Source of the DNA: an uncultured SAR86 cluster bacterium
GTDB taxonomy: Bacteria > Pseudomonadota > Gammaproteobacteria > Magnimaribacterales > D2472
Assembly: GCA_902518715.1 (NCBI GenBank)
Contig: CABYHU010000005.1
Span: forward strand, 1 to 63,857
Length of the DNA stretch: 63,857 nucleotides
Direction: 5' to 3'
Notes under the pieces: model-generated
Databases searched by the model: none
Told to the model about the DNA's origin: nothing
What the model saw: only the letters and a program-made list of their open reading frames with translations
Translations under genes and position numbers: made by a program
In this document: positions 1 to 63,857 of the stretch, piece by piece
How positions within the stretch are numbered: position 1 is the stretch's first letter
How the letters are laid out: the number at the start of each line of letters is the position of its first letter

Positions 1-886
1 TAAGCTTATAAAGAAGCTCAGGTTTTAGGTTAAGAAAATCACTAAAGTTTAAGATCTCTATCTGCTCTTCAAAAGAAATTTTATCAACTACCTTTGAATA
101 GGGAATATCTGGAAGATCAATATTATATTTTTCATTATTATTAATGAGTTCAATTAAAGCTAAAAATTTTGGAATATAGTTTCTGGTTTGAGCCGAAAGC
201 GGCAAGTCCTTATAAGAAAGAGACGAAGCCCTTCTTGAAGTTCTTTGAATAGCCTTTGAAGTAAAAGTTGGACCAGCATTATATGCAACCAAAACAAGAT
301 AAATATCTTGATTGAATCTTTTATATAGATAGTCAATGTATCTAATAGCAGCATCTGTTGATTTATAGGGATCATGCCTCTCCTCAACCCACCAATTTTC
401 TTTTAATCCAAGTAATTCTGCTGTTCTAGGCATAATTTGCCATAAACCAACTGCTCCAGATGAAGATATAGAGAATGGATCATAACTGCTTTCAATAAAT
501 GGTAAAAACGCAAGCTCAATAGGCAAGTTATTCCTTTTGAGCTCCTCAATAACGTAGTATAAGAAATAATAAGAATTTTCAAGATAGTTTTCGAAAAGGT
601 CTACATTTTTAAGATGTTGATTCATGTAATAAAGAGTTAAATCATCGATTTCATAATCTTTGATTACAGCTTCATTTTTTAAGACTTCCCAAATACTGAT
701 TATTTCTGGAACGGATAGCTCAATATTAGCAACCTCAACTAATTGATTAGCCTCAATAGTTTCTTCATTCTTTGGTTCAGAGAGATCAGGAATAAACTCA
801 ATGGATTCATCATTTGTAACTTCTAAAATTTGACAGCCAGATAAAAGTAAAATGAGAGCTAAATATCTTATTTTGAGTCTTTCCAT
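1..886 (-). CDS. mltD: Membrane-bound lytic murein transglycosylase D-like lipoprotein, 3' end cut by window edge
   Basis: Reading the minus strand from the ATG at 884-886 gives an uninterrupted frame of 295 codons to the left edge, so the C-terminus (where LysM repeats usually lie) is missing. Residues 1-18 form a lipoprotein signal ending in the lipobox LSGC (Cys18). The SLT domain shows PFIESSYDP with the likely catalytic Glu132, then SSGAVGLWQIMPRTA (about 142-156) and VAYNAGP, the classic family-1 MltD/Slt signature. It should cleave peptidoglycan glycan strands in the periplasm. The start overlaps the end of gloB by 19 bases, so the two are probably cotranscribed. MltD is a better match than Slt70 because of the lipobox and the close spacing to gloB, an arrangement common in gammaproteobacteria. 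Confidence 0.9.
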   Translation of the reverse strand, partial: MERLKIRYLALILLLSGCQILEVTNDESIEFIPDLSEPKNEETIEANQLVEVANIELSVPEIISIWEVLKNEAVIKDYEIDDLTLYYMNQHLKNVDLFENYLENSYYFLYYVIEELKRNNLPIELAFLPFIESSYDPFSISSSGAVGLWQIMPRTAELLGLKENWWVEERHDPYKSTDAAIRYIDYLYKRFNQDIYLVLVAYNAGPTFTSKAIQRTSRRASSLSYKDLPLSAQTRNYIPKFLALIELINNNEKYNIDLPDIPYSKVVDKISFEEQIEILNFSDFLNLKPELLYKL

Positions 887-1629
887 TCTCGAATATATTT
901 GAAGATTTCTTTTTCCGAGGGATTATCTAATCCAATTTTTTTTATGAGATGCATATTATCACTTAACACATCACATCTTAAAAAAGGATTTGTTTTTTTT
1001 TCTAGCCCAATGGAAGAGGGAAGTGAGGAACCATGTTCTGTAAGAAGGTTATCAATTTTAGTATTTCTCATTATTAGGTCATTATTTTTTGGTTCGACTT
1101 CAACTGAAAACAGTAGGTTGCTCTTTGTATACTCATGACCGCAATAGATTTGTGTGCTGTCTGGTAATTGCTTTAATTTATTAAGAGATTCAAACATTTG
1201 ATCAAATGTACCTTCAAAAACTCTTCCACATCCACCAGCAAACAAGGTATCTCCGCAAAAGAGAATATTATTTTCCTCATTATAAAAAGCTATGTGGTCA
1301 AGAGTGTGGCCTGGAACCTCGATGATCTCAAATTTTATTCCCAAGCTAGAGAGAGTATCTCCTTGAGTGACTTTTTCATTTATTAGTTCGTAACTATTTT
1401 CAGGTCCATAAATAGATCCAGAAATTATATTTTCTAATTCAGGTACTCCAGCAGTATGATCAAAATGGTGATGAGTTATAAAAATATCCCTTAAATTTTT
1501 ATTGGTTTTACTTAAATAATCTAGAACAGGTTTCGCATCACCTGGGTCAACAACAGAAACCTCTTCATTAGTTTCAAGCAACCAAATATAATTATCAGTG
1601 TAGGCCTTTAATGGTTTAATATTAATCAC
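868..1629 (-). CDS. gloB: Hydroxyacylglutathione hydrolase (glyoxalase II)
   Basis: This metallo-beta-lactamase-fold enzyme hydrolyses S-lactoylglutathione to lactate and glutathione in methylglyoxal detoxification. The metal motif THHHFDH lies near residue 54, followed by PGHTLDH, a CGDTLF segment and the C-terminal NPFLR region typical of the HAGH C-terminal domain. Length is about 253 residues, normal for the family. Two starts are possible. A TTG at 1633-1635 gives two extra residues. I prefer the GTG at 1627-1629 because the product then begins like E. coli GloB, and a TAAAAT hexamer sits exactly 6 nt upstream, as in the other apparently leaderless genes here. Only 23 bp separate it from divergent rnhA, the same gloB/rnhA arrangement seen in E. 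coli. Confidence 0.93.
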
Positions 1630-1635
1630 ATGCAA

Positions 1636-1641
1636 ATTTTA
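1636..1641 (-). promoter_or_regulatory. -10-like element of gloB (leaderless arrangement)
   Basis: On the minus strand TAAAAT is followed by six bases and then the GTG start of gloB. No Shine-Dalgarno sequence is present. No clear -35 was found. Confidence 0.4.
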
Positions 1642-1652
1642 CAACTAACGAG

Positions 1653-2084
1653 ATGAAAACTGTAATTATTTACACTGATGGGGCTTGCAGAGGCAATCCT
1701 GGACCAGGAGGTTGGGGAGTGCTCATTGAGTATGGTGAATCAAGCAAACAGCTTTATGGAGGAGATATTTCTACTACCAATAATAAAATGGAGCTGACAG
1801 CAGCCATTATGGCTTTAAAAGAAATTAAAGAACCTTGTGAAATCATTCTTTATACAGACTCAAAATATGTTCTTCAGGGGATAGAAGAGTGGATACATAA
1901 CTGGAAAAAAAGAGGTTGGAGAGGTGCAAATAAAAAACCAGTAAAAAATATTGATCTTTGGAAAGAATTAGATGAACTTAGAGATGAACATAATATAAAA
2001 TGGAACTGGGTGAAGGGTCATTCTGGCGATCCAGGCAATGAAACCGCAGATATGCTCGCAAATAGAGGTATAGACGAACTTTAA
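1653..2084 (+). CDS. rnhA: Ribonuclease HI
   Basis: RNase HI degrades the RNA strand of RNA-DNA hybrids (R-loops, Okazaki primers). All catalytic residues are present: Asp9 in [11 protein letters not shown], Glu47 in NNKMELTA, Asp69 in YTDSKY and Asp133 in GNETAD, plus the His123 equivalent in KGHSG. At 143 residues it is slightly shorter than the E. coli enzyme (155). The stop is one base before the dnaQ start, so rnhA, dnaQ and gltX probably form one operon. The rnhA-dnaQ pairing is conserved in gammaproteobacteria, although there the two genes are usually divergent; here they run head to tail. Confidence 0.97.
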
Positions 2085-2085
2085 A

Positions 2086-2799
2086 ATGGAAAAAAGACAC
2101 ATAGTTCTTGATACAGAAACTACCGGGTTAGATGTCGAAAAAGGACATAGAATTATTGAAATAGGTGGAGTTGTAATGAACGGTAGAAAAAAAACCGCTG
2201 AAACATTTCACGTATACTTAAATCCACAAAGAGAAATTGATAAAGAAGCACAAGAAGTTCATGGTATTTCTAATGAAGATCTCAAAGATAAGCCTATTTT
2301 TTCTGAAATTGCAGAGGATCTTTTAGAATTTATTGATGGCTCAACATTGGTAATTCATAACGCAGATTTTGATGTTGGTTTTTTAGATGCTGAATTTAAA
2401 ATAGCATCGTCAACCTATCCATCAATTTCTGAGATTTGTGAAGTTAAAGATACACTTGCAATTGCAAGAAACAAGTTTCCGGGACAAAGGAATTCCCTCG
2501 ATGCACTTTCAAAACGTTTTGACATCAATGGCTACGATAGAAGCTATCATGGAGCTTTACTCGATGCCAACATATTAGCTGATGTTTATTCAAACCTTAC
2601 AGGCGGCCAAAGTAAAATTAATTTTGCGAATAACTTTGATGCTGATCTTCAGGAGGAAAATAAAAAACAAACAAGAGATTTTTCAAATGATTTTGAAATT
2701 ACTAAGATTATTACTTCTGAAGAGGATCAACTCTTGCATTCTAAAAGACTTGAAGAGATTGAGAAAAAGACAGGTAAGAAAACACTATGGAATTCTTAA
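2086..2799 (+). CDS. dnaQ: DNA polymerase III epsilon subunit, 3'-5' proofreading exonuclease
   Basis: This is the proofreading subunit of the replicative polymerase core. DEDDh exonuclease residues are visible: Asp9 and Glu11 in LDTETTGL, Asp94 in HNADFD, and His155/Asp160 in YHGALLDA. After the exonuclease domain a QSKINF segment (residues 175-180) matches the position of the clamp-binding motif QTSMAF in E. coli epsilon. The remaining tail to residue 237 would contact the alpha subunit. It sits one base after rnhA, and its stop is immediately followed by the ATG of gltX with no gap. Confidence 0.96.
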   Translation: MEKRHIVLDTETTGLDVEKGHRIIEIGGVVMNGRKKTAETFHVYLNPQREIDKEAQEVHGISNEDLKDKPIFSEIAEDLLEFIDGSTLVIHNADFDVGFLDAEFKIASSTYPSISEICEVKDTLAIARNKFPGQRNSLDALSKRFDINGYDRSYHGALLDANILADVYSNLTGGQSKINFANNFDADLQEENKKQTRDFSNDFEITKIITSEEDQLLHSKRLEEIEKKTGKKTLWNS

Positions 2800-4179
2800 A
2801 TGAAGGTAACTAGATTTGCTCCAAGTCCCACAGGCAATCTGCATATAGGAGGAGTTAGAACTGCTTTATTTAATTATGTTTTTTCAAAGCAATCTGGTGG
2901 TTTATTCTTAATAAGAGTCGAGGACACTGACAGAGAAAGATCAAAGAAGGAATATGAAGAAGACATAATATCTGGATTAGAATGGCTTGGTATATCTCCC
3001 GATAAAACACCAATAAGACAATCAGAAAGATTAGATATTTATCAAAAAGCTGCTGATAAGCTCATTGACTCTGGAAATGCCTATTGGTGTGATTGTTCCC
3101 CAGAAGATTTAGAAGAAATGCGTGAACAACAGGCCGCCGATGGTAAAAAGCCAATGTATGATGGAAGAAGTAGAAACCTTGGCCTTGAAAGATCAGACAA
3201 AACTGTTCTTAGATTAGCAACGCCGCTTGAAGGAGAAACGGTAGTAAATGATTTAATACGTGGCGAGATAACTTTCAACAATAGTGAATTAGATGATCTA
3301 ATTCTGTTGAGAAGTGATGGTACTCCCACATATCATTTCTGTAATGTTGTCGATGATTTCGATCAGGGTGTAACCACAGTAATCCGAGGGGAGGATCATA
3401 TTAGCAATACACCGAGACAAATCCATATCCAGAAAGCGCTTGGCTATCCAGATCTTGAGTATGCTCACTTACCTTTGGTACTAGGTGAAGATAAAAAAAG
3501 GCTTTCAAAAAGGCATGCCGCAACTAGCTTAAATGCTTATAAAGAAATGGGATTTACAAAAGAAACAATTATAAATGCCTTAGCATTGCTTGGTTGGTCA
3601 ACTGAAAATGAAATTTTTTCAATTGATGAATTGATCGAATCATTCAAGCTAGAAAATGTTCAAAAAGCTGCAGCGGTATTTGATCTAAAAAGATTTAATT
3701 GGGTTAGTTCCCAGCAATTAGCGAAACTAGATGAAAATAGTTTTTTTGAAGTAATTAAACCATTCATGGAAGACGAAGACATCAGTGAAGATTATCCAAA
3801 TTATAAAAAGATTCTTCTTGCAATGAGAACTTCAAAAACAAATTTAAAAGATATAGCTCACGCAACAAGACCATTCTTTTTTGAATTAGATGGTTATGAA
3901 GAGAAGGGCGTTAAGAAGTTTCTTAATGAATCCCTTGAAACACTTACCTTCGCATTAGAAGTTTTTTCAAAATTGACTGAATGGAATGAAACAGAACTCG
4001 ATATGGCATTAATAAAAGTTCGAGATTATTTTAATCTTCCCATTCCTAAGGTAAATCAACCAATGAGAATAGCCCTTGTTGGCTCCACTGTCTCACCATC
4101 TCTAGGCTTAACATTAGAGTTATTTGGAAAAGAAAAGTCATTAGAAAGGATACAGAAAGCAATAGACTTTATTAGTTAG
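2800..4179 (+). CDS. gltX: Glutamyl-tRNA synthetase
   Basis: Class I aminoacyl-tRNA synthetase that charges tRNA-Glu. The HIGH-type motif is at residues 15-18 (APSPTGNLHIGG) and the KMSKS-type motif at 235-238 (KKRLSKRHA). Two of the zinc-site cysteines of the E. coli enzyme appear in WCDCS (97 and 99), but no matching Cys/His pair follows, so the zinc knuckle looks incomplete. Length is 459 residues, typical for bacterial discriminating GluRS. The last eight bases overlap the convergent ggt gene. GlnS is not in the window, so whether this enzyme also mischarges tRNA-Gln cannot be judged. Confidence 0.96.
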   Translation: MKVTRFAPSPTGNLHIGGVRTALFNYVFSKQSGGLFLIRVEDTDRERSKKEYEEDIISGLEWLGISPDKTPIRQSERLDIYQKAADKLIDSGNAYWCDCSPEDLEEMREQQAADGKKPMYDGRSRNLGLERSDKTVLRLATPLEGETVVNDLIRGEITFNNSELDDLILLRSDGTPTYHFCNVVDDFDQGVTTVIRGEDHISNTPRQIHIQKALGYPDLEYAHLPLVLGEDKKRLSKRHAATSLNAYKEMGFTKETIINALALLGWSTENEIFSIDELIESFKLENVQKAAAVFDLKRFNWVSSQQLAKLDENSFFEVIKPFMEDEDISEDYPNYKKILLAMRTSKTNLKDIAHATRPFFFELDGYEEKGVKKFLNESLETLTFALEVFSKLTEWNETELDMALIKVRDYFNLPIPKVNQPMRIALVGSTVSPSLGLTLELFGKEKSLERIQKAIDFIS

Positions 4180-5899
4180 ACTTTTCTATTGAAACCCCAG
4201 CATTAGGTCTTCTTAGATCAGCAAAACCGTAATTGATTCCATCAATGATCTGAATTGATTGTGTGCTGCCGATAGTATCTGATAATTCTAGTTGATGACC
4301 AATTCTGTCTAACAGATTTAAGTTATCCTGACTTACGGTCGATTCAAAATCAAGATCAGCATAAGGCCAATCTTTGTGTATTCTTGGGAGCATAGTTGCA
4401 TCACCTACATGCAAATCAAAATCTATTACTCCCGTTACCACTCTTAGATTTGCAGCAGGTATTTGAGACCCTCCAGGTGAGCCAGTAATCAAAGACAACT
4501 CACCTTTTTTGTTGAACACCATAACAGGATGCATTGTGCTCATTGGTCGTTTACCTGGTTCAAACCTATTCCCAGGACTTGAAGCTCTGCTTGTAGATGT
4601 TTTATCACCATATTTATATGCAAAGTTCCTCATTTGATTGTTCATTAAGATTCCTGTTCCTGGAATCGTAACTCCTGAACCAAACGAATATCCTAATGTG
4701 TATGTATTTGAAACAGCATTTCCATTTCGATCTATAACAGAATAGTGAGTGGTATCCTTACTTTCTTCAATATGATTATACTTTTGGATTGAAGATGCCT
4801 TTGATGCTTTATCAAAACTAATACTCTTAGCTAATAATTTAGCTCTGCCTTTTGATATCAGTCCTTCAGTAGGAACGTCATAATAGTCAGGATCTCCCAC
4901 ATGATGAGATCTATTATTATGCCCTCGTCTTAATGCCTCAGCTAGGAGATGGTAAGTAAGAGATGAATCTTTTCTATATTTTCCAAGATTATAATAACTA
5001 AGTACATTTAGAGCAGTGAGAAATGTTATTCCTCCTCCTGATGGAGGCCCTTGAGTATATACACTATATCCACGATAATTCACTCCGATTGGATCTCTAA
5101 ACTTTGAGCTATATTGCTTCAGATCATTGCTATCTATAAAGCCGCCATTATCCTTCATAGAGGATTGAATTTTTTCAGCAACCCAACCGTCATAAAATCC
5201 TTCTTTACCTTCTTTTGATATTACTTCAAAAGTTTTTGCTAAATCTGGTCTTTTCATTAAAGAGCCAATAGCTACTGGTTTATTATTTTGAAAATAAATC
5301 TTTCGTGATTCAGGATCTTTCTTAAGCTGATAGGAGCTCCCAATTGCATTATGCAAGTCATAGGAAACAATAATTCCATTTCTTGCTTGATCGATAACCG
5401 GTTTTAAGACCTTTTCAAGAGGCAAGTCTCCAAATCTTTCATGAGCCTCTAAGAGACCATATACAGTTCCAGGAACAGCAGATGCTTTATAATCATATTT
5501 AGTTAGATCATAATCATCATCTTGGATTTGTGCTGGCGATTTAGAGCCAAATAAATCTTCTAAATTTGAATTTAAAGAAGATCTACTCCTATAGTCAATC
5601 GAAAATAACTCTTCAGTTTCTTTTATATAAACTAACATAAATCCACCACCACCAATATTTCCTGCTCTTGGAAGAGTTGTGGTTAATGAGAATCCAACAG
5701 CTACTGCAGCATCTACTGCATTACCTCCCGATTCCAAAATCATTGTTCCAATTTTTGAAGATTCAAGATTTTGAGAAACCACCATGCCATTTCCTGAAAT
5801 TGTTGGATGGAAGGGTGATTTATAGTCCAGGTATGCATCTAGTTGAGCATCATGAATCTGCAAAAGAAAAAGAAAAAATAATATTTTTGGAAACTTCAT
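4172..5899 (-). CDS. ggt: Gamma-glutamyltransferase (glutathione hydrolase), exported
   Basis: N-terminal nucleophile hydrolase that self-cleaves into two subunits and removes gamma-glutamyl groups from glutathione and related peptides in the periplasm. A signal peptide covers about residues 1-20. The autoprocessing/nucleophile Thr is at residue 384 in DTTHYSV, and the oxyanion-loop motif GSPGGSQIP follows in the small subunit. Length is 575 residues, as expected. Its start shares one base with the stop of the upstream DASS transporter (TAATG), so the two are cotranscribed and probably translationally coupled. The transporter may take up glutamate-like products, which is inference from context. 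Confidence 0.95.
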   Translation of the reverse strand: MKFPKILFFLFLLQIHDAQLDAYLDYKSPFHPTISGNGMVVSQNLESSKIGTMILESGGNAVDAAVAVGFSLTTTLPRAGNIGGGGFMLVYIKETEELFSIDYRSRSSLNSNLEDLFGSKSPAQIQDDDYDLTKYDYKASAVPGTVYGLLEAHERFGDLPLEKVLKPVIDQARNGIIVSYDLHNAIGSSYQLKKDPESRKIYFQNNKPVAIGSLMKRPDLAKTFEVISKEGKEGFYDGWVAEKIQSSMKDNGGFIDSNDLKQYSSKFRDPIGVNYRGYSVYTQGPPSGGGITFLTALNVLSYYNLGKYRKDSSLTYHLLAEALRRGHNNRSHHVGDPDYYDVPTEGLISKGRAKLLAKSISFDKASKASSIQKYNHIEESKDTTHYSVIDRNGNAVSNTYTLGYSFGSGVTIPGTGILMNNQMRNFAYKYGDKTSTSRASSPGNRFEPGKRPMSTMHPVMVFNKKGELSLITGSPGGSQIPAANLRVVTGVIDFDLHVGDATMLPRIHKDWPYADLDFESTVSQDNLNLLDRIGHQLELSDTIGSTQSIQIIDGINYGFADLRRPNAGVSIEKSN

Positions 5900-7326
5900 T
5901 AGAAAATAACTTTCGCAAAGTAATATGCAAAAACTGTCACCACAAAAACACCTGCAATGTTAATAAAGAATCCCGCACGCATCATATCAATGATTTTAAA
6001 TTTGTTTGCACCGTAAACAATTGCATTTGGAGGCGTTGCTACTGGCAACATAAAAGCACAGCTTGCTGCAAGTACAACAGGAACAGTTAAGACTTCCGGC
6101 GCAACACCAACAGCAACTGCGACTGCTCCAAAAACTGGTAAGAAAGTTGATGTTGTTGCAACATTGCTGGTAACCTCTGTTAGAAATATTATAAGTGAAG
6201 CCACAGCCATAACAAGAATTATTAATGGGACTGTTTTAAGGCTTACGAGGCTTTGACCAATCCAAAGACCGAGACCAGTATCATTAATTTGAACACCAAG
6301 CGATAAGCCTCCACCAAAGAGGAGTAATAATCCCCATGGAAGCTTGCTTGATTGTTCCCATGAGAGCAGTTCCCCATTTCTACCACTAGAAGGAATTATA
6401 AATAGAGCAATTGCTACGAGAATTGCTATTCCAGCATCAGTAAGACCAATTACATAGTTATCAATTAAACTTCTAAACATCCACAAACCTGCTGCAATGA
6501 AAAAGACAACTCCAACTCTAAACTCGTCTTTAGACATGGGACCCATATCAGTTAACATTTTTGAAAGAGTATTCTTCGTTTCATCCGATGAAGCAAAACT
6601 CACAGGATATACGACTTTTGTAAGAATTAACCAAGCCAATGCAAGCATACAAATTGAAACTGGAACACCTAACTTCATCCAATCAATCATTGAAATTTCC
6701 AAACCATAAACTTCCTGCATAAATGAGCTAAAAACAATATTTGGAGCCGTCCCTACTAATGTTGACATCCCCCCGATGGTAGCTGCATATGCGATAGAAA
6801 GTAAAAGAGCTTTGTCAAAATTACTTTTATCTTTTTCAGACATATTTGGAACAGTTTTTGCAACAACTGAACATATTGCAAGACCAATTGGTAACAACAT
6901 CAGGGTAGTTGATGTATTCATCACCCACATGCTAATTAAAGCTGAAACAAGCATGAATCCACCTATAAGTTTTGGTCCGTCTGAGCCAAGTCTTTTAATC
7001 ATAATTAATGCAAGACGTTTGTGGAGACCAGATCTCTCGATTGATAGAGCAATTAAAAAACCACCTAAAAAGAGATATATGTTTTTATTTGCATATGGAA
7101 GTGCAGCTGTTTCTATTGAAGTAACTCCAAGAATTGGAAAGAGGGCTAAAGGCAATAAAGAAGTAACAGGAATAGGTATGGCTTCAGTTGCCCACCAAGT
7201 AACCATTAATACTGCAACAGCAGCAACTAACCAAGCACTTTCAGTTAAACCAGCAGGAGAGGGCAAGAAGATAATTGCTAAAAAAAGAAATACTCCTATC
7301 CAAAAACCTCTTTTTCTTAAAGCCAT
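5899..7326 (-). CDS. DASS (SLC13) family sodium/carboxylate symporter
   Basis: An inner-membrane transporter of 475 residues with about 11-12 hydrophobic segments. Family hallmarks include TWWATEAIPIPVTSLLP near residue 45 and two Asn-Thr/Ser-Asn type motifs (MWVMNTSTT and LTEVTSNVATTST) that in VcINDY bind sodium and the carboxylate. Likely substrates are C4 dicarboxylates or similar anions; the exact substrate cannot be read from sequence. Translation of ggt is coupled through TAATG. The ATG lies 6 nt after a perfect TATAAT hexamer, with no Shine-Dalgarno sequence, suggesting a leaderless mRNA starting just after the terminator of the upstream TonB receptor gene. Confidence 0.9.
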   Translation of the reverse strand: MALRKRGFWIGVFLFLAIIFLPSPAGLTESAWLVAAVAVLMVTWWATEAIPIPVTSLLPLALFPILGVTSIETAALPYANKNIYLFLGGFLIALSIERSGLHKRLALIMIKRLGSDGPKLIGGFMLVSALISMWVMNTSTTLMLLPIGLAICSVVAKTVPNMSEKDKSNFDKALLLSIAYAATIGGMSTLVGTAPNIVFSSFMQEVYGLEISMIDWMKLGVPVSICMLALAWLILTKVVYPVSFASSDETKNTLSKMLTDMGPMSKDEFRVGVVFFIAAGLWMFRSLIDNYVIGLTDAGIAILVAIALFIIPSSGRNGELLSWEQSSKLPWGLLLLFGGGLSLGVQINDTGLGLWIGQSLVSLKTVPLIILVMAVASLIIFLTEVTSNVATTSTFLPVFGAVAVAVGVAPEVLTVPVVLAASCAFMLPVATPPNAIVYGANKFKIIDMMRAGFFINIAGVFVVTVFAYYFAKVIF

Positions 7327-7332
7327 AAATTA

Positions 7333-7338
7333 ATTATA
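7333..7338 (-). promoter_or_regulatory. -10 element of the DASS-ggt operon (leaderless arrangement)
   Basis: The minus strand reads TATAAT, six bases, ATG. It lies just downstream of the receptor terminator hairpin. No convincing -35 was seen. Confidence 0.5.
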
Positions 7339-7342
7339 GGAT

Positions 7343-7370
7343 AAAAAAAGGGAGCATAAAGCTCCCTTTT
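7343..7370 (-). terminator. Rho-independent terminator of the TonB receptor gene
   Basis: Perfect 10-bp stem (7346-7355 with 7361-7370), five-base loop, followed on the minus strand by a T run. It lies 17 bases after the receptor stop codon. Confidence 0.9.
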
Positions 7371-7386
7371 AATAATAAATGAGTTT

Positions 7387-10300
7387 TTAGAATCTTTGAT
7401 AAAACTCTATAGCATAACTTCTTCCATAGTCACTATGAACGTCTCCAACAAAACCCCATGTATACTCATCAGCTAAAGGTGCTCGAGTATCTTCAAGGTT
7501 TCTGATTTGACCTCTAACTCTAAGACCATTCTTGAATTTGTATCCAAGAGTAAGATTAAGAGTCATCATTGATTCAACTAACCAATTTTCTCCACAGTTT
7601 CCACCAGAATATGATGTTGTTCCAGAACATACATAGTTTCCAGATGAGTCTTTAGCATTATTTGTAACAGCAATTTCTCTGAAGCTAGCTATTTCAGTTC
7701 CAGAAAGATACATATCAAAACCATTATGTTTCCATGCAAGACGCATAGTATCTTTATATTCGGGATATGCTCTTCTGTCATACGTACCTAAAAGGTCTCC
7801 AAAACCAGATGGAGATATTAGGCCTTCAAGAGCACCGCCAGGTCCAGCAGCATCAAAAAGTTGCTGTGTTAAAGCACCAGCATCTTGCTCAAATGAATCG
7901 AACTGAACACTCATGAATTTAGCTGAAAAAGAACCATAATCAGTATCTACAGAATATTCAATTGCATAGTCAGTTCCTTCAAGAGTTCTGTCATCTAAGT
8001 TCACATAAACATCTTCAACTCTCTGAACTGTTCCAACTTGACACAGATTTGGATCCCAAGTTGCATTGTAAGTTGGTGATTCTGGATCATCATCCGGAAT
8101 AAAATCACCTCTTATAACAAATGGATTACCAATACATTCATTTACGCCACCGTTAACTCTAATCAAGGTATCTAAGAGCATATGATTTCTTTCACCAAAG
8201 AGTCCAACGACGCTTTCCTGTTCAATTTGCCATTTGTCAACTGTGATAATCCAGTTATCTCCAGGTGTAAGCACTAAACCTATTGATGCATTAGTGGATT
8301 CTTCTCCTTCAAGAGCATCATTACCTTTTGCAACCCTTTGAATGGAATAGTTTTCATAATTTTCACCAATCGCTTTAGTATAAAGTGGATCTTCTTGAGA
8401 ATTATTTCTTACAACTAGACCTTCATTCACAGTAATAAGATTTGGCGCTCTGAAAGAGGTTGAGTTTGAAGTTCTTAACTTAAACCAACTATTTGGAGCA
8501 TAACCTAATGCCACTTTTCCAACAGTATTTGTTCCGTAGTCATCAGCATTTTCAACTCTTAATGCAAACTGAGCATCTAGGCTTTCAAGTAATGGAACTT
8601 GTGCTTCAGCAAACAATGAAGCAACTACTCTATCCCCAGTGGTATTTGGAGATGGACTACTATTAACAACATCTGAAATATAAGGGAATGTTGATTGATT
8701 AGCAGCTTCCGGTGGAGTTGAGTAAACAATCGTTCCATTAATTCTTGGATCCCTTAAATCTTCCATAGACTCTGCTCTCACTTCAGCACCAACGAGAACA
8801 GCAACATCTCCTGCAGGCATTGAATATACAGATGGATTAGACATTTTAATATCTGCCATATATAGATCGGTATTATTGTTTCTGAATATACTTATTGTGA
8901 ATGGCTCCTCATTAGAATTTAGACCCGCATTAAATGGGTTATAAGCATTAGGTGTTGAGTCTGCTAGAGCTTCATTTAATAAAGTCATACTTTGTCTTCC
9001 ATGGTTATCCATTTCAGAACTTGCTTTAGAAGCAACTAAACCAGCATCCCAATCCCAATCACCATAGGTTCCCCTGAATCCTTGAACTATTCTCCAAGTT
9101 TCTCTTGTTGAATCCCAGCTTCTTGGAGTATTGAACCTGAAGTATCTAAACCAAAGGTGGTCACCTTCCTTATCAACAAACAGATCACCATTAGGTCTTT
9201 GAAGTTGATTTAACCAATAGTTAGTTGATGGAACTAGAATAGGTTGAGTATTACCTCCATTTTTTGAAGAAGAACCCATACCAAGAGGGGCACCACCGTA
9301 GAGCTGTTTACTTGAATCAGATTTGTAATAACTTACTTCACTATATGCCTCAACTCCATTATCTAGAGTTGTGTTGTAGAACATTACAAGATTGTTTCTT
9401 AGAAGCGGTCCTCTCTTGTCATATGTTTGCCCATAACTAGTTCTACTTTCAGCTCTAATTGAACTTGAGTCATACAGACACATGTGATCAAGACCCGGAA
9501 TATTGTAAAGATTACTTGAAGAGTTACTTAAACAGTTTGAATCATCAGGCCTATAGATTGTAAAAATATTGCTTCCTTCATAAAATTGAGCCCAAACTGA
9601 ACTGGCGCTTGCATTTCTCCAAGTAGTATCATTGAAGGCTCCTAGACCTCCCTCGTCAGGACTTGGCAATAACCTTCTTAAATCACCATCAGCCCATTTA
9701 GGGTCTTCAATACCTCTGACTCGTTCTCTATCATATCTATCAAAATAAATAGAGAGGTTTGAACCATCACTCATGGTTTGTCCCCATTGAATACTTACTT
9801 TATTATCCTTAGCGTCAAAGCTGTCATACCAGTTTTGTCTCACTCGCATGGTTAAGCCATCAAAATCATCTTTAAGAACAGTATTTATAACTCCAGCAAC
9901 AGCGTCAGCACCATAAATAGCAGAAGCGCCGTCTCGAAGAATTTCTACTCTTTCAGCTCCATAGACTGGTATTGTGTTTGAGTTAACACTTGAGACAGGT
10001 ACAAAACTTCCACCAACCCATTCTGTAGCATATCCAGGTGATTGGACTAATCTTCTTCCATTAAGAAGCGTTACAGTGTTTCCTGTTCCAATATTTCTTA
10101 AATCCAGCGATCCAACATCACCTCTTGAAGCATTGTATCCGCCACTAAAGTCAGTCTGGTTAAAGTTGTTACTACCATTTTCAGCTAGATCAGCAAACAG
10201 TTCCTCTCCAGATTCAACTGCTAAACTTTCAATATCTTCAGCGGTAATAACAGTAACAGGCAAAGAGCCAGTAATTTTAGCTCCTTTAATTTGTGATCCA

Positions 10301-10401
10301 ACTACAACAACTTCTTCAACATCAGACTCCGATTCGTCCTGAGCAAAAAGAAATGTAACTGGAAGTAAAAGTAAAATCGAAAAAAGTTTAAGTAACTTCA
10401 T
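7387..10401 (-). CDS. TonB-dependent outer-membrane receptor
   Basis: A 1004-residue outer-membrane receptor. Residues 1-20 are a signal peptide ending at FAQ. A TonB-box-like segment (EEVVVVGSQI) follows at about 29-38, then a plug domain with LPVTVITAEDIESL, a TVTLLNGRRL segment and the YGADAVAGVINTVLK motif. The rest is beta-barrel, ending in the aromatic C-terminus YQRF that BAM recognises. It has the large size common in receptors for carbohydrate, peptide or other organic oligomers, but the ligand cannot be assigned. It is monocistronic, with its own promoter and terminator. Neighbouring exported GGT and M20 enzymes would fit peptide-derived substrates (inference). Confidence 0.93.
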   Translation of the reverse strand: MKLLKLFSILLLLPVTFLFAQDESESDVEEVVVVGSQIKGAKITGSLPVTVITAEDIESLAVESGEELFADLAENGSNNFNQTDFSGGYNASRGDVGSLDLRNIGTGNTVTLLNGRRLVQSPGYATEWVGGSFVPVSSVNSNTIPVYGAERVEILRDGASAIYGADAVAGVINTVLKDDFDGLTMRVRQNWYDSFDAKDNKVSIQWGQTMSDGSNLSIYFDRYDRERVRGIEDPKWADGDLRRLLPSPDEGGLGAFNDTTWRNASASSVWAQFYEGSNIFTIYRPDDSNCLSNSSSNLYNIPGLDHMCLYDSSSIRAESRTSYGQTYDKRGPLLRNNLVMFYNTTLDNGVEAYSEVSYYKSDSSKQLYGGAPLGMGSSSKNGGNTQPILVPSTNYWLNQLQRPNGDLFVDKEGDHLWFRYFRFNTPRSWDSTRETWRIVQGFRGTYGDWDWDAGLVASKASSEMDNHGRQSMTLLNEALADSTPNAYNPFNAGLNSNEEPFTISIFRNNNTDLYMADIKMSNPSVYSMPAGDVAVLVGAEVRAESMEDLRDPRINGTIVYSTPPEAANQSTFPYISDVVNSSPSPNTTGDRVVASLFAEAQVPLLESLDAQFALRVENADDYGTNTVGKVALGYAPNSWFKLRTSNSTSFRAPNLITVNEGLVVRNNSQEDPLYTKAIGENYENYSIQRVAKGNDALEGEESTNASIGLVLTPGDNWIITVDKWQIEQESVVGLFGERNHMLLDTLIRVNGGVNECIGNPFVIRGDFIPDDDPESPTYNATWDPNLCQVGTVQRVEDVYVNLDDRTLEGTDYAIEYSVDTDYGSFSAKFMSVQFDSFEQDAGALTQQLFDAAGPGGALEGLISPSGFGDLLGTYDRRAYPEYKDTMRLAWKHNGFDMYLSGTEIASFREIAVTNNAKDSSGNYVCSGTTSYSGGNCGENWLVESMMTLNLTLGYKFKNGLRVRGQIRNLEDTRAPLADEYTWGFVGDVHSDYGRSYAIEFYQRF

Positions 10402-10435
10402 ATTTCCCCCATTAATTTATTTAAAAATTCCTTAT

Positions 10436-10464
10436 TTTATAACTTAAATCAGGGTTTAAATCAA
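10436..10464 (-). promoter_or_regulatory. Promoter of the TonB receptor gene
   Basis: The minus strand shows TTGATT (10459-10464), a 17-base spacer and TATAAA (10436-10441). It predicts a leader of about 28 nt carrying the GGGGG ribosome-binding site just before the ATG. Confidence 0.6.
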
Positions 10465-10495
10465 ATAAGATGAATAAACACTAGGGCTTATAGAC

Positions 10496-11938
10496 CTAGT
10501 TATTTAATCGATATTCTAGAGGTGGACTTCGATCACCTAGAAGAGGGTAGTAGGAGAAATCTTCACCTCGCTTCAATATAAGTTCTTTTTTGGAATCTTC
10601 TATAATTTTTGGATCTAAGAAGATATCTTTTGCAGAGTTAGTTAAAACTTCTGCAGCTAATTTTGCGCCCTTTAATCCAATTGAAGTTCCGCCAGATGCA
10701 ACTGCTTGCCAAGAATGTGCAGCTGTGCCTGGAACCCATGTAGCTGTTCTAAAACCACCAGTTGGAACTAACCATGTTAAATCACCAACATCAGTTGATC
10801 CGTAGGTATGAGTAACTGCATATTCTTTGATCATTTTTTGAGATCCAAGCTGAAGAGAGGGAGAAACTAAAGTTTGATAAATTTCCTCAGCAAATTTTTC
10901 TTCTTCTTCGCTATAGCTTATTCCACCTAACTCAGAGAGATTCTTATGGATCATTTTTTGAAGTGTTTCATTAGGTAATACAGCATAGTTCCCATGCATT
11001 ACTTCATACGACATAGATGTTTCTGTTCCTAAAGCAGCCCCTTCAGCAGCTTTTACAACCCTTTGAAAAAGCTCATCAACAACATTCATCCTAGGATGAC
11101 GGACATAGTAGTAAACTTCTGCCTCATCAGGAACAACATTTGGAGCAAGGCCTCCTTTTGTAATTACATAATGGATTCTAGATTCTTGGGGAACATGCTC
11201 CCTCATCATATTTACCATCATATTCATCGCCTCTACACCGTCTAATGCAGACCTACCTTTTTCAGGAGCACTTGCTGCATGAGCAGAGATGCCACTGAAG
11301 GTAAATTTCCCTGATTTATTTGAATTACTTGATTGCGCATCTGCTGAGTTACCACTTGCAGGGTGCCAATGTAAAACTATATCAACATCATCAAAATAAC
11401 CATCCCTTGCGATGTAAACCTTTCCAGATCCCCCTTCCTCAGCAGGAGTTCCATAGAATCTTATGGTTCCAGGTGTCCCAGATTCTTCCAACCATTCTTT
11501 AATAGCAACCACTGCCCATGCTGAAGCAGCTCCAAAAAGATGATGACCGCAGGCATGTCCATTGGCAGAACTCAAACCCTCAGCTGTTTTAAAGGGAACG
11601 TTTTGTTGAGATAGTCCAGGCAAAGCATCAAATTCTCCTAATATACCTAATATCGGACCACCATTATTATATTCAGCAATAAAAGCAGTGGGTATTCCTG
11701 CAATACCAGATTGGATAGTAAAGCCACTATCTTCGAGTTCTTGTTGCAAAAGGCCTGAACTTTTTTCCTCTAAGTAGCCAAGCTCGGCATATTCCCATAT
11801 TTTGAGAGCTACATCTTCAAATCTTTCTTGATGGTCATCAACAGGTGACGATATTAAGTTTTGTGTTGTAAAGATAATAAAGATTGTTAATAAGAAACGA
11901 TTTGTCCAGCTTTGAATCCTACTTTCTTTCCTACCCAT
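10496..11938 (-). CDS. M20 family amidohydrolase (AbgB-like), exported
   Basis: Zinc-dependent amidohydrolase of the M20D type, most like aminobenzoyl-glutamate hydrolase subunit B. An N-terminal hydrophobic stretch at about residues 13-31 suggests export. Metal-site motifs are GEFDALPG (101-108), NGHACGHH (126-133), and TPAEEGG with Glu167/Glu168. A dimerisation domain begins near GISAHAASAPEKG. It should cleave an N-acyl amino acid or aminoacyl conjugate. The start is uncertain: the only ATG that includes the signal lies 52 bases inside the end of the upstream thiolase-like gene, an unusually long same-strand overlap. The substrate is unknown. Confidence 0.88.
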   Translation of the reverse strand: MGRKESRIQSWTNRFLLTIFIIFTTQNLISSPVDDHQERFEDVALKIWEYAELGYLEEKSSGLLQQELEDSGFTIQSGIAGIPTAFIAEYNNGGPILGILGEFDALPGLSQQNVPFKTAEGLSSANGHACGHHLFGAASAWAVVAIKEWLEESGTPGTIRFYGTPAEEGGSGKVYIARDGYFDDVDIVLHWHPASGNSADAQSSNSNKSGKFTFSGISAHAASAPEKGRSALDGVEAMNMMVNMMREHVPQESRIHYVITKGGLAPNVVPDEAEVYYYVRHPRMNVVDELFQRVVKAAEGAALGTETSMSYEVMHGNYAVLPNETLQKMIHKNLSELGGISYSEEEEKFAEEIYQTLVSPSLQLGSQKMIKEYAVTHTYGSTDVGDLTWLVPTGGFRTATWVPGTAAHSWQAVASGGTSIGLKGAKLAAEVLTNSAKDIFLDPKIIEDSKKELILKRGEDFSYYPLLGDRSPPLEYRLNN

Positions 11939-13344
11939 TCCTTCTCCAGTAATAAATTTATAAATTCTTTGTCATGAGAAGAAACAACTTTGCGATGTTT
12001 CCTTTCATCATCTAGATATAAAACTGCTTTTTGAACATTTTCACTTTCATCAATGACAGTATAACCAATTATCTCACCTTCGCCCTCGGTAATATTCGAT
12101 AATTTAATTGGACTTTCATCAAGTTTTGCTTTCTCAGTTACATCATCAAAAACAAACTGCTCTTGATATTCATTACCCCAAACGCAAAAAGATTGCTTTG
12201 TCATCATTCCTGATACTCCAGTTACAAGCCCATGCTTAACTTCTGAGGCTCTAATTTTTTCAATCATTTTTACAGTTGAGTGAAGCACAAAGCTATTAAG
12301 AGGACCTCCCGCATAAGGCATAGATCCAGTTATTGTTTTAGGTATTTCACTACTAAGATCTAAAGATTTTGAGAACATTTTCACAGCAGCTGGAAAGCAA
12401 CTGTATAAGTCATATGCATCTAAAATGATATTAAATCTCTCCATTATCTTATTTATTGAGTTTGCAGCATATCTCATGCCAAGAGACTCAAAGAGTTTCG
12501 GTCTTTGCTGAACAGCTATCATGTGATTATTTTCTGATGACGCAATTGGATAAACTCTTTTTTTGTTATCTATTTCTAATTCATTGGCTAATTCTTCACT
12601 ACAAATTATTAAAGCAGCAGACTGATTAACATTCCAGCTTGTGCAGTGAAGTTTGTTATATGGATAAGCAAGCATTTTATTTTTTTTGCTTGTATTTAAT
12701 ATTTCCTCTTTTGAATATGGATGATCTAACCAGCCATTTTTATTATTAGATGCAACTTTTGAAAACTCTTCATACATTGATGCAATTTTATTTTGATGTT
12801 CTGCAATTTTTTCGCCATCATTTTTTCTTATAGCTGTCTCCATTGTAGCGTAATAACCAACCGCCATGGCTCCTAACTCTGCAAGCTCCTCATCTCCATA
12901 AAGATCTTCTTTTGCTTTAATATAAAAATCAGGGTTTTCATCAAGCTGAGTTTCAAAATATTCTTTTTTTTCTATTACAGATCTAAGTTGCTTGTACCTA
13001 GCTTCACCACCAAGAATAATCGATGCATTAATTTCACCATTTTCAATTCTTAGACAAGCTTCATTAATAAGGTTTTGTTGCAGAACTCCTATTTTAGTTA
13101 TGTAAGTAGTTGGTATATTCTTAAAATCATTATTCTTTGCAATCCATTTGCCAGGATCTCTATATCTCCAAAAACCCTTTGGAATCCTAATTTCATCAAT
13201 ATGATCTTTAACTAATTTGTTTCCTGAATCAGATAAAGCTTCTTTCACCGCTTGATCCATAAGAGCAAGGGCCTCATCAAGATTTTCAAAGTTACCTTTT
13301 TGTTGAATGGCAGAGATGCCAATCACTACCGATCTATTTTTCAT
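11887..13344 (-). CDS. Thiolase-like protein type 1 (TLP1-like), apparently lacking the catalytic cysteine
   Basis: A 485-residue thiolase-superfamily protein of the SCP2-thiolase branch. Recognisable elements are an IILGGEA strand, CTSWNVNQSAALIICSEE, GGPLNSFVLHST and TGVSGMMTKQSFCVWG. Where thiolases carry the nucleophilic Cys (about 17 residues before the GE turn), this protein has Gly or Val. The last ~75 residues form an extra small domain (from about SPIKLSNITEGEG) as in mycobacterial TLP1. It may bind acyl-CoA without thiolysis, or act in a non-thiolase reaction. It lies five bases after fabI, suggesting a fatty-acid-related operon. Annotation pipelines would probably label it acetyl-CoA acetyltransferase. 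Confidence 0.8.
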   Translation of the reverse strand: MKNRSVVIGISAIQQKGNFENLDEALALMDQAVKEALSDSGNKLVKDHIDEIRIPKGFWRYRDPGKWIAKNNDFKNIPTTYITKIGVLQQNLINEACLRIENGEINASIILGGEARYKQLRSVIEKKEYFETQLDENPDFYIKAKEDLYGDEELAELGAMAVGYYATMETAIRKNDGEKIAEHQNKIASMYEEFSKVASNNKNGWLDHPYSKEEILNTSKKNKMLAYPYNKLHCTSWNVNQSAALIICSEELANELEIDNKKRVYPIASSENNHMIAVQQRPKLFESLGMRYAANSINKIMERFNIILDAYDLYSCFPAAVKMFSKSLDLSSEIPKTITGSMPYAGGPLNSFVLHSTVKMIEKIRASEVKHGLVTGVSGMMTKQSFCVWGNEYQEQFVFDDVTEKAKLDESPIKLSNITEGEGEIIGYTVIDESENVQKAVLYLDDERKHRKVVSSHDKEFINLLLEKEWVGKKVGFKAGQIVSY

Positions 13345-13349
13345 TTATT

Positions 13350-14135
13350 TTATTCTTTTGAAGGAAATAAGGACATTGCAGAAGTGTTAAAGCCTGCATC
13401 AACATATGTAATCTCACCAGTAATTCCGCTAGCTAAATCAGAACATAAAAAAGCAGCTACATTCCCAACTTCCTCTGTGGTGACTGCTCTGCCTAAGGGA
13501 GCTCTATCCGCATATTCTTTAAGCATGCTTCTAAAATTCTTCACACCCGATGCTGCCAGAGTTTTTATTGGACCAGCAGAGATTGCATTAACTCTAATTC
13601 CTTTTTTACCCAATGATGCAGCAAGAAATCTAGTATTAGCCTCAAGACTAGCCTTTGCAAGACCCATAACATTATAGTTCGGAAGCGATTGGATAGATCC
13701 TAGGTAAGTTAATGTAAGAAGGGCAGCATTCTCACTGAGAATAGGTAATGAACTTTTTGCAAGCGCAGTAAAGCTGTATGAACTTATATCATGAGCTATT
13801 TGAAAGCCTTCTCTGGTTGTAACTTCAGTAAAATCTCCATCAAGCTGATCTGAAGGTGCAAAACCTATTGAATGTACAATTCCATCTAAAGTTCCCCATT
13901 CGTCTGCTAACTGAGAAAAGGTTCTATCAATGGATTTATCACATGCAACATCACACTCAATGAGAGTTTTAACTCCAAGTTCATCTGCAATAGGCTTTAT
14001 TTTCTTTAACAGACGTTCATTTTGATATGCAAAAGCAAGCTCAGCCCCATTTTTGCTCATACTTTGGGCAATTCCATTAGCAATTGAAAATTTATTCGCA
14101 ATTCCGGTGATTAAGATCTTTTTATTATTTAGCAT
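13350..14135 (-). CDS. fabI: Enoyl-[acyl-carrier-protein] reductase (NADH)
   Basis: Final reductive step of each cycle of type II fatty-acid synthesis. It has the SDR-like fold with the FabI-specific N-terminal pattern [17 protein letters not shown] and catalytic Tyr144, Tyr154 and Lys161 (YNVMGLAK), matching E. coli Tyr146/Tyr156/Lys163. Length is 261 residues, standard. A TATAAT -10 on the minus strand (14157-14162) predicts a short leader of about 15 nt without a clear Shine-Dalgarno sequence. The thiolase-like and M20 genes follow closely and may be cotranscribed. Confidence 0.96.
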
Positions 14136-14156
14136 TTTTCAATATGTCAAGTCGAG

Positions 14157-14162
14157 ATTATA
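14157..14162 (-). promoter_or_regulatory. -10 element of fabI
   Basis: TATAAT on the minus strand, 21 bases before the fabI ATG. The -35 region overlaps that of the divergent TonB receptor promoter and has no good consensus. Confidence 0.45.
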
Positions 14163-14179
14163 AGCTAATTACACAATTG

Positions 14180-14208
14180 TTTACATAAATTATAAATTCT
14201 GCTTATAT
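14180..14208 (+). promoter_or_regulatory. Promoter of the second TonB receptor gene
   Basis: TTTACA (14180-14185), 17-base spacer, TTATAT (14203-14208). The transcript would start near 14215, giving a leader of about 60 nt that contains two inverted repeats before the AAAGGGGA ribosome-binding site. Confidence 0.6.
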
Positions 14209-14221
14209 ACGCATGTTATAT

Positions 14222-14255
14222 GGCAGAAATGCCGAATATATAAACGTTTATATAT
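14222..14255 (+). promoter_or_regulatory. Leader inverted repeats: GAAA-tetraloop hairpin and 20-bp perfect palindrome
   Basis: GGCA-GAAA-TGCC (14222-14233) forms a small stem with a GNRA-type loop. Three bases later comes a perfect 20-bp palindrome centred on 14245/14246 (half-site ATATATAAAC). Both lie between the predicted transcription start and the ribosome-binding site, so they could be a repressor operator or RNA structures. Confidence 0.5.
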
Positions 14256-14275
14256 AACTTTTAAAGGGGAAGTAT

Positions 14276-17200
14276 ATGAAAATTAATAAACTAACTTTGT
14301 TATTTGGTTTAGTATTTTCTTTTGCCGCTATACCTTTTTCAGCTCTTGCGCAAGATGATGTTGAAGAAGTTGTGGTTACTGGTACAAGGATTGCTGATCC
14401 AAACGTAACAAGTTCATCACAGATCACAAGTATCGATGGTGAGGAATTGTTAGTCAGAGGTATTACGAGGGTTGAGGATTATCTTAATGATCTTCCACAA
14501 ATCTCACCTGGACAATCAATTACTAACTCCAATGGTGCTTCTGGTACTGCTACTGCGAACTTAAGAAACTTAGGTTGTTCAAGAACTCTTGTTCTAATGA
14601 ATGGTCGAAGAATGGTTTCTGGTACGACTGGTGGTGGAAACTGTGCTGACTTGAACACTGTTCCAACACTCTTATTGGATAAGGTTGAAGTTTTAACTGG
14701 TGGTGCATCATCCGTTTACGGTTCCGATGCGGTTGCTGGTGTTGTTAACTTCATCTTAGATGATGAGTTTGTAGGAATGAAAACAAGCTTTTTTAATGGC
14801 TTTTATCAGCATAAGAATGACAATAGTTCTCTTAGAGACTTAGTTGCTTCATATGACTATGCTTTAGCGCCCAAAGATGTAACTACAGGAGATACTGAAA
14901 AAGTTTCAGTAGCTTTCGGTGGTGAGATCGATGGTGGAAGAGGTCACATAACAGCTTACATGGAACATACTGACACAAAACCTATTCTTCAAGGTGAATA
15001 TGATATTAGTGCTTGTGCGCTAAGATCAGGTGCAAGTGGTTGTGGTGGTTCATCAACAATACCTCCAGGTAGATGGGCTGACTTTGGATCACTTGACAGC
15101 ATGGGATTCACAAGAAGAGACGGTGTTGTTGATGCTAATGGTAAAACACCAAGAGTAGATTGGAAATTATTAGGAAATGAGTTTGTACCAAGAGATGGTC
15201 AAGCTTACAACTATAATCCAACAAACTTCTTCCAAAGACCTGATGACAGAATGAATGCTGGCTTCTTTGGAAAATATGAAGTCTCTGATAATGCTGAAGT
15301 ATATGTTGAGTCTTCATTTATGAAGTCTGAATCAAATGCTCAGATTGCATACTCTGGTACTTTTGGAAATATTGAGCAAATTCCATGCTATAACCCGCTT
15401 TTATCTGCACAAATTCATCAAGTTATTTGTGGAGATTATGTTGGTATGGCAGGAAGTCATGCTCCTGACTTTGCAACAGCTGCAGAGGCTTTAGCATATA
15501 TCTCAAATCTTCAATTAAGTATTGGAACAGTAGTGAACGGTGAAACAATTATTGACTACAGATCACCTTTAACTTCTCTAAAAAGAAATGTTGAAGGAAA
15601 TCCTAGACAATCAATTTTTAACTACAAAAGCTTTACCAATACTGTTGGTGTTAGGGGAGATATAAATGATGATTGGTCTTATGACGTTTATTATCAGACA
15701 TCCATTGTCAACTATGCTAACGAGTATAGAAATGATCTTTCAGTTACTAATATCAACAGAGCTGTTGATGTAATTTCTGTAGCAGGTGTACCAACTTGTG
15801 TGTCAGTTCTGAACGGAACAGATACATCATGTATTCCTTACAACCTATTCCAAGGTGGACAGCCTGGTGACGGTGGAATCGATGGCGTAAGAGCAGGTGG
15901 TCAAGAACTACAGAATTATATAGCTAACGGTACTTATATTAACGGTGACGGGGAGCAAACAACCTTTACTGCATTTGTAAACGGCAGCTTGAACCTAACA
16001 GTTCCAGGTGCACCTGGTTCAGTTTCAATGGTAGCTGGATTTGAGTCAAGAGAGCTTTCTTCTGACTTTAGACCTGACTTACCAAGCAGAACTGGAGATA
16101 GATCTGGTTCAGGTGGTGCTACGCTTCCATTAGGTGGTGAGTACGATGTGGATGAAATGTTTGTTGAGTTTGGTATTCCTATAACGGATACTGTAAGTAT
16201 GGATGCAGGATTTAGAACTGCTGACTACTCAACAGGAAATGACACAACTGCTTATAAAATTGGTGCATATTGGACAGTGAACGATAAAGTCTCGATCAGA
16301 GGTTCTTTCCAAACTGCTCAAAGACACGCAAATATGGCTGAACTATATGAAGGAGTAGGCTTTGGTCTTGTAGACTTAGACTATGATCCATGTGGAACAG
16401 ATCCTGATACAGGTGCGGCTCCAATTGCAACGGAGGCACAATGTGTGTTGACTGGTCTAGACCCTTCATTGTATGGATCAGACCTAAAATCACCTGCGGA
16501 CCAATATAATATTCTTTCAGGTGGTAACGTTGATGTTAAACCTGAAGAATCAGAGTCTTTAACAATTGGAGCTGTTTTAACTCCAGTTGATGGACTTACA
16601 CTAACTATCGATTACTTCGATATTACTGTTGAAGACGGTATTGGTTCTGTGTCTGCAAAAACAGCTCTTGATAAATGTATTGAGACTGGTGCTGCAGCTT
16701 TCTGTAACCTTATTAATAGAAGACCAGATAACGGATCTTTATGGTTAACAGGCGGTTATATAAGCACTCAAACAACTAATATTTCAGAAGAATCAACTTC
16801 TGGTCTAGATATTATCTTTGACTATTCTGTTGATACTAACTGGGGTCCTTTAGTAGTTTCAGGTGTAACAACACTTCTAGATTCATATGACATCATTGAA
16901 CTTCCTGGTGAATCAGCTATTGGCTGTGCCGGAAATTGGGGTGGTTCATGTGGAAAAAACCCTATGCCTGAACTTATGGGTTCATATACTGTTGGATTAA
17001 CAACAGATTTTGATACCGATGTGATTCTTGGCGTGAGGTACTTAGGTGAAACTGATGACCTTAATGCTAATGATATTGATTTTGATGCATTTACATACTT
17101 AGATGCTACTGCTATCTACTCAGTAAATGACAACATGTCAGTTACACTTGGCGTAAGTAACTTGCTTGATAAAGAGCCAGGTTACACATCAGATGCTGGA

Positions 17201-17287
17201 ACAGCTCCAGGAAATGGTAATACATTCCCAGGCTATTTCGATGCATTTGGTAGACATATTCACTTATCTATTAATTATTCATATTAA
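14276..17287 (+). CDS. TonB-dependent outer-membrane receptor
   Basis: A 1003-residue receptor. The signal peptide covers about residues 1-25 (ends ALAQ), followed by the TonB-box-like EEVVVTGTRI, a plug with LVLMNGRRM and SSVYGSDAVAGVVNFIL, and a large barrel ending in SINYSY. Several paired cysteines occur in extracellular-loop-like regions (for example near LRSGASGCGG). It belongs to the broad receptor group that typically imports oligosaccharides, peptides or chelates; the ligand is unknown. It is monocistronic, with a clear promoter, a structured leader and a strong terminator. Confidence 0.93.
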   Translation: MKINKLTLLFGLVFSFAAIPFSALAQDDVEEVVVTGTRIADPNVTSSSQITSIDGEELLVRGITRVEDYLNDLPQISPGQSITNSNGASGTATANLRNLGCSRTLVLMNGRRMVSGTTGGGNCADLNTVPTLLLDKVEVLTGGASSVYGSDAVAGVVNFILDDEFVGMKTSFFNGFYQHKNDNSSLRDLVASYDYALAPKDVTTGDTEKVSVAFGGEIDGGRGHITAYMEHTDTKPILQGEYDISACALRSGASGCGGSSTIPPGRWADFGSLDSMGFTRRDGVVDANGKTPRVDWKLLGNEFVPRDGQAYNYNPTNFFQRPDDRMNAGFFGKYEVSDNAEVYVESSFMKSESNAQIAYSGTFGNIEQIPCYNPLLSAQIHQVICGDYVGMAGSHAPDFATAAEALAYISNLQLSIGTVVNGETIIDYRSPLTSLKRNVEGNPRQSIFNYKSFTNTVGVRGDINDDWSYDVYYQTSIVNYANEYRNDLSVTNINRAVDVISVAGVPTCVSVLNGTDTSCIPYNLFQGGQPGDGGIDGVRAGGQELQNYIANGTYINGDGEQTTFTAFVNGSLNLTVPGAPGSVSMVAGFESRELSSDFRPDLPSRTGDRSGSGGATLPLGGEYDVDEMFVEFGIPITDTVSMDAGFRTADYSTGNDTTAYKIGAYWTVNDKVSIRGSFQTAQRHANMAELYEGVGFGLVDLDYDPCGTDPDTGAAPIATEAQCVLTGLDPSLYGSDLKSPADQYNILSGGNVDVKPEESESLTIGAVLTPVDGLTLTIDYFDITVEDGIGSVSAKTALDKCIETGAAAFCNLINRRPDNGSLWLTGGYISTQTTNISEESTSGLDIIFDYSVDTNWGPLVVSGVTTLLDSYDIIELPGESAIGCAGNWGGSCGKNPMPELMGSYTVGLTTDFDTDVILGVRYLGETDDLNANDIDFDAFTYLDATAIYSVNDNMSVTLGVSNLLDKEPGYTSDAGTAPGNGNTFPGYFDAFGRHIHLSINYSY

Positions 17288-17308
17288 TATTTAAGCAATA
17301 TTCAAATA

Positions 17309-17334
17309 GGGGGCTTTTTAGCCCCCTTTTTTTT
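17309..17334 (+). terminator. Rho-independent terminator of the second TonB receptor gene
   Basis: GGGGGCT / AGCCCCC stem with a TTTT loop followed by eight T residues, 22 bases after the stop codon. Confidence 0.95.
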
Positions 17335-17405
17335 AATTTTTATGTTGAAAAATCTTACATATTAATGTCTAATACCACCCTTCTTTTTTATCAAATTAGG
17401 AATAT

Positions 17406-17810
17406 ATGTTAACCAAAGCAAAACTTTTAAGAATGCCAGCAAAGAAGTATATGGCAAAAGAACAACTTGAATTTTTTACAGCTCAACTTACCGAACAAAA
17501 AGCCGAAGCTATTAGTGAAATTGAGAACGCGAGACAAAGACTAAGAGTTCCACCTGAATGTAAAGATGAAGCTGACAGAGCATCATTTGAAATGGATTCA
17601 CAACTTTACTTAAGAATTGTTGATAGAAAATCAAAACTTGTTAAGAAGATTGATTTCGCGCTAAGACGCATTAAAACTGGTGAATATGGCTATTGCATGG
17701 AAACAGGCGAACCTATTGGAATTGAAAGGTTAATAATTAGACCAACTGCTGAATTCTGTGCTGATATCAAGTACATAAATGATGATCAGGAAAAACACTT
17801 CGCTGAGTAA
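17406..17810 (+). CDS. dksA: DksA-type RNA polymerase-binding transcription factor with incomplete zinc site
   Basis: DksA binds the RNA polymerase secondary channel and, with ppGpp, tunes rRNA and amino-acid promoters. The coiled-coil tip acidic motif is retained (DEADRAS, matching DxxDRA). The globular domain has only two of the four zinc cysteines: the first pair reads CMET and the second CADI, so the second Cys of each CxxC is missing. This resembles the zinc-independent DksA2 type of Pseudomonas. At 134 residues it is shorter than E. coli DksA (151). AGGA lies six bases before the ATG. Whether it is the sole DksA of the genome cannot be seen here. Confidence 0.92.
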   Translation: MLTKAKLLRMPAKKYMAKEQLEFFTAQLTEQKAEAISEIENARQRLRVPPECKDEADRASFEMDSQLYLRIVDRKSKLVKKIDFALRRIKTGEYGYCMETGEPIGIERLIIRPTAEFCADIKYINDDQEKHFAE

Positions 17811-17836
17811 AGCCTGATCGAATCAACTTAATTCAA

Positions 17837-17842
17837 TATAAT
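17837..17842 (+). promoter_or_regulatory. -10 element of the MBL-fold hydrolase gene (leaderless arrangement)
   Basis: TATAAT, six bases, ATG; no Shine-Dalgarno sequence. Confidence 0.5.
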
Positions 17843-17848
17843 ATTTCA

Positions 17849-18829
17849 ATGAAAATGATTACATTTTGGATGTTGCTTCATGCTTTATTTTTTAATGCAT
17901 CTCAAGTTTTTGCTGAATATGAGAATACCAATGGCAAACCAATTGAAAAATCTTTTAAGGATCTGCTGGAGTGGTCTACTAATGATGTTGATACAAAGAT
18001 TGATTTCATTGAATTATCTGATGATTGGAAAGATCTTAATTTAGAAGCAGATGACAATTACGCAATTTGGATTGGCCACTCAACATTCTTAATTAAAAAA
18101 AACGGTTACACAATTTTAACTGATCCCGTCTTCTCTGAAAGGGCATCACCATTCAAGAATATAGGACCAAAAAGATTGATACCGCCAGCAATTTCTATTG
18201 GCAGTCTTCCAAACATTGACTTTGTAACCGTAAGTCATAATCACTATGATCATCTAGACACAGCAAGCCTCAAAGAGATCTTTACAAATAATCCTAATGC
18301 TATTTTTTTGGTTCCAGCTGGAGATAAGAGACTGTTGCAAAGAAAGGGATTAAAAAACATTTTCGAGTATGAGTGGTGGGATGGATATAAAGTAAACAAT
18401 CTAGAAATAACATTTACACCAGTCCAGCATTGGTCAAAAAGAGGACTCTTCGATAGAAATAAAAGCTTGTGGGGCGGATGGTTTTTTAAATTTGAAGACT
18501 ATTCTATATTCCATGCTGGTGATACAGGCTATTCAAATGACTTCAAGGAAACAAGATCTAGACTGGGATCACCCAAGTATGCTTTTATTCCTATAGGTGC
18601 TTATGATCCTGAATGGTTTATGGCGGAAAGTCATGTTAATCCAGAAGATGCTGTTCAAATAATGCTTGATTTGGGTGCTGAAAATAGTTTTGGAATGCAT
18701 TGGGCAACTTTTAAGCTCACTGACGAGGATACGTTGGAGCCAAAAGAAAGGTTAGATAGAGCAATCAGTAATATAAATATGGATAATTTCATTGCTCCTA
18801 GCCCAGGTTCAGTTATAAATTTAGATTGA
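17849..18829 (+). CDS. Exported metallo-beta-lactamase-fold hydrolase, NAPE-PLD/RomA-like
   Basis: A 326-residue enzyme with a signal peptide (about 1-22, ending VFA). The family pattern includes IWIGHSTFLI (74-82), TDPVFSERASP (91-101), the metal motif SHNHYDHLD with His130, His132, Asp134 and His135, HAGDTGYS and a late GMHWATF histidine. This combination characterises the NAPE-PLD-like branch (phospholipase D-type hydrolysis of N-acyl phosphatidylethanolamines in animals; bacterial substrates mostly unknown). It would act in the periplasm. It is probably monocistronic. Confidence 0.85.
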   Translation: MKMITFWMLLHALFFNASQVFAEYENTNGKPIEKSFKDLLEWSTNDVDTKIDFIELSDDWKDLNLEADDNYAIWIGHSTFLIKKNGYTILTDPVFSERASPFKNIGPKRLIPPAISIGSLPNIDFVTVSHNHYDHLDTASLKEIFTNNPNAIFLVPAGDKRLLQRKGLKNIFEYEWWDGYKVNNLEITFTPVQHWSKRGLFDRNKSLWGGWFFKFEDYSIFHAGDTGYSNDFKETRSRLGSPKYAFIPIGAYDPEWFMAESHVNPEDAVQIMLDLGAENSFGMHWATFKLTDEDTLEPKERLDRAISNINMDNFIAPSPGSVINLD

Positions 18830-18836
18830 ATAAAGA

Positions 18837-18865
18837 TTTACTTCAAAAATATACTTAGGTAATAT
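18837..18865 (+). promoter_or_regulatory. Promoter of tRNA-Ala
   Basis: TTTACT (18837-18842), 17-base spacer, TAATAT (18860-18865). The predicted start is only about 6 nt before the mature tRNA 5' end. Confidence 0.6.
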
Positions 18866-18877
18866 CAGGAACTTCTT

Positions 18878-18953
18878 GGGGCCATAGCTCAGCTGGGAGA
18901 GCGCAACGCTGGCAGCGTTGAGGTCAGGGGTTCGATCCCCCTTGGCTCCACCA
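18878..18953 (+). tRNA. tRNA-Ala (anticodon GGC)
   Basis: A 76-nt cloverleaf with the CCA end encoded. The anticodon stem CAACG/CGTTG carries loop CTGGCAG, giving anticodon GGC. The acceptor stem contains the G3-U70 wobble pair, the identity element of alanine tRNAs. The T-loop TTCGATC is standard. A shikimate-kinase-like gene begins 13 bases downstream and is likely on the same transcript. Confidence 0.98.
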
Positions 18954-18965
18954 ATATTTTTTAAA

Positions 18966-19457
18966 ATGAAAAAATCAATATCATTAATAGGCATGGCGGG
19001 GGCAGGTAAATCGTCCATTGGGAAAAAGCTAGCAAATTATCTTAAATTTGAACTAATTGATAGCGATCAATTAATTGAGGCAAATCAAAATAAATCACTT
19101 CAGGAAATTCTGGTTGAGAGCGGTATTCAAGAATTTAAAAAAATTGAAGAAGCTGTAATTTTATCCGTTGAGTTCAATCAAACTGTATTAGCAACAGGAG
19201 GCAGTGCAATCTTTAGTAAAAAAGCAATGAACTATATTAAAAGTAACTCATCAGTGATTTATTTAGAAGTATCCTTCGAAGATATAATGGATCGCATTCC
19301 TGATTTCTCAAACCGAGGTTTTATTAAAGGAGCTGACCAAACAATGGAGGATGCTTTTAATGAAAGAGAAAGTATATATAGAGAGTTTGCTGATCATATC
19401 GTGATAAACAACGACGGTATAGAATCTTGTTTTAATAAAATTCTTAGCGTTATTTAA
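18966..19457 (+). CDS. Shikimate-kinase-like P-loop kinase with altered substrate residues
   Basis: A 163-residue kinase of the shikimate kinase fold. The P-loop GMAGAGKSS is at 9-17 and DSDQLIE holds Asp32 and Asp34. The substrate-binding EFRxxE motif reads EFKKIE (Lys58 instead of Arg58), and the ATGGG loop reads ATGGS. The lid region contains NRGF and a later conserved-type Arg in NERESIYRE. These changes leave it uncertain whether it phosphorylates shikimate or a related small molecule. The longer frame starting inside the tRNA is not credible; the ATG at 18966 follows the tRNA by 12 bases. Probably cotranscribed with tRNA-Ala. Confidence 0.75.
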   Translation: MKKSISLIGMAGAGKSSIGKKLANYLKFELIDSDQLIEANQNKSLQEILVESGIQEFKKIEEAVILSVEFNQTVLATGGSAIFSKKAMNYIKSNSSVIYLEVSFEDIMDRIPDFSNRGFIKGADQTMEDAFNERESIYREFADHIVINNDGIESCFNKILSVI

Positions 19458-19465
19458 AAATTATT

Positions 19466-20215
19466 TTAGTTTCTCTTGTTTAGCATTTTCCATGCTTTAG
19501 ATGTTATTTCCATTCCTAGAAATGGCTTAACTAACTTATAGGCTAAACCAGGAATAACTGTACTCTTTCCAGCTGTAGAAGCTTTCTCAGTCATATTTAC
19601 AACCTTTTCAGCAGAAACCCACATCCAAAAAGGTATTTTCTTTTCAAGATGATCAAGACCAGCTCTTTTGTGAGCGTTTGTTTTTACATATCCTGGAAGT
19701 GAGATGGTGACCGAAATATTTTCATTTGCTAACTCCTCGCCAATTGATCTTCCGTAAGAATAAATACCAGACTTTGCAGATGCATATAGTGAAGATTTAG
19801 GCATTGGTGTTACTGCTCCTATACTTGAGATGATTACAATCCTTGAAGCATCTTTCTCTTTTAATCTTGGAACCAATCCCTCAATTAAATCAATTACTCC
19901 TCCACACAAAAGATAATATAATTCGTCTCTTTGCAATGAAGAGCTATCACCAGCTTTACTCATCATAGTTATACCGGCATTCGCAACGACTAGATCTGGA
20001 CAATCTACTTTATCAAGCAGCTCTAAAATAGAATCTTTCTTTGAAAGATCCAAATGATAATAGTTATTATTATTATTTTGAAAGAACTCTCTTGCTTTTT
20101 TTGATCTTTCTTCGCTATGAGAAACTAAATCTAAAGACCAGCCATTCTGGTTTAAATACTTTGCGTACTCAAAACCAATTCCTGAAGAAGCTCCTGTGAT
20201 TAATGCTTTTTTCAT
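19466..20215 (-). CDS. Short-chain dehydrogenase/reductase
   Basis: A classical SDR of 249 residues. It has the cofactor loop TGASSGIG at 8-15, VVANAG, a Ser in IISSIGAVT and catalytic YASAKSG. The C-terminus has a hydrophobic stretch and KAWKMLNKRN, resembling membrane-associated SDRs of the DltE/SadH type. NAD(P) preference and substrate are unknown. Its -10 (TATAAT on minus, 20234-20239) overlaps that of the divergent lipoprotein gene; the leader would be about 11-12 nt without a Shine-Dalgarno sequence. Confidence 0.88.
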   Translation of the reverse strand: MKKALITGASSGIGFEYAKYLNQNGWSLDLVSHSEERSKKAREFFQNNNNNYYHLDLSKKDSILELLDKVDCPDLVVANAGITMMSKAGDSSSLQRDELYYLLCGGVIDLIEGLVPRLKEKDASRIVIISSIGAVTPMPKSSLYASAKSGIYSYGRSIGEELANENISVTISLPGYVKTNAHKRAGLDHLEKKIPFWMWVSAEKVVNMTEKASTAGKSTVIPGLAYKLVKPFLGMEITSKAWKMLNKRN

Positions 20216-20233
20216 CTTTATTTTTTAATTGGG

Positions 20234-20241
20234 ATTATAAT
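20234..20241. promoter_or_regulatory. Shared bidirectional -10 palindrome ATTATAAT
   Basis: The octamer gives TATAAT on both strands. It would serve the minus-strand SDR (ATG 18 nt away) and the plus-strand cadherin-HNH lipoprotein (ATG 7 nt away, leaderless). Confidence 0.45.
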
Positions 20242-20248
20242 CTTTTTT

Positions 20249-21202
20249 ATGAAATATTTTGGATTGAGATCAATATTTTCATTGATTGTTGCGGTCACTT
20301 TTATCAACTCTTGTGGTGGCGGTGGTGGAGGAGCTGATCCGATACCTCAGATCTCAAACACCTCTCCCTTTTTTGTAAATAATATTGGTGAGATTGAGGT
20401 TGATGAAATGCAATTATCTGTTGCTACAATTTCTGCTAGTGATAATGATGGAGATATACTTCAATATAGTCTCTCAGGGAATGATCCTTCCTATTTTTCT
20501 ATAACCAATGAAGGAGTAATTACTTTTAATCAGCCCCCCAGCTATTTTGATAAGAATGAGTTCTCAATTTTGATTAATGTTACTGATAATATTGTTTCAA
20601 TTACCCAAACACTTACAGTTTTTCTTTTAAGAGTTTGTTCAGATAGTTTTTTAGGAAAAACAGTTTGTTTTGAAGAGGAAAATATTACTGTTGAATATGA
20701 TAGATCAAATGATTATCCAACATGGCAAGATTGGGATAGTGATTGTCAGAATAATAGACATGAAGTGCTTGAATCTGAGCATATTGATGATGATTCTAAT
20801 CATCCCTTAGTTTTTTCATCAGATGGATGTTTTGTTAATTCTGGCAAATGGTTTGATCCATACGATAATCTTTATTATTTTTCTTCTTCTGAAGTTCAAA
20901 TTGATCATGTTGTTGCATTATTTGAAGCGCACAAAAGTGGAGCATGGAGCTTTCCAGCTTCAAGAAAACTAAAATTTGCAAATAATATTGATTTTGACGA
21001 TCTTTTAATCGCAGTTGGAGGCCCATCAAATGCTAGCAAGGGCTCATCAGATCCATCTGACTGGATGCCAGATAATTCCTCTTATTATTGCGAATACTTA
21101 GATAAATGGCTGAATATAAAATCAGAATTTAGACTAGGTATTGACTCTGATGAAAAGGATGCAATCGAAAATTACTACCAAGAAAATAGTTGCCAAAACT
21201 AA
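20249..21202 (+). CDS. Secreted lipoprotein with cadherin-like domain and GmrSD/DUF1524-type HNH nuclease domain
   Basis: A 317-residue surface protein. Residues 1-22 form a lipoprotein signal (FINSC, Cys22) followed by a run of glycines. Residues ~40-125 look like one cadherin/cadherin-like repeat (SASDNDGDILQYSLSG, FDKNEFSILINVTDN). Residues ~140-310 resemble the DUF1524/HNH nuclease family: VQIDHVVALFEAHKSGAW holds the likely catalytic Asp-His, followed by RKLKFANNIDFDDLLIAV, SNASKGSSDPSDWMP and CEYLDKWLNIKSEFRL. It may degrade extracellular DNA or RNA for phosphate and nucleosides (inference). The gene appears leaderless (TATAAT 7 nt before ATG). Confidence 0.8.
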   Translation: MKYFGLRSIFSLIVAVTFINSCGGGGGGADPIPQISNTSPFFVNNIGEIEVDEMQLSVATISASDNDGDILQYSLSGNDPSYFSITNEGVITFNQPPSYFDKNEFSILINVTDNIVSITQTLTVFLLRVCSDSFLGKTVCFEEENITVEYDRSNDYPTWQDWDSDCQNNRHEVLESEHIDDDSNHPLVFSSDGCFVNSGKWFDPYDNLYYFSSSEVQIDHVVALFEAHKSGAWSFPASRKLKFANNIDFDDLLIAVGGPSNASKGSSDPSDWMPDNSSYYCEYLDKWLNIKSEFRLGIDSDEKDAIENYYQENSCQN

Positions 21203-21246
21203 TTTTTAATAAAAATTGATGTATTATTTTTTCTGGAGGAAATTTT

Positions 21247-22032
21247 ATGAATAAAAATATTTTTTACTTAACAGCACTATTGTTTGTTTTTGGATGCTCT
21301 AATCAGTCTTCTGAAACTGAGACTGCAGAGAGTGCAGAAGTTGAAAGTGTTCTATTGGAGTATATGTGGTGCGATTATGGACCAAATACTTCACCAGAAA
21401 CCTTGAATGCTCTTCGTGCAGATTTTAATGAGGTTACAAACAACTCGGATCATCCTGTTGTCAGTGCATGGGCTTATATTCCAACATTTGAAACTGATAA
21501 TTATGATGCAGTTTGGCTTAATGTTTGGTCAGATGAAGATTCAAGAAATGCTGGTTGGGAAGATTGGCTAGCGAATAGCGCTGAAGATTTTGAGGCTGCA
21601 CACAATGACACTCTTGATTGTCAGGAAGACAGAGTCTTTCATTTCACTGGAACTCCCGGCATGCAGCCTGGTGTTGAATGGTCAGATGAACCTCCCTTTA
21701 ACGCAGATTATCATTTTTGTACTTTTGCAGATGGTAACGGTTTTGACGAACTTCGACCTGTAATGGCAAATTTTGATGCCTGGGTTGATGGTAGAGAAAA
21801 AGATAGCATGTGGTATGTATGGCATGATCCTCTTTTTGATACCTCAGGCGTTGAAGGATCTGTTGATAGTGGATATGACTATATGATTGGTTTTTATTGG
21901 CAAAATAATGATGAAAGAGAAGCTGGTTATGCTGCATATGCAGAGACTGATCTCCAATCTCAATTTGATGAGATTGAATCCTGTCAGATAGTTGAATTTG
22001 AAGGTTATCCTATAGTTCAACCATCTTCATAA
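21247..22032 (+). CDS. Lipoprotein with two tandem ~105-residue repeats, function unknown
   Basis: A 261-residue lipoprotein (Cys17 in VFGC). Two halves repeat the same pattern: Y-x-W/F-C near the start (YMWCDYGP; YHFCTFADG), a helix with L-x-x-x-x-x-x-F, a W-Y/A-W/Y strand, a long acidic stretch, a D/NVWSDEDSR or WQNNDERE segment with AGW/AGY, and a terminal C-Q-x-x-x-V-F/E-F. The arrangement suggests two fused ferredoxin-like (dimeric alpha-beta barrel) units, each with a possible disulfide. No function is known to me. GGAGGAA lies five bases before the ATG, and a terminator follows. Confidence 0.75.
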   Translation: MNKNIFYLTALLFVFGCSNQSSETETAESAEVESVLLEYMWCDYGPNTSPETLNALRADFNEVTNNSDHPVVSAWAYIPTFETDNYDAVWLNVWSDEDSRNAGWEDWLANSAEDFEAAHNDTLDCQEDRVFHFTGTPGMQPGVEWSDEPPFNADYHFCTFADGNGFDELRPVMANFDAWVDGREKDSMWYVWHDPLFDTSGVEGSVDSGYDYMIGFYWQNNDEREAGYAAYAETDLQSQFDEIESCQIVEFEGYPIVQPSS

Positions 22033-22050
22033 GGCTTACTCATTCAATTT

Positions 22051-22077
22051 TAAAAAGGGAGCTTGCTCCCTTTTTTT
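22051..22077 (+). terminator. Rho-independent terminator of the repeat lipoprotein gene
   Basis: AAAAAGGGAG / CTCCCTTTTT stem with a CTTG loop and further T residues, about 20 bases after the stop. Confidence 0.9.
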
Positions 22078-22081
22078 CATT

Positions 22082-22087
22082 TATACT
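22082..22087 (+). promoter_or_regulatory. -10 element of the SDR gene (leaderless arrangement)
   Basis: TATACT, six bases, ATG. It lies directly behind the preceding terminator; no Shine-Dalgarno sequence. Confidence 0.45.
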
Positions 22088-22093
22088 TAAAAA

Positions 22094-22867
22094 ATGTCAA
22101 AGCTTTTTAATCTTGAAAATAAGAATGTTTTGCTCACTGGTGCCTCTAAGGGAATGGGACTGGCCATGGCTCAAGGTTTGGTGAATCACGGAGCCAATGT
22201 TGTCATATCAAGCAGAAAACTCGATCAGTGTGAAAAAGCTGCAAAGACAATTAATGATTCCATTGATCAAGAAAAAGCATTCGCATATTCTTGCAATACA
22301 TCTAGCAAAGATGAATTGAATGCATTGGTAGACTTCTCAATGTCAAAGCTTGGGTCAATTACGACTTTGGTATGCAATGCTGGTGTAAATTCATTTTTTG
22401 GATCAATGTCTGAAATAGATGATGAATCTTATGATAAGACTATGAACACAAATGTTAAGTCTAATCACTGGTTAATAAATATGGTTTCACCTTTCATGAA
22501 AGAATCAGGCGGTGGATCAATAATGATTACCTCAAGTATTGCAGCTTTTGATGCCTCTGAAACTCTAGGAACATACAGTATTTCAAAGCTTGCTGTATTG
22601 GGTTTAGTCAGAAACTATGCCTCTGAATTAGGTCCCTCAAATATTAGGGTAAATGCTATTTGCCCTGGTCTTGTTAAAACAGATTTTTCAAAACTTTTAT
22701 GGGAAAATCCTGATGCTGAAAAAGCTACAAGCCAAAGAATGCCCCTTAGAAGACTTGGTGAAGCAGATGATTTTCAGGGTGTTGCAGTTTTTTTAGCTTC
22801 CGATGAAAGCTCTTTTATGACAGGCCAAGCCTTAACAATTTGCGGTGGCGCAAGTATGTGGTCTTAA
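22094..22867 (+). CDS. Short-chain dehydrogenase/reductase, FabG-like
   Basis: A 257-residue classical SDR. TGASKGMG cofactor loop at 17-24, VCNAG, active-site Ser in ITSSIAAF, and catalytic Tyr/Lys in YSISKLA. The C-terminal GQALTICGGASMWS is typical of the FabG/3-oxoacyl reductase-like group. It probably uses NAD(P)H on an acyl-CoA or alcohol substrate. It ends seven bases from the convergent tdk gene, so no separate terminator fits between them. Confidence 0.88.
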   Translation: MSKLFNLENKNVLLTGASKGMGLAMAQGLVNHGANVVISSRKLDQCEKAAKTINDSIDQEKAFAYSCNTSSKDELNALVDFSMSKLGSITTLVCNAGVNSFFGSMSEIDDESYDKTMNTNVKSNHWLINMVSPFMKESGGGSIMITSSIAAFDASETLGTYSISKLAVLGLVRNYASELGPSNIRVNAICPGLVKTDFSKLLWENPDAEKATSQRMPLRRLGEADDFQGVAVFLASDESSFMTGQALTICGGASMWS

Positions 22868-22874
22868 GAAAATT

Positions 22875-23462
22875 TTAATCTAGTAGTTTTGTAGCTTCAT
22901 TAAAGTGTTTCCTGCACAATACTCTGTATACATCATTTCCACCAATCTGAACTTTTGAACCTTCAGTAATAACTTTTCCATCCTCATCAAGTCTTACAAC
23001 CATGGTTGCTTTTCTGCTGCACACATTGCATACCGTCTTTAGCTCAATTAGATTATCTGCTAATGCCAAAAGTGATGCACTTCCTTCAAATAACTCTCCT
23101 CTAAAATCAGTTCTTATGCCATAGCACATTACGGGGATTTGCAACTCATCACATACTTTACACATTTGCAGAACATGATCCTTCTTTAAAAATTGAGCTT
23201 CGTCAACAAGTATTGCATCAACCTTTCTTTGTGAAAGCTCTTTTTTTACGTAGTCATAAATTTTTAATTCTGAATCAATTACAACTGCTGAAGCGCTTAA
23301 ACCAATTCTAGACTTTATAAGACCAGAATTCTTATCTGCATCTTCTCTTGGAATAAATAAAATTGTCTCATTTCCAGTCTCATGATAATTATGAGCCGAC
23401 TGAAGTAGTGCGGTTGATTTACCAGCATTCATAGTTGAGTAAAAAAAGTGAACCTTAGCCAT
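22875..23462 (-). CDS. tdk: Thymidine kinase
   Basis: Salvage enzyme phosphorylating thymidine (type II TK). The P-loop reads YSTMNAGKST at about 8-17, the Walker B-type segment ILVDEAQFL, and a zinc ribbon is formed by CKVC/CNVC-type pairs and a late CRKH. The lasso-like segment is FRGELFEGSASLL. The frame can be extended to a TTG at 23468, but the ATG at 23460-23462 is preferred. It lies exactly six bases after TATAAT on the minus strand, giving a 195-residue protein of usual length. It is divergent from a mini-Smr gene with only 20 bases between the starts. Confidence 0.95.
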   Translation of the reverse strand: MAKVHFFYSTMNAGKSTALLQSAHNYHETGNETILFIPREDADKNSGLIKSRIGLSASAVVIDSELKIYDYVKKELSQRKVDAILVDEAQFLKKDHVLQMCKVCDELQIPVMCYGIRTDFRGELFEGSASLLALADNLIELKTVCNVCSRKATMVVRLDEDGKVITEGSKVQIGGNDVYRVLCRKHFNEATKLLD

Positions 23463-23468
23463 TAGCAA

Positions 23469-23476
23469 ATTATAAT
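23469..23476. promoter_or_regulatory. Shared bidirectional -10 palindrome between tdk and the mini-Smr gene
   Basis: ATTATAAT gives TATAAT on each strand. It stands six bases before the tdk ATG on minus and six bases before the Smr ATG on plus, predicting two leaderless divergent mRNAs. Confidence 0.5.
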
Positions 23477-23482
23477 GGTTTT

Positions 23483-23716
23483 ATGAAAACTTTTGTTGAG
23501 AATGGAATCACTCATTTAGACCTTCATGGAGTAAGACATCATGAAGTGGATGAACTTGTTCTTGACTTTGTTTTGAGAAATCAAGAATTGATTCCTTTAG
23601 TAATAATTTGTGGCAATAGTGTTAAGATGATTTCCATCACAAAATCCTGTCTAGATTCTAATGAAATAAAATATCAAGATATTAGGTTTGGATTAATCAG
23701 AGTTGAGAAAATTTAA
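23483..23716 (+). CDS. Small stand-alone Smr-like domain protein
   Basis: A 77-residue protein consisting only of an Smr-like fold. [13 protein letters not shown] matches the LDLHG motif at about residues 10-22, a helix [12 protein letters not shown] follows, then the strand [11 protein letters not shown], which stands where Smr domains have HGKG, and a final helix-strand. Smr domains of the MutS2/YdaL type bind or nick structured nucleic acids. Here the Gly-Lys-Gly loop is replaced by GNS, so activity is uncertain. It is a leaderless candidate divergent from tdk, with gcdH 14 bases downstream. Confidence 0.7.
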
Positions 23717-23718
23717 TT

Positions 23719-23724
23719 TATAAT
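23719..23724 (+). promoter_or_regulatory. -10 element of gcdH (leaderless arrangement)
   Basis: TATAAT, six bases, ATG; no Shine-Dalgarno sequence. Confidence 0.45.
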
Positions 23725-23730
23725 ATTCGC

Positions 23731-24894
23731 ATGAGCAAACTACCAGACTTACTTCTCTTTGATCAACAACTAACCGAAGAGGAACTCGCTATTCAAAAAA
23801 CTGTAAGAGATTATTGTGATAATTCTCTAATGCCAAGAATTCAAAAAGCTAACAGAGAAGAGCTTTTTGATAAAGAAATTTATAAGGAGCTTGCAGACCT
23901 AGGCTTACTTGGGCCTCATATAAAAGGATATGGCTGTGCTGGAGTGAGTAATGTTGCCTATGGATTAATTGCCAGAGAAATCGAAAGAGTTGATTCAAGT
24001 TACAGATCAGCTTTCAGTGTTCAGTCTTCATTAGCAATGTATGCAATTTATAAATTTGGCTCAGAAGAACAGAAAGAGCACTATCTCCCTGAAATGGCCA
24101 AAGGAAATATCATTGGTTGTTTTGGCCTTACTGAGCCAGATGCCGGCTCAGATCCTGCTGGCATGAAATCAGTTGCAAAAAAAGTAGATGGCGGATTCGA
24201 ATTAACTGGATCTAAAACTTGGATAACAAATTCACCAATTGCTGACTTATTTATTATATGGGCCAAAGATGAGCAGGGCGTCTTAAGAGGATTCATTCTA
24301 GAGAGAGAAGATGCTAAGGGATTAGAGACTCCTTATTTGGATGGTAAATTTGCACTACGTGCATCTGCGACTGGGATGATATTTATGGATCAAGTATTTG
24401 TTTCTGAGGATAAAGTGCTTCCTGATGTTCAAAGTTTTAAAGGCCCGTTTACTTGTTTAAATTCTGCAAGATATGGAATTGCTTGGGGCGTAATGGGAGC
24501 TGCTGAATTCTGTTGGGAGAAATCACTTGAATACACCCTTGATAGAAATCAGTTCAATGCGCCGTTAGCATCCAAGCAACTTATTCAGAAAAAGCTTGCC
24601 GATATGCAAACCGAAATTTCATTGGGTATGCAGGCTGCTTTAAGAGTTGGCAGGTTGATAGATGAAGATAATTTTGTCCCTGAAATGATCTCACTTATTA
24701 AAAGAAATAATTGTCAAAAGGCTCTTAAGATTGCTAGATCAGCAAGAGATATTCATGGTGGAAATGGAATCAGTGATGAGTATCACGTTGTGAGACACTC
24801 AATGAATTTAGAGGCTGTAAATACTTACGAGGGCACAAGTGATATTCATGCCCTCATACTTGGTCAAAAACAAACAAATATCTCTAGCTTCTAA
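23731..24894 (+). CDS. gcdH: Glutaryl-CoA dehydrogenase (acyl-CoA dehydrogenase family)
   Basis: FAD enzyme converting glutaryl-CoA to crotonyl-CoA in lysine and tryptophan degradation. It has [32 protein letters not shown], a middle LRASATGMI stretch, and the catalytic Glu367 in [15 protein letters not shown]. Conserved Arg and the [18 protein letters not shown] segment are specific to GCD rather than short-chain acyl-CoA dehydrogenases. Length 387 is typical. The stop overlaps the convergent S9 peptidase stop by four bases. Confidence 0.93.
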
Positions 24895-26972
24895 TTTAAG
24901 TATTCAGCTAAAAATTTCTCGTAGTCTTCAAACAGCTCTAGCCTTGCAGTTTCTCTCCTAAAGCCGTGACCTTCTTCGCCCTTAATGATGTATTTGTGCT
25001 CTTTACCATATTTTTTGAGCTCATTAACCATATCGACTGTTTCTTGGAACCTTACTTGGCTATCTCTTCTTCCTGTTATTATTAGAACAGGATCTTCTAC
25101 ATTTTCAGCAAAGAACAAGGGGCTATTCTCATAAAGATTTTTATAATCTTCTGGATCTCTTGGATTTCCTTTTTCAATATATTCCATTGGCTGACTTAAT
25201 TCACTCCATTGCAGACCTCTTAAGTCGCTGCTGGTTAGATCATATACACCAACATAAGCAATAATACATTTAAAGATCTCAGGACTTTTAGTAGCTGCCT
25301 GCATAGCTGCATAACCTCCATAAGAAGCTCCTGAAATACATACATTATTCATATCTACATAGCCTTGCTCATTAGCCCAAAAGAGTGCGTCATATTTATC
25401 TTCTTGCATGCTTTTACCCATCTCATGATTTGCAAGCATCATCTCTTTTCTTCCATAACCGGTTGATCCTCTGTAATCCATCTGAATCACTCCATAACCT
25501 CTAGTTGCATAAAACTGAACTTCAGGATTGTATCCCCAATAGTCTCTTGCATTAGGACCTCCATGCGGGTGAACAATAAATGGAATTTTTTCTCCTTCTT
25601 TATATGTTGGAGGTAAAGTTAAATATCCATGCAACTTAATTCCATCACGACTCATGTAAGTAAAAGGCTCCGTAGATGCGAGTTGATATTCACTTAGCCA
25701 TGGAGCATATGAAGCAATTCTTCTAACTGGTGTTTTACTATCAGAAATATCAAAAAGATAAACAGAACCTGGATCCTTGTCACTTTGAACTCCAAACAAG
25801 AATCTAGTTAAGTCATCACTCCAATCAAAAACAGACACCTCATTGCCAGGGAAAGCAGCCTCAAGCGACTTATTTACAGTTGCGAAATACTCATCAAAAT
25901 ATATTTTTTTAGTTTTAGCTCCTTGATAAGAGAAACCGTAAAGCTCTGACCCGTCAGGCGAGAACCACATATCTAGAGAATAATCTCCATGCATAGGACT
26001 TGACAGATCATAATCAGGATCATGGTAGATCATCTCTAGATATTCACCAGAATCCATATCATATGACCACATAGCATTAGTATCTGTTTCATTTAAGATT
26101 CTTCCATTTGGTAAAACTGCTTGACCGACTCCAAGAACAGTTTTGTTATCAATATCAAAGTATGATGGATAAAAACATGCCTGTTGATGAATGCAAGAGT
26201 GAACCTTTTCATATCCATCCGCCGTAAATTTATAAAAAGTTGTTTCAATTCCCTTATTTGGACCTTCTTCCATAAAAGTTGCAAAACCTCTCGGTACACC
26301 TTCCCAGTCTACTAACCAGTTCATTACTAGCTCCCCAGGGACAGAAGGCTCTCTAGCAACAAGCTCAGTTCTTTTAGTATTAATATCTAACCAATATAAA
26401 TCTCTGGATCTACTCCCAGAATTGAAAAGACTTATTAATACCTTATCTGGAAATCTTGGGAAAACGCCGTACAAGCTTGGAACTTCAAACCCCGGTTTAT
26501 TTTTGAAACGTTTTGCTTTTATTAATAGTGTTGTATTTTTTCCATCTCTATCAATTGTGTACATACTTGCAGAATCTAATCCAGCTCTAGAATCCCTTGA
26601 AACTAATAATTTTTTATCATTGAGCCATCTAAAACTTGTAATTGATGTTCCAGCGGTTGTACCAGAAAGCACTTTTGGCTCCATTGTTGATAGGTCAGTA
26701 ACCACTAGAACTCTATCAGTAGCCATCATTTCTTGATCAGTCTCATCCTTGATATCACATACATTTTCATCAACAGGAACCATTGCAGCTAAGAATTCAC
26801 CTGACGGTGAAAGCTGTTGCTGAGTTCCTTTTCCGTAACATACAAGCTTATCAAGGGGTATTGGGACATATTCTTCAGATTTGGAAGCTACTGAAAATAC
26901 TAGAAAAAGTGATAGGGAAAGGCTTTTTAGGCCATATTTAATATTTTTTAATACATTAACGGTATTTTGCAT
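24891..26972 (-). CDS. Exported S9 family prolyl-oligopeptidase-type peptidase
   Basis: A 693-residue alpha/beta hydrolase peptidase with an N-terminal beta-propeller (WD/PD40-like) and a C-terminal catalytic domain. The likely nucleophile is the Ser in [10 protein letters not shown], the Asp is in TGRRDSQV and the His in [21 protein letters not shown] is the usual oxyanion region. A signal-type hydrophobic segment ([16 protein letters not shown]) follows the Met at 26972. The frame can extend to 27044, but GGAGA lies nine bases before the ATG at 26972, and the extension would cross the promoter. It probably acts as a dipeptidyl/acylaminoacyl peptidase in the periplasm. Confidence 0.92.
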
Positions 26973-27005
26973 TTTTTTATATCTCCGATTGAAAATTTTA
27001 GATTG

Positions 27006-27023
27006 TGTAAAGTCTACTTTACA
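27006..27023. promoter_or_regulatory. TyrR-box-like operator TGTAAA-N6-TTTACA
   Basis: A perfect inverted repeat (TGTAAAG-TCTA-CTTTACA) that fits the TGTAAA-N6-TTTACA consensus of the aromatic-amino-acid regulators TyrR and PhhR. It lies directly downstream of the -10 element of the S9 peptidase gene, covering the predicted transcription start, and about 80 bp before the promoter of the divergent TonB receptor. Confidence 0.55.
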
Positions 27024-27024
27024 G

Positions 27025-27030
27025 AGTATA
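27025..27030 (-). promoter_or_regulatory. -10 element of the S9 peptidase gene
   Basis: TATACT on the minus strand. A weak TTTCAA lies 17 bases upstream. The leader would be about 45 nt and include the GGAGA ribosome-binding site. Confidence 0.45.
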
Positions 27031-27105
27031 AAAATAAAAGACATTATTTGAAAATAATCATAAAAAAACCCTTAATTTAAAAGATAATTTTATTTAATAA
27101 AAGTG

Positions 27106-27134
27106 TTTACAAGAAGGTTGCCTATAGGTATATT
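27106..27134 (+). promoter_or_regulatory. Promoter of the third TonB receptor gene
   Basis: TTTACA (27106-27111), 17-base spacer, TATATT (27129-27134). A small hairpin (CGGAA/TTCCG, 27143-27157) stands at the predicted 5' end of the leader. Confidence 0.6.
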
Positions 27135-27191
27135 GATGTGATCGGAACATGTTTCCGGTTTAATTTTATGCATATATATGGGGAAAATATT

Positions 27192-30100
27192 ATGAAAAAT
27201 TTAAGTTTTTTAACTTTGTTTGCTTTCCTTAGTGTTGGTTTTGTTGTCGCAGATGAGCCAGTTGATGAAGATGTTGAAGTTGTTGCAGAGGCAACTATGT
27301 CTGAATCTTCTGATGCAGCTGATGACGAGGATGTCCAAGAGCTAGGAAGAGTAAGCGTAACTGGTTCTAGAATTAAAAGAGTTGATATCGAAGGTGCAAC
27401 ACCTTTAATCACAATTACTAGAGCTGATATTGATAACGCAGGTTTCCAAACTGTATATGACGCAGTAAGTAACCTTACTCAAAATACAGGTAGTGTTAAT
27501 GGTGAAAACTTCCAGGCTGGTTTTAATGCTTCATTACAACCAATCAACCTAAGGGATTTTGGTCCAGGTCGAACACTTGTACTTGTTAATGGTAAGAGAA
27601 CTGCAGACTATCCGTTCCCATACAATGGTGAATCAGCTTCTTTTAACTGGGGTGCAATTCCACTTGCAGCTGTTGAAAGAATTGAAGTTTTAACTTCAGG
27701 TGCTTCATCTATTTATGGTTCAGATGCTGTCGCAGGTGTTGTAAACGTTATATTGGTTGATGGATTAGAAAGACAAACTGCAAGAGTTGTTGCCGGTGGT
27801 GGTGTTAATGCAGGATCAGGCGGTGAGACTCTAAACCTTGAATTTGCAGGTGGAGGATTTGGTGAGAGATATTCCTATACATATGCATTAGAGTATTACG
27901 ATGAAAAAGCCGTACCTATAAGTTCAAGAAGTGAGCATGACTCTTATAAAGATGCACAAGATGGTGGATTGCCATCAAGAGGTCTTTTAATCAGAGATCA
28001 GTTTGCTGGAGCATTTAATCACTATACTCCAGATGAGCTTATTGATGGTTTAACTGCACCTTTTGATCCTTCATCAGGCCTTGTTCCTACAGCAGGATTA
28101 TCTTGTCAGGATGCTGGTGACTATTTTGCACCAACTGAAACTGAAATAGGTAACTATGTGCCATTTGCTGTCGGTGCATGGTGTGCAATTGATACAAGCT
28201 CTAACGGTTCTTTAACTAATGAAAGAAAAAGAACTGCTGCATTTCTATCAGGAACATATGAGCTTACTGATTCAGTTGAAGCATATGCTAAATATGTTTA
28301 TTTAGAGACAGATACAATCGGAACTCTTGATAACTTATTTACACCTTTCGTATGGGTTGCTGGTCCGCAAAGATACGGAAGACAAGACAGTTATTGGAGA
28401 CCAAACACTTCTACTAACCCAGCAACAGGTGGGTTCCAATTTGATCCAGGTTACTCTGCATTTATGGATTTCAGAATCCAGAAGATTTTCCCAGGAGTAT
28501 ATAGAGGATCATCATATGTTGAAGATACTTCAACAATTGATTTTGGATTGAGAGGTGTTCTTAATAACGGTTATGAGTGGGACGTTTCATATACAGAAAA
28601 CACATATGATGTTGTTCAAACAGGTAGAAACTTCTTAGCAAGTGCTCTTTATGACAAAATTCACAACATCGGTGGTGTTGACGGTTTTGGAAATCCTTGT
28701 GTACTTGATACTAATGATCTATTAGATGGAGATCCATCAAATGGAGAAGTTGACGACTGGTGGGGTATTTATGGATATTCAGCATCTTACAGTCAGCCAA
28801 ACTGTTATAACTGGGATTTTTATCTAAGTACTCAAACTCAAGCAGATGCAGAAGCTTTAAGAGTTGATAACGTTGAGCCAGCTGATGCTTTCAGTGAGCT
28901 TTTCCAAGCAACTTTAACAGGTGACTTAATGCAATTACCTTATGGTCCACTTGGTTTTGCTGCTGTAATTGAAAATCAAACAAAAGGTTATGAAGTTAAC
29001 CTCAGTGAATTAAACAAACAAGGCCTTCTTTGGGGTATTGGTGGTGTTGATGGCGGCGGTGAAAGAGAAAGAAACGCTGTTGGTGTCGAGTTTAATGTTC
29101 CGGTATCAGAAAATGTACTTATATCTCTTTCAACAAGATGGGATGAGTATGATGATGCTGTTGTAGATGTTGACAGAAGAACTGCTGGTGCAACTATGGA
29201 GTGGAGACCTAAGGACAATGTTCTTGTAAGAGCTTCATGGTCAGAGTCATTTAAGGCTCCCGATCTTCCATATTCTTTTGTTGGTGAAAGAAGATTCTTT
29301 ACATCACAAACAGACTGGTACCAGTGCTGGTATGACGGTAACTTTGGTAACGGTGGAGAAAATTGTGGTGGTGCTTATGGCATTATCAACATCGAAGGAT
29401 TTACAACTGGTAACCTTGGTCTTAAGGAAGAAGAAGGTGATTCATATGCTGTTGGTGTTGTTTGGGAGCCAATGGATAGAATGGTTGTTACAATCGATGC
29501 TTTCCACATTCAATTAGGTGATATTGTTTCTACTAAATCATTAGGTGCATTAACACTTGATGAAGCAGTATGTAGAGCAAGAGCAGCAGGTGATACACTT
29601 GATGCTTTCCCTGACTATCCTGATTCATATTGTTCACAAGTAATTGGGAACATTGTTAGAGGTGGTAAAGACTTTACTGTTAATCCAACTCCTGAAGGAA
29701 GTATTACCCAAATCTATGAAACACCAGTAAATATTGCTGGCCAAGAATTCTTGGGTATTGATACAGCTGTTTCATATGCATGGGTGACTGATAAAGCTGG
29801 TGACTTTAACTTTAGCGTATTTAGTTCTCATCAAATTGATCTTAAATATGCTGAAGATGTTGGTGATCCGCTTCTTTCATATATGAATAATACTTATACA
29901 CCAAGATCTAGACAGTCTTTAAGACTTGGATGGTCAAGAGGTGACTGGGGTGCTGGAATGTCAGTACTTAGAGTTGGTCATATGGAATACTTAGACGGTT
30001 CAAAAGGTAGCCCATATTTCAATACTAACCTTACAGTTAACTATGATCTTACACAGGATTCATTCTTAGCGTTTACAGTTACAAACTTGTTTGACGCTAT

Positions 30101-30218
30101 TCCGGATACTGATGCTCCATATGATAGAGGTAGTTCTTTCTATCCTTATGGATTTAACTCATTCAGATACCCAAGATTTGGCCCAGAAGCTTATCTTGTT
30201 TATCAAATGAGATTCTAA
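27192..30218 (+). CDS. TonB-dependent outer-membrane receptor
   Basis: A 1008-residue receptor from the ATG at 27192. The frame is open to 27138, but the extra residues spoil the signal peptide, and GGGGAA stands seven bases before 27192. The signal peptide covers residues ~1-20 (VVAD), followed by an unusually acidic linker (EPVDEDVEVV, DAADDEDVQE) before the TonB-box-like RVSVTGSRI. The plug carries LVLVNGKRT and SSIYGSDAVAGVVNVIL. The barrel ends in VYQMRF. Divergent from the exported S9 peptidase, it may import its peptide products (inference). A terminator follows. Confidence 0.93.
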   Translation: MKNLSFLTLFAFLSVGFVVADEPVDEDVEVVAEATMSESSDAADDEDVQELGRVSVTGSRIKRVDIEGATPLITITRADIDNAGFQTVYDAVSNLTQNTGSVNGENFQAGFNASLQPINLRDFGPGRTLVLVNGKRTADYPFPYNGESASFNWGAIPLAAVERIEVLTSGASSIYGSDAVAGVVNVILVDGLERQTARVVAGGGVNAGSGGETLNLEFAGGGFGERYSYTYALEYYDEKAVPISSRSEHDSYKDAQDGGLPSRGLLIRDQFAGAFNHYTPDELIDGLTAPFDPSSGLVPTAGLSCQDAGDYFAPTETEIGNYVPFAVGAWCAIDTSSNGSLTNERKRTAAFLSGTYELTDSVEAYAKYVYLETDTIGTLDNLFTPFVWVAGPQRYGRQDSYWRPNTSTNPATGGFQFDPGYSAFMDFRIQKIFPGVYRGSSYVEDTSTIDFGLRGVLNNGYEWDVSYTENTYDVVQTGRNFLASALYDKIHNIGGVDGFGNPCVLDTNDLLDGDPSNGEVDDWWGIYGYSASYSQPNCYNWDFYLSTQTQADAEALRVDNVEPADAFSELFQATLTGDLMQLPYGPLGFAAVIENQTKGYEVNLSELNKQGLLWGIGGVDGGGERERNAVGVEFNVPVSENVLISLSTRWDEYDDAVVDVDRRTAGATMEWRPKDNVLVRASWSESFKAPDLPYSFVGERRFFTSQTDWYQCWYDGNFGNGGENCGGAYGIINIEGFTTGNLGLKEEEGDSYAVGVVWEPMDRMVVTIDAFHIQLGDIVSTKSLGALTLDEAVCRARAAGDTLDAFPDYPDSYCSQVIGNIVRGGKDFTVNPTPEGSITQIYETPVNIAGQEFLGIDTAVSYAWVTDKAGDFNFSVFSSHQIDLKYAEDVGDPLLSYMNNTYTPRSRQSLRLGWSRGDWGAGMSVLRVGHMEYLDGSKGSPYFNTNLTVNYDLTQDSFLAFTVTNLFDAIPDTDAPYDRGSSFYPYGFNSFRYPRFGPEAYLVYQMRF

Positions 30219-30231
30219 GATTAGGATTTAT

Positions 30232-30260
30232 AAAAAGGAGGCTTTTGCCTCCTTTTTTTT
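30232..30260 (+). terminator. Rho-independent terminator of the third TonB receptor gene
   Basis: AAAAAGGAGGC / GCCTCCTTTTT stem with TTTT loop and extra T residues, 13 bases after the stop. Confidence 0.95.
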
Positions 30261-30319
30261 GTCAAAAAATTAAACATTCTTTACTCGGTAATTATTAAGT
30301 AATAATAAGAGTTTTAGAG

Positions 30320-30325
30320 TATAAT
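30320..30325 (+). promoter_or_regulatory. -10 element of the DUF3450-TtpC-ExbBD-TonB operon
   Basis: TATAAT 23 bases before the first ATG, with AAGGGA as ribosome-binding site in between. No good -35 was found. Confidence 0.4.
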
Positions 30326-30348
30326 TTGTGGTCACTTAAAGGGACATA

Positions 30349-31137
30349 ATGATGCGATTTAAAATGAATAAAAATATTCTTGCTCTTTCTTTGTTTTCAG
30401 CTTTTTCTTTAACAACCTATGCACAAGAAACGGCTACTGTTAGTGATGTTGATTTACTTACTGAATCAATAAATATCTCAACTGACAGTCTTGAAAACTC
30501 TGCATTAACACAAGAACAAATTAATAAGCTTGATGAGACTACAAGGATCTTATTAGCTGATTATCAATCTACCTCAAAAGAATATGAATCATTGAAACTA
30601 TACAATGATCAGGTTCAAAAAATAATTAACTCTCAAATTGCGGAAATAGAAAATATATTATTTCAAATAGATGAACTCGATAGGACCAATCAGAAGATTG
30701 TCCCGCTAATGATAAAAATGATAAATGGATTAGAAGACTTTATTAATCTTGACCTTCCTTTTTTAATGAAAGAAAGACAAAATCGTCTTGCAAATTTGCG
30801 CTCTACTATGGATAGAGGCGATATCTCAACTTCAGAGAAGTTTAGGTTAATTACTGAAGCATACAAAACAGAGCTTGAATACGGAAGAACAATTGAAACA
30901 TACAGAGATACAATTAACATTGATGGAGTTGATACAAGTGCTGATTTTCTGAGAATTGGAAGAATAGCTCTAACATATTTAACAACTGATGGAAGCAAAG
31001 GCGGATATTACGATTTAAATGAAAGGACATTCTTGAAATCATCTGGTTCTATTAAAAGAGCTACTGAGGATGGTTTGAAGATTGCAGCTAAACAAGCTCC
31101 ACCGGCTTTAATACAAATTCCAATATATAAGGACTAA
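30349..31137 (+). CDS. DUF3450 family periplasmic protein
   Basis: A 262-residue exported protein (signal about 1-25, ending TYAQ) that is mostly a long alpha-helical coiled coil through residue ~150, then an LTYLTTDGSKGGYYDLNERTF segment typical of DUF3450. Members almost always precede the TtpC-ExbB2-ExbD2-TonB2 genes, as here, and are thought to be periplasmic partners of that system. The exact role is not established. Two or three closely spaced Met codons exist; AAGGGAC before 30349 supports the first. Confidence 0.88.
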   Translation: MMRFKMNKNILALSLFSAFSLTTYAQETATVSDVDLLTESINISTDSLENSALTQEQINKLDETTRILLADYQSTSKEYESLKLYNDQVQKIINSQIAEIENILFQIDELDRTNQKIVPLMIKMINGLEDFINLDLPFLMKERQNRLANLRSTMDRGDISTSEKFRLITEAYKTELEYGRTIETYRDTINIDGVDTSADFLRIGRIALTYLTTDGSKGGYYDLNERTFLKSSGSIKRATEDGLKIAAKQAPPALIQIPIYKD

Positions 31138-31139
31138 AA

Positions 31140-32507
31140 ATGAAAATAAATTTTTTACCTTTTTTACTGTTAGCTTCTTTTGTTTTTGCGCAAGAAGATC
31201 CTGAACAGTTAGTTGAACCAATTATTACGGACCTTGATAGGCTTGTCGAATCAGTTAAACAAACTGCTTCATCTAGATCTGCTGAAGATAATGCAAGATT
31301 GCAAAGATTTTTAGCTGATAAAAATAGACAACAGTACCTTCTCAATCAAATGAAGGCAAAACTGAATGCTGAGGAGGATAGAAGCGTAAGACTGACAAAA
31401 GAATATGAAGACAATGATGCAAGACTTGCTGACCTTGAAGAGCAACTTACTTTAAAACTTGGCTCTTTTGGTGAGCTTTTTGGTATTGTTCGACAAACAG
31501 CAGGTGAGTCTAAAGGCCAATTTTCATTATCCTTAACAAATATTGAATATCCAGAAAGGATAGAATTTTTAGGAGACATTGCTGAAAGAAAAAGTTTAGA
31601 TCTGCCAACTAATGAAGAGCTAGAAAGGCTTTGGTTTGAAATATTAAATGAATTAAACCAGAGTGGTAAAGTTAAGGAATATAGTACAGAAATTCTTTCT
31701 AAATCAGGAGAGGTTGTTGAAGCTGATGTTCTAAGAATGGGTGTTTTTAACTCTGTGGCAAATGGAATGTATTTAAACCTAGTTGCTGAGCAAAATGTAC
31801 TTGAATATTTACCTAAGCAGCCTGATGGTGGAATTAGACGTTCAGCTAAAAGATTACAGAATTCTGATAGCGGGACATACCATGAAGTTTATATAGATCC
31901 TACAAGAGGTTCTCTATTAACAAAACTAATAGATCGTGCCGGATTTTTTGAAAGAATTAATCAAGGCGGTTTTGTTGGCTATATCATCATATTACTTTTT
32001 GTAATCGGAATTGTTCTTGGTGCAATGAGATATAGGTTCTTGACTGCAGAATCTAAAGTTCTTGATGCAGAATTAGCAAGCGGTAATTTTTCTGAGACTT
32101 CTGTCCTAGGAAAACTTAATAAGATCTTTAAAGACTATCAAGGAACTACTCCTGAAGATCTTGAGGCGCAGCTTGAGGACGTTCTCTCAAGAGCCATTCC
32201 TGTTCTTGAACAGAATCTAAGCACTATTAAATTATTAGCAGCTGTTGCTCCTCTTCTTGGATTATTAGGAACTGTTGTTGGTATGATTGAAACATTCCAA
32301 TCAATAACATTGTTTGGTACTGGAGATCCCAAGCTAATGGCTGGTGGTATTTCGCAGGCGCTCGTTACAACAATGTTAGGACTAATAGCCGCGGTTCCAC
32401 TTCTTTTTGTTCACAACATTCTTGAATCAAGGAGTAGAGGTATTACTCAGGTTTATGAAGAGCAAGCAATTGGATTTATAGCTTCATTTTCAACTAGACA
32501 AAAATAA
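31140..32507 (+). CDS. TtpC-like long MotA/TolQ/ExbB-family protein
   Basis: A 455-residue protein of the TonB2-type system. Residues 1-17 are a signal peptide, then a long coiled-coil periplasmic region (to ~270) that normal ExbB lacks. The MotA/TolQ/ExbB core begins at the first membrane segment (YIIILLFVIGIVLGAM) and contains LAAVAPLLGLLGTVVGMIETF and ISQALVTTMLGLIAAVPLLF. In Vibrio, TtpC is required in addition to ExbB2/ExbD2 for TonB2 function. It lies two bases after the DUF3450 gene and two before exbB, so one operon. Confidence 0.92.
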   Translation: MKINFLPFLLLASFVFAQEDPEQLVEPIITDLDRLVESVKQTASSRSAEDNARLQRFLADKNRQQYLLNQMKAKLNAEEDRSVRLTKEYEDNDARLADLEEQLTLKLGSFGELFGIVRQTAGESKGQFSLSLTNIEYPERIEFLGDIAERKSLDLPTNEELERLWFEILNELNQSGKVKEYSTEILSKSGEVVEADVLRMGVFNSVANGMYLNLVAEQNVLEYLPKQPDGGIRRSAKRLQNSDSGTYHEVYIDPTRGSLLTKLIDRAGFFERINQGGFVGYIIILLFVIGIVLGAMRYRFLTAESKVLDAELASGNFSETSVLGKLNKIFKDYQGTTPEDLEAQLEDVLSRAIPVLEQNLSTIKLLAAVAPLLGLLGTVVGMIETFQSITLFGTGDPKLMAGGISQALVTTMLGLIAAVPLLFVHNILESRSRGITQVYEEQAIGFIASFSTRQK

Positions 32508-32509
32508 AT

Positions 32510-33037
32510 ATGTTTTATTATTTGTCTTTGCCCTTTGTATCTCTACTTGATTTCTTTGATAGAGGCGGACCTGTAATATTTATTTTATTTGTTGTTGCCA
32601 TTGTTATGATCACTCTTCTTGTTGAGAGATTAATATTCTTTATAAATGATCTTAAAAAGCTAAGTGCTGATAGAGTATCAGAGGTAAGAGAATGTCCTTC
32701 AGATAATAAATGGATCAGAAATAAGATTAAGTTAAAGAACATTTCAATTTTAAATTCACAATCTTCCAAAAATCTTCTTATGATTCAAGGTCTTATAGCA
32801 TTGTGTCCATTATTGGGGCTGCTTGGGACAGTAACTGGTATGATTGAGGTATTTGATATCATGGCTATTACTGGAACTGGAAATGCAAGAGCAATGGCTT
32901 CAGGAATTGCTAGAGCAACGTTACCAACTATGACTGGACTTTTTATTTCGATTGTTGGCTTATTTCTTCTAACGGCTATTAAGTCTTCAATAGAAAAAGC
33001 TACCTTGGAAGTCAAACATACAATAGAAACAATATAA
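32510..33037 (+). CDS. exbB: ExbB-type proton channel subunit
   Basis: A 175-residue MotA/TolQ/ExbB family protein with three membrane segments: GGPVIFILFVVAIVMITLLVE, then LIALCPLLGLLGTVTGMIEVF and IARATLPTMTGLFISIVGLFLL. It forms the pentameric scaffold of the proton-driven motor that energises TonB. The short length is typical of ExbB2-type subunits. It is followed one base later by exbD. Confidence 0.93.
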   Translation: MFYYLSLPFVSLLDFFDRGGPVIFILFVVAIVMITLLVERLIFFINDLKKLSADRVSEVRECPSDNKWIRNKIKLKNISILNSQSSKNLLMIQGLIALCPLLGLLGTVTGMIEVFDIMAITGTGNARAMASGIARATLPTMTGLFISIVGLFLLTAIKSSIEKATLEVKHTIETI

Positions 33038-33038
33038 T

Positions 33039-33440
33039 ATGATTAAAAGACGAAATAGAGCTAGAGACGAATCAACAATTGATATTACACCTATGTTGGA
33101 TATTGTTTTTATTATGCTTATATTTTTCATTGTTACTACATCGTTTGTGAAAGAAACTGGAGTTGAGGTAAATAGACCAAATGCTTCAACAGCTGTTAGA
33201 GATGAGAGAGGAAATATACTAATTGCCATCACTGCAAATGATGAAATCTGGATAGATAAAAGAAGAGTTGACCTAAGGTCTGTAAGGGCAAATGTTGAAA
33301 GACTAAAAGCTGAGAACCCTGAAGGTTCAGTAATAATTCAAGCTGATAAAGCTTCGAAAACAGGATTTTTAGTTGAAACAATGGACCAAGTAAGGTTAGC
33401 CGGAGTACAAAATGTTTCAATCGCTGCTGAACAGGATTAA
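33039..33440 (+). CDS. exbD: ExbD-type biopolymer transport protein
   Basis: A 133-residue protein with one N-terminal membrane helix (ITPMLDIVFIMLIFFIVTTSF). Asp21 in PMLDIVF corresponds to the protonatable Asp25 of E. coli ExbD. A periplasmic domain follows (VIIQADKASKTGFLVETMDQVRLAG). It partners ExbB in converting proton flow into TonB movement. Its last 29 bases overlap the start of tonB, so translation is probably coupled. Confidence 0.94.
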   Translation: MIKRRNRARDESTIDITPMLDIVFIMLIFFIVTTSFVKETGVEVNRPNASTAVRDERGNILIAITANDEIWIDKRRVDLRSVRANVERLKAENPEGSVIIQADKASKTGFLVETMDQVRLAGVQNVSIAAEQD

Positions 33441-34050
33441 TTTTGAAAATAGATTAACCGTTTCTATAGTTGGCGGTTTTTCTATAGCTTTTGCCATCTT
33501 TCTTACCATTTATATAATTATTTTACCTAGTGATAAAAATTTTGATACAGCAAAAGATTCTAGTCTGGTTGACTTTGTAAGGTTAAGGAAAAATGATTTT
33601 TTGAATGAAAGGGAGAGAGCTCTTCCAGAAAAACCACCACCACCGAAAAAACCACCTCCACCAAAGCTGGAAACGCCTGAAGTTGTTCAGCCTGTTCAAA
33701 ACTTAAATATTAAGTTTCCTACTTTAAATACACCCGTTGATTTAAAAGGAGCATTCTTGCGTGGAGCAAACTCTTTGGCCTCAAATAGTGGCTTGATACC
33801 TTTAGTAAAAATTCAACCTAAATATCCAAGAGAAGCTTTAAAAGGTGGAAAAACTGGTTTTGTAACGGTTAGGTTAACAGTTGATGAAAAGGGGAGAGTA
33901 ATAAGTGCTATAATTGAAGAGTCAAGACCGCCAAGAATATTTGATGCTGCTGCGATACAAGCAGTTCTTAAATGGAAGTTTAAACCAAGAGTAATCGATG
34001 GGGTTCCTGTAAAACAGGTGGGTCTTACTACGATAGAGTTTAATTTGTAA
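33412..34050 (+). CDS. tonB: TonB energy-transducing protein (TonB2-type, short)
   Basis: A 212-residue TonB. One inner-membrane helix lies at about residues 16-37, a short proline-rich spacer (EKPPPPKKPPPPK) at about 74-87, and a C-terminal domain with VKIQPKYPREALKGGKTGFVTVRLTVDEKGRV and AIQAVLKWKFKPRV, the TonB_C signature. The proline spacer is much shorter than in E. coli TonB1, as in TonB2 proteins. It should serve the three TonB receptors in this window and others elsewhere. The ATG lies inside exbD. Its stop shares one base with the next start (TAATG). Confidence 0.93.
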   Translation: MFQSLLNRINFENRLTVSIVGGFSIAFAIFLTIYIIILPSDKNFDTAKDSSLVDFVRLRKNDFLNERERALPEKPPPPKKPPPPKLETPEVVQPVQNLNIKFPTLNTPVDLKGAFLRGANSLASNSGLIPLVKIQPKYPREALKGGKTGFVTVRLTVDEKGRVISAIIEESRPPRIFDAAAIQAVLKWKFKPRVIDGVPVKQVGLTTIEFNL

Positions 34051-35267
34051 TGAAAAGATTTTTATTTTTAATTTTAATTGTTAGTTTTAATATCTCTGCT
34101 GCTGATGAAGGGATACAGCAATGGGTCTACAATACTTTAGAGAGGGCTCAAGCCAATCTTGATAAAGGCAATATAGAAGCTGCTGAAAAAATTTATTATG
34201 ACTACGCTAATGATACCTGGTCATCAAGATCATACGATCATTTTGTATTTCTCAGAACTTATGCATATTTTTTACTTTCCTACGATAGAAATGAAGAAGC
34301 TCTAAGGTATCTAAAACAGGCTAGCCTTAAACGAGATATGCCGCCTTATGATATTTTTGAGCTTCATTTTACGTTAGGGCAAGTTTATTATGTCACTGGT
34401 GATAGAGAAAATGCCAAAAAAACCTTACTAAAATGGGTTGAAATAGGTGAAAAAAATAAACTTGATCTAAAGCCTGAAGGTTATGCAATACTTGCAACCA
34501 TATATGCCCAAGACGAAGAGTGGGGCAATGCTCTTAAATTTATAACGTTAGCTATTGATAACTCCTATAGGTTTGTTGAGGACTGGGCACAATTAAAGTT
34601 TGCTATTCACACTGAAAGAAAAGAATATTTGGATGCACTAGAAATATCTCAAGACTTAGTGAGGTATAAGCCAAAAAATAAACAGTATATTGAACAAATG
34701 GCAGGTATCTATAACATCATCAAATTTGAAGAAGAGTCACTTGCTTCTCTTGAATTTAAACTTCAACAAGACTTGCTTAAAAAACCATCCGAATATATTA
34801 ATTTAGCTAATTTTTATCTTTACAAGGGTTTACCGGTTGATTCTAGCAAGGTAATTGAAAGAGGTTTAAAGCTCAAAGTCTTGGATAATAATATTAAAAA
34901 TAATGAGCTCCTTAGTAATGCTTATATAATCGCCAAAGATTTTGATAATGCAGTTAGGTCATTAATTAAAGTAACAAAGATTACTAATGATCCAAAGTAT
35001 GACTACCGAATTGGCCAGATTCAATTGCAGAATTCGAAATATGAGCAAGCTATTAAATATTTTAATATTGCTAGGGATAAAGGTTGGAACAGAAGACCAG
35101 GTTCACTAGAAATGCTTTTAGGAGTCTGTTATATCGAAATAGATGACTTCAAAAATGCTCGTCTTGAGTTAAAAAAAGCAATAGACTTTGGTAAAGAAAA
35201 AGAAGCAAATCCTTGGCTATCCTACATAGAATCTACAGAGGGTTTAAGAGCGGCTGTCTCCTCTTAA
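34050..35267 (+). CDS. Periplasmic TPR-repeat protein of the TonB2 operon
   Basis: A 405-residue protein with a signal peptide (~1-17, ending ISAA) and degenerate tetratricopeptide repeats throughout (for example EEALRYLKQA, FTLGQVYYVTGDRENAKKTLLKW, YRIGQIQLQNSKYEQAIKYFNIA). Such a TPR gene commonly closes TonB2 operons in marine gammaproteobacteria and probably acts as a periplasmic scaffold. The partner is unknown. Translation appears coupled to tonB through TAATG. Confidence 0.87.
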   Translation: MKRFLFLILIVSFNISAADEGIQQWVYNTLERAQANLDKGNIEAAEKIYYDYANDTWSSRSYDHFVFLRTYAYFLLSYDRNEEALRYLKQASLKRDMPPYDIFELHFTLGQVYYVTGDRENAKKTLLKWVEIGEKNKLDLKPEGYAILATIYAQDEEWGNALKFITLAIDNSYRFVEDWAQLKFAIHTERKEYLDALEISQDLVRYKPKNKQYIEQMAGIYNIIKFEEESLASLEFKLQQDLLKKPSEYINLANFYLYKGLPVDSSKVIERGLKLKVLDNNIKNNELLSNAYIIAKDFDNAVRSLIKVTKITNDPKYDYRIGQIQLQNSKYEQAIKYFNIARDKGWNRRPGSLEMLLGVCYIEIDDFKNARLELKKAIDFGKEKEANPWLSYIESTEGLRAAVSS

Positions 35268-35277
35268 AACACAAAGT

Positions 35278-35306
35278 TTGATCATTTCAAATATGTAAAG
35301 TAAACT
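35278..35306 (+). promoter_or_regulatory. Promoter of the MacAB-like operon
   Basis: TTGATC (35278-35283), 17-base spacer, TAAACT (35301-35306). The transcript would begin one or two bases before the ATG at 35315. Confidence 0.45.
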
Positions 35307-35314
35307 TGACATCT

Positions 35315-35998
35315 ATGAGCTTGATAAAAGTAAAAAATCTAAAAAAACAGTTTCAAATTGGAAGTGAAACGGTTAATGCAATTAAAGATATAAGTTTTGA
35401 TGTTAAAGCTGGTGAGTTTATTTCAGTCATGGGTCCATCTGGATCTGGAAAAACAACTTTAATGAACATCATTGGATGTCTTGATACACCAACTTCAGGA
35501 GAGTATCACCTAGATGATAATGAGGTGAGTCTTCTTGACGATAATGAATTAGCGGCAATCCGAAATAAAAAGATTGGCTTTGTATTTCAATCCTTTCATC
35601 TTTTATCAAGAAATACTGCGCTTAATAATGTAATGCTGCCTTTAACATATGCGGGTTATGATAAGAAGGAAGCTCTAAAAAAAGCAAAAAACGTTTTGGA
35701 TAAAGTTGGTCTTGAAGATAGAGTGAGCCATAAACCAAATGAATTATCTGGTGGCCAACAGCAAAGAGTTGCTATCGCAAGAGCGCTAGTGAATAATCCG
35801 AGTATTGTTTTTGCTGATGAACCCACTGGTAATCTTGATACCAAAACAGGAGAAGAGATTATGAGTCTTTTCAAAGAACTTCATAAAAATGGACAAACAA
35901 TAATAGTAATAACGCATGAAAATGACATTGCTAATCAAACTGAAAGAATAATTACAGTAAAAGATGGATTAATTGAATCTGATGAGAGGAGAGTTTAA
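35315..35998 (+). CDS. ABC transporter ATPase, MacB/LolD type
   Basis: A 227-residue ATP-binding subunit. Walker [11 protein letters not shown]-loop FVFQSFHLL, signature [15 protein letters not shown], Walker [13 protein letters not shown], and switch His in VITHE. It closely follows the LolD/MacB-ATPase pattern. The frame opens at a TTG at 35306, but the ATG at 35315 gives the usual N-terminus. Translation of the adaptor gene is coupled (TAATG at 35996-36000). Together with the next two genes it forms a MacAB-like exporter in which the ATPase and permease are separate proteins. Confidence 0.92.
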
Positions 35999-37179
35999 TG
36001 AAATATTTGTTCTTAATACCTATTTTAATTTTAGTTGGCTGTGGGGGTGGATCAAATGACTCTCAATCTTACTCCTACTATCAAAAGAAAGATGTAGAGC
36101 CTAAACAGCTAGATTTGACTATCGAAGCATCAGGGGAGATCGAAGCCATTTATTCCGTTGAAATAAAGTCCAAAGCCTCTGGTGAAATCTTAGATCTGCC
36201 AGCTGAAGTAGGGGATTTTGTAAAAAAAGGAACTATTTTGGCAAGAATAGATCAAAGGACACCAAGGAACGTTTTAGATCAGGCAGAAGCAGATCTGAAA
36301 CTAGCTGAGGTTAGATTAGAAAATGCTGATGCACAACTTGTTAGAGGACAGGCATTACATGCTGAGGGAAGTATTGCTGATAAAAACTTTGAAGAAATTC
36401 AGGAAAGTTTTGCATCTGCCAAGTCGCAACACGTTAGATCTATTGTTAATGTGGAAAATGCAAAAATTGCACTAGACGACACCTTAGTTAAGTCGCCACT
36501 TGATGCAACTATAATTTCTAGACCAGTTGAGGTTGGTCAGGTAATTTCTTCGCCAACATCTGCTGTTGGAGGAGGAACAGTCTTGATGAGAATGGCTGAT
36601 CTATCAAAAGTTAGAATTAGAGCTTTTGTTGATGAAATTGATATCGGTAAAGTAACAGTTGGACAAGAAGTATCAATAAGAGTAAGTGCCTTTAGAGAAG
36701 AAATTTTTTCTGGTAAAGTTTCAAAAATCGAACCTCTTGCAATAGTGCAACAAGGCGTAACAATTTTTCCAGTTCTTATAGATATTGAGAACAAAGATAA
36801 CCTTCTTCTTCTTGGCATGAATACAGATGTTGTAATACAAGTTATAGATGCGGAAGTCGCAATAAGTGCACCTACAGGAGCTTTAAGAACAAGAGATGAT
36901 GCATATTCTGCTGCAGAAATACTAGGAATTAGTAAAGTAACTGTTGATAATTTTCTAAAAGACAAAGTTGATGGTGAAAACTTTACAAAATTTATAGTTT
37001 TTAAAAATTCTTCAAATGGCCCAACTCTCTCATGGGTTGAAATTGGTATTTCTGATTTAGCTAACGTTGAAATCAAAAAAGGACTCAATAATGGAGATCA
37101 GGTATTTGTCTTACCAAGCAAAGGTTTAGTTGATTATCAAAACAGATTCAAGGAAAGAGTTAAAAATAGCTTCGGTTAA
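35998..37179 (+). CDS. Periplasmic adaptor (HlyD/MacA family) lipoprotein
   Basis: A 393-residue membrane-fusion protein. Lipobox LVGC with Cys15, followed by GGG. It has a lipoyl-type hairpin (IEAIYSVEIKSKASGEILDLPAEVGDFVKKG ... DATIISRPVEVGQVI), a helical hairpin around residues 95-160 and a beta-barrel domain, as in MacA. The C-terminal part has an inserted, less conserved segment near DAYSAAEILGISKV. It links the inner-membrane ABC permease to an outer-membrane channel. It lies between the ATPase and permease genes. Confidence 0.9.
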   Translation: MKYLFLIPILILVGCGGGSNDSQSYSYYQKKDVEPKQLDLTIEASGEIEAIYSVEIKSKASGEILDLPAEVGDFVKKGTILARIDQRTPRNVLDQAEADLKLAEVRLENADAQLVRGQALHAEGSIADKNFEEIQESFASAKSQHVRSIVNVENAKIALDDTLVKSPLDATIISRPVEVGQVISSPTSAVGGGTVLMRMADLSKVRIRAFVDEIDIGKVTVGQEVSIRVSAFREEIFSGKVSKIEPLAIVQQGVTIFPVLIDIENKDNLLLLGMNTDVVIQVIDAEVAISAPTGALRTRDDAYSAAEILGISKVTVDNFLKDKVDGENFTKFIVFKNSSNGPTLSWVEIGISDLANVEIKKGLNNGDQVFVLPSKGLVDYQNRFKERVKNSFG

Positions 37180-37188
37180 GGTGTAAAT

Positions 37189-38412
37189 TTGTTATTTTCA
37201 GAATCAATCAAAACTGCTCTAGATTCAATTAAATCTAATGCAACAAGATCTTTTTTAACAGCACTTGCGATCATAATAGGTATAGCTTCTGTAATTGCAA
37301 TGCTAAGCATCGGTGCAGGAGCACAACAAGCTCTTGAAGATGAAATTAATGCCCTAGGTGGAAGAATCCTAAGTGTCTATCCGGGTCAAACTAGACGAGG
37401 AGGAGTGAAGGGTTCATATTCACCTTTGGAGATCAAAGATGCCGAATCATTAAGGAGATTTACTGAGTTTGCATGGGAAATAGCGCCTGAAATGAAAGAT
37501 CGCAGACAAATTCAATTTGGAAATGAGAACTATAGTGCTCAAATTGGTGGCTATTGGTCGAATCATGATTCAGCAAGAGGTTATGAGATTGATGAAGGTA
37601 GATTCTTTTCAGAAGAAGAGGATTTGTCTAGAAGAAGAGTAGCTGTCATTGGAGCAGATATTCCAAAAGAGTTAAAAACATCCTCAAGAGCACTTCTTAA
37701 TAATGAGCTCTTAATAAATGGAGTTCCTTACAAGGTTATAGGTATCCTAAAAAAAGAGGGTTCCAGAGGCTGGGAGTCTCCTGATAATGAAGTTTATGTC
37801 CCAATTATGACTGCAAGCACAAGGATATTTGGCACTAGAAATCTTCGTTCAATAAATGTAAAAATTCCAAATGATTCAAGTGTGGAGGAGTCCATGCTTT
37901 ATATAGAGCAAATATTAAGAGTTGCGCATGATATAGGCCCAGGACAGCAAAATGATTTTAGGATTAATGATTGGAGTCAGTATGCTGATTTACAAAGACA
38001 AGCAACAGCTATATTCACAGCATTGCTTACAGGAATTGCATCTATTAGTTTGCTCGTAGGTGGAATAGGAGTTATGAATATTATGCTTGTATCGGTGACT
38101 GAAAGAACTAAGGAAATAGGCTTACGCAAAGCATTAGGAGCTACTAATTCGGTAATTATGATGCAGTTTATTATAGAAGCAATTGTTCTCTGTATTTTAG
38201 GAGGAATATTAGGTATCCTTCTAGGTGTTCTAATTGTTTATGGATTTACGATTGGAGCATCATTCTTTGATACAGACTTTCCGTTTTCCATACCAATTTA
38301 TGCAATTATTGGATCGTTAAGCTTTTCAGCTTTAGTTGGACTATTTTTTGGGATTTGGCCTGCGAAAAGAGCTGCTAGACTTGATCCAGCAGTATCCTTA
38401 AGATATGAGTAA
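37189..38412 (+). CDS. MacB-type ABC permease (FtsX family)
   Basis: A 407-residue permease with one N-terminal and three C-terminal membrane segments around a large periplasmic domain. The N-terminus (SIKSNATRSFLTALAIIIGIASVIAMLSIG) and C-terminal LLVGGIGVMNIMLVSVTERTKEIGLRKALGA are textbook MacB. The ATPase domain normally fused in MacB is absent and supplied by the separate upstream gene. The start codon is TTG at 37189, supported by AAGGTG six bases upstream; no ATG lies near. The stop shares a base with the next start (TAATG). It probably exports a lipid, peptide or macrolide-like compound. Confidence 0.91.
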   Translation: MLFSESIKTALDSIKSNATRSFLTALAIIIGIASVIAMLSIGAGAQQALEDEINALGGRILSVYPGQTRRGGVKGSYSPLEIKDAESLRRFTEFAWEIAPEMKDRRQIQFGNENYSAQIGGYWSNHDSARGYEIDEGRFFSEEEDLSRRRVAVIGADIPKELKTSSRALLNNELLINGVPYKVIGILKKEGSRGWESPDNEVYVPIMTASTRIFGTRNLRSINVKIPNDSSVEESMLYIEQILRVAHDIGPGQQNDFRINDWSQYADLQRQATAIFTALLTGIASISLLVGGIGVMNIMLVSVTERTKEIGLRKALGATNSVIMMQFIIEAIVLCILGGILGILLGVLIVYGFTIGASFFDTDFPFSIPIYAIIGSLSFSALVGLFFGIWPAKRAARLDPAVSLRYE

Positions 38413-39488
38413 TGAAAGTTTTGCAAATCCTTCCTCAGCTAAACATAGGTGGAGTTGAAAGAGGGACATTAGACCTATCAAAAGCACTAATTCACAAAGG
38501 ACACCAATCATTTGTAATTTCTGGTGGAGGAGTTTTAGTTGACGAACTCACTCAATGTGGAGCAAAACATTACGAGATTCCAGTTCATATCAAAAGCTTG
38601 AAAACTTTGTCTCTTGCAAAGAGATTATCTGAAACTATTTCCTCCATAGATCCTGATATTGTTCATGTTAGGTCTCGGATGCCAGCTTGGGTTAATTATA
38701 GAGCTTTTAAAATGCTTCAAAAAAAACCTCTTCTTGTATCTACTTTTCATGGTCTTTACAGTTTTCCAATTTATTCCAAAGTTATGTCATTTGTTGATCA
38801 CTCTATTGCAATATCTAAGACTGTTGAGAGGTATATTCTTGAAAATTACAAACTTGATAAGGGCGATATAACAGTTATTCCAAGAGGCTGTGATCCATTA
38901 GAGTTTAATAATGAGGTAATTAATCCAGTCGATAAAGCTAATATAATTGAAGAGTTTCCACAAATTGTTGGAAAAAAAGTATTAACAATTCCCGGAAGGA
39001 TTACAAAATGGAAGGGCGTAGCAGAATTTATTGATTTATTATCATTACTTGATGACAATTATCATGGACTCATTGTTGGGCCAACTGCAAAATCCAAAAA
39101 AAAGTACTTAAATAAACTGCAATATAAAGTTTCTTCATTGAATTTAGAAGATAAGATTACTTTCACCGGCTCTAGAAGAGACATTGCTAACATTTACAAA
39201 ATATCAGATATAGTTTTTAACTTATCACAAACACCAGAGCCTTTCGGTAGGACTATGATTGAAGCGATTGCATGTGGAGCAAAAGTGGTAGGATGGAATC
39301 ATGGAGGAGCTTCAGAAATATTGTCAGAATTATTTCCACAAGGCCTCGTAACATTGAATCATATGAATGAGCTTTTAAAAACTACTAATCAAGTAGCTTC
39401 ATCAAACTCTTTACCAAGAGAAAATATTTTTACGGCAAATAGAATGACAAACTCTACGATTAGCTTATATCAGAGTCTAATAAGTTAG
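38412..39488 (+). CDS. Family 4-type glycosyltransferase (GT-B fold)
   Basis: A 358-residue glycosyltransferase. The N-terminus QILPQLNIGGVERGTLDLSKAL is the acceptor domain pattern of GT4 enzymes; PGRITKWKGVAEF and the C-terminal EPFGRTMIEAIACGAKVVG form the nucleotide-sugar site with its E-x7-E motif. A cytoplasmic LPS-core or surface-glycan role is likely. It is translationally coupled to the MacB-like permease and overlaps the convergent glycosyltransferase gene by 29 bases. Confidence 0.88.
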   Translation: MKVLQILPQLNIGGVERGTLDLSKALIHKGHQSFVISGGGVLVDELTQCGAKHYEIPVHIKSLKTLSLAKRLSETISSIDPDIVHVRSRMPAWVNYRAFKMLQKKPLLVSTFHGLYSFPIYSKVMSFVDHSIAISKTVERYILENYKLDKGDITVIPRGCDPLEFNNEVINPVDKANIIEEFPQIVGKKVLTIPGRITKWKGVAEFIDLLSLLDDNYHGLIVGPTAKSKKKYLNKLQYKVSSLNLEDKITFTGSRRDIANIYKISDIVFNLSQTPEPFGRTMIEAIACGAKVVGWNHGGASEILSELFPQGLVTLNHMNELLKTTNQVASSNSLPRENIFTANRMTNSTISLYQSLIS

Positions 39489-40449
39489 AATAAATATCTA
39501 GCATACTATTATTTGCTTTTGTAAATGTAAAATCAGTCCTAACTTTTTCAAATGCAGCACTTTGATCGATAGTTGAAATTTGATCTACTGAATTTTTTAA
39601 AAGATCACTAAGATCTTCAAGGGAGTCTGGGTTGCATAAATACTTTCCGTCAAGAATATCAGGCATATGTCCAACTTTGGTTGAAATTACTTTGATCCCC
39701 CTTAATAATGCTTCTAGGGCAACTCTGGGTCCGCCTTCTCTTCTGGAGGAGATTATCAACATTTTTGCTCTTGAATAAAATTCATCAATTTGATTTTTTG
39801 AAACACTTTCCTCAATGAAAATCTTATTTTCTTGCGAGGTATCCTTAATTTGCTTTAAAAGATTCTTTTTTAGTCTTCCACTGCCTAAAATAATTAGTTT
39901 TTCATCTATATCTTTCCAAGCATTAATTAAAACATCAAAACCTTTTTCTTTTACCAATCTTCCTATTGCTAAGAAATACTCCTTCCGAGATCCTGGGTCA
40001 TAACCGGTTGGATCAAGTGCCCAGTTACTTATAACTAATTTATTTTTATTTTTTAGCTTATCTAGATATGATGCATTTCCAACAGTTATAAAGTCAGCTT
40101 TATCAAACTCATCGAGATTTTTTTTTACACCATGAATAGTAGCAACATGTTTTGCATTAAAGAAACTTTTAATTTTATTAATCATATAAGTTGGCTTAGC
40201 AGCATGAGTATGAATAATATTTGGTGAAATTTCTTTTATTAGAAAAAATAAGCGTAAAAGTCCGATAGGGGAGTTTCTTCCAAGTGAACTAAATTGGATT
40301 TTAGATACATTATTATTGAATTTCTTAAGAATAGATTTGTTTGTAACTATTATTACCTGATGATTATGAGATTGTTCATTTGATATTTCATCAACATACT
40401 GCTCGATACCAGCAAAAGTATCACTTGAAAGAAAATGACATATTCTCAT
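39460..40449 (-). CDS. Glycosyltransferase (GT-B fold)
   Basis: A 329-residue glycosyltransferase. N-terminus CHFLSSDTFAGIEQYVDEIS, AIGRLVKEKGFDVLINAWKD and SSRREGGPRVALEALLRGIKVIST match GT4-like enzymes. It overlaps the upstream ELM1-type gene by four bases (ATGA), forming a two-gene minus-strand operon, and its 3' end overlaps the convergent glycosyltransferase. Together they suggest a small LPS-core locus (inference). Confidence 0.86.
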   Translation of the reverse strand: MRICHFLSSDTFAGIEQYVDEISNEQSHNHQVIIVTNKSILKKFNNNVSKIQFSSLGRNSPIGLLRLFFLIKEISPNIIHTHAAKPTYMINKIKSFFNAKHVATIHGVKKNLDEFDKADFITVGNASYLDKLKNKNKLVISNWALDPTGYDPGSRKEYFLAIGRLVKEKGFDVLINAWKDIDEKLIILGSGRLKKNLLKQIKDTSQENKIFIEESVSKNQIDEFYSRAKMLIISSRREGGPRVALEALLRGIKVISTKVGHMPDILDGKYLCNPDSLEDLSDLLKNSVDQISTIDQSAAFEKVRTDFTFTKANNSMLDIYSNLLDSDIS

Positions 40450-41360
40450 TTTTTAAATCTCTTCTCTATTTCATAAACAATCTTTTCTACTTCTCTAAAT
40501 GTATCATGCAGTGTATTTGGTTTATTTAAGGTTATTATTTTTATTTCACTATTTTCTAAATATTTCTCTTCAAGGAAACCTGCATATTTATTATTTTTAA
40601 CTTCATCTATTAGTCTGGTTATCTTATTTTCTCTAGAAGAATGCATATCAAAAAGATAAGTTTCACCGCTTGAAGATAATGATTCAAATATCATATTTAC
40701 TGAATCAGGAGTTACAAATTTAAATTTTGCTTTTGGCAAATAATCATTAAGGGGCTCAAAGTTTTTAGTTACATCTATAAATTTTTGAATTGAAGTATTT
40801 TTTTTAATTCTCTCATTAAAACTTTCTGGAGTTCTTCTTGAATTAAAAACTATCCAGTTAGTGTCTGGAAATAATGAGATTACAAAATCGATTTGAGAAA
40901 TTAGATAATCATCATCAAAATTAAAATGTTTATTTACTCCTCCAATAACAATTAAGCCGATATCTTCTAGTTCTGGATTTATATTAACCTTAGCAATTGA
41001 GCCAATGTATGTAAAAACATTATCTGGCACAACTTTATAGTCATGTCTTGGAGCAACAATTAGATCAAATTTTGATTCAAAAAATTGAGGCTTCATTACA
41101 GATATAACTTTTGTTTTACTATCAATTTTATATCGAAGCATAGGAATTGTAGTTTTTGAACCAGCGCCAATAATAATGTCTGGGATTGAATCTTGTTTCG
41201 GTTTAATTTTTAGCAAATATAATAAAAGTTCTAACCAGACTGGATTACTTGTATACCTCTCCTCAATAAGAATATCTTGCGATAACGCCAAATTATCCAA
41301 TATTGCATGAACCTGCTTCTCATGACCAATTTTTGAATCTTTAAACCAACAAATCTTCAT
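40446..41360 (-). CDS. ELM1/DUF1022 family (GT-B-like) protein
   Basis: A 304-residue protein. It begins with WFKDSKIGHEKQVHAILDNL, the N-terminal pattern of the mitochondrial-fission ELM1 / DUF1022 family, then GAGSKTTIPMLRYK, MKPQFFESKFDLIVAPRHD, VIGGVNKHFNFD and the late VTPDSVNMIFESLSSSGETYLF. The fold is glycosyltransferase-like. Bacterial members occur beside LPS-core genes, as here, and have been proposed to be glycosyltransferases; the activity is unproven. The coupled GT4-like partner supports an envelope role. Confidence 0.85.
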   Translation of the reverse strand: MKICWFKDSKIGHEKQVHAILDNLALSQDILIEERYTSNPVWLELLLYLLKIKPKQDSIPDIIIGAGSKTTIPMLRYKIDSKTKVISVMKPQFFESKFDLIVAPRHDYKVVPDNVFTYIGSIAKVNINPELEDIGLIVIGGVNKHFNFDDDYLISQIDFVISLFPDTNWIVFNSRRTPESFNERIKKNTSIQKFIDVTKNFEPLNDYLPKAKFKFVTPDSVNMIFESLSSSGETYLFDMHSSRENKITRLIDEVKNNKYAGFLEEKYLENSEIKIITLNKPNTLHDTFREVEKIVYEIEKRFKK

Positions 41361-41406
41361 AAAACAACATTATCTTTTATTTTTAATTAAAATATACACA
41401 TATATT

Positions 41407-41703
41407 ATGATCGTTCAAAACAAAATAGATAAATTGTTAAGAGATAACTTGAATGTTTCTAAATTAATAATTAAAAATGAAAGCAATAAGCATAATGTTC
41501 CATTAAATAGCGAGTCACACTTTAATGTTCAAATTGTATCTGATGATTTTCAGGACTTATCTCAAATTCAAAGACACAAGATAGTTTATAAAGCCATTGA
41601 GAGTTTGCTTGCTGAGATTCACGCATTTTCTATCACAGCTATAACAACTTCAGAATTTAAAGAAAACCCGTCCTTAAGAGACACTCCAGATTGTGAAAAT
41701 TAA
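41407..41703 (+). CDS. bolA: BolA family protein
   Basis: A 98-residue protein closely following E. coli BolA: KIDKLLRDNL, then HNVPLNSESHFNVQIVSDDF containing the ESHF motif, RHKIVYKAIESLL and IHAFSITAITTSEF. BolA proteins pair with monothiol glutaredoxins to bind Fe-S clusters and affect morphology and stress responses. Its stop shares a base with the start of the MMPL transporter gene (TAATG), an unusual partner. Confidence 0.92.
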   Translation: MIVQNKIDKLLRDNLNVSKLIIKNESNKHNVPLNSESHFNVQIVSDDFQDLSQIQRHKIVYKAIESLLAEIHAFSITAITTSEFKENPSLRDTPDCEN

Positions 41704-44144
41704 TGAAAGTTGGTGTTGAAAAATATATCGATATTATTCTAAAAAACTCTTTGATTAGCTTTTCTGTACTTTTTATATTTTTAGTAAGCTTGTATCCAGG
41801 TATTTCTAACTTCCAGCTCGATGCGTCTTCTGACTCATTAGTATTGGAAAATGATCCAGACCTAAAGATATACAGAGAAATGGGTAACTTATTTTCTGAT
41901 TCTGATTTTCTTATTGTTACTTTGCGCCCTAATGAGGGTATTTTTAACAATGAATCTCTCCGAAGAATAGAAAAGATCGAGAATGAGATTCTTGAAATAG
42001 ATGGAGTAAACCAAGTTTTATCAATTCTTGATGCACCTATAGTTGAGCAACCAAAAGTCGCTCTATCAGAAATAGGTGACAATATAAAATATTTACTGGA
42101 TGAAAGTATTGATCTGCAAAAAGCAAAACAGGAAATATTAAGTAATCCTATTTATCAAGAATTAATTGTAAGTAAGGATGGTTCAACAACAGCTTTCCAA
42201 ATCTTACTTGATAAGAATGAAAGTTATGAGATCTTAATTCAGCAAAGATATGATCTAATTGAATCAGATAAGCCAAGTGCTTTACTTGAAGTTAATCGTA
42301 AAATTAATGAGCAAAATTCATTAATTCAAGAAAAAGAAAAAAGGATTGTTGCAGAAATAAGATCTGTAATAAACAACAATAGAGACTTTGGTGTACTTTT
42401 CTTGGGTGGTCCAGCAATGATAGCTAACGATATGATTGACTTTATTAAGTCTGATCTTTCTATTTTTAGTCTATTAGTCTTTTTGATCTTTGGATTTTTA
42501 CTATATTTTTTCTTTAGAGACATTAAGCTTGCATTAATACCATTAATAAATGCAGCATTAGTTATTTATACAACAAGTTCTATTTTAGGATATGCAGATT
42601 GGAAGATAAGTGTTGTTTCATCAAACTTTATCGCTTTACTATTAATATTAACTATTTCTATAAGTGTTCACGTTATTGAAAGATTTGTTGAGCTAAAAAA
42701 AGAAGATCTTGTGGATCGCTTAGTTCCCGAGACATTCAGTCAAATGTTTATACCTTGTTTTTTTGCAGTCCTTACGACCGGAGTTGCATTTCTTTCTCTT
42801 ATTTCTGGAGATATAAAACCGGTTTTAGAGTTTGGGAAAATGATGACAGTTGGAATCATTGTTGTATTCATATTTACATTTATATTTGTTCCTTTAGCAT
42901 TTCACAACTTGAGCTTTGTTTCATTGCAAGCACCACCAAAGATTGGGGAGTTACCAATAAAAATAGGTAAAAATACAATAACCAATAAGGCAAAAATCCT
43001 CTTTGCTTCAATATTTTTAGGCTTGTTATTTATTGTTGGTGCAAATAACTTGAAAGTAGAGAATAAATTTATAGATTATTTCAAAAAAAATACAGAAATA
43101 TATCAAGGCATGTCAGAACTTGATGAGATGCTTGGTGGAACCGCAACTCTAGATATTGTCATTTATGAACCCGATAAATATCTTGCAGATGAAGATGAGA
43201 TTAGTGATGAATTTGATGATCTTTTCGATGAGGATATATTTGAAGATGATAATAGTGAGTCCTCGGGTTATTGGTGGAATATATATAACTTAAAGAGGCT
43301 TGAAGAAATTCATGATTATCTTGATGCTAATGAAAATATCGGAAAGGTTTTGAGTGTATCGAGTGGCATAAAGCTTGCACGTAAAATTAATGATAATAAT
43401 GAATTAAATGATCTTGAACTTGCATTATTAAGATCAGTTTTGCCAGAGGATATAAAAGATACTATTTTAAATTCTTATATTTCTAATGATGATTCAATTG
43501 TGAGGATTTCTACTAGAGTCTATGAAAGCTCTGAATCTTTAAATAGAGATCTTTTGTTGGAAAAAATTAACTCAGATTTACAGCAAAGATTTGGAATATC
43601 AAGTGACAAATACAAAATTACAGGCTTAGCAGTTCTGTATAACAACATGTTGCAATCTTTATTTAGCTCGATGCTTAATTCAGTTCTTATTGTTTATACG
43701 GTAATCGCATTAATGTTATTAATTCTTTTTAGATCAGTAAAGATCATGTTCGCTGGATTATTGCCGAATATTTTAATTGGTCTAGGAATTCTTGGAACAA
43801 TGGGCTTGCTTAAGATCCCGCTTGATATTATGACTATTACAGTTGCATCAATTAGTGTTGGGATTGCAGTTGATAATACAATCCACTATCTGTATAAATT
43901 TAAATCTGAATATCAACTAAACAATGATTTCAATGAGGCTATGATTAAATCTCATTCAACTATAGGCAGGGCAATTTTTTATACTGCGTCTACAATATCT
44001 CTTGGATTTTTAATTTTTTCCTTCTCTAATTTCATTCCCACAATTTACTTTGGTATTTTTACAGCGCTAGCAATGTTTTTTGCATTTTTAGTATCATTAA
44101 CTTTATTGCCAATTTTATTGGATAAAATGAGGGCTTTTGAATAG
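41703..44144 (+). CDS. MMPL/RND superfamily exporter (HAE3-like)
   Basis: An 813-residue inner-membrane protein with twelve predicted membrane segments in two halves, each preceded by a periplasmic loop domain. The first helix is near 15-32; clusters occur at ~255-400 and ~655-805. It resembles the hydrophobe/amphiphile efflux-3 group (predicted exporters of the RND superfamily, with hopanoid transporter HpnN as a relative). The second loop holds a very acidic insert around residues 495-522. Substrate is unknown, probably a lipid or hydrophobic compound. Coupled to bolA, and followed nine bases later by the racemase gene. Confidence 0.87.
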   Translation: MKVGVEKYIDIILKNSLISFSVLFIFLVSLYPGISNFQLDASSDSLVLENDPDLKIYREMGNLFSDSDFLIVTLRPNEGIFNNESLRRIEKIENEILEIDGVNQVLSILDAPIVEQPKVALSEIGDNIKYLLDESIDLQKAKQEILSNPIYQELIVSKDGSTTAFQILLDKNESYEILIQQRYDLIESDKPSALLEVNRKINEQNSLIQEKEKRIVAEIRSVINNNRDFGVLFLGGPAMIANDMIDFIKSDLSIFSLLVFLIFGFLLYFFFRDIKLALIPLINAALVIYTTSSILGYADWKISVVSSNFIALLLILTISISVHVIERFVELKKEDLVDRLVPETFSQMFIPCFFAVLTTGVAFLSLISGDIKPVLEFGKMMTVGIIVVFIFTFIFVPLAFHNLSFVSLQAPPKIGELPIKIGKNTITNKAKILFASIFLGLLFIVGANNLKVENKFIDYFKKNTEIYQGMSELDEMLGGTATLDIVIYEPDKYLADEDEISDEFDDLFDEDIFEDDNSESSGYWWNIYNLKRLEEIHDYLDANENIGKVLSVSSGIKLARKINDNNELNDLELALLRSVLPEDIKDTILNSYISNDDSIVRISTRVYESSESLNRDLLLEKINSDLQQRFGISSDKYKITGLAVLYNNMLQSLFSSMLNSVLIVYTVIALMLLILFRSVKIMFAGLLPNILIGLGILGTMGLLKIPLDIMTITVASISVGIAVDNTIHYLYKFKSEYQLNNDFNEAMIKSHSTIGRAIFYTASTISLGFLIFSFSNFIPTIYFGIFTALAMFFAFLVSLTLLPILLDKMRAFE

Positions 44145-44153
44145 GATAACTGT

Positions 44154-45245
44154 ATGGGACCACTGAAAGGAATTAAGATTTTAGAATTTGCTGGAATTGG
44201 GCCTGGTCCATTTTGTGGCATGCTGCTGGCAGATCTTGGAGCTGAGGTTATCAAAATAAGTAGACCTGAGTCTAAAGGAAATGGATCAAAATATGATTTA
44301 AATGATAGATCAAAGTTTTCAATCACATTAGACTTAAAAAATGATGAATCAATTAACGAATTAAAAAAATTAATTGGTCAAGTAGATGCAGTATTTGAGG
44401 GTTTTAGGCCAGGAGTAATGGAGAAATTAGGTCTTGGTCCAAATGATTTATTAAGTATCAACGAAAAGCTTGTCTATGGAAGAATGACTGGATGGGGTCA
44501 AGAGGGTGTATTTTCTGATATGGCTGGACATGATTTAAATTATTTAAGTATTACGGGTGCATTAAATGCTATTGGAAGAAAAGATGAGCGGCCTCCAGTT
44601 CCCTTGAATCTCATTGCTGATTATGGTGGAGGAGGAATGTTATTGGCGGTAGGTATGCTTTCGGCTTTAATTCATTCCCAAAAAACTGGGAAAGGGCAAG
44701 TTGTTGATGCAGCAATGATTGATGGAACTTCTATGCTAATGAGCTTGTTCTATTCTTTTTATGGTTCAGGAGTTTGGGCCAACGAAAGAGAGTCTAATCT
44801 TCTTGATGGCGCAGCACATTTTTATGATACTTATGAATGTAAAGATGGTAAATATATAGCTGTAGCCTGCATCGAAGATAAGTTCTATAAAGAAATGTTA
44901 GATAAATTAGAGATAACAGATGAAAAATTCTCAAAGCAATTCAGTAAAGATATTTGGCCTGAGCTTAAGTCTAAGCTTGGAGAAAAGTTCCTCTCTAAAA
45001 ATAGAGACGAATGGGCAATGATTTTTAAAAATTCAGATGCTTGTATTACTCCAATTCTTGATTTGGATGAAGCGCCAAAACATGAGCATAATAAATCAAG
45101 ATCAACATTTACTGAACGTGATGGGGTAGTTCAACCTAATCCATCCCCAAGATTTTCAGAGACTCCTCTAGAAATAAAAAGTTCTCCAAAAAAAATTGGT
45201 GAAGATAATATTCTAATTTCAGAAAAATATAATATTAATCTTTAG
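44154..45245 (+). CDS. Alpha-methylacyl-CoA racemase (CaiB/BaiF family)
   Basis: A 363-residue enzyme that should epimerise 2-methylacyl-CoA esters, allowing degradation of branched chains such as pristanate or sterol side chains. The catalytic set of mycobacterial MCR is present at the same positions: His126 in GHDLNYLSITG, Asp156 in NLIADYGGGGM and Glu241 in VACIEDKFY. The N-terminus MGPLKGIKILEFAGIGPGPF is characteristic. This argues for racemase rather than a formyl-CoA or carnitine CoA-transferase. Eleven bases overlap the convergent tatD gene. Confidence 0.92.
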   Translation: MGPLKGIKILEFAGIGPGPFCGMLLADLGAEVIKISRPESKGNGSKYDLNDRSKFSITLDLKNDESINELKKLIGQVDAVFEGFRPGVMEKLGLGPNDLLSINEKLVYGRMTGWGQEGVFSDMAGHDLNYLSITGALNAIGRKDERPPVPLNLIADYGGGGMLLAVGMLSALIHSQKTGKGQVVDAAMIDGTSMLMSLFYSFYGSGVWANERESNLLDGAAHFYDTYECKDGKYIAVACIEDKFYKEMLDKLEITDEKFSKQFSKDIWPELKSKLGEKFLSKNRDEWAMIFKNSDACITPILDLDEAPKHEHNKSRSTFTERDGVVQPNPSPRFSETPLEIKSSPKKIGEDNILISEKYNINL

Positions 45246-46035
45246 AATTAATTCCAAAGAATGACTTACTGTTATTAAAAACCTTTTTATTGAATTCTTC
45301 TAGGCCTACATTCATTAAAGTTGCTATTTCATTGGCAATATGGGGAAGAAACGCAGGCTCATTTCTATTATTTTTAGGCTTCATTTCCAAATTCCTTGGT
45401 ATCAAATAAGGCGCATCTGTTTCAATCATTAGCTTATCTAATGGAATATTTTTGATACTTTTTCTTAAATCTTTATTTCTCCTTTCATCGCATATCCAAC
45501 CAGTTAATCCAATATATAGATTTCTTTCAAGATAATCATCGAGTTGAGATTGAGAACCAGTAAAACAATGAACAACACCTTTAGGTATATCTGAAATATA
45601 TTTATCAATAACTTTTATAAAATCATCATGAGCTTCTCTTTGGTGAAGAAATAAAGGTAAATTATTTTCAATTGATATCTTTATTTGTTGCTCAAAAGCA
45701 TTTAATTGACTCTCAAATGGAGAAAGATTTCTAAAGAAATCTAATCCAGTTTCACCTACTGCAGACGGGCGATGCATTTTTATAGAATCCTTTAGAGACC
45801 GAAGATTATCTTCATTTAATTCATTTGCATTATGTGGATGTACTCCGAGGGTAAAGCATGAATTTTCTCTAAATCTGCTATTTAAATCTTTTACAAAATC
45901 GAGTTCATCGATAGAAGAGCAAACAATATTAAAGAAATTTACATTATGAGAAATAGCATTATTAATTACTTTTTCTCTATCACCTAAAAACCTATCACTT
46001 GCTAGGTTAAGAGCAATATCGAAGTATCCATTCAT
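45235..46035 (-). CDS. tatD: TatD family deoxyribonuclease
   Basis: A 266-residue metal-dependent 3'-5' exonuclease of the TatD branch. It begins YFDIALNLASDRF, like E. coli TatD, rather than the HxH start of YcfH/YjjV. GVHPHNAN, VGETGLDFFR, HQREAH, HCFTG, GLTGWICDERR and the late IETDAPYLIPRNL follow the E. coli sequence closely. It is divergent from the thioesterase gene and probably monocistronic. Confidence 0.92.
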   Translation of the reverse strand: MNGYFDIALNLASDRFLGDREKVINNAISHNVNFFNIVCSSIDELDFVKDLNSRFRENSCFTLGVHPHNANELNEDNLRSLKDSIKMHRPSAVGETGLDFFRNLSPFESQLNAFEQQIKISIENNLPLFLHQREAHDDFIKVIDKYISDIPKGVVHCFTGSQSQLDDYLERNLYIGLTGWICDERRNKDLRKSIKNIPLDKLMIETDAPYLIPRNLEMKPKNNRNEPAFLPHIANEIATLMNVGLEEFNKKVFNNSKSFFGINSKD

Positions 46036-46089
46036 AATTTAGAGTATTTAAGCTTTATCAATTACAATTATGAAGGAAATTATTGAAAA

Positions 46090-46935
46090 ATGAGCTTTTT
46101 TAAACAATTTGAAAATTCTATTTATATTGATAGGTCAGATGAAAATCTTTTTTCTATGACTCCATCAAAAGATTACTTTGTAGGAAATACGCCTCATGGG
46201 GGGTACCTCACAGCGGTAATGCAAAAAGCAATATCACTTAGCATGCCACATCCTCACCTAATAAATTCAAATACTCTTTACTTGGATAGAACTGAGCCAA
46301 GAGAAATTAGTATTAGAGTTGAAAAAATAAGGGAAAGTAGAGGCTCTTCAGTTGGACAGGTTTCGCTAATTCAAGATGATAAATTAAGATGCATGATGAC
46401 TGGAATATGTTCAGATTTTCATTATATGAATGGTGTCAATGATCTAGAAACATACCCTCCAAAAATCTTTAATGAAGAAAGAGACTCATTTATTTCACTA
46501 AACTTTGACAACAAAGAAGAGGGCATTACTCCAAGCTTTATAAAACAAACTCAATGTGATATATCTATAAAGCATGCATGGTGGCTTAAAAATGAAGCTG
46601 ACTTAGGGGATGAAGCAAGATGTTCAGGCTTTATCTCAATGGGTGATGAAATTCCTGATCAATTTGTCTTGTCTTTTTACTCTGATTTTTTTCCACCAGT
46701 TGTAATGAATAAATATGGCCCTCTTGGATGGGTACCAACACTATCATTAACAACAAATATTAGACAGCTTCCAACAACAAGTGAGCTTTTTATGGATGTA
46801 AAAGCAAAAGATCTAAACAAAGGTTTCTTCGAACAAGATTGTCAAATTTGGGATTTAAATAAAAATTTGGTTGCAACGAGTAGACAGCTAACTAGAATAC
46901 TAAAGTCAGAAGAAAAATTACCACATTTAATTTAA
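46090..46935 (+). CDS. Acyl-CoA thioesterase-like protein (double hotdog fold)
   Basis: A 281-residue protein with a GNTPHGGYLTAVMQKAI segment near residue 33, the usual start of a TesB/4HBT_3-type hotdog domain, then RVEKIRESRGSSVGQVSLIQDD. A second hotdog-like half ends with WDLNKNLVATSRQLTRI, typical of PaaI/TesB-like enzymes. It probably hydrolyses medium- or long-chain acyl-CoA. The catalytic Asp/Gln/Thr triad cannot be placed with certainty. It lies 15 bases upstream of the MoxR gene. Confidence 0.8.
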   Translation: MSFFKQFENSIYIDRSDENLFSMTPSKDYFVGNTPHGGYLTAVMQKAISLSMPHPHLINSNTLYLDRTEPREISIRVEKIRESRGSSVGQVSLIQDDKLRCMMTGICSDFHYMNGVNDLETYPPKIFNEERDSFISLNFDNKEEGITPSFIKQTQCDISIKHAWWLKNEADLGDEARCSGFISMGDEIPDQFVLSFYSDFFPPVVMNKYGPLGWVPTLSLTTNIRQLPTTSELFMDVKAKDLNKGFFEQDCQIWDLNKNLVATSRQLTRILKSEEKLPHLI

Positions 46936-46950
46936 CAATAAGGATATGTT

Positions 46951-47799
46951 ATGAAATTCAAAGGTACTAAAAAATATGTTTCTACAGAAGATCTGAGTAT
47001 GGCAGTTAATGCATCTGTCACGCTTGAAAGACCTTTATTGATTAAAGGAGAGCCAGGAACAGGCAAAACCTTACTCGCTATTGAGGTTGCTGAATCATTA
47101 GGAAAAAGACTTATTGAGTGGCATATAAAATCTACTACAAAAGCTACGCAGGGACTCTATGAGTATGATGCAGTTACAAGACTAAGAGACTCCCAATTAG
47201 GAGATGAAAGAGTTAAAGATATCAACAATTATATTAATAAAGGAAAATTATGGGAGGCTTTTGAAGCAGATGAGCAAGTTGTTCTTTTGATTGATGAAAT
47301 TGATAAAGCTGACATTGAATTCCCTAATGATCTTTTACAAGAGCTCGATAGAATGGAGTTCTATTGTTATGAGACAGATCAGACTATTAAAGCTAAACAT
47401 CGACCAATAATTATCATAACTTCAAACAATGAAAAAGAACTTCCAGATGCATTTTTAAGAAGATGTTTTTTTCATTTTATTCAGTTTCCAGATAGAGAAA
47501 CTATGGAAAAAATCGTTGCTGTGCACTATCCAAAAATAAAGAAAAAACTGGTAAAAGATGCATTAGATGTATTTTTTGATGTCAGGAAAATACCAGGTCT
47601 CAAAAAGAAACCATCAACATCAGAGCTAGTGGATTGGTTAAAACTTCTTTTATCAGATGATATACCCGATGAAATATTAAAAAATGCAGACTCTTCTAAA
47701 GCAATACCTCCTCTTTATGGAGCCCTTTTGAAAAATGAACAAGACGTTCAGCTTCTTGAAAGACTTGCTTTTATGACAAGACGAGAAGTAAATAACTAA
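46951..47799 (+). CDS. MoxR family AAA+ ATPase
   Basis: A 282-residue AAA+ protein. Walker A GEPGTGKTLLAIE at about 28-40, Walker B VVLLIDEIDKAD and sensor I TSNNEKELPDAFLRRCFFHFIQFP are clear. MoxR ATPases act with VWA-domain partners as chaperones that mature metal enzymes or complexes. The partner VWA gene follows four bases later. AAGGA lies seven bases before the ATG. Confidence 0.93.
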   Translation: MKFKGTKKYVSTEDLSMAVNASVTLERPLLIKGEPGTGKTLLAIEVAESLGKRLIEWHIKSTTKATQGLYEYDAVTRLRDSQLGDERVKDINNYINKGKLWEAFEADEQVVLLIDEIDKADIEFPNDLLQELDRMEFYCYETDQTIKAKHRPIIIITSNNEKELPDAFLRRCFFHFIQFPDRETMEKIVAVHYPKIKKKLVKDALDVFFDVRKIPGLKKKPSTSELVDWLKLLLSDDIPDEILKNADSSKAIPPLYGALLKNEQDVQLLERLAFMTRREVNN

Positions 47800-47802
47800 T
47801 AA

Positions 47803-48978
47803 ATGTTAATAAATCTGTTCAATACTGTTAAATCCTCTGGAGTACCTTGCTCTTTAAGAGAATTGCTCGACTTGATTGGCGCACTTGAAGCCAGGGTTGC
47901 TTACTCAGATATGAATGATTTTTATTATTTATCACGGGCAATATTAGTAAAAGACGAAAAACACTATGACAAATTTGATAGAGCTTTTGAGATATATTTT
48001 AAAGGAATGGAAAAATTAGAAGATATTTTTGCAGCTCTTATACCTGAAGATTGGCTAAGAAAAGAATTTGAAAAACAGCTTACTGAAGAAGAACTAAAAG
48101 AAATTAAATCATTAGGTGGATTGGAGAAGCTTTTAGAAGAATTTAAAAAAAGATTAGATGAACAAAAAGAACGACATGAGGGTGGTAATAAGTGGGTTGG
48201 CACTGCTGGAACGTCGCCTTTTGGTAATTCAGGAAATAATCCAGAGGGGATTAGAGTTGGTGGAAAAGGTGGTGGTGGTAATGCTGTCAAAGTTTGGGAG
48301 CAAAGACAGTACAAAAACTTAGATGATTCAGTTCTTATAGGCACTAGGAACATTAAGATGGCATTAAGACGTCTTCGTAAGTTTGCGAGGCAAAGTAACA
48401 ATATGGAACTTGATATGTCTGGCACCATTAAGAATACAGCAAAGAATGGAGGTATTCTGGATATAAATATGCTGCCTGAGAGAACTAATGCAGTAAAAGT
48501 TTTGATCTTTTTCGATGTGGGTGGGTCTATGGATCCTTATGTGAAAGTATGTGAAGAGTTATTTTCTGCAGTAAAAACTGAGTTAAAAAATCTTGAATAT
48601 TTTTATTTTCATAACTGCATATACGAAACTGTTTGGAAAGATAATAAAAGGAGAAGCCAAGAACGATTTAAATTGCATGATGTTATAAATAAATATTCAT
48701 CAGACTACAAAGTGATTCTTGTCGGTGATGCAACCATGGCTCCTTATGAGATTACAAATCCTGGAGGAAGCATAGAGCATTGGAATGAAGAGCCGGGAAT
48801 TGATTGGCTGAAAAGAATTTCAAATCATTTTGAAAAAATAGCTTGGCTTAATCCTGTTCCTGATGATCATTGGGAATATACATCTTCAGTATGTCTTATC
48901 AAAGAGATATTTGAAGAAAGGATGTATCCGCTTACACTGAGAGGATTAGAAGATGCAATGGGAGACTTATCAAAATGA
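47803..48978 (+). CDS. VWA-domain CoxE-like protein, MoxR partner
   Basis: A 391-residue protein. An N-terminal helical region (to ~120) carries charged EEELKEIKSLGGLEKLLEEF, followed by a Gly-rich linker (SGNNPEGIRVGGKGGGGNA) and a VWA domain from about 225. The metal-site motif is FDVGGSMDPY, a DxGxS variant of DxSxS. A Thr/Asp pair is suggested by LVGDATMAPYE. CoxE-type proteins pair with MoxR in molybdenum-hydroxylase maturation and other systems; no such enzyme is encoded nearby. The stop overlaps the transporter start by four bases. Confidence 0.88.
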   Translation: MLINLFNTVKSSGVPCSLRELLDLIGALEARVAYSDMNDFYYLSRAILVKDEKHYDKFDRAFEIYFKGMEKLEDIFAALIPEDWLRKEFEKQLTEEELKEIKSLGGLEKLLEEFKKRLDEQKERHEGGNKWVGTAGTSPFGNSGNNPEGIRVGGKGGGGNAVKVWEQRQYKNLDDSVLIGTRNIKMALRRLRKFARQSNNMELDMSGTIKNTAKNGGILDINMLPERTNAVKVLIFFDVGGSMDPYVKVCEELFSAVKTELKNLEYFYFHNCIYETVWKDNKRRSQERFKLHDVINKYSSDYKVILVGDATMAPYEITNPGGSIEHWNEEPGIDWLKRISNHFEKIAWLNPVPDDHWEYTSSVCLIKEIFEERMYPLTLRGLEDAMGDLSK

Positions 48979-50333
48979 ATGATGTAAAAAAAGTTGAAAA
49001 TTATGGAATCAAATGGGGTCCATTTACTCTAAAGATACCATTTATTCATATAAAATTCCTAACAGCAGAATTTTTGCAAGGTATGGTTATATCTGGTGCC
49101 ACAGCATTTGCAGGAGCTCCAGTTGTAATGGCACTTGGCTTGTCCTTTGAGGAAGCTGTCGCATGTTGCTTTATTGCAAGTACTTTAATAACTGCTGGAC
49201 CAATTATTTTTGGAGAACCTTTTGCTCCTGGATGGGTTACACCAGCTCTACCTCTTGTAATAGCTTTTTTTATGTCAAAAGGTTTTTTTGACGGTACCTA
49301 CAGAGTTGAAACATTTCAGTATATGGCTGCTATGTGCATAGAGTTTACTGCAATAATATTGCTTTTAGGAATGACTGGTTTAGGCAAGGTCATTACAGAA
49401 AAGATCCCTAATGCTTTAAAATCTGGAATTATTCTTGGTGCAGCTTTAGCTGCATTTCATCAAATATTTTTTAGTGATTATGAAAGATATATAGGTGATG
49501 CTCCAATATCAATGATTTTAGCTCTTGTTATTTGTTCAGTTACAACTTTTTCTGAGCCTTTTAAAAGAATGGCTTTAAAGAATAAAGTTCTTCAAGTTAT
49601 TGGTTCTTTAGGTCTTCTGCCAGGATTTATAGTTGCTGCAATTGTAGGCTACCTTTTCGGTGAAATAAATTTTGATATTCAGTCAGGATTTGCAATACCA
49701 CCTGTTGTTGAGGTTTACAACAAGACATCACCATTATCAATTGGATTTCCTCCATTAGAGTATTTCAGTGAAGTTTTTCCTCTTGTTGTTATTGGCTATC
49801 TTTTGCTATTTGGAGATTTTGTTACAGGAACTGAAATACTTAAAGATGGGCAAAGCTACAGACCAGATGAAGAGATAAATATTGATATAAACAGAGCTCA
49901 TAATAGCGTAGGTATAAGAAATTTTCTTGGAACAATTTTAAATCCATTCTTTCCAACTCAGGGCGCACTTTGGACAGGTGTTCATGTAATAGTTGTAGAA
50001 AGATGGAAACAAGGAAGTTCTGTTATGAGATCATTATTTGATGGCATTGGCTCATATTACTTGATGGGGATCCCGTTTTTATATTTCACTCTTCCATTTG
50101 TTACCTTTATGCAACCACTTATGATTTTAGCACTCGGTGTAACACTTGTTCTTACAGGACTAGCTTGTGCTTATGTTGCAATGTCAATGGTTAAAAAGAA
50201 TTCTGAGATGGCGGTAACTTTAGTTACAGCGGTTCTAATTGCATTTGGTGGAGAGTATATGTGGCTTGGAATATTGATAGGTTTGTTTTTAAGCATATTA
50301 TTAGTTGATAAGGAAACTGAAGCCGCCCAATGA
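48975..50333 (+). CDS. Multi-spanning membrane protein, predicted transporter (DUF3360-like)
   Basis: A 452-residue protein with about 11-12 hydrophobic segments. Notable features are FAPGWVTPALPLVIAFF near residue 90, FGDFVTGTEILKDG in the middle and NPFFPTQGALWTGVHVIVVERWK. The layout (two inverted halves with short half-helices holding Gly/Pro-rich sequence) recalls the SLC23/SLC26 fold, and the sequence reminds me of the DUF3360 family. Substrate and direction are unknown. Four-base overlaps with the VWA gene upstream and the ABC ATPase gene downstream indicate tight coupling. Confidence 0.65.
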   Translation: MNDVKKVENYGIKWGPFTLKIPFIHIKFLTAEFLQGMVISGATAFAGAPVVMALGLSFEEAVACCFIASTLITAGPIIFGEPFAPGWVTPALPLVIAFFMSKGFFDGTYRVETFQYMAAMCIEFTAIILLLGMTGLGKVITEKIPNALKSGIILGAALAAFHQIFFSDYERYIGDAPISMILALVICSVTTFSEPFKRMALKNKVLQVIGSLGLLPGFIVAAIVGYLFGEINFDIQSGFAIPPVVEVYNKTSPLSIGFPPLEYFSEVFPLVVIGYLLLFGDFVTGTEILKDGQSYRPDEEINIDINRAHNSVGIRNFLGTILNPFFPTQGALWTGVHVIVVERWKQGSSVMRSLFDGIGSYYLMGIPFLYFTLPFVTFMQPLMILALGVTLVLTGLACAYVAMSMVKKNSEMAVTLVTAVLIAFGGEYMWLGILIGLFLSILLVDKETEAAQ

Positions 50334-51256
50334 CAGAATATGCTTTAGAAATTAATGGTCTTAAAAAAGTCTATGATAACGATGTTGAGGCTCTAAAGGG
50401 CATTGATCTAAAAATCACTAAAGGTGATTTTTTTGCCTTACTTGGCCCTAACGGAGCAGGTAAATCTTCAACAATAGGCATAATAAGCTCTATCACCAAC
50501 AAAACAGATGGAATTATAAAGATATTTGGTATTGATATTGATCAGGATTTTCCTAAAGCAAAATCTTTTTTAGGTGTTGTTGCTCAAGAAATCAATTTCT
50601 CTCAATTCGAGAAAGTTGAGGATATTGTTATTACTCAAGCTGGGTTTTATGGAATTCCTAAGGATATCGCTAAGAAGAGATGTAAGAATCTTCTCAAAAA
50701 ACTTTCTTTGTGGGATAAACGTCATGATCAAGCAAGAAATTTATCTGGTGGTCAAAAAAGAAGAGTAATGATTGCAAAAGCATTGGTGCATGAACCAAAA
50801 CTATTAATATTAGATGAACCAACTGCTGGTGTTGATATTGAGCTTCGAAGAGAAATGTGGGACTTTCTTTCAGATATAAATAAAAAAGGGACTACTATAA
50901 TTTTAACAACACATTATTTAGAGGAAGCCGAGCAGCATTGCAATAATATCGCTATTATTGATGAGGGTTCTATTGTTGAGGACACTTCTATGAAAGAGCT
51001 TTTAAGTAGATTATCTATTCAAAGTTTTGTATTAGATCTTGAAAATGAGATTCAAGAATTACCAGATCTTCCAATCTTTGATTTAAAATCTCAAGACTCC
51101 AAAACTTTAACTGCAACCCTAACAAAGGATGATGACCTAAATAGTTTGTTTGATAAACTTTCGGAGCATGGAATTAAAGTGAAATCTATGAGAAATGAAC
51201 AAAATAGATTAGAGGAGCTTTTTATAAGACTGGTAAAAGAGAAAGATGGGAACTAA
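50330..51256 (+). CDS. ABC-2 type exporter ATPase (YadG-like)
   Basis: A 308-residue ATP-binding protein. Walker A LLGPNGAGKSS, Q-loop VVAQEINFSQF, signature NLSGGQKRRVMIAKAL, Walker B LLILDEPTAGVD and switch TTHYLEEAEQ. The C-terminal ~80 residues form the extra domain usual in DrrA/YadG-type ATPases. It pairs with the permease encoded next, overlapping by 11 bases. Confidence 0.93.
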   Translation: MTEYALEINGLKKVYDNDVEALKGIDLKITKGDFFALLGPNGAGKSSTIGIISSITNKTDGIIKIFGIDIDQDFPKAKSFLGVVAQEINFSQFEKVEDIVITQAGFYGIPKDIAKKRCKNLLKKLSLWDKRHDQARNLSGGQKRRVMIAKALVHEPKLLILDEPTAGVDIELRREMWDFLSDINKKGTTIILTTHYLEEAEQHCNNIAIIDEGSIVEDTSMKELLSRLSIQSFVLDLENEIQELPDLPIFDLKSQDSKTLTATLTKDDDLNSLFDKLSEHGIKVKSMRNEQNRLEELFIRLVKEKDGN

Positions 51257-52022
51257 GGAACTAATTTGGTCAATAATAACTCTTTCAGAAAAAGAGCTTC
51301 GTAGATTCATGCGAATTTGGGTTCAAACTCTAGTACCACCAGCTGTAACAACAAGTCTTTATTTTGTTATTTTTGGATCCTTGATAGGTCCCAGAATTGG
51401 AGCAATGGATGGATTTGATTACATACAGTTCATGATACCGGGACTGATAATGTTGGCTGTGATAACTGCTGCCTATTCAAATGTTGTCTCATCTTTTTAT
51501 GGAGTTAAGTTTCAAAGAGCAATCGAGGAACTTTTAATTTCTCCTATGCCAAATTGGGCAATCCTTTTTGGCTATGTTGTAGGAGGTGTTGCTAGAGGCG
51601 TAATGATAGGAGTAATTGTATTTTTAGTAAGCCTTGTTTTCTATCCAAACTTCGAAATTGAAAATTATGGCTTAACAATTCTTGTTCTTTTTTTAACATC
51701 TATAATGTTTTCATTAATGGGATTCATTAATGCAGTATATGCAGATAGTTTTGATGATATTGCAGTTATTCCAACATTCGTTCTGACACCTTTAATCTAT
51801 CTTGGTGGAGTTTTTTATTCGATAAATATACTACCGGATATATGGAGAAATATTTCTTTAGCTAACCCTATGCTCTATGTTGTTAATACATTCAGAGAGG
51901 GAATGTTAGGATCAAGTGATGTTTCAATACCTCTAGCTTTGGGAATGATGGTAGGGTTTATCATTTTATTTGCAGTAATATGTTTATATCTCCTCAATAA
52001 AGGAATTGGCATACGTCAGTGA
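51246..52022 (+). CDS. ABC-2 type permease (YadH-like)
   Basis: A 258-residue permease with six membrane segments. LVPPAVTTSLYFVIFGSLIG and the conserved loop PLIYLGGVFYSINILPDIWRNISLANPMLYVVNTFREG identify the ABC-2 membrane family (YadH/NodJ type). It forms an exporter with the preceding ATPase; the substrate is not known. The last codons overlap the GTG start of queF. Confidence 0.92.
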   Translation: MGTKELIWSIITLSEKELRRFMRIWVQTLVPPAVTTSLYFVIFGSLIGPRIGAMDGFDYIQFMIPGLIMLAVITAAYSNVVSSFYGVKFQRAIEELLISPMPNWAILFGYVVGGVARGVMIGVIVFLVSLVFYPNFEIENYGLTILVLFLTSIMFSLMGFINAVYADSFDDIAVIPTFVLTPLIYLGGVFYSINILPDIWRNISLANPMLYVVNTFREGMLGSSDVSIPLALGMMVGFIILFAVICLYLLNKGIGIRQ

Positions 52023-52726
52023 AACCAAGATATCTAGGTAAGCATAATCCTCCCTCAAGAATTTTTTCGCTAGATAGAATTTCCAGAAAAGAAAGTAGAA
52101 AAGATCTTAATAAATTTGAATCATTTGGTTTAGACATTTGGAATGCATATGAATTTTCATATTTACTTAATGGGAAGCCAAAAATTATAGTCCTAGAGAT
52201 TTCAATTCCTTCAAACTCAAAATATACGATCGAATCAAAATCAATGAAGCTATTTTTAAACTCCTTTTTTGATAAGACCTACTCAAAGCAAGCAGAAGTT
52301 ATAAACATTTTGACTGAAAGAATTTCTAAAAAGTGCAATTCAGAAGTAAAGATCGTTGTTAAAACTAGTTATAAAACTTTTGAAAGTGATAAATTTACGA
52401 ATGCAGCTGGTCTTCTAGTTTATGAAGGTTTTAGATCAATTTGTCCTGTAACCTCACAACCAGATTGGGGCAATATTTATCTCTATTCATCAACAAATAC
52501 CTTGAATAAAAAAGAAATTTTTGATTTCTTATTTAGCCTCAGAAATCATGGAGGATTTCATGAAAATTGTATTGAAAAAACTTTTTTGTATGTAAAAGAA
52601 ACTTTTTCTGTTGATCATTTAGAAATATGTGGCAGATTTTTCAGAAGGGGCGGTATTGATATTAACCCTATAAGGTCAACACAAAAAAAGCTATTTTTTG
52701 AAAACTTTAGAGAATTTAATCAATAA
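52019..52726 (+). CDS. queF: NADPH-dependent 7-cyano-7-deazaguanine reductase
   Basis: QueF reduces preQ0 to preQ1 in queuosine biosynthesis. Tandem T-fold features: DIWNAYEFSYL, IESKSMKLFLNSF (ESKS motif at 72-75), catalytic Cys142 in FRSICPVTSQPDW with Asp149, and the C-terminal FFRRGGIDINPIRS. At 235 residues it is clearly shorter than the E. coli-type enzyme (282), with trimmed N-terminal and inter-domain loops, yet active-site residues are kept. The GTG start overlaps the permease stop (GTGA), closing the operon that starts with moxR. Confidence 0.93.
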   Translation: MKPRYLGKHNPPSRIFSLDRISRKESRKDLNKFESFGLDIWNAYEFSYLLNGKPKIIVLEISIPSNSKYTIESKSMKLFLNSFFDKTYSKQAEVINILTERISKKCNSEVKIVVKTSYKTFESDKFTNAAGLLVYEGFRSICPVTSQPDWGNIYLYSSTNTLNKKEIFDFLFSLRNHGGFHENCIEKTFLYVKETFSVDHLEICGRFFRRGGIDINPIRSTQKKLFFENFREFNQ

Positions 52727-52844
52727 AAACTCAATATACCCTTAGGTTTTATTTCAATGATGGTTGAAGACTTTATTACAATTAAAAAAATCATCTACAT
52801 GGAGTAAACTCTAAGATGTATATAAAGTAATTAAAGGAGTATTT

Positions 52845-53675
52845 ATGAATTCATATAACGGCAAACTTGCTTTGGTAACCGGTGCCTCAACTGGGATTGG
52901 CTATGCTATTGCAAAAGAACTTGCTAATAGAGGAGCAAACTTAATTATTTCAGCAACTGCAAGGAGTGAAGATAAGCTTCATGAATTATCATCAGAAATA
53001 AAAGATATAGGTGCAGAGTGTCATATTTTTTTAGAGGATTTATCAAGGTTAAACTCTGGAAGGTCATTATATGACCAAATTAAATTACAAAACTTACATG
53101 TAGACCTTTTGGTCAACAATGCAGGTTATGGAAGATGGGGAACCTTTCATGAAGTAGAGATGGATGATTATGCTGAGATGATTCAACTAAACATAACCTC
53201 CTTAAGCGAGCTATCACATTTATTTATTCCAGATATGATTGAAAAGGGTGAGGGTGGAGTTATAAATGTTGGTTCTGTGGCTTCTTTGACCCCAGTTCCT
53301 TATTCAAGCGTATATGCAGCAACAAAGGCATATGTTCTATCACTTAGCGAGGGCTTAAGATATGAATATAGAAACGCTAACATAAGTATCATGGCTCTTT
53401 TACCTGGAGCAACTGTTTCAAATTTTGGTCAAGTGGCTACAGCAAAATCAGATAAATTAAGGGAAAGATTAAATAAAAGATCTAAAAGTGCTGCTGGTTC
53501 GATTTTTCAAACCTCTCATGAAGTAGCTGTCGAATGTCTTGATGGATTTGCAAAAGATAAGCAATTTATTATTCCTGGAAAAGGGAATAGAAGAACTGCA
53601 TTGATTACAAAGCTTATGCCCAGAACAAAAGTACTTAATACTGTTGGCAATTTATTTAAGAAGATAGCCGGATGA
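52845..53675 (+). CDS. Short-chain dehydrogenase/reductase
   Basis: A 276-residue SDR. The cofactor loop TGASTGIG is at 14-21, followed by LVNNAGYG, NVGSVAS, and catalytic YSSVYAATKAY. The C-terminal region (GKGNRRTALITKLMPRTKVL) is typical of the DltE/YqjQ-like SDR group acting on lipid or alcohol substrates. A clear AAAGGAG stands seven bases before the ATG. The 118 bases upstream hold no gene; a TATA-rich stretch there may contain the promoter. Confidence 0.89.
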   Translation: MNSYNGKLALVTGASTGIGYAIAKELANRGANLIISATARSEDKLHELSSEIKDIGAECHIFLEDLSRLNSGRSLYDQIKLQNLHVDLLVNNAGYGRWGTFHEVEMDDYAEMIQLNITSLSELSHLFIPDMIEKGEGGVINVGSVASLTPVPYSSVYAATKAYVLSLSEGLRYEYRNANISIMALLPGATVSNFGQVATAKSDKLRERLNKRSKSAAGSIFQTSHEVAVECLDGFAKDKQFIIPGKGNRRTALITKLMPRTKVLNTVGNLFKKIAG

Positions 53676-53702
53676 TATCTGATAATGTAAAATCTTGCCA
53701 TT

Positions 53703-53792
53703 GGAGAGGTGGCAGAGTGGTCGATCGCGCTACCTTGGAAAGGTAGTATACGGGCAACCGTATCCAGGGTTCGAATCCCTGTCTCTCCGCCA
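53703..53792 (+). tRNA. tRNA-Ser (anticodon GGA)
   Basis: A 90-nt class II tRNA with a long variable arm (TATACGGGCAACCGTAT region) and encoded CCA. The anticodon stem CTACC/GGTAG holds loop TTGGAAA, so the anticodon is GGA. The acceptor stem GGAGAGG pairs with TCTCTCC. An HTH gene begins about 50 bases downstream. Confidence 0.98.
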
Positions 53793-53841
53793 TTGTATTT
53801 TTTACTTTTTTTGTACAAAATATACACATAAAGGGAAACAA

Positions 53842-54120
53842 ATGCCTGATTTTAAAAAACAACTCGCTACATTCGTTCAAATGCTAAGAAACATTGAAGA
53901 TGAATTTAAGCTACATTCTTTGACACCAAATGAGCAAGCAGTTTTTTATACTATCTTGAAATCAAATGATATATGTAACATTTCTAAAATTGTTGATGAA
54001 TCAGGTTTATCTAGATCGACTGTTTATAAAATTCTAAGAAAGCTTGAAGATAATAATCTTATTGAAGCATTTCAATCTGAGTCAGATAAACGTGAATCAA
54101 TTGTTTCTCTAAAGGTCTGA
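53842..54120 (+). CDS. Small winged-helix (MarR/TrmB-like) DNA-binding protein
   Basis: A 92-residue protein that is essentially one winged helix. LTPNEQAVFYTILKSNDICNISKIVDESGLSRSTVYKILRKLEDNNLIEAFQ contains the recognition helix SRSTVYKILRKLE. MarR proteins normally add dimerisation helices, which are nearly absent here. The frame is open back into tRNA-Ser, but the ATG at 53842 is preceded by AAGGG and is the credible start. A membrane-protein gene follows one base after the stop, and regulation of that operon is plausible. Confidence 0.8.
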   Translation: MPDFKKQLATFVQMLRNIEDEFKLHSLTPNEQAVFYTILKSNDICNISKIVDESGLSRSTVYKILRKLEDNNLIEAFQSESDKRESIVSLKV

Positions 54121-54121
54121 C

Positions 54122-54727
54122 TTGAGTTCAATTAGTAACCTTAAATATTTTCTTGAGGTATCCATTACCACTTTTATATCTTTTAGTCTTCTATACGTAA
54201 TTTGGATTTTCTTTATCATTAGTTCTGAGACCGCATCTGGTTTTAATGGCAGTATTATGTATGTACCCCATGCAGCTAGGGTGCTTACAATCTGTTATTT
54301 TGGTATTGCAGCCATTCCAGCACTTTATGTTGCCCATGTTACTTGTACTTTTCTTATTGGAGGGTTATATGGATTGAATAACCTTCCATTGTTTGATTTA
54401 CTTGGTACATCTTTCTTATCAACCGTCTGTGTTTTAATTGCTCTTTATGCAATGGCTGGATTAGGATTTAAAATAAGAACTCTTCCTTTTTATGAGTTTA
54501 CAAAAGATTCTGTTTATTTAGATCTAAGAAATCATAAGCACATAATTATGGTAACTGTTTTTAGTGCAGCGGTTCATTCTTTATCCCTTTATGTTTACAA
54601 TTATTTAAGAGCTATTTCATCAAATCCAGAAATGTTTGTTAGATTTTTTGTAGGAGACATCCTTGGAACCTTGGTAACAATTTTTACATTATCTTTTATG
54701 TTATTTGCATTTTTCCGTGAAAGATAA
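54122..54727 (+). CDS. Four-to-five-helix membrane protein, function unknown
   Basis: A 201-residue hydrophobic protein with segments near 12-33 (ISFSLLYVIWIFFII), 50-85, 95-115 and 140-200. No family was recognised. The start is a TTG at 54122, just after the HTH stop, supported by AAAGG seven to eight bases upstream; no ATG is close. It sits between the winged-helix gene and the VOC gene, and overlaps the latter. Confidence 0.65.
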   Translation: MSSISNLKYFLEVSITTFISFSLLYVIWIFFIISSETASGFNGSIMYVPHAARVLTICYFGIAAIPALYVAHVTCTFLIGGLYGLNNLPLFDLLGTSFLSTVCVLIALYAMAGLGFKIRTLPFYEFTKDSVYLDLRNHKHIIMVTVFSAAVHSLSLYVYNYLRAISSNPEMFVRFFVGDILGTLVTIFTLSFMLFAFFRER

Positions 54728-55139
54728 ATTAAATCCATTTCATCTTGCAATACCTGTTTCTAATTTAGAGGAGTCAGTTGCCTACTATAGAGATACTCTT
54801 GGTCTTCGAGAGGGGAGGAGCTCGAAAAAGTGGGCCGACTTTGATTTTTTTGGCCATCAGCTAGTTTGTCATGTTTCAGATAGTATTAATGAGCAAGTTA
54901 CTAATCCTGTAGATGGTGAAGAAGTTCCAATTCCGCATTTTGGTGTAGTTCTATCTATAGAAGAGTTTGAAGAATTTTTATTGCAAATAAATGATAAAAA
55001 CATAGATTTCATTATCAAGCCAACCATTAGATTTAAAGGTGAGATTGGAGAACAAAGAACAATGTTCCTTAAAGATCCATCGGGTAATGCCATTGAAATT
55101 AAGGCATTTAAAGACATGAGTAACCTATTTAGCTCATAA
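54717..55139 (+). CDS. VOC family (glyoxalase/dioxygenase superfamily) protein
   Basis: A ~140-residue single VOC module. NPFHLAIPVSNLEESVAYYRDTLGL is the classic first half, IPHFGVVLSIEEFEEFLLQI the second strand-helix, and FLKDPSGNAIEIKAF the end with a possible metal Glu. A His near the start and one in PHFGVV could be further ligands. The start is uncertain: GTG at 54717 or TTG at 54705; both overlap the membrane-protein gene. Substrate unknown. Confidence 0.8.
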   Translation: MKDKLNPFHLAIPVSNLEESVAYYRDTLGLREGRSSKKWADFDFFGHQLVCHVSDSINEQVTNPVDGEEVPIPHFGVVLSIEEFEEFLLQINDKNIDFIIKPTIRFKGEIGEQRTMFLKDPSGNAIEIKAFKDMSNLFSS

Positions 55140-55143
55140 TTAT

Positions 55144-55172
55144 TTGACTACTGTATAAATATACAGTATATT
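55144..55172 (+). promoter_or_regulatory. SOS promoter: TTGACT-17-TATATT
   Basis: A well-formed sigma-70 promoter (-35 TTGACT 55144-55149; -10 TATATT 55167-55172). The -10 lies six bases before the ATG of the 70-residue ORF, predicting a leaderless transcript. The LexA box fills the spacer. Confidence 0.75.
55149..55168. promoter_or_regulatory. LexA (SOS) box
   Basis: TACTGTATAAATATACAGTA differs at a single position from the enterobacterial LexA consensus (CTGT-N8-ACAG core with perfect flanks). It spans the spacer and touches both the -35 and -10, so LexA binding would block RNA polymerase. Confidence 0.85.
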
Positions 55173-55178
55173 TGAAAT

Positions 55179-55391
55179 ATGAGTAATGTAATAAATATAA
55201 ATTTTCAAGATACTATTATTTCTCAATGGGAAGAAGCTGTTGATAAGGAGTCAGCTGAAAAGACTCTTGCTTTTAAATACTTCAATGGAAACAAAGAAGA
55301 TCTGAACAACTACTTATTCCCAAGGGATGGGGTAGCAGCAGCTAAAAATACTTTCTGTTTTTCAAATTGCCAACAACTAGAATTATTATAA
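55179..55391 (+). CDS. Small SOS-controlled protein with C-terminal clamp-binding-like motif, function unknown
   Basis: A 70-residue predicted protein. It is largely helical and polar (QDTIISQWEEAVDKESAEKTL), followed by FNGNKEDLNNYLFPRDGVAAAK and a cysteine-bearing tail ending QQLELL. The last residues fit the bacterial sliding-clamp-binding pentapeptide (QL[S/D]LF and variants such as QMSLL). No homologue is known to me. Expression would be under LexA control from the promoter overlapping the box. There is no Shine-Dalgarno sequence, so translation would be from a leaderless mRNA. It could be a damage-induced regulator of replication or division; this is inference. Confidence 0.65.
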   Translation: MSNVININFQDTIISQWEEAVDKESAEKTLAFKYFNGNKEDLNNYLFPRDGVAAAKNTFCFSNCQQLELL

Positions 55392-55399
55392 TTTAGCTG

Positions 55400-55427
55400 T
55401 TAACAATATCTATTTGCTGTATATAAT
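55400..55427 (+). promoter_or_regulatory. Promoter of the putative non-coding RNA
   Basis: TTAACA (55400-55405), 16-base spacer, perfect TATAAT (55422-55427), starting nine bases after the SOS ORF stop. The predicted start is near 55434. Confidence 0.65.
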
Positions 55428-55433
55428 AAAAGT

Positions 55434-55623
55434 TGGATGTCGCTGTATCGCGGTTAATATGGGGGCCGCTTTATAGTATTTAATATTACCCTCACAAGGA
55501 GGTGGTCCTATCAATATTTTATTTAATTCAGGAATCGGAGGTTCAGCTTTTTGACAGAAGTTAGTTTCTGATTTCGTCTGATTATATTCAGATTTAGCCC
55601 TCTTTTTTAAGAGGGCTTTTTTT
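55434..55623 (+). ncRNA. Putative structured small RNA of about 190 nt, no family recognised
   Basis: The region between the 70-residue ORF and the EamA gene has a dedicated promoter and ends in a strong intrinsic terminator, with no convincing ORF inside. Local inverted repeats occur: GCGG/CCGC near 55450-55470, CAGAA-GTTAGT-TTCTG (about 55555-55570) and TCTGA-TTATAT-TCAGA (about 55577-55592). Two GGAGGT sequences lie in the middle. I could not match it to tmRNA, RNase P RNA, SRP RNA or 6S RNA. A cis-acting leader for the EamA gene is an alternative but would need read-through of the terminator. Confidence 0.55.
55596..55623 (+). terminator. Rho-independent terminator of the putative small RNA
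   Basis: AGCCCTCTT / AAGAGGGCT stem with TTTT loop and six T residues, ending eight bases before the EamA ATG. Confidence 0.92.
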
Positions 55624-55631
55624 AATTTATT

Positions 55632-56489
55632 ATGGAAAACAAATACTGGATTCTGATCACTATCCTTGGAGCTGTGTGGGGTAGTGCCTTTATGTTTATA
55701 AAAATTGCAACACCTGAATTAGGTCCAATTGCACTTGTGAATATAAGACTTGCTGTTGCAGGTCTTATATTTATTCCTTTTCTGCTTCAAAAAAAATACT
55801 TAAAGCATTTAAGAAGCAATATAAAAAATATTTTAGTTCTTAGTGTTGTTAATACTGCTTTACCTTTTTCTCTTTTTGCATATGCATCCCTTGAATCAAG
55901 TTCAAATATGTTATCGATTCTCAATGGAACAACTGCGATTATGGCTGTTGTAATCTCCACAATCTGGTTAAAAGTAAAGCTAAATCTTTTTCAGATAACG
56001 GGAGTATTTATTGGCTTGTTTGGAATTGTAGTTTTAGCAAACCCCGATAATGTTTATATTTCTACTAAGGCAACTATCTTTTGTTTAAGTGCAGCATTTT
56101 GTTATGCATTATCTGCAAACTATATTCAGAAATTTGCCTATAAGACAAATACAGTAGTTTTAATAGGTTGGTCTTTAGTGTTAGCATCATTTTTTCTACT
56201 TCCACTGACCCTATTCAATTTGCCTGAAAAATTCCCATCAAATAATGTAATTTTTTCAATTCTTTGGCTTGGTGTAATTTCAACAGGAATTGCTTTTCTT
56301 GGTTACGTGAGATTGATTGAGAAGGTTGGCGCAGTAAAAACTGCAACTGTTGCATATTTTATACCTATCTTTGGAGTAATCTGGGGTTATGTTTTTCTTG
56401 GCGAGCCAATTACATTACAAATTTTAATAGGTATGATGTTAATACTTACAGGAATAATTTTTACTAACAAAAGATATGACCAATATTAA
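55632..56489 (+). CDS. EamA/DMT family transporter
   Basis: A 285-residue inner-membrane protein of about ten helices in two EamA repeats (GAVWGSAFMFIKIATPELGPI at the start; GVISTGIAFLGYVRLIEKVGA and YFIPIFGVIWGYVFLGEPIT in the second half). These are drug/metabolite exporters with unpredictable substrates. The ATG lies eight bases behind a terminator with no Shine-Dalgarno sequence, so its own transcription start is unclear. It overlaps the rhodanese gene by 14 bases. Confidence 0.9.
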   Translation: MENKYWILITILGAVWGSAFMFIKIATPELGPIALVNIRLAVAGLIFIPFLLQKKYLKHLRSNIKNILVLSVVNTALPFSLFAYASLESSSNMLSILNGTTAIMAVVISTIWLKVKLNLFQITGVFIGLFGIVVLANPDNVYISTKATIFCLSAAFCYALSANYIQKFAYKTNTVVLIGWSLVLASFFLLPLTLFNLPEKFPSNNVIFSILWLGVISTGIAFLGYVRLIEKVGAVKTATVAYFIPIFGVIWGYVFLGEPITLQILIGMMLILTGIIFTNKRYDQY

Positions 56490-56844
56490 TGAACTATTAA
56501 ATGAAGCAAATGAGCTAGTTCCAAGAATAAGTTTTGAGGATGCGAATGGCATCTTAGATGATCCAAATACAATAATTTTAGATGTTAGAGAGGGTCAAGA
56601 GCTAAGAGAATCTGGAAAAATTAAAGGAGCAATTCATGTACCTAGAGGGCTACTTGAATTCGTTTTTAGACCGGAGGATTATGTTGAGGATCCAGAAAAA
56701 ATGAAAATTCTAGTTTATTGTGCTGCAGGCGCTCGTGCAGCATTAGCTGCAAAGACCCTTATGTATATTGGTTACAAAGATGTTTTTAATCTGGGTGGTT
56801 TCAAAGAGTGGGTTGAAAATGGGGGAGAAATTGAAGTAATTTAG
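56476..56844 (+). CDS. Single-domain rhodanese-like protein
   Basis: A 122-residue rhodanese module. ILDVREGQELRESGKIKGAIHVPRG is the CH2A-type start, and the active-site loop VYCAAGARAALAA carries the persulfide-forming Cys. It transfers sulfane sulfur to an unknown acceptor. It is translationally linked to the EamA gene (14-base overlap) and ends overlapping the convergent DUF3089 gene by four bases. Confidence 0.9.
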   Translation: MTNINELLNEANELVPRISFEDANGILDDPNTIILDVREGQELRESGKIKGAIHVPRGLLEFVFRPEDYVEDPEKMKILVYCAAGARAALAAKTLMYIGYKDVFNLGGFKEWVENGGEIEVI

Positions 56845-57989
56845 CTTGCTTTTTTTAAATATTCTTTTAATCGTAATGAAACATTCTTACGAATTGATCC
56901 CCAGAACAGACTATAGTCAACAACATGAAGATTACCTAAACCAAACTCTATAGCATCAAATCTTTTTAAAAAATCTCCTTTTACTTCAGCTAGGCCTTTT
57001 TTGCTAAGACGTACTTGGAAATTAGCATTTTCAAACAATGATACTTGTATAGGTTCTCTTGATGGTTCTTTTCTTGTAAGACCTTTAATAGTCTGATCCC
57101 AAATATCAAGATTTAAAACAGAATTTTTTTGGTTTGTTGATATCCATTCATTATCAATAGTCCAACTAACAGGATTGGTACCAAATAAGAGTTCATCTCT
57201 CTTATATCTCTTCCATCCATTTGGATCCCATGTCCAACTCTCACCTTCTAGTTTTGCCATTTCATCCACAGTACACCAAGCAATAACACAGTTAGTTTGT
57301 TTAGGATCTTTACAAATTTCAATCTCTTTAAAAAGATTTTTGACATCACTTTTCAGTATTGGATATCCAATCAAATATGCTGCGACCATTCTTTTTGATA
57401 GATTAGTTCCATCTATATGTTTAGAAATGAGCTGTTGTCCATGCAGTGTTCCTTGACTATGAGATGCTATAAAAAAAGGCTTGTCTCCGATAAATTTCAG
57501 GAATTGAAAAAAAGCATTTTCTACATCTTCATATGCTCTCGCTAAAGCCTTTTGCCCATCTCCAGTTTCATCGAAAAAAGAAAAGAAGGTAGCTTGTCTA
57601 TACTCGGGTGCATAAATATCACAACTTAAATTAAAAGCCGATGCTTGACCAGCTAACATTCCTTGAGTTCTCTCAAAGTGAGCACTGTCTTTATCAATTG
57701 TTGCGTTCCAGGTTTTACCAAAATAACCAGTTGGATGAATATAAAATACAGCAGCATCTTTTAAATCATCTAAATTTTCTTCATCAGGTGAAAGTTTTTC
57801 AGGTCCATTGCCAAGAAGGGGATGAGCTGCCCACGAATCAAGCTCTTCATATTTTGGTCTAGGTGGAGGTATAAATTTACTAAATCTAATTGTTGGCTTT
57901 ATCATTTGACCAACAACTCTAAAAAGGATTTGTTTTCTAAAAAAGAAAACAATTAAGAACAAAATCAAAAAAAAGATTACGTATATGAT
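56841..57989 (-). CDS. DUF3089 family alpha/beta hydrolase-like protein, start codon unusual
   Basis: A ~375-382-residue protein with an N-terminal membrane anchor and a DUF3089 domain: AAVFYIHPTGYFGKTWNA, YAPEYRQATFFSF, FFIASHSQGTLHGQQL (likely nucleophile Ser) and VIAWCTVDEMAK. The canonical start would be a TTG at 57968 with no ribosome-binding site. A perfect AGGAGGT (57994-58000) lies upstream, and the frame is open to it, but the codons at proper spacing are ATC (57987-57989) and ATA (57984-57986). I therefore give 57989 as the limit. The tRNA-Arg gene ends five bases before the AGGAGGT, so both are likely on one transcript. Confidence 0.8.
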   Translation of the reverse strand: MIYVIFFLILFLIVFFFRKQILFRVVGQMIKPTIRFSKFIPPPRPKYEELDSWAAHPLLGNGPEKLSPDEENLDDLKDAAVFYIHPTGYFGKTWNATIDKDSAHFERTQGMLAGQASAFNLSCDIYAPEYRQATFFSFFDETGDGQKALARAYEDVENAFFQFLKFIGDKPFFIASHSQGTLHGQQLISKHIDGTNLSKRMVAAYLIGYPILKSDVKNLFKEIEICKDPKQTNCVIAWCTVDEMAKLEGESWTWDPNGWKRYKRDELLFGTNPVSWTIDNEWISTNQKNSVLNLDIWDQTIKGLTRKEPSREPIQVSLFENANFQVRLSKKGLAEVKGDFLKRFDAIEFGLGNLHVVDYSLFWGSIRKNVSLRLKEYLKKAS

Positions 57990-58004
57990 TTTTACCTCCT
58001 GTGT

Positions 58005-58081
58005 TGGCGCGCCCGGGAAGATTCGAACTCCCGACCCCTTGGTTCGAAGCCAAGTACTCTATCCAGCTGAGCTACAGGCGC
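58005..58081 (-). tRNA. tRNA-Arg (anticodon TCG)
   Basis: A 77-nt cloverleaf on the minus strand with encoded CCA. The anticodon stem CTTGG/CCAAG holds loop CTTCGAA, so the anticodon is TCG. The acceptor stem GCGCCTG pairs with CGGGCGC. A TATAAT -10 on minus stands at 58095-58100. The DUF3089 gene follows. Confidence 0.97.
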
Positions 58082-58094
58082 ATTCTTTAAGCAT

Positions 58095-58100
58095 ATTATA
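58095..58100 (-). promoter_or_regulatory. -10 element of tRNA-Arg
   Basis: TATAAT on the minus strand, 13 bases before the mature tRNA 5' end. A T-rich -35 region lacks clear consensus. Confidence 0.5.
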
Positions 58101-58164
58101 TTTCTTTTTATTTTTCTAAAAAATTATTATGTTAAAATTTCACTGTTTGTATTTGGGGAGAATA

Positions 58165-60333
58165 ATGAAATTTAAATCAATTCTTAAATATTTTGTCTTT
58201 TTACCTGCATCCCTTTATTTGCTTACTTTTATATTTATATCTTTTGATTTAAGAGAGACAAGACCAATCATTTCTTTGTTCAAACTACTTCAAACTGATA
58301 CTTCTCTTAATATTATTGATTCATCACTTGAATTAGAGAGTGAAAAACTTGAGACAACTATAACAAGTAATCCAAACAAAAATGTTTACTTCGGAGATTT
58401 GCATGTTCATACAAAATATTCTTTCGATGCATATGTCTTTGGGGTAACAGGGTCACCTGATGACGCTTATATGTATGCTAAAGGAGCAAGCGTTAAGCAT
58501 CCTTTGGGATATGATCTTCAGTTACGTGAGCCGTTAGATTTTTATGCCGTTACAGATCATGGTTTCTTTATGGGGATGATAAACAATTATGCTGATACAT
58601 CGTCAAGAATTTCAAAAAAAGACTTCACAAAACCCTTTCATAATATGAATGCAGATGTAGCCAGTAATACTTTAGATGAAAATTTAGATACATTTCCAGA
58701 AAGGACTGCTATGTTTAGTGACGTTGTTGCTTCAACTATAAACATGCCTTACTTTGACCTTCACCCAAAAGTAATGGCCGCATATTTTACAAGAAATGTT
58801 CAACTTGCATTAAAGTCTTTTGATTATAAAGTGCATAAATCTGCATGGGCTGATATGGCTAGAGCCGCTGAGGAACATAATGATCCTGGAAACTTTACAA
58901 CTTTCTTAGCATATGAATATACAACCTCTACTGATGTTGAGGGAGGAAACCTTCACAGGAATGTTTTCTTTGAGGGCTCAAAAAGACCACTTAGACCCTT
59001 TACCAGAATCGATTCTCTAAACCCTGAAGATTTATGGACATGGATGGATGAATTAAGAGAAAGAGGAGTTGATTCAATTGCTGTTCCTCATAATGGAAAC
59101 GGATCAAATGGGAACATGTTTGAGATGGAAACTTTTGAAGGCGGTCCAATTACTAGGAATTATTCATCAAAAAGAATGAGAAATGAACCTCTTGTTGAAG
59201 TTACTCAGGTAAAGGGAACTTCAGAAACTCATCCCTTATTATCACCAGATGATGAATGGGCTGATTTTGAAATTATGGACATTAGAGTTGGAAGTAGACC
59301 TCCTACATATAGTATGCCCCAAGCTGGATATGTGAGGGATGCATATTTAAGAGGTTTAACTTTAGATTGGTTTGGTCAAGGTAATCCCTATAAGTTTGGA
59401 TTAATTGGATCATCGGATACGCATGTACTTGGAGGTTCCTTTGATGAGTCAAATTATTGGTCAAAAGTTGGTATTTTAGATGGTAGTCCCGCATCAAGAG
59501 GCACGATTCCTCTTACTCAAGAAAGAATTAATACGACAAGACAAGGATTAATTGACGCCAATCAACCTTTGTTATTAATAGACAGAGAACAGGGAACCTA
59601 TATGGATGTTGGGTTTGATCAGTGGGGAGCATCAGGTCTTGCAGCTGTATGGGCAGAAGAAAATACAAGAGAGTCTATATTTAAAGCTCTAAGGAACAAA
59701 GAGACTTTTGCTACTTCTGGATCAAGAATTAAATTAAGATTTTTCGCAGGCTACGATATTGCATCAGTAGATTTAGATTCATCTGATCTCATCTCACAGG
59801 CTTATGAAAAGGGTGTGCCTATGGGCTCAGATATAAATTATGATGATGATAGAGAGCCCCACTTCTTGGTTTGGGCAGTGAAAGGTAAACATGGAGCCCC
59901 ATTGCAAAGAATTCAAATTATAAAAGGCTGGATTGAAGCTGATTCTGGAAGGCCTAAAGAAATGGTTTATGACGTTGTTTGCTCAGATGGTTTAATGGTT
60001 GATCCCGTAACACATAGATGTCCTGATAATAATGCAAGGGTTGATATCAATACATGTAAAATTTCAGATGATGTAGGTGCAGTTGAGCTTAAAACTAAAT
60101 GGCAAGATCCTGAATTTAAATCAACAGATAATGCTTTTTATTATGTAAGGGTTCTTGAAAACCCAACATGCAGATGGTCAACATGGGATGCTATTAAAAA
60201 TGGTTTCAAACCTAGAAAAGATCTCCATAGCACTATCCAAGAAAGAGCATGGTCTTCACCTATCTGGTATGTTCCAGAAGATGATGGCATTGAAATTATT
60301 CCTCTTGGCGGATCAATAAGTTTAAGAGATTAA
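58165..60333 (+). CDS. DUF3604 family protein, membrane-anchored, PHP-like metal motif
   Basis: A 722-residue protein from the ATG at 58165, chosen because GGGGAG lies five bases upstream; the frame is open to 58129. The N-terminal hydrophobic segment (FVFLPASLYLLTFIFISF) exports or anchors it. VYFGDLHVHTKYSFDAYVFG with an HxH pair recalls PHP phosphoesterases, followed by YAVTDHGFFMG, FLAYEYT, VPHNGNGSNG, EVTQVKGTSETHP and GLIGSSDTHVLG, all typical of DUF3604. Activity is unknown. Such genes are frequent in marine gammaproteobacteria beside PPIase and HupE/UreJ genes, exactly as here. Confidence 0.88.
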   Translation: MKFKSILKYFVFLPASLYLLTFIFISFDLRETRPIISLFKLLQTDTSLNIIDSSLELESEKLETTITSNPNKNVYFGDLHVHTKYSFDAYVFGVTGSPDDAYMYAKGASVKHPLGYDLQLREPLDFYAVTDHGFFMGMINNYADTSSRISKKDFTKPFHNMNADVASNTLDENLDTFPERTAMFSDVVASTINMPYFDLHPKVMAAYFTRNVQLALKSFDYKVHKSAWADMARAAEEHNDPGNFTTFLAYEYTTSTDVEGGNLHRNVFFEGSKRPLRPFTRIDSLNPEDLWTWMDELRERGVDSIAVPHNGNGSNGNMFEMETFEGGPITRNYSSKRMRNEPLVEVTQVKGTSETHPLLSPDDEWADFEIMDIRVGSRPPTYSMPQAGYVRDAYLRGLTLDWFGQGNPYKFGLIGSSDTHVLGGSFDESNYWSKVGILDGSPASRGTIPLTQERINTTRQGLIDANQPLLLIDREQGTYMDVGFDQWGASGLAAVWAEENTRESIFKALRNKETFATSGSRIKLRFFAGYDIASVDLDSSDLISQAYEKGVPMGSDINYDDDREPHFLVWAVKGKHGAPLQRIQIIKGWIEADSGRPKEMVYDVVCSDGLMVDPVTHRCPDNNARVDINTCKISDDVGAVELKTKWQDPEFKSTDNAFYYVRVLENPTCRWSTWDAIKNGFKPRKDLHSTIQERAWSSPIWYVPEDDGIEIIPLGGSISLRD

Positions 60334-60339
60334 TTTTTT

Positions 60340-61134
60340 ATGAAATCAAGAATAGGTTTGTTTATTCTTATAGGCTTATTTCTATATATAGTTGATTATA
60401 GATTTTCATATGATGAGGACTTAAATCAAATCATAATTCCTGATGATGAAATACTTGGGTTAATAGATACTTGGCGTGATCAAGTGGGAAGAGATCCATC
60501 TGATGAAGAAATTGTAAGGATTATAAATAATTTAGTTAATGAAGAAATACTTTATAGAGAAGCGTTAAAACTTGAATTGGATAAAAATGATAGAATTATT
60601 AAACGACGCCTAGCTCAAAAAGTTGAGTTCCTCAAACAAGATGATCGTCAGCCTTCATCTGCAGACTTAGAAAAATTTTATAATGAAAATCAATCAAAGT
60701 ATGTTGTTGAAGATCTTTTTTCCTTTAGTCATTATTTTTTTTCTGATCAAGATAATTCTGAAACTAGAGCTAGGGAAAGTTTAATTAAAATTATAAATGG
60801 AGATGCAGTTGATTCAGATCCCTTTATATTGGGAAATGACCTCAACTTGGTCTCAAAGAATGATCTTCAAAAGAATTTTGGTAATTCTTTTTATGAAAGC
60901 CTTACACAAATGGATGAGAATGAGTGGTTTGGACCAATTGCTTCTGATTTAGGATTGCATATTGTCTTCATTAAAAAGAAGGTTAACGGATATGTTCCTG
61001 GACTTAATCAAATTTATCAAAAAGTTTATGGTGATTATCTCATTATGAGAAGAAGAGAGAACGTAATTAATTTCTTAGATGAAATTAAGCAAGATTATGA
61101 AGTTATCATAAATCCAGATTTAACTTTTAATTAA
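60340..61134 (+). CDS. Parvulin-like peptidyl-prolyl isomerase, membrane-anchored
   Basis: A 264-residue protein with an N-terminal membrane segment (FILIGLFLYIVDY), a SurA/PpiC-like chaperone region (DEEIVRIINNLVNEEILYREALKLELDKNDRIIKRRLAQKVEFL) and a degenerate parvulin domain (FSHYFFS..., FGPIASDLGLHIVFIKKK). It probably folds or delivers an exported partner. The tight spacing (six bases after the DUF3604 gene, TAATG with the HupE/UreJ gene) suggests that partner is encoded next door. Confidence 0.85.
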   Translation: MKSRIGLFILIGLFLYIVDYRFSYDEDLNQIIIPDDEILGLIDTWRDQVGRDPSDEEIVRIINNLVNEEILYREALKLELDKNDRIIKRRLAQKVEFLKQDDRQPSSADLEKFYNENQSKYVVEDLFSFSHYFFSDQDNSETRARESLIKIINGDAVDSDPFILGNDLNLVSKNDLQKNFGNSFYESLTQMDENEWFGPIASDLGLHIVFIKKKVNGYVPGLNQIYQKVYGDYLIMRRRENVINFLDEIKQDYEVIINPDLTFN

Positions 61135-62078
61135 TGAAAAATATATATTTTTTCTTTTTATTAATCTTTTCTATTTTTACCAACAGTCATGAATTCAATC
61201 CTGCTCACCTAATACTTAATGAGGAATCTAATTTTTCTTATTCAGTAAAATTATTTTATCCGCAACAATATAAATATAATTCACCTAAAATCTTATATCC
61301 CTCTAGTTGCACTTCTTCTGAAGTATCTAAATCTAGTAATATAAAAAATATTATTGAAACCTATGAACTGGAATGTTCAGAAGATATTAAAGGAAAAAAA
61401 ATTAGATTTGAAAATCTTGACTTCCTGACTGATGCTCTTCTCTCAATAAATTTTCTTGATGGCTCGTCTTACGAATCAATAGCAGGATCAAGAAATCTTG
61501 AAATAACCATTCCACTCGAACAATCTGTTTATCCGGTTGCTTACTTTAATTTAGGCTTTGATCATTTATTAAAAGGTATTGATCACATTGTTTTTTTAAT
61601 ATGTCTTATTTTCTTAGTTAATGGATTTATAAATTTAGTTAAAGTTGTTACAGCTTTTACAGTTGCTCATAGTATAACTTTATCCCTATCATTTTTAGGG
61701 ATTGTTACTATTAGCCAATCTGTTATTGAGTCATTAATTGCCTTAACTATTATTTTTGTTGCTCTTGATGCTGCAGATAAGAAAAATAAGAAATTTCCTT
61801 GGTATTATGCTTTTGGTTTTGGTCTTTTGCATGGATTTGGTTTTTCAGGAGCTCTTTCAGAGATTGGAATTAATAATAATGAGTTAGCTCTTTCACTTTT
61901 ATTCTTCAATGTAGGTATTGAAATAGCTCAACTTGCAATAATACCTATACCTTTTTTGATTATTTTCTTCTTTAATGACAATAAGATCTTTCAAAATATT
62001 AAGTACTTAATTGCGATAATCATTGGTAGTATTGGCGTATATTGGTTTATAGATAGAGTAATAGGTATTTTTTTATAA
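61134..62078 (+). CDS. HupE/UreJ family membrane protein
   Basis: A 314-residue protein. A signal peptide (~1-17), a periplasmic domain of about 120 residues, then six to seven membrane helices. The core motif FDHLLKGIDHIVFLICLIFLV, then FTVAHSITLSLSFLGI and GFGLLHGFGFSGALSEIG carry the conserved His/Asp of HupE/UreJ proteins, which are linked to nickel or cobalt uptake. The extra periplasmic domain marks the HupE/UreJ_2 type. It closes an operon with DUF3604 and PPIase. Confidence 0.88.
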   Translation: MKNIYFFFLLIFSIFTNSHEFNPAHLILNEESNFSYSVKLFYPQQYKYNSPKILYPSSCTSSEVSKSSNIKNIIETYELECSEDIKGKKIRFENLDFLTDALLSINFLDGSSYESIAGSRNLEITIPLEQSVYPVAYFNLGFDHLLKGIDHIVFLICLIFLVNGFINLVKVVTAFTVAHSITLSLSFLGIVTISQSVIESLIALTIIFVALDAADKKNKKFPWYYAFGFGLLHGFGFSGALSEIGINNNELALSLLFFNVGIEIAQLAIIPIPFLIIFFFNDNKIFQNIKYLIAIIIGSIGVYWFIDRVIGIFL

Positions 62079-62124
62079 TTTATTATTTTTAATTATCCAT
62101 TGTGCATAGATATTTCAAATAGAT

Positions 62125-62130
62125 TATTAT
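62125..62130 (+). promoter_or_regulatory. -10 element of the M28 peptidase gene (leaderless arrangement)
   Basis: TATTAT, six bases, ATG; no Shine-Dalgarno sequence. Confidence 0.45.
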
Positions 62131-62136
62131 GACTCT

Positions 62137-63765
62137 ATGAGATTATCTCCATTAATCATATGCTTCTTACTAATATTTTCATGCTCTGTTGAAAAAGAAC
62201 TTTCAACAATAGATAACCTTCATGTTCTTATCGAATCTTTATCTTCAGATGATATGCAAGGAAGAAATCCAGGAACAAAAGGTGGTCAACTTGCCAAAAA
62301 TTATATTTCGGATCAATTTTCTTCAATAAATCTAAAAACTTTTGGTAATAGTTTTTTCCATGAAGTTCCAGCTGTTTCATCAACAGTTAAAGATTCATCT
62401 TTTTTTACAATCTCATTTAGAGATAGAGATAGAAAACTTACCTATGGAAGTGAAGTCGTATTTTGGTCAAAGAGAAATAAAGAGACTCAGAAAATTAACT
62501 CAAGCGATTTAGTTTTTGTTGGATATGGAATTGTTGCCCCAGAATATAATTGGAATGATTACGAAGGTATTGATGTGAAAGGAAAAACTGTAGTGATGCT
62601 CATTAATGATCCGGGTTTTGATACCGGTAGACTTAATTTATTCAACGGAAGAGCAATGACTTACTATGGAAGGTGGACATATAAATTTGAAGAAGCTGCA
62701 AAACAAGGTGCTGCTGCTGCGATCATAATTCATGAAGAGGAGGCGGCTGCATACCCATGGTCTGTTGTTGAAAATAGTTGGACAGGTCCTCAATTAGACT
62801 TGCAAAGAAAAGATTTAGGTATGAGTAGATCGATCCTTGAAAGCTGGATAAGTCTTGATATTGCAAATGAAATTTTTACCTATACTGGATTTAATTATGA
62901 TTCGCTTAAAGAGTTTGCACTTGATAAGTCATTCCAAGCTTTTGAAATGAAGGGACTATCTTTGACTAGTAAAATCAATAGCAACATCTCGTATTTTAGC
63001 TCTCATAACTTGATTGGATATAAAGAGGGCATCAGTAGGCCAGATGAGTATTTAATTTTTATGGCACATTGGGATCACCTGGGTGTAAATGAAGAGCTTG
63101 TTGGAGATCAAATATTTAATGGAGCAGCGGATAATGCTGCTGGTGTCGCTGCTGTTATAGAATTGGCTAGGAAATTCGACCAAATACAAACAGAAAGATC
63201 AATCATATTTACTGCATTAACTTTGGAAGAATCAGGTCTATTAGGGTCTTCTTATCTTGCAGAAAATCCACCTTTTGATCTTGCAAATGTTGTTGCTGGA
63301 TTTAATTTCGATAGAGTGCTTCCTACAGGTAAAACAAAAGACATGGCTGTAATTGGTTACGGAGCATCTGAGTTAGAGGATTATCTTGAGGCAGAATTAG
63401 AAAAACAAGGGAGATATATTAACCCAGATCCAAATCCAGAAAAGGGATATTTCTATCGTTCCGATCATATAAGTTTTGCAAAAAAAGGAGTACCTGTATT
63501 GTATTCAGATGATGGATTTGATTTGGAAGAAGGAGGTATTGAAGAGGGGTTCAAAGAAATATATGACTACACAAACTTTAGATACCATGGAGTAAACGAT
63601 GAATATGACCCATCATGGAATCTTGAAGGATTTGAACAAACGATTGATACAATTTTTAATATTTCTCAAGATCTAAGTAATTCGCCTGATTGGCCAAACT
63701 GGTATGAGGGGAATGAATTTAGAGCAACCAGGGATGCTCAATTGTCATCAAAAAATAATCCCTAA
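62137..63765 (+). CDS. M28 family zinc aminopeptidase lipoprotein with PA domain
   Basis: A 542-residue exported peptidase. Lipobox with Cys16 (IFSC). A protease-associated insert spans roughly 125-250 (VFVGYGIVAPEYNWNDYEGIDVKGKTVVM... AAAIIIHEEEAA). Zinc ligands are in MAHWDHLG, GAADNAAGVA, LEESGLLGS, FNFDRV and YRSDHISF, the M28 set. It should release N-terminal amino acids in the periplasm or on the cell surface. It is probably monocistronic. Confidence 0.93.
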   Translation: MRLSPLIICFLLIFSCSVEKELSTIDNLHVLIESLSSDDMQGRNPGTKGGQLAKNYISDQFSSINLKTFGNSFFHEVPAVSSTVKDSSFFTISFRDRDRKLTYGSEVVFWSKRNKETQKINSSDLVFVGYGIVAPEYNWNDYEGIDVKGKTVVMLINDPGFDTGRLNLFNGRAMTYYGRWTYKFEEAAKQGAAAAIIIHEEEAAAYPWSVVENSWTGPQLDLQRKDLGMSRSILESWISLDIANEIFTYTGFNYDSLKEFALDKSFQAFEMKGLSLTSKINSNISYFSSHNLIGYKEGISRPDEYLIFMAHWDHLGVNEELVGDQIFNGAADNAAGVAAVIELARKFDQIQTERSIIFTALTLEESGLLGSSYLAENPPFDLANVVAGFNFDRVLPTGKTKDMAVIGYGASELEDYLEAELEKQGRYINPDPNPEKGYFYRSDHISFAKKGVPVLYSDDGFDLEEGGIEEGFKEIYDYTNFRYHGVNDEYDPSWNLEGFEQTIDTIFNISQDLSNSPDWPNWYEGNEFRATRDAQLSSKNNP

Positions 63766-63794
63766 AAAAACTTAACTTTTTTTTCACAAAGGTG

Positions 63795-63822
63795 TTGACA
63801 GTTTTTAAAAAGAGCGTAATAT
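63795..63822 (+). promoter_or_regulatory. Strong promoter for a gene beyond the right edge
   Basis: Perfect TTGACA (63795-63800), 16-base spacer, TAATAT (63817-63822), followed by about 35 bases without a start codon in view. The preceding GTG and GC-containing spacer recall promoters of stable RNA operons, but the downstream gene is outside the window. Confidence 0.6.
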
Positions 63823-63857
63823 TAACTCTACCTAACGGGGACTGATAAGAGACCAAC

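Follow-up and report, generated by a model that had tools for sequence, protein, structure and literature searches.

A previously unnamed SAR86 microprotein with a putative LexA box and a sliding-clamp-like C-terminal motif

We describe a previously unnamed microprotein of ocean bacteria for which, judged from the DNA in front of its gene, LexA control appears likely. The gene, of 70 codons and a stop codon, lies at positions 55179–55391 of the window, i.e., the stretch of 63,857 nucleotides analyzed here, which is one whole contig of a 24-contig, 1.06-Mb SAR86 genome. We think it rather probable that the product is a LexA-controlled adaptor that docks on the sliding clamp and also competes for it, with LexA binding, induction and clamp binding all predicted from conserved sequence features.

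The microprotein gene and its distribution

All features described here lie on the forward strand. The initial annotation had placed a 19/20 LexA box inside a TTGACT-17-TATATT promoter, with six bases between the −10 element and the start of a 70-codon ORF that ends in QLELL, and re-extraction of the sequence confirmed each of these points. The −35 element TTGACT (55144–55149) was read directly and re-extracted by coordinate; it is followed, after a 17-base spacer, by the −10 element TATATT (55167–55172). The LexA box TACTGTATAAATATACAGTA (55149–55168) matches TACTGTATATATATACAGTA at 19 of 20 positions with its core CTGT-N8-ACAG intact. The six bases TGAAAT separate the end of the −10 element from the ATG (55179–55181), and the stop codon is found at 55389–55391.

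From its sequence conservation we conclude that the microprotein ORF is a real gene. Five congeners gave a pooled pN/pS of 0.113, and their differences by codon position, summed over 10 pairs, were 65/43/239; these values rule out a non-coding or chance ORF. A single-sequence search of 61 genomes returned 26 loci at E < 1e-5, among them the one in the window. In 199 genomes of the order, a profile search detected the gene in 67 of the 103 sampled genomes of family f1 (E < 1e-14; our own count). Both conservation in relatives and a purifying pN/pS, which the initial annotation had named as checks on its ORF, were hence found. Among f1 genomes at least 90% complete, the gene was present in 15 of 19, one (G033) having a broken frame; G156 (E 0.09) was not counted as a member. 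The 36 f1 genomes in which no member was found include three at 90% completeness or above in which the locus was not found. Nineteen of the 36 were checked, and 18 of these, three of them at least 90% complete, also lacked a close copy of the EamA-family transporter gene that lies downstream in the window (55632–56489); in one gene-less genome (G012) the contig ends just upstream of EamA. None of the 19 keeps the locus while having lost the microprotein alone, where assembly gaps are possible.

A scan of named genome contigs with one peptide pattern, which finds only members carrying that pattern, returned 37 related loci, 32 of them titled SAR86, four generically proteobacterial and one Flavobacteriales. 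This last contig (L066, NYWQ01000094.1) carries a SAR86-type copy, at 52% to the window protein over residues 1–46, and is probably a binning error. A wider family was rejected: of 369 genomes of the class, the A3 profile matched three. Two of these were the window's own and one family member; in the third, G379 (E 0.005), the locus lacks a LexA box. No convincing relative outside the order was found in these 369 genomes. A viral origin was likewise rejected, as none of 71 pattern matches in viral contigs was a relative. In Pfam, PHROGs, NCBIfam and PADLOC, the window protein matched none of the families, which bears out the earlier impression of a protein outside known families; 24 A1 members scanned in the same databases gave scattered weak matches in one or two (best E 0.001, PADLOC).

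LexA boxes in SAR86 genomes

The profile search gave 77 distinct ORFs, of which three were dropped: L133 (E 1.4e-3) and L135 (E 1.4e-2), both boxless fragments, and the second fragment of the broken L124 copy. The truncated L011 and the broken L124 were retained among the f1 members. All 74 distinct ORFs in the resulting table (68 from f1, six from the sister family f4) carry a LexA box with an intact CTGT-N8-ACAG core; as a box was required for entry, this figure rests on finding no stronger boxless member. Two f4 proteins (L201, L232) were added later, giving eight in f4 compared with six in the table, and some loci (L103, L125, L131) contain unread bases. In 67 of the 68 f1 members the box ends 2–31 bases before the assigned ATG, and in L024 it overlaps the ATG; in all six tabulated f4 ORFs, the final base of the box is already part of the ATG.

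Two promoter layouts were found among the 68 f1 members, with eight rows assigned by our own reading of the sequences. In 41 members, the box lies within the −35/−10 spacer and the −10 element ends 5–9 bases before the ATG, so that a leaderless mRNA is predicted; in 25 members, the promoter lies upstream and the box follows the −10 element, a layout for which it is not predicted, and two members show neither. The leaderless mRNA of the initial annotation is thus predicted for 41 of 68 f1 members, the window gene among them, and does not extend to about 25 others. As the box is kept in both layouts, selection would seem to maintain repression rather than leaderlessness.

The strict pattern TACTGTA-N6-TACAGTA occurs three times in the 1.06-Mb genome of the window, the reversed control pattern not at all. 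Across the order, 190 of 199 genomes contain one to four strict sites each, most f1 genomes two to four; the reversed control was absent from all but six of the 199 genomes, with one site in each of the six. In the window's genome, the other two strict boxes precede umuDC and recA (L035, L036; named by reading translations), the latter at 11 bases, and lexA is present (over the family cut-off) with a one-mismatch box upstream. Downstream genes, again named by reading, were umuD, recA or lexA at all 30 loci examined in f3; umuD, recA, lexA or, in 10 loci, a different small protein at 30 loci in f2; and umuD, lexA or the f4 homolog at 20 loci in f4. The best explanation of these sites is that the microprotein gene belongs to the SAR86 LexA regulon together with recA, lexA and umuDC, from which we infer LexA binding and induction by damage.

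Further boxes were observed in other contexts. In f4, a strict LexA box at L233 (G092) lies 25 bases before a long ORF that, by reading only, resembles a UvrD/Rep helicase. At f2 and f4 loci L170, L182, L192, L203 and others, the box TACTGTAATTATATACAGTA is situated between a divergent lexA and an ORF of about 290 amino acids; this ORF contains IGITSRALFDLD or a similar sequence and may also answer to LexA.

Protein architecture, sister family and gene neighborhood

The protein comprises a conserved core (residues 11–47, 55209–55319) with predicted helices at residues 12–19, 23–34 and 39–46, a fast-evolving, predicted disordered linker (residues 48–64, 55320–55370) and the clamp-binding-like motif QLELL (residues 66–70, 55374–55388). 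Among the five congeners, pN/pS was 0.047 for the core, 0.259 for the linker and 0 for the tail (residues 65–70), where 18 synonymous and no nonsynonymous differences were summed over pairs. This pattern suggests a domain followed by a linker and a linear motif. AlphaFold gave the window protein a mean pLDDT of 63.7, with 71–80 by ten-residue block over residues 11–50 and low confidence for linker and tail; for a SAR86E member it predicted the same helices at a mean pLDDT of 70.9 (78–92 by block over residues 11–50). The core is hence predicted to be a three-helix mini-domain. Searched against the PDB, the two models had no Foldseek match below E 0.001, and a second structure search reached a best Z of 2.6; no reliable structural relative emerged. 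A UBA-like fold, or a likeness to the theta subunit of Pol III, is conceivable.

As the initial annotation proposed, the window protein ends in a pentapeptide that fits the clamp-binding motif, and a clamp-type tail, Q[LMP][EA][LMF], was found near the end of 66 of the 68 distinct f1 proteins, in nine genera. The motif is missing from L011, which retains box and core and terminates after the latter, and from L124, whose frame is broken. The 66 tails comprise 17 QPELLH, 14 QLEFSF, five each of QLELL and QPELI, four each of QLAMF, QMEFSF and QLEFTF, three QLELFS, two each of QPELFSENRCS, QLELPFN, QLEFAF and QLEFRF, and one each of QPELSF and QLEFLF; 36 fit Q..[LM][FLI] and 30 fit Q..[LF].[FL]. 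None of 446 distinct background tails, taken from open frames no shorter than 150 codons on either strand, some of which are not genes, contained Q[LMP][EA][LMF], and 14 contained a looser Q-led motif. Shuffling the last 24 residues of the members produced the motif in 0.27 of 66 tails on average and in no more than three. The 66 tailed members are related and do not represent 66 independent events, but the motif persists next to a linker that varies freely.

The window's genome encodes DnaN, which aligns to solved clamps over residues 1–365 of 367 and in which the segments TDAHRL, FPNYEQVLP and YVVMP are kept apart from single changes; we take these segments to line the peptide-binding cleft. 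The UmuC of the same genome carries QNSLF, presumably in the region of its known clamp motif. The clamp-binding consensus is given as QL[S/D]LF or QxxLF, with QLSLPL as a tight E. coli binder, in one paper (PMC12309361), and the motif is called variable in a review (PMC9690074). Glu occupies position 3 of the tail in 62 of 66 proteins, where the consensus has Ser or Asp, and 25 of 66 have a Pro at position 2, which makes the affinity for the clamp uncertain. The conserved motif of beta-clamp-binding proteins was thus found in relaxed form only, in 66 of 68 f1 proteins and in a region of low pLDDT. With UmuC/Pol V, Pol IV, Hda and MutS the microprotein shares a short motif that opens with Gln, has hydrophobic residues at positions 4 and 5 (or 4 and 6) and is set in a flexible stretch; with umuDC it shares an SOS-type control as predicted from the box. 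It differs from these polymerases, Hda and MutS in having a helical core of about 37 residues and no polymerase, ATPase or repair domain, and in the Glu at position 3 of most members.

In family f4, eight of 21 genomes encode proteins of 49–56 residues behind TACTGTATACTTATACAGTA. Comparison of the f4 and f1 profiles (hhalign) gave a probability of 91 and an E of 1.1e-6 over 39 columns of the core. The EamA gene, which stands outside our proposed mechanism, ties the f1 and f4 loci as a syntenic neighbor: it was found downstream in six of six f4 loci tested, 27–30% identical to the window's, and in 66 of 74 loci overall, at 69–403 bases. A structured RNA element is located between the microprotein gene and EamA in seven of eight f4 genomes. 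Because of the core profile match, the downstream EamA and the RNA element in between, we take the f4 and f1 proteins as orthologs. Only one of the eight f4 proteins has a QxxLF end (L128, ...QKDLF), and the others have no clamp-like tail. The co-conservation of box and tail that the initial annotation had put forward therefore holds in f1 (box in 68 of 68, tail in 66 of 68) and fails in f4, which keeps box, core and gene order mostly without the tail. Clamp docking is hence not the whole shared function; either f1 acquired the tail or most of f4 lost it, and both histories leave the core with a separate task.

The RNA element itself, of about 124 nt (55435–55559), which in the window too lies between these two genes, is preceded by a promoter-like and followed by a terminator-like sequence. 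It occurs in one copy each in 130 of 199 genomes of the order, in 34 of 40 near-complete genomes and in 21 of 22 genera. No Rfam family matched at gathering score; there were 17 weaker Rfam matches around the element (best E 0.007), many of which reach over the terminator. It contains a hairpin whose two arms, as judged by eye, vary in concert across 25 folded sequences, and it carries AAGGAGGTG[GA]TCC, which we take to be close to the complement of the 16S rRNA 3′ end. It is a candidate for an unrecognised SAR86 RNA. Transcription in the same LexA unit was ruled out, since the RNA has other neighbors in 10 of 10 f2/f3 loci, where the 900 bases upstream contain no LexA-like box. Within the RNA, a 14-codon frame with an AUU start was also ruled out as coding by codon-position differences of 143/193/68; this frame showed 51 synonymous compared with 307 nonsynonymous codon changes.

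A proposed role in the SOS response

In the mechanism that we propose, LexA positioned over the core promoter would keep the gene off. After damage, RecA-stimulated cleavage of LexA would give rise to the mRNA, probably leaderless in the window's genome, and to a soluble protein of about 70 residues. Its tail would dock on the clamp and its core would be presented to another fork protein. Tethered in this way, the adaptor would compete for the cleft against Pol III and the clamp's other clients, and polymerase exchange would be tuned, or the fork slowed, during SOS. We favor an adaptor over a mere plug because the core is strongly constrained and more widely distributed than the tail. Competition for the cleft would follow even for an adaptor. 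On a bolder reading, which we regard as possible and would place well short of even chances, part of SAR86 would possess an SOS replication checkpoint of its own, in which a dedicated LexA-controlled microprotein docks on the clamp and brings a helical mini-domain to the stalled fork.

The f4 proteins raise another explanation, in which the function common to both families resides in the core, which might for example bind RecA, LexA, UmuD or some division protein; the tail would then be an accessory added later in f1, or would fit some other pocket. Core and box are indeed common to f4, where seven of eight proteins end otherwise than in QxxLF, and L011 of f1 has lost only the tail. However, f1 keeps the tail across nine genera and five congeners show no nonsynonymous difference in it, and the tail could be an ancestral feature that most of f4 no longer has; this explanation seems unlikely to us. 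The conserved C-terminus could also be a degron by which a protease removes a SulA-like inhibitor of growth or division on recovery, much as the C-terminal end of SulA itself serves as a signal for proteolysis. Inhibitors of this small, damage-induced type are common, and replacement of SulA is conceivable because the SulA model TIGR00623, a narrow one that matched only E. coli among 14 controls, found no match in 61 of 61 genomes, G000 included. Yet it is the Gln and the hydrophobic positions of the motif that are conserved, whereas the residues after it vary from none to H, S, N or SENRCS, i.e., up to six, which is ill-suited to a strict terminal degron. Moreover, no single transmembrane segment was found, the highest 19-residue Kyte-Doolittle mean being 0.46 in the window protein and 0.75 among all tabulated members. 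We consider such an inhibitor quite improbable.

A toxin that blocks the clamp and stops replication outright, like SocB of Caulobacter or RipA of Streptococcus pneumoniae, has a parallel in that both are small proteins acting on the hydrophobic pocket of the clamp. By published description, SocB binds the clamp cleft via a clamp-binding motif (PMC9690074) and resistance to RipA maps to the same pocket (PMC12795458). Both belong to toxin-antitoxin pairs, and SocB is reported to induce SOS (PMC9690074, PMC12795458), whereas the microprotein gene itself carries a LexA box. Among the conserved neighbors, i.e., a VOC-family gene, the RNA element and the EamA gene, none resembling an antitoxin gene was seen, and the microprotein, apparently LexA-controlled, is passed on vertically in a single order. 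We hold a toxin of this kind to be highly improbable, and retain the clamp-docking adaptor as our preferred reading.

Compared by description, SulA, SidA, YneA and SosA resemble the microprotein as small, lineage-specific proteins under damage control; it differs from them in its clamp-type tail and the lack of a membrane segment, and SulA had no match in the genomes searched. In f2, 10 of 30 loci (L173, L175, L178, L180, L181, L183, L190, L191, L196 and L198) have a LexA-box gene whose start codon takes in the final base of the box. It encodes an unrelated protein of 61–62 amino acids with a hydrophobic C-terminal segment (hydropathy 2.19), and the one copy scanned matched no Pfam family. This membrane protein is a candidate SidA/YneA-like SOS inhibitor; since f2 has it instead of the microprotein, SAR86 families may use different small SOS effectors.

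In the literature searched (most subscription journals and bioRxiv lay outside the search), no paper joined SAR86 with 'SOS response', SAR86 and LexA occurred together only in a Novosphingobium study, and LexA, SOS response, small protein and clamp-binding motif never occurred all together. The small SOS effectors known to us act on division, membranes or RecA/LexA. If the bolder reading is true, a dedicated clamp-docking SOS microprotein would be a kind of effector not described in the literature searched, in a lineage where SulA was not found. SAR86 bacteria are abundant in the surface ocean, and as the window's genome contains no more than three strict LexA boxes, the microprotein would be among the few damage-specific genes kept. 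An SOS effector on the clamp would place replication itself under a further point of control.
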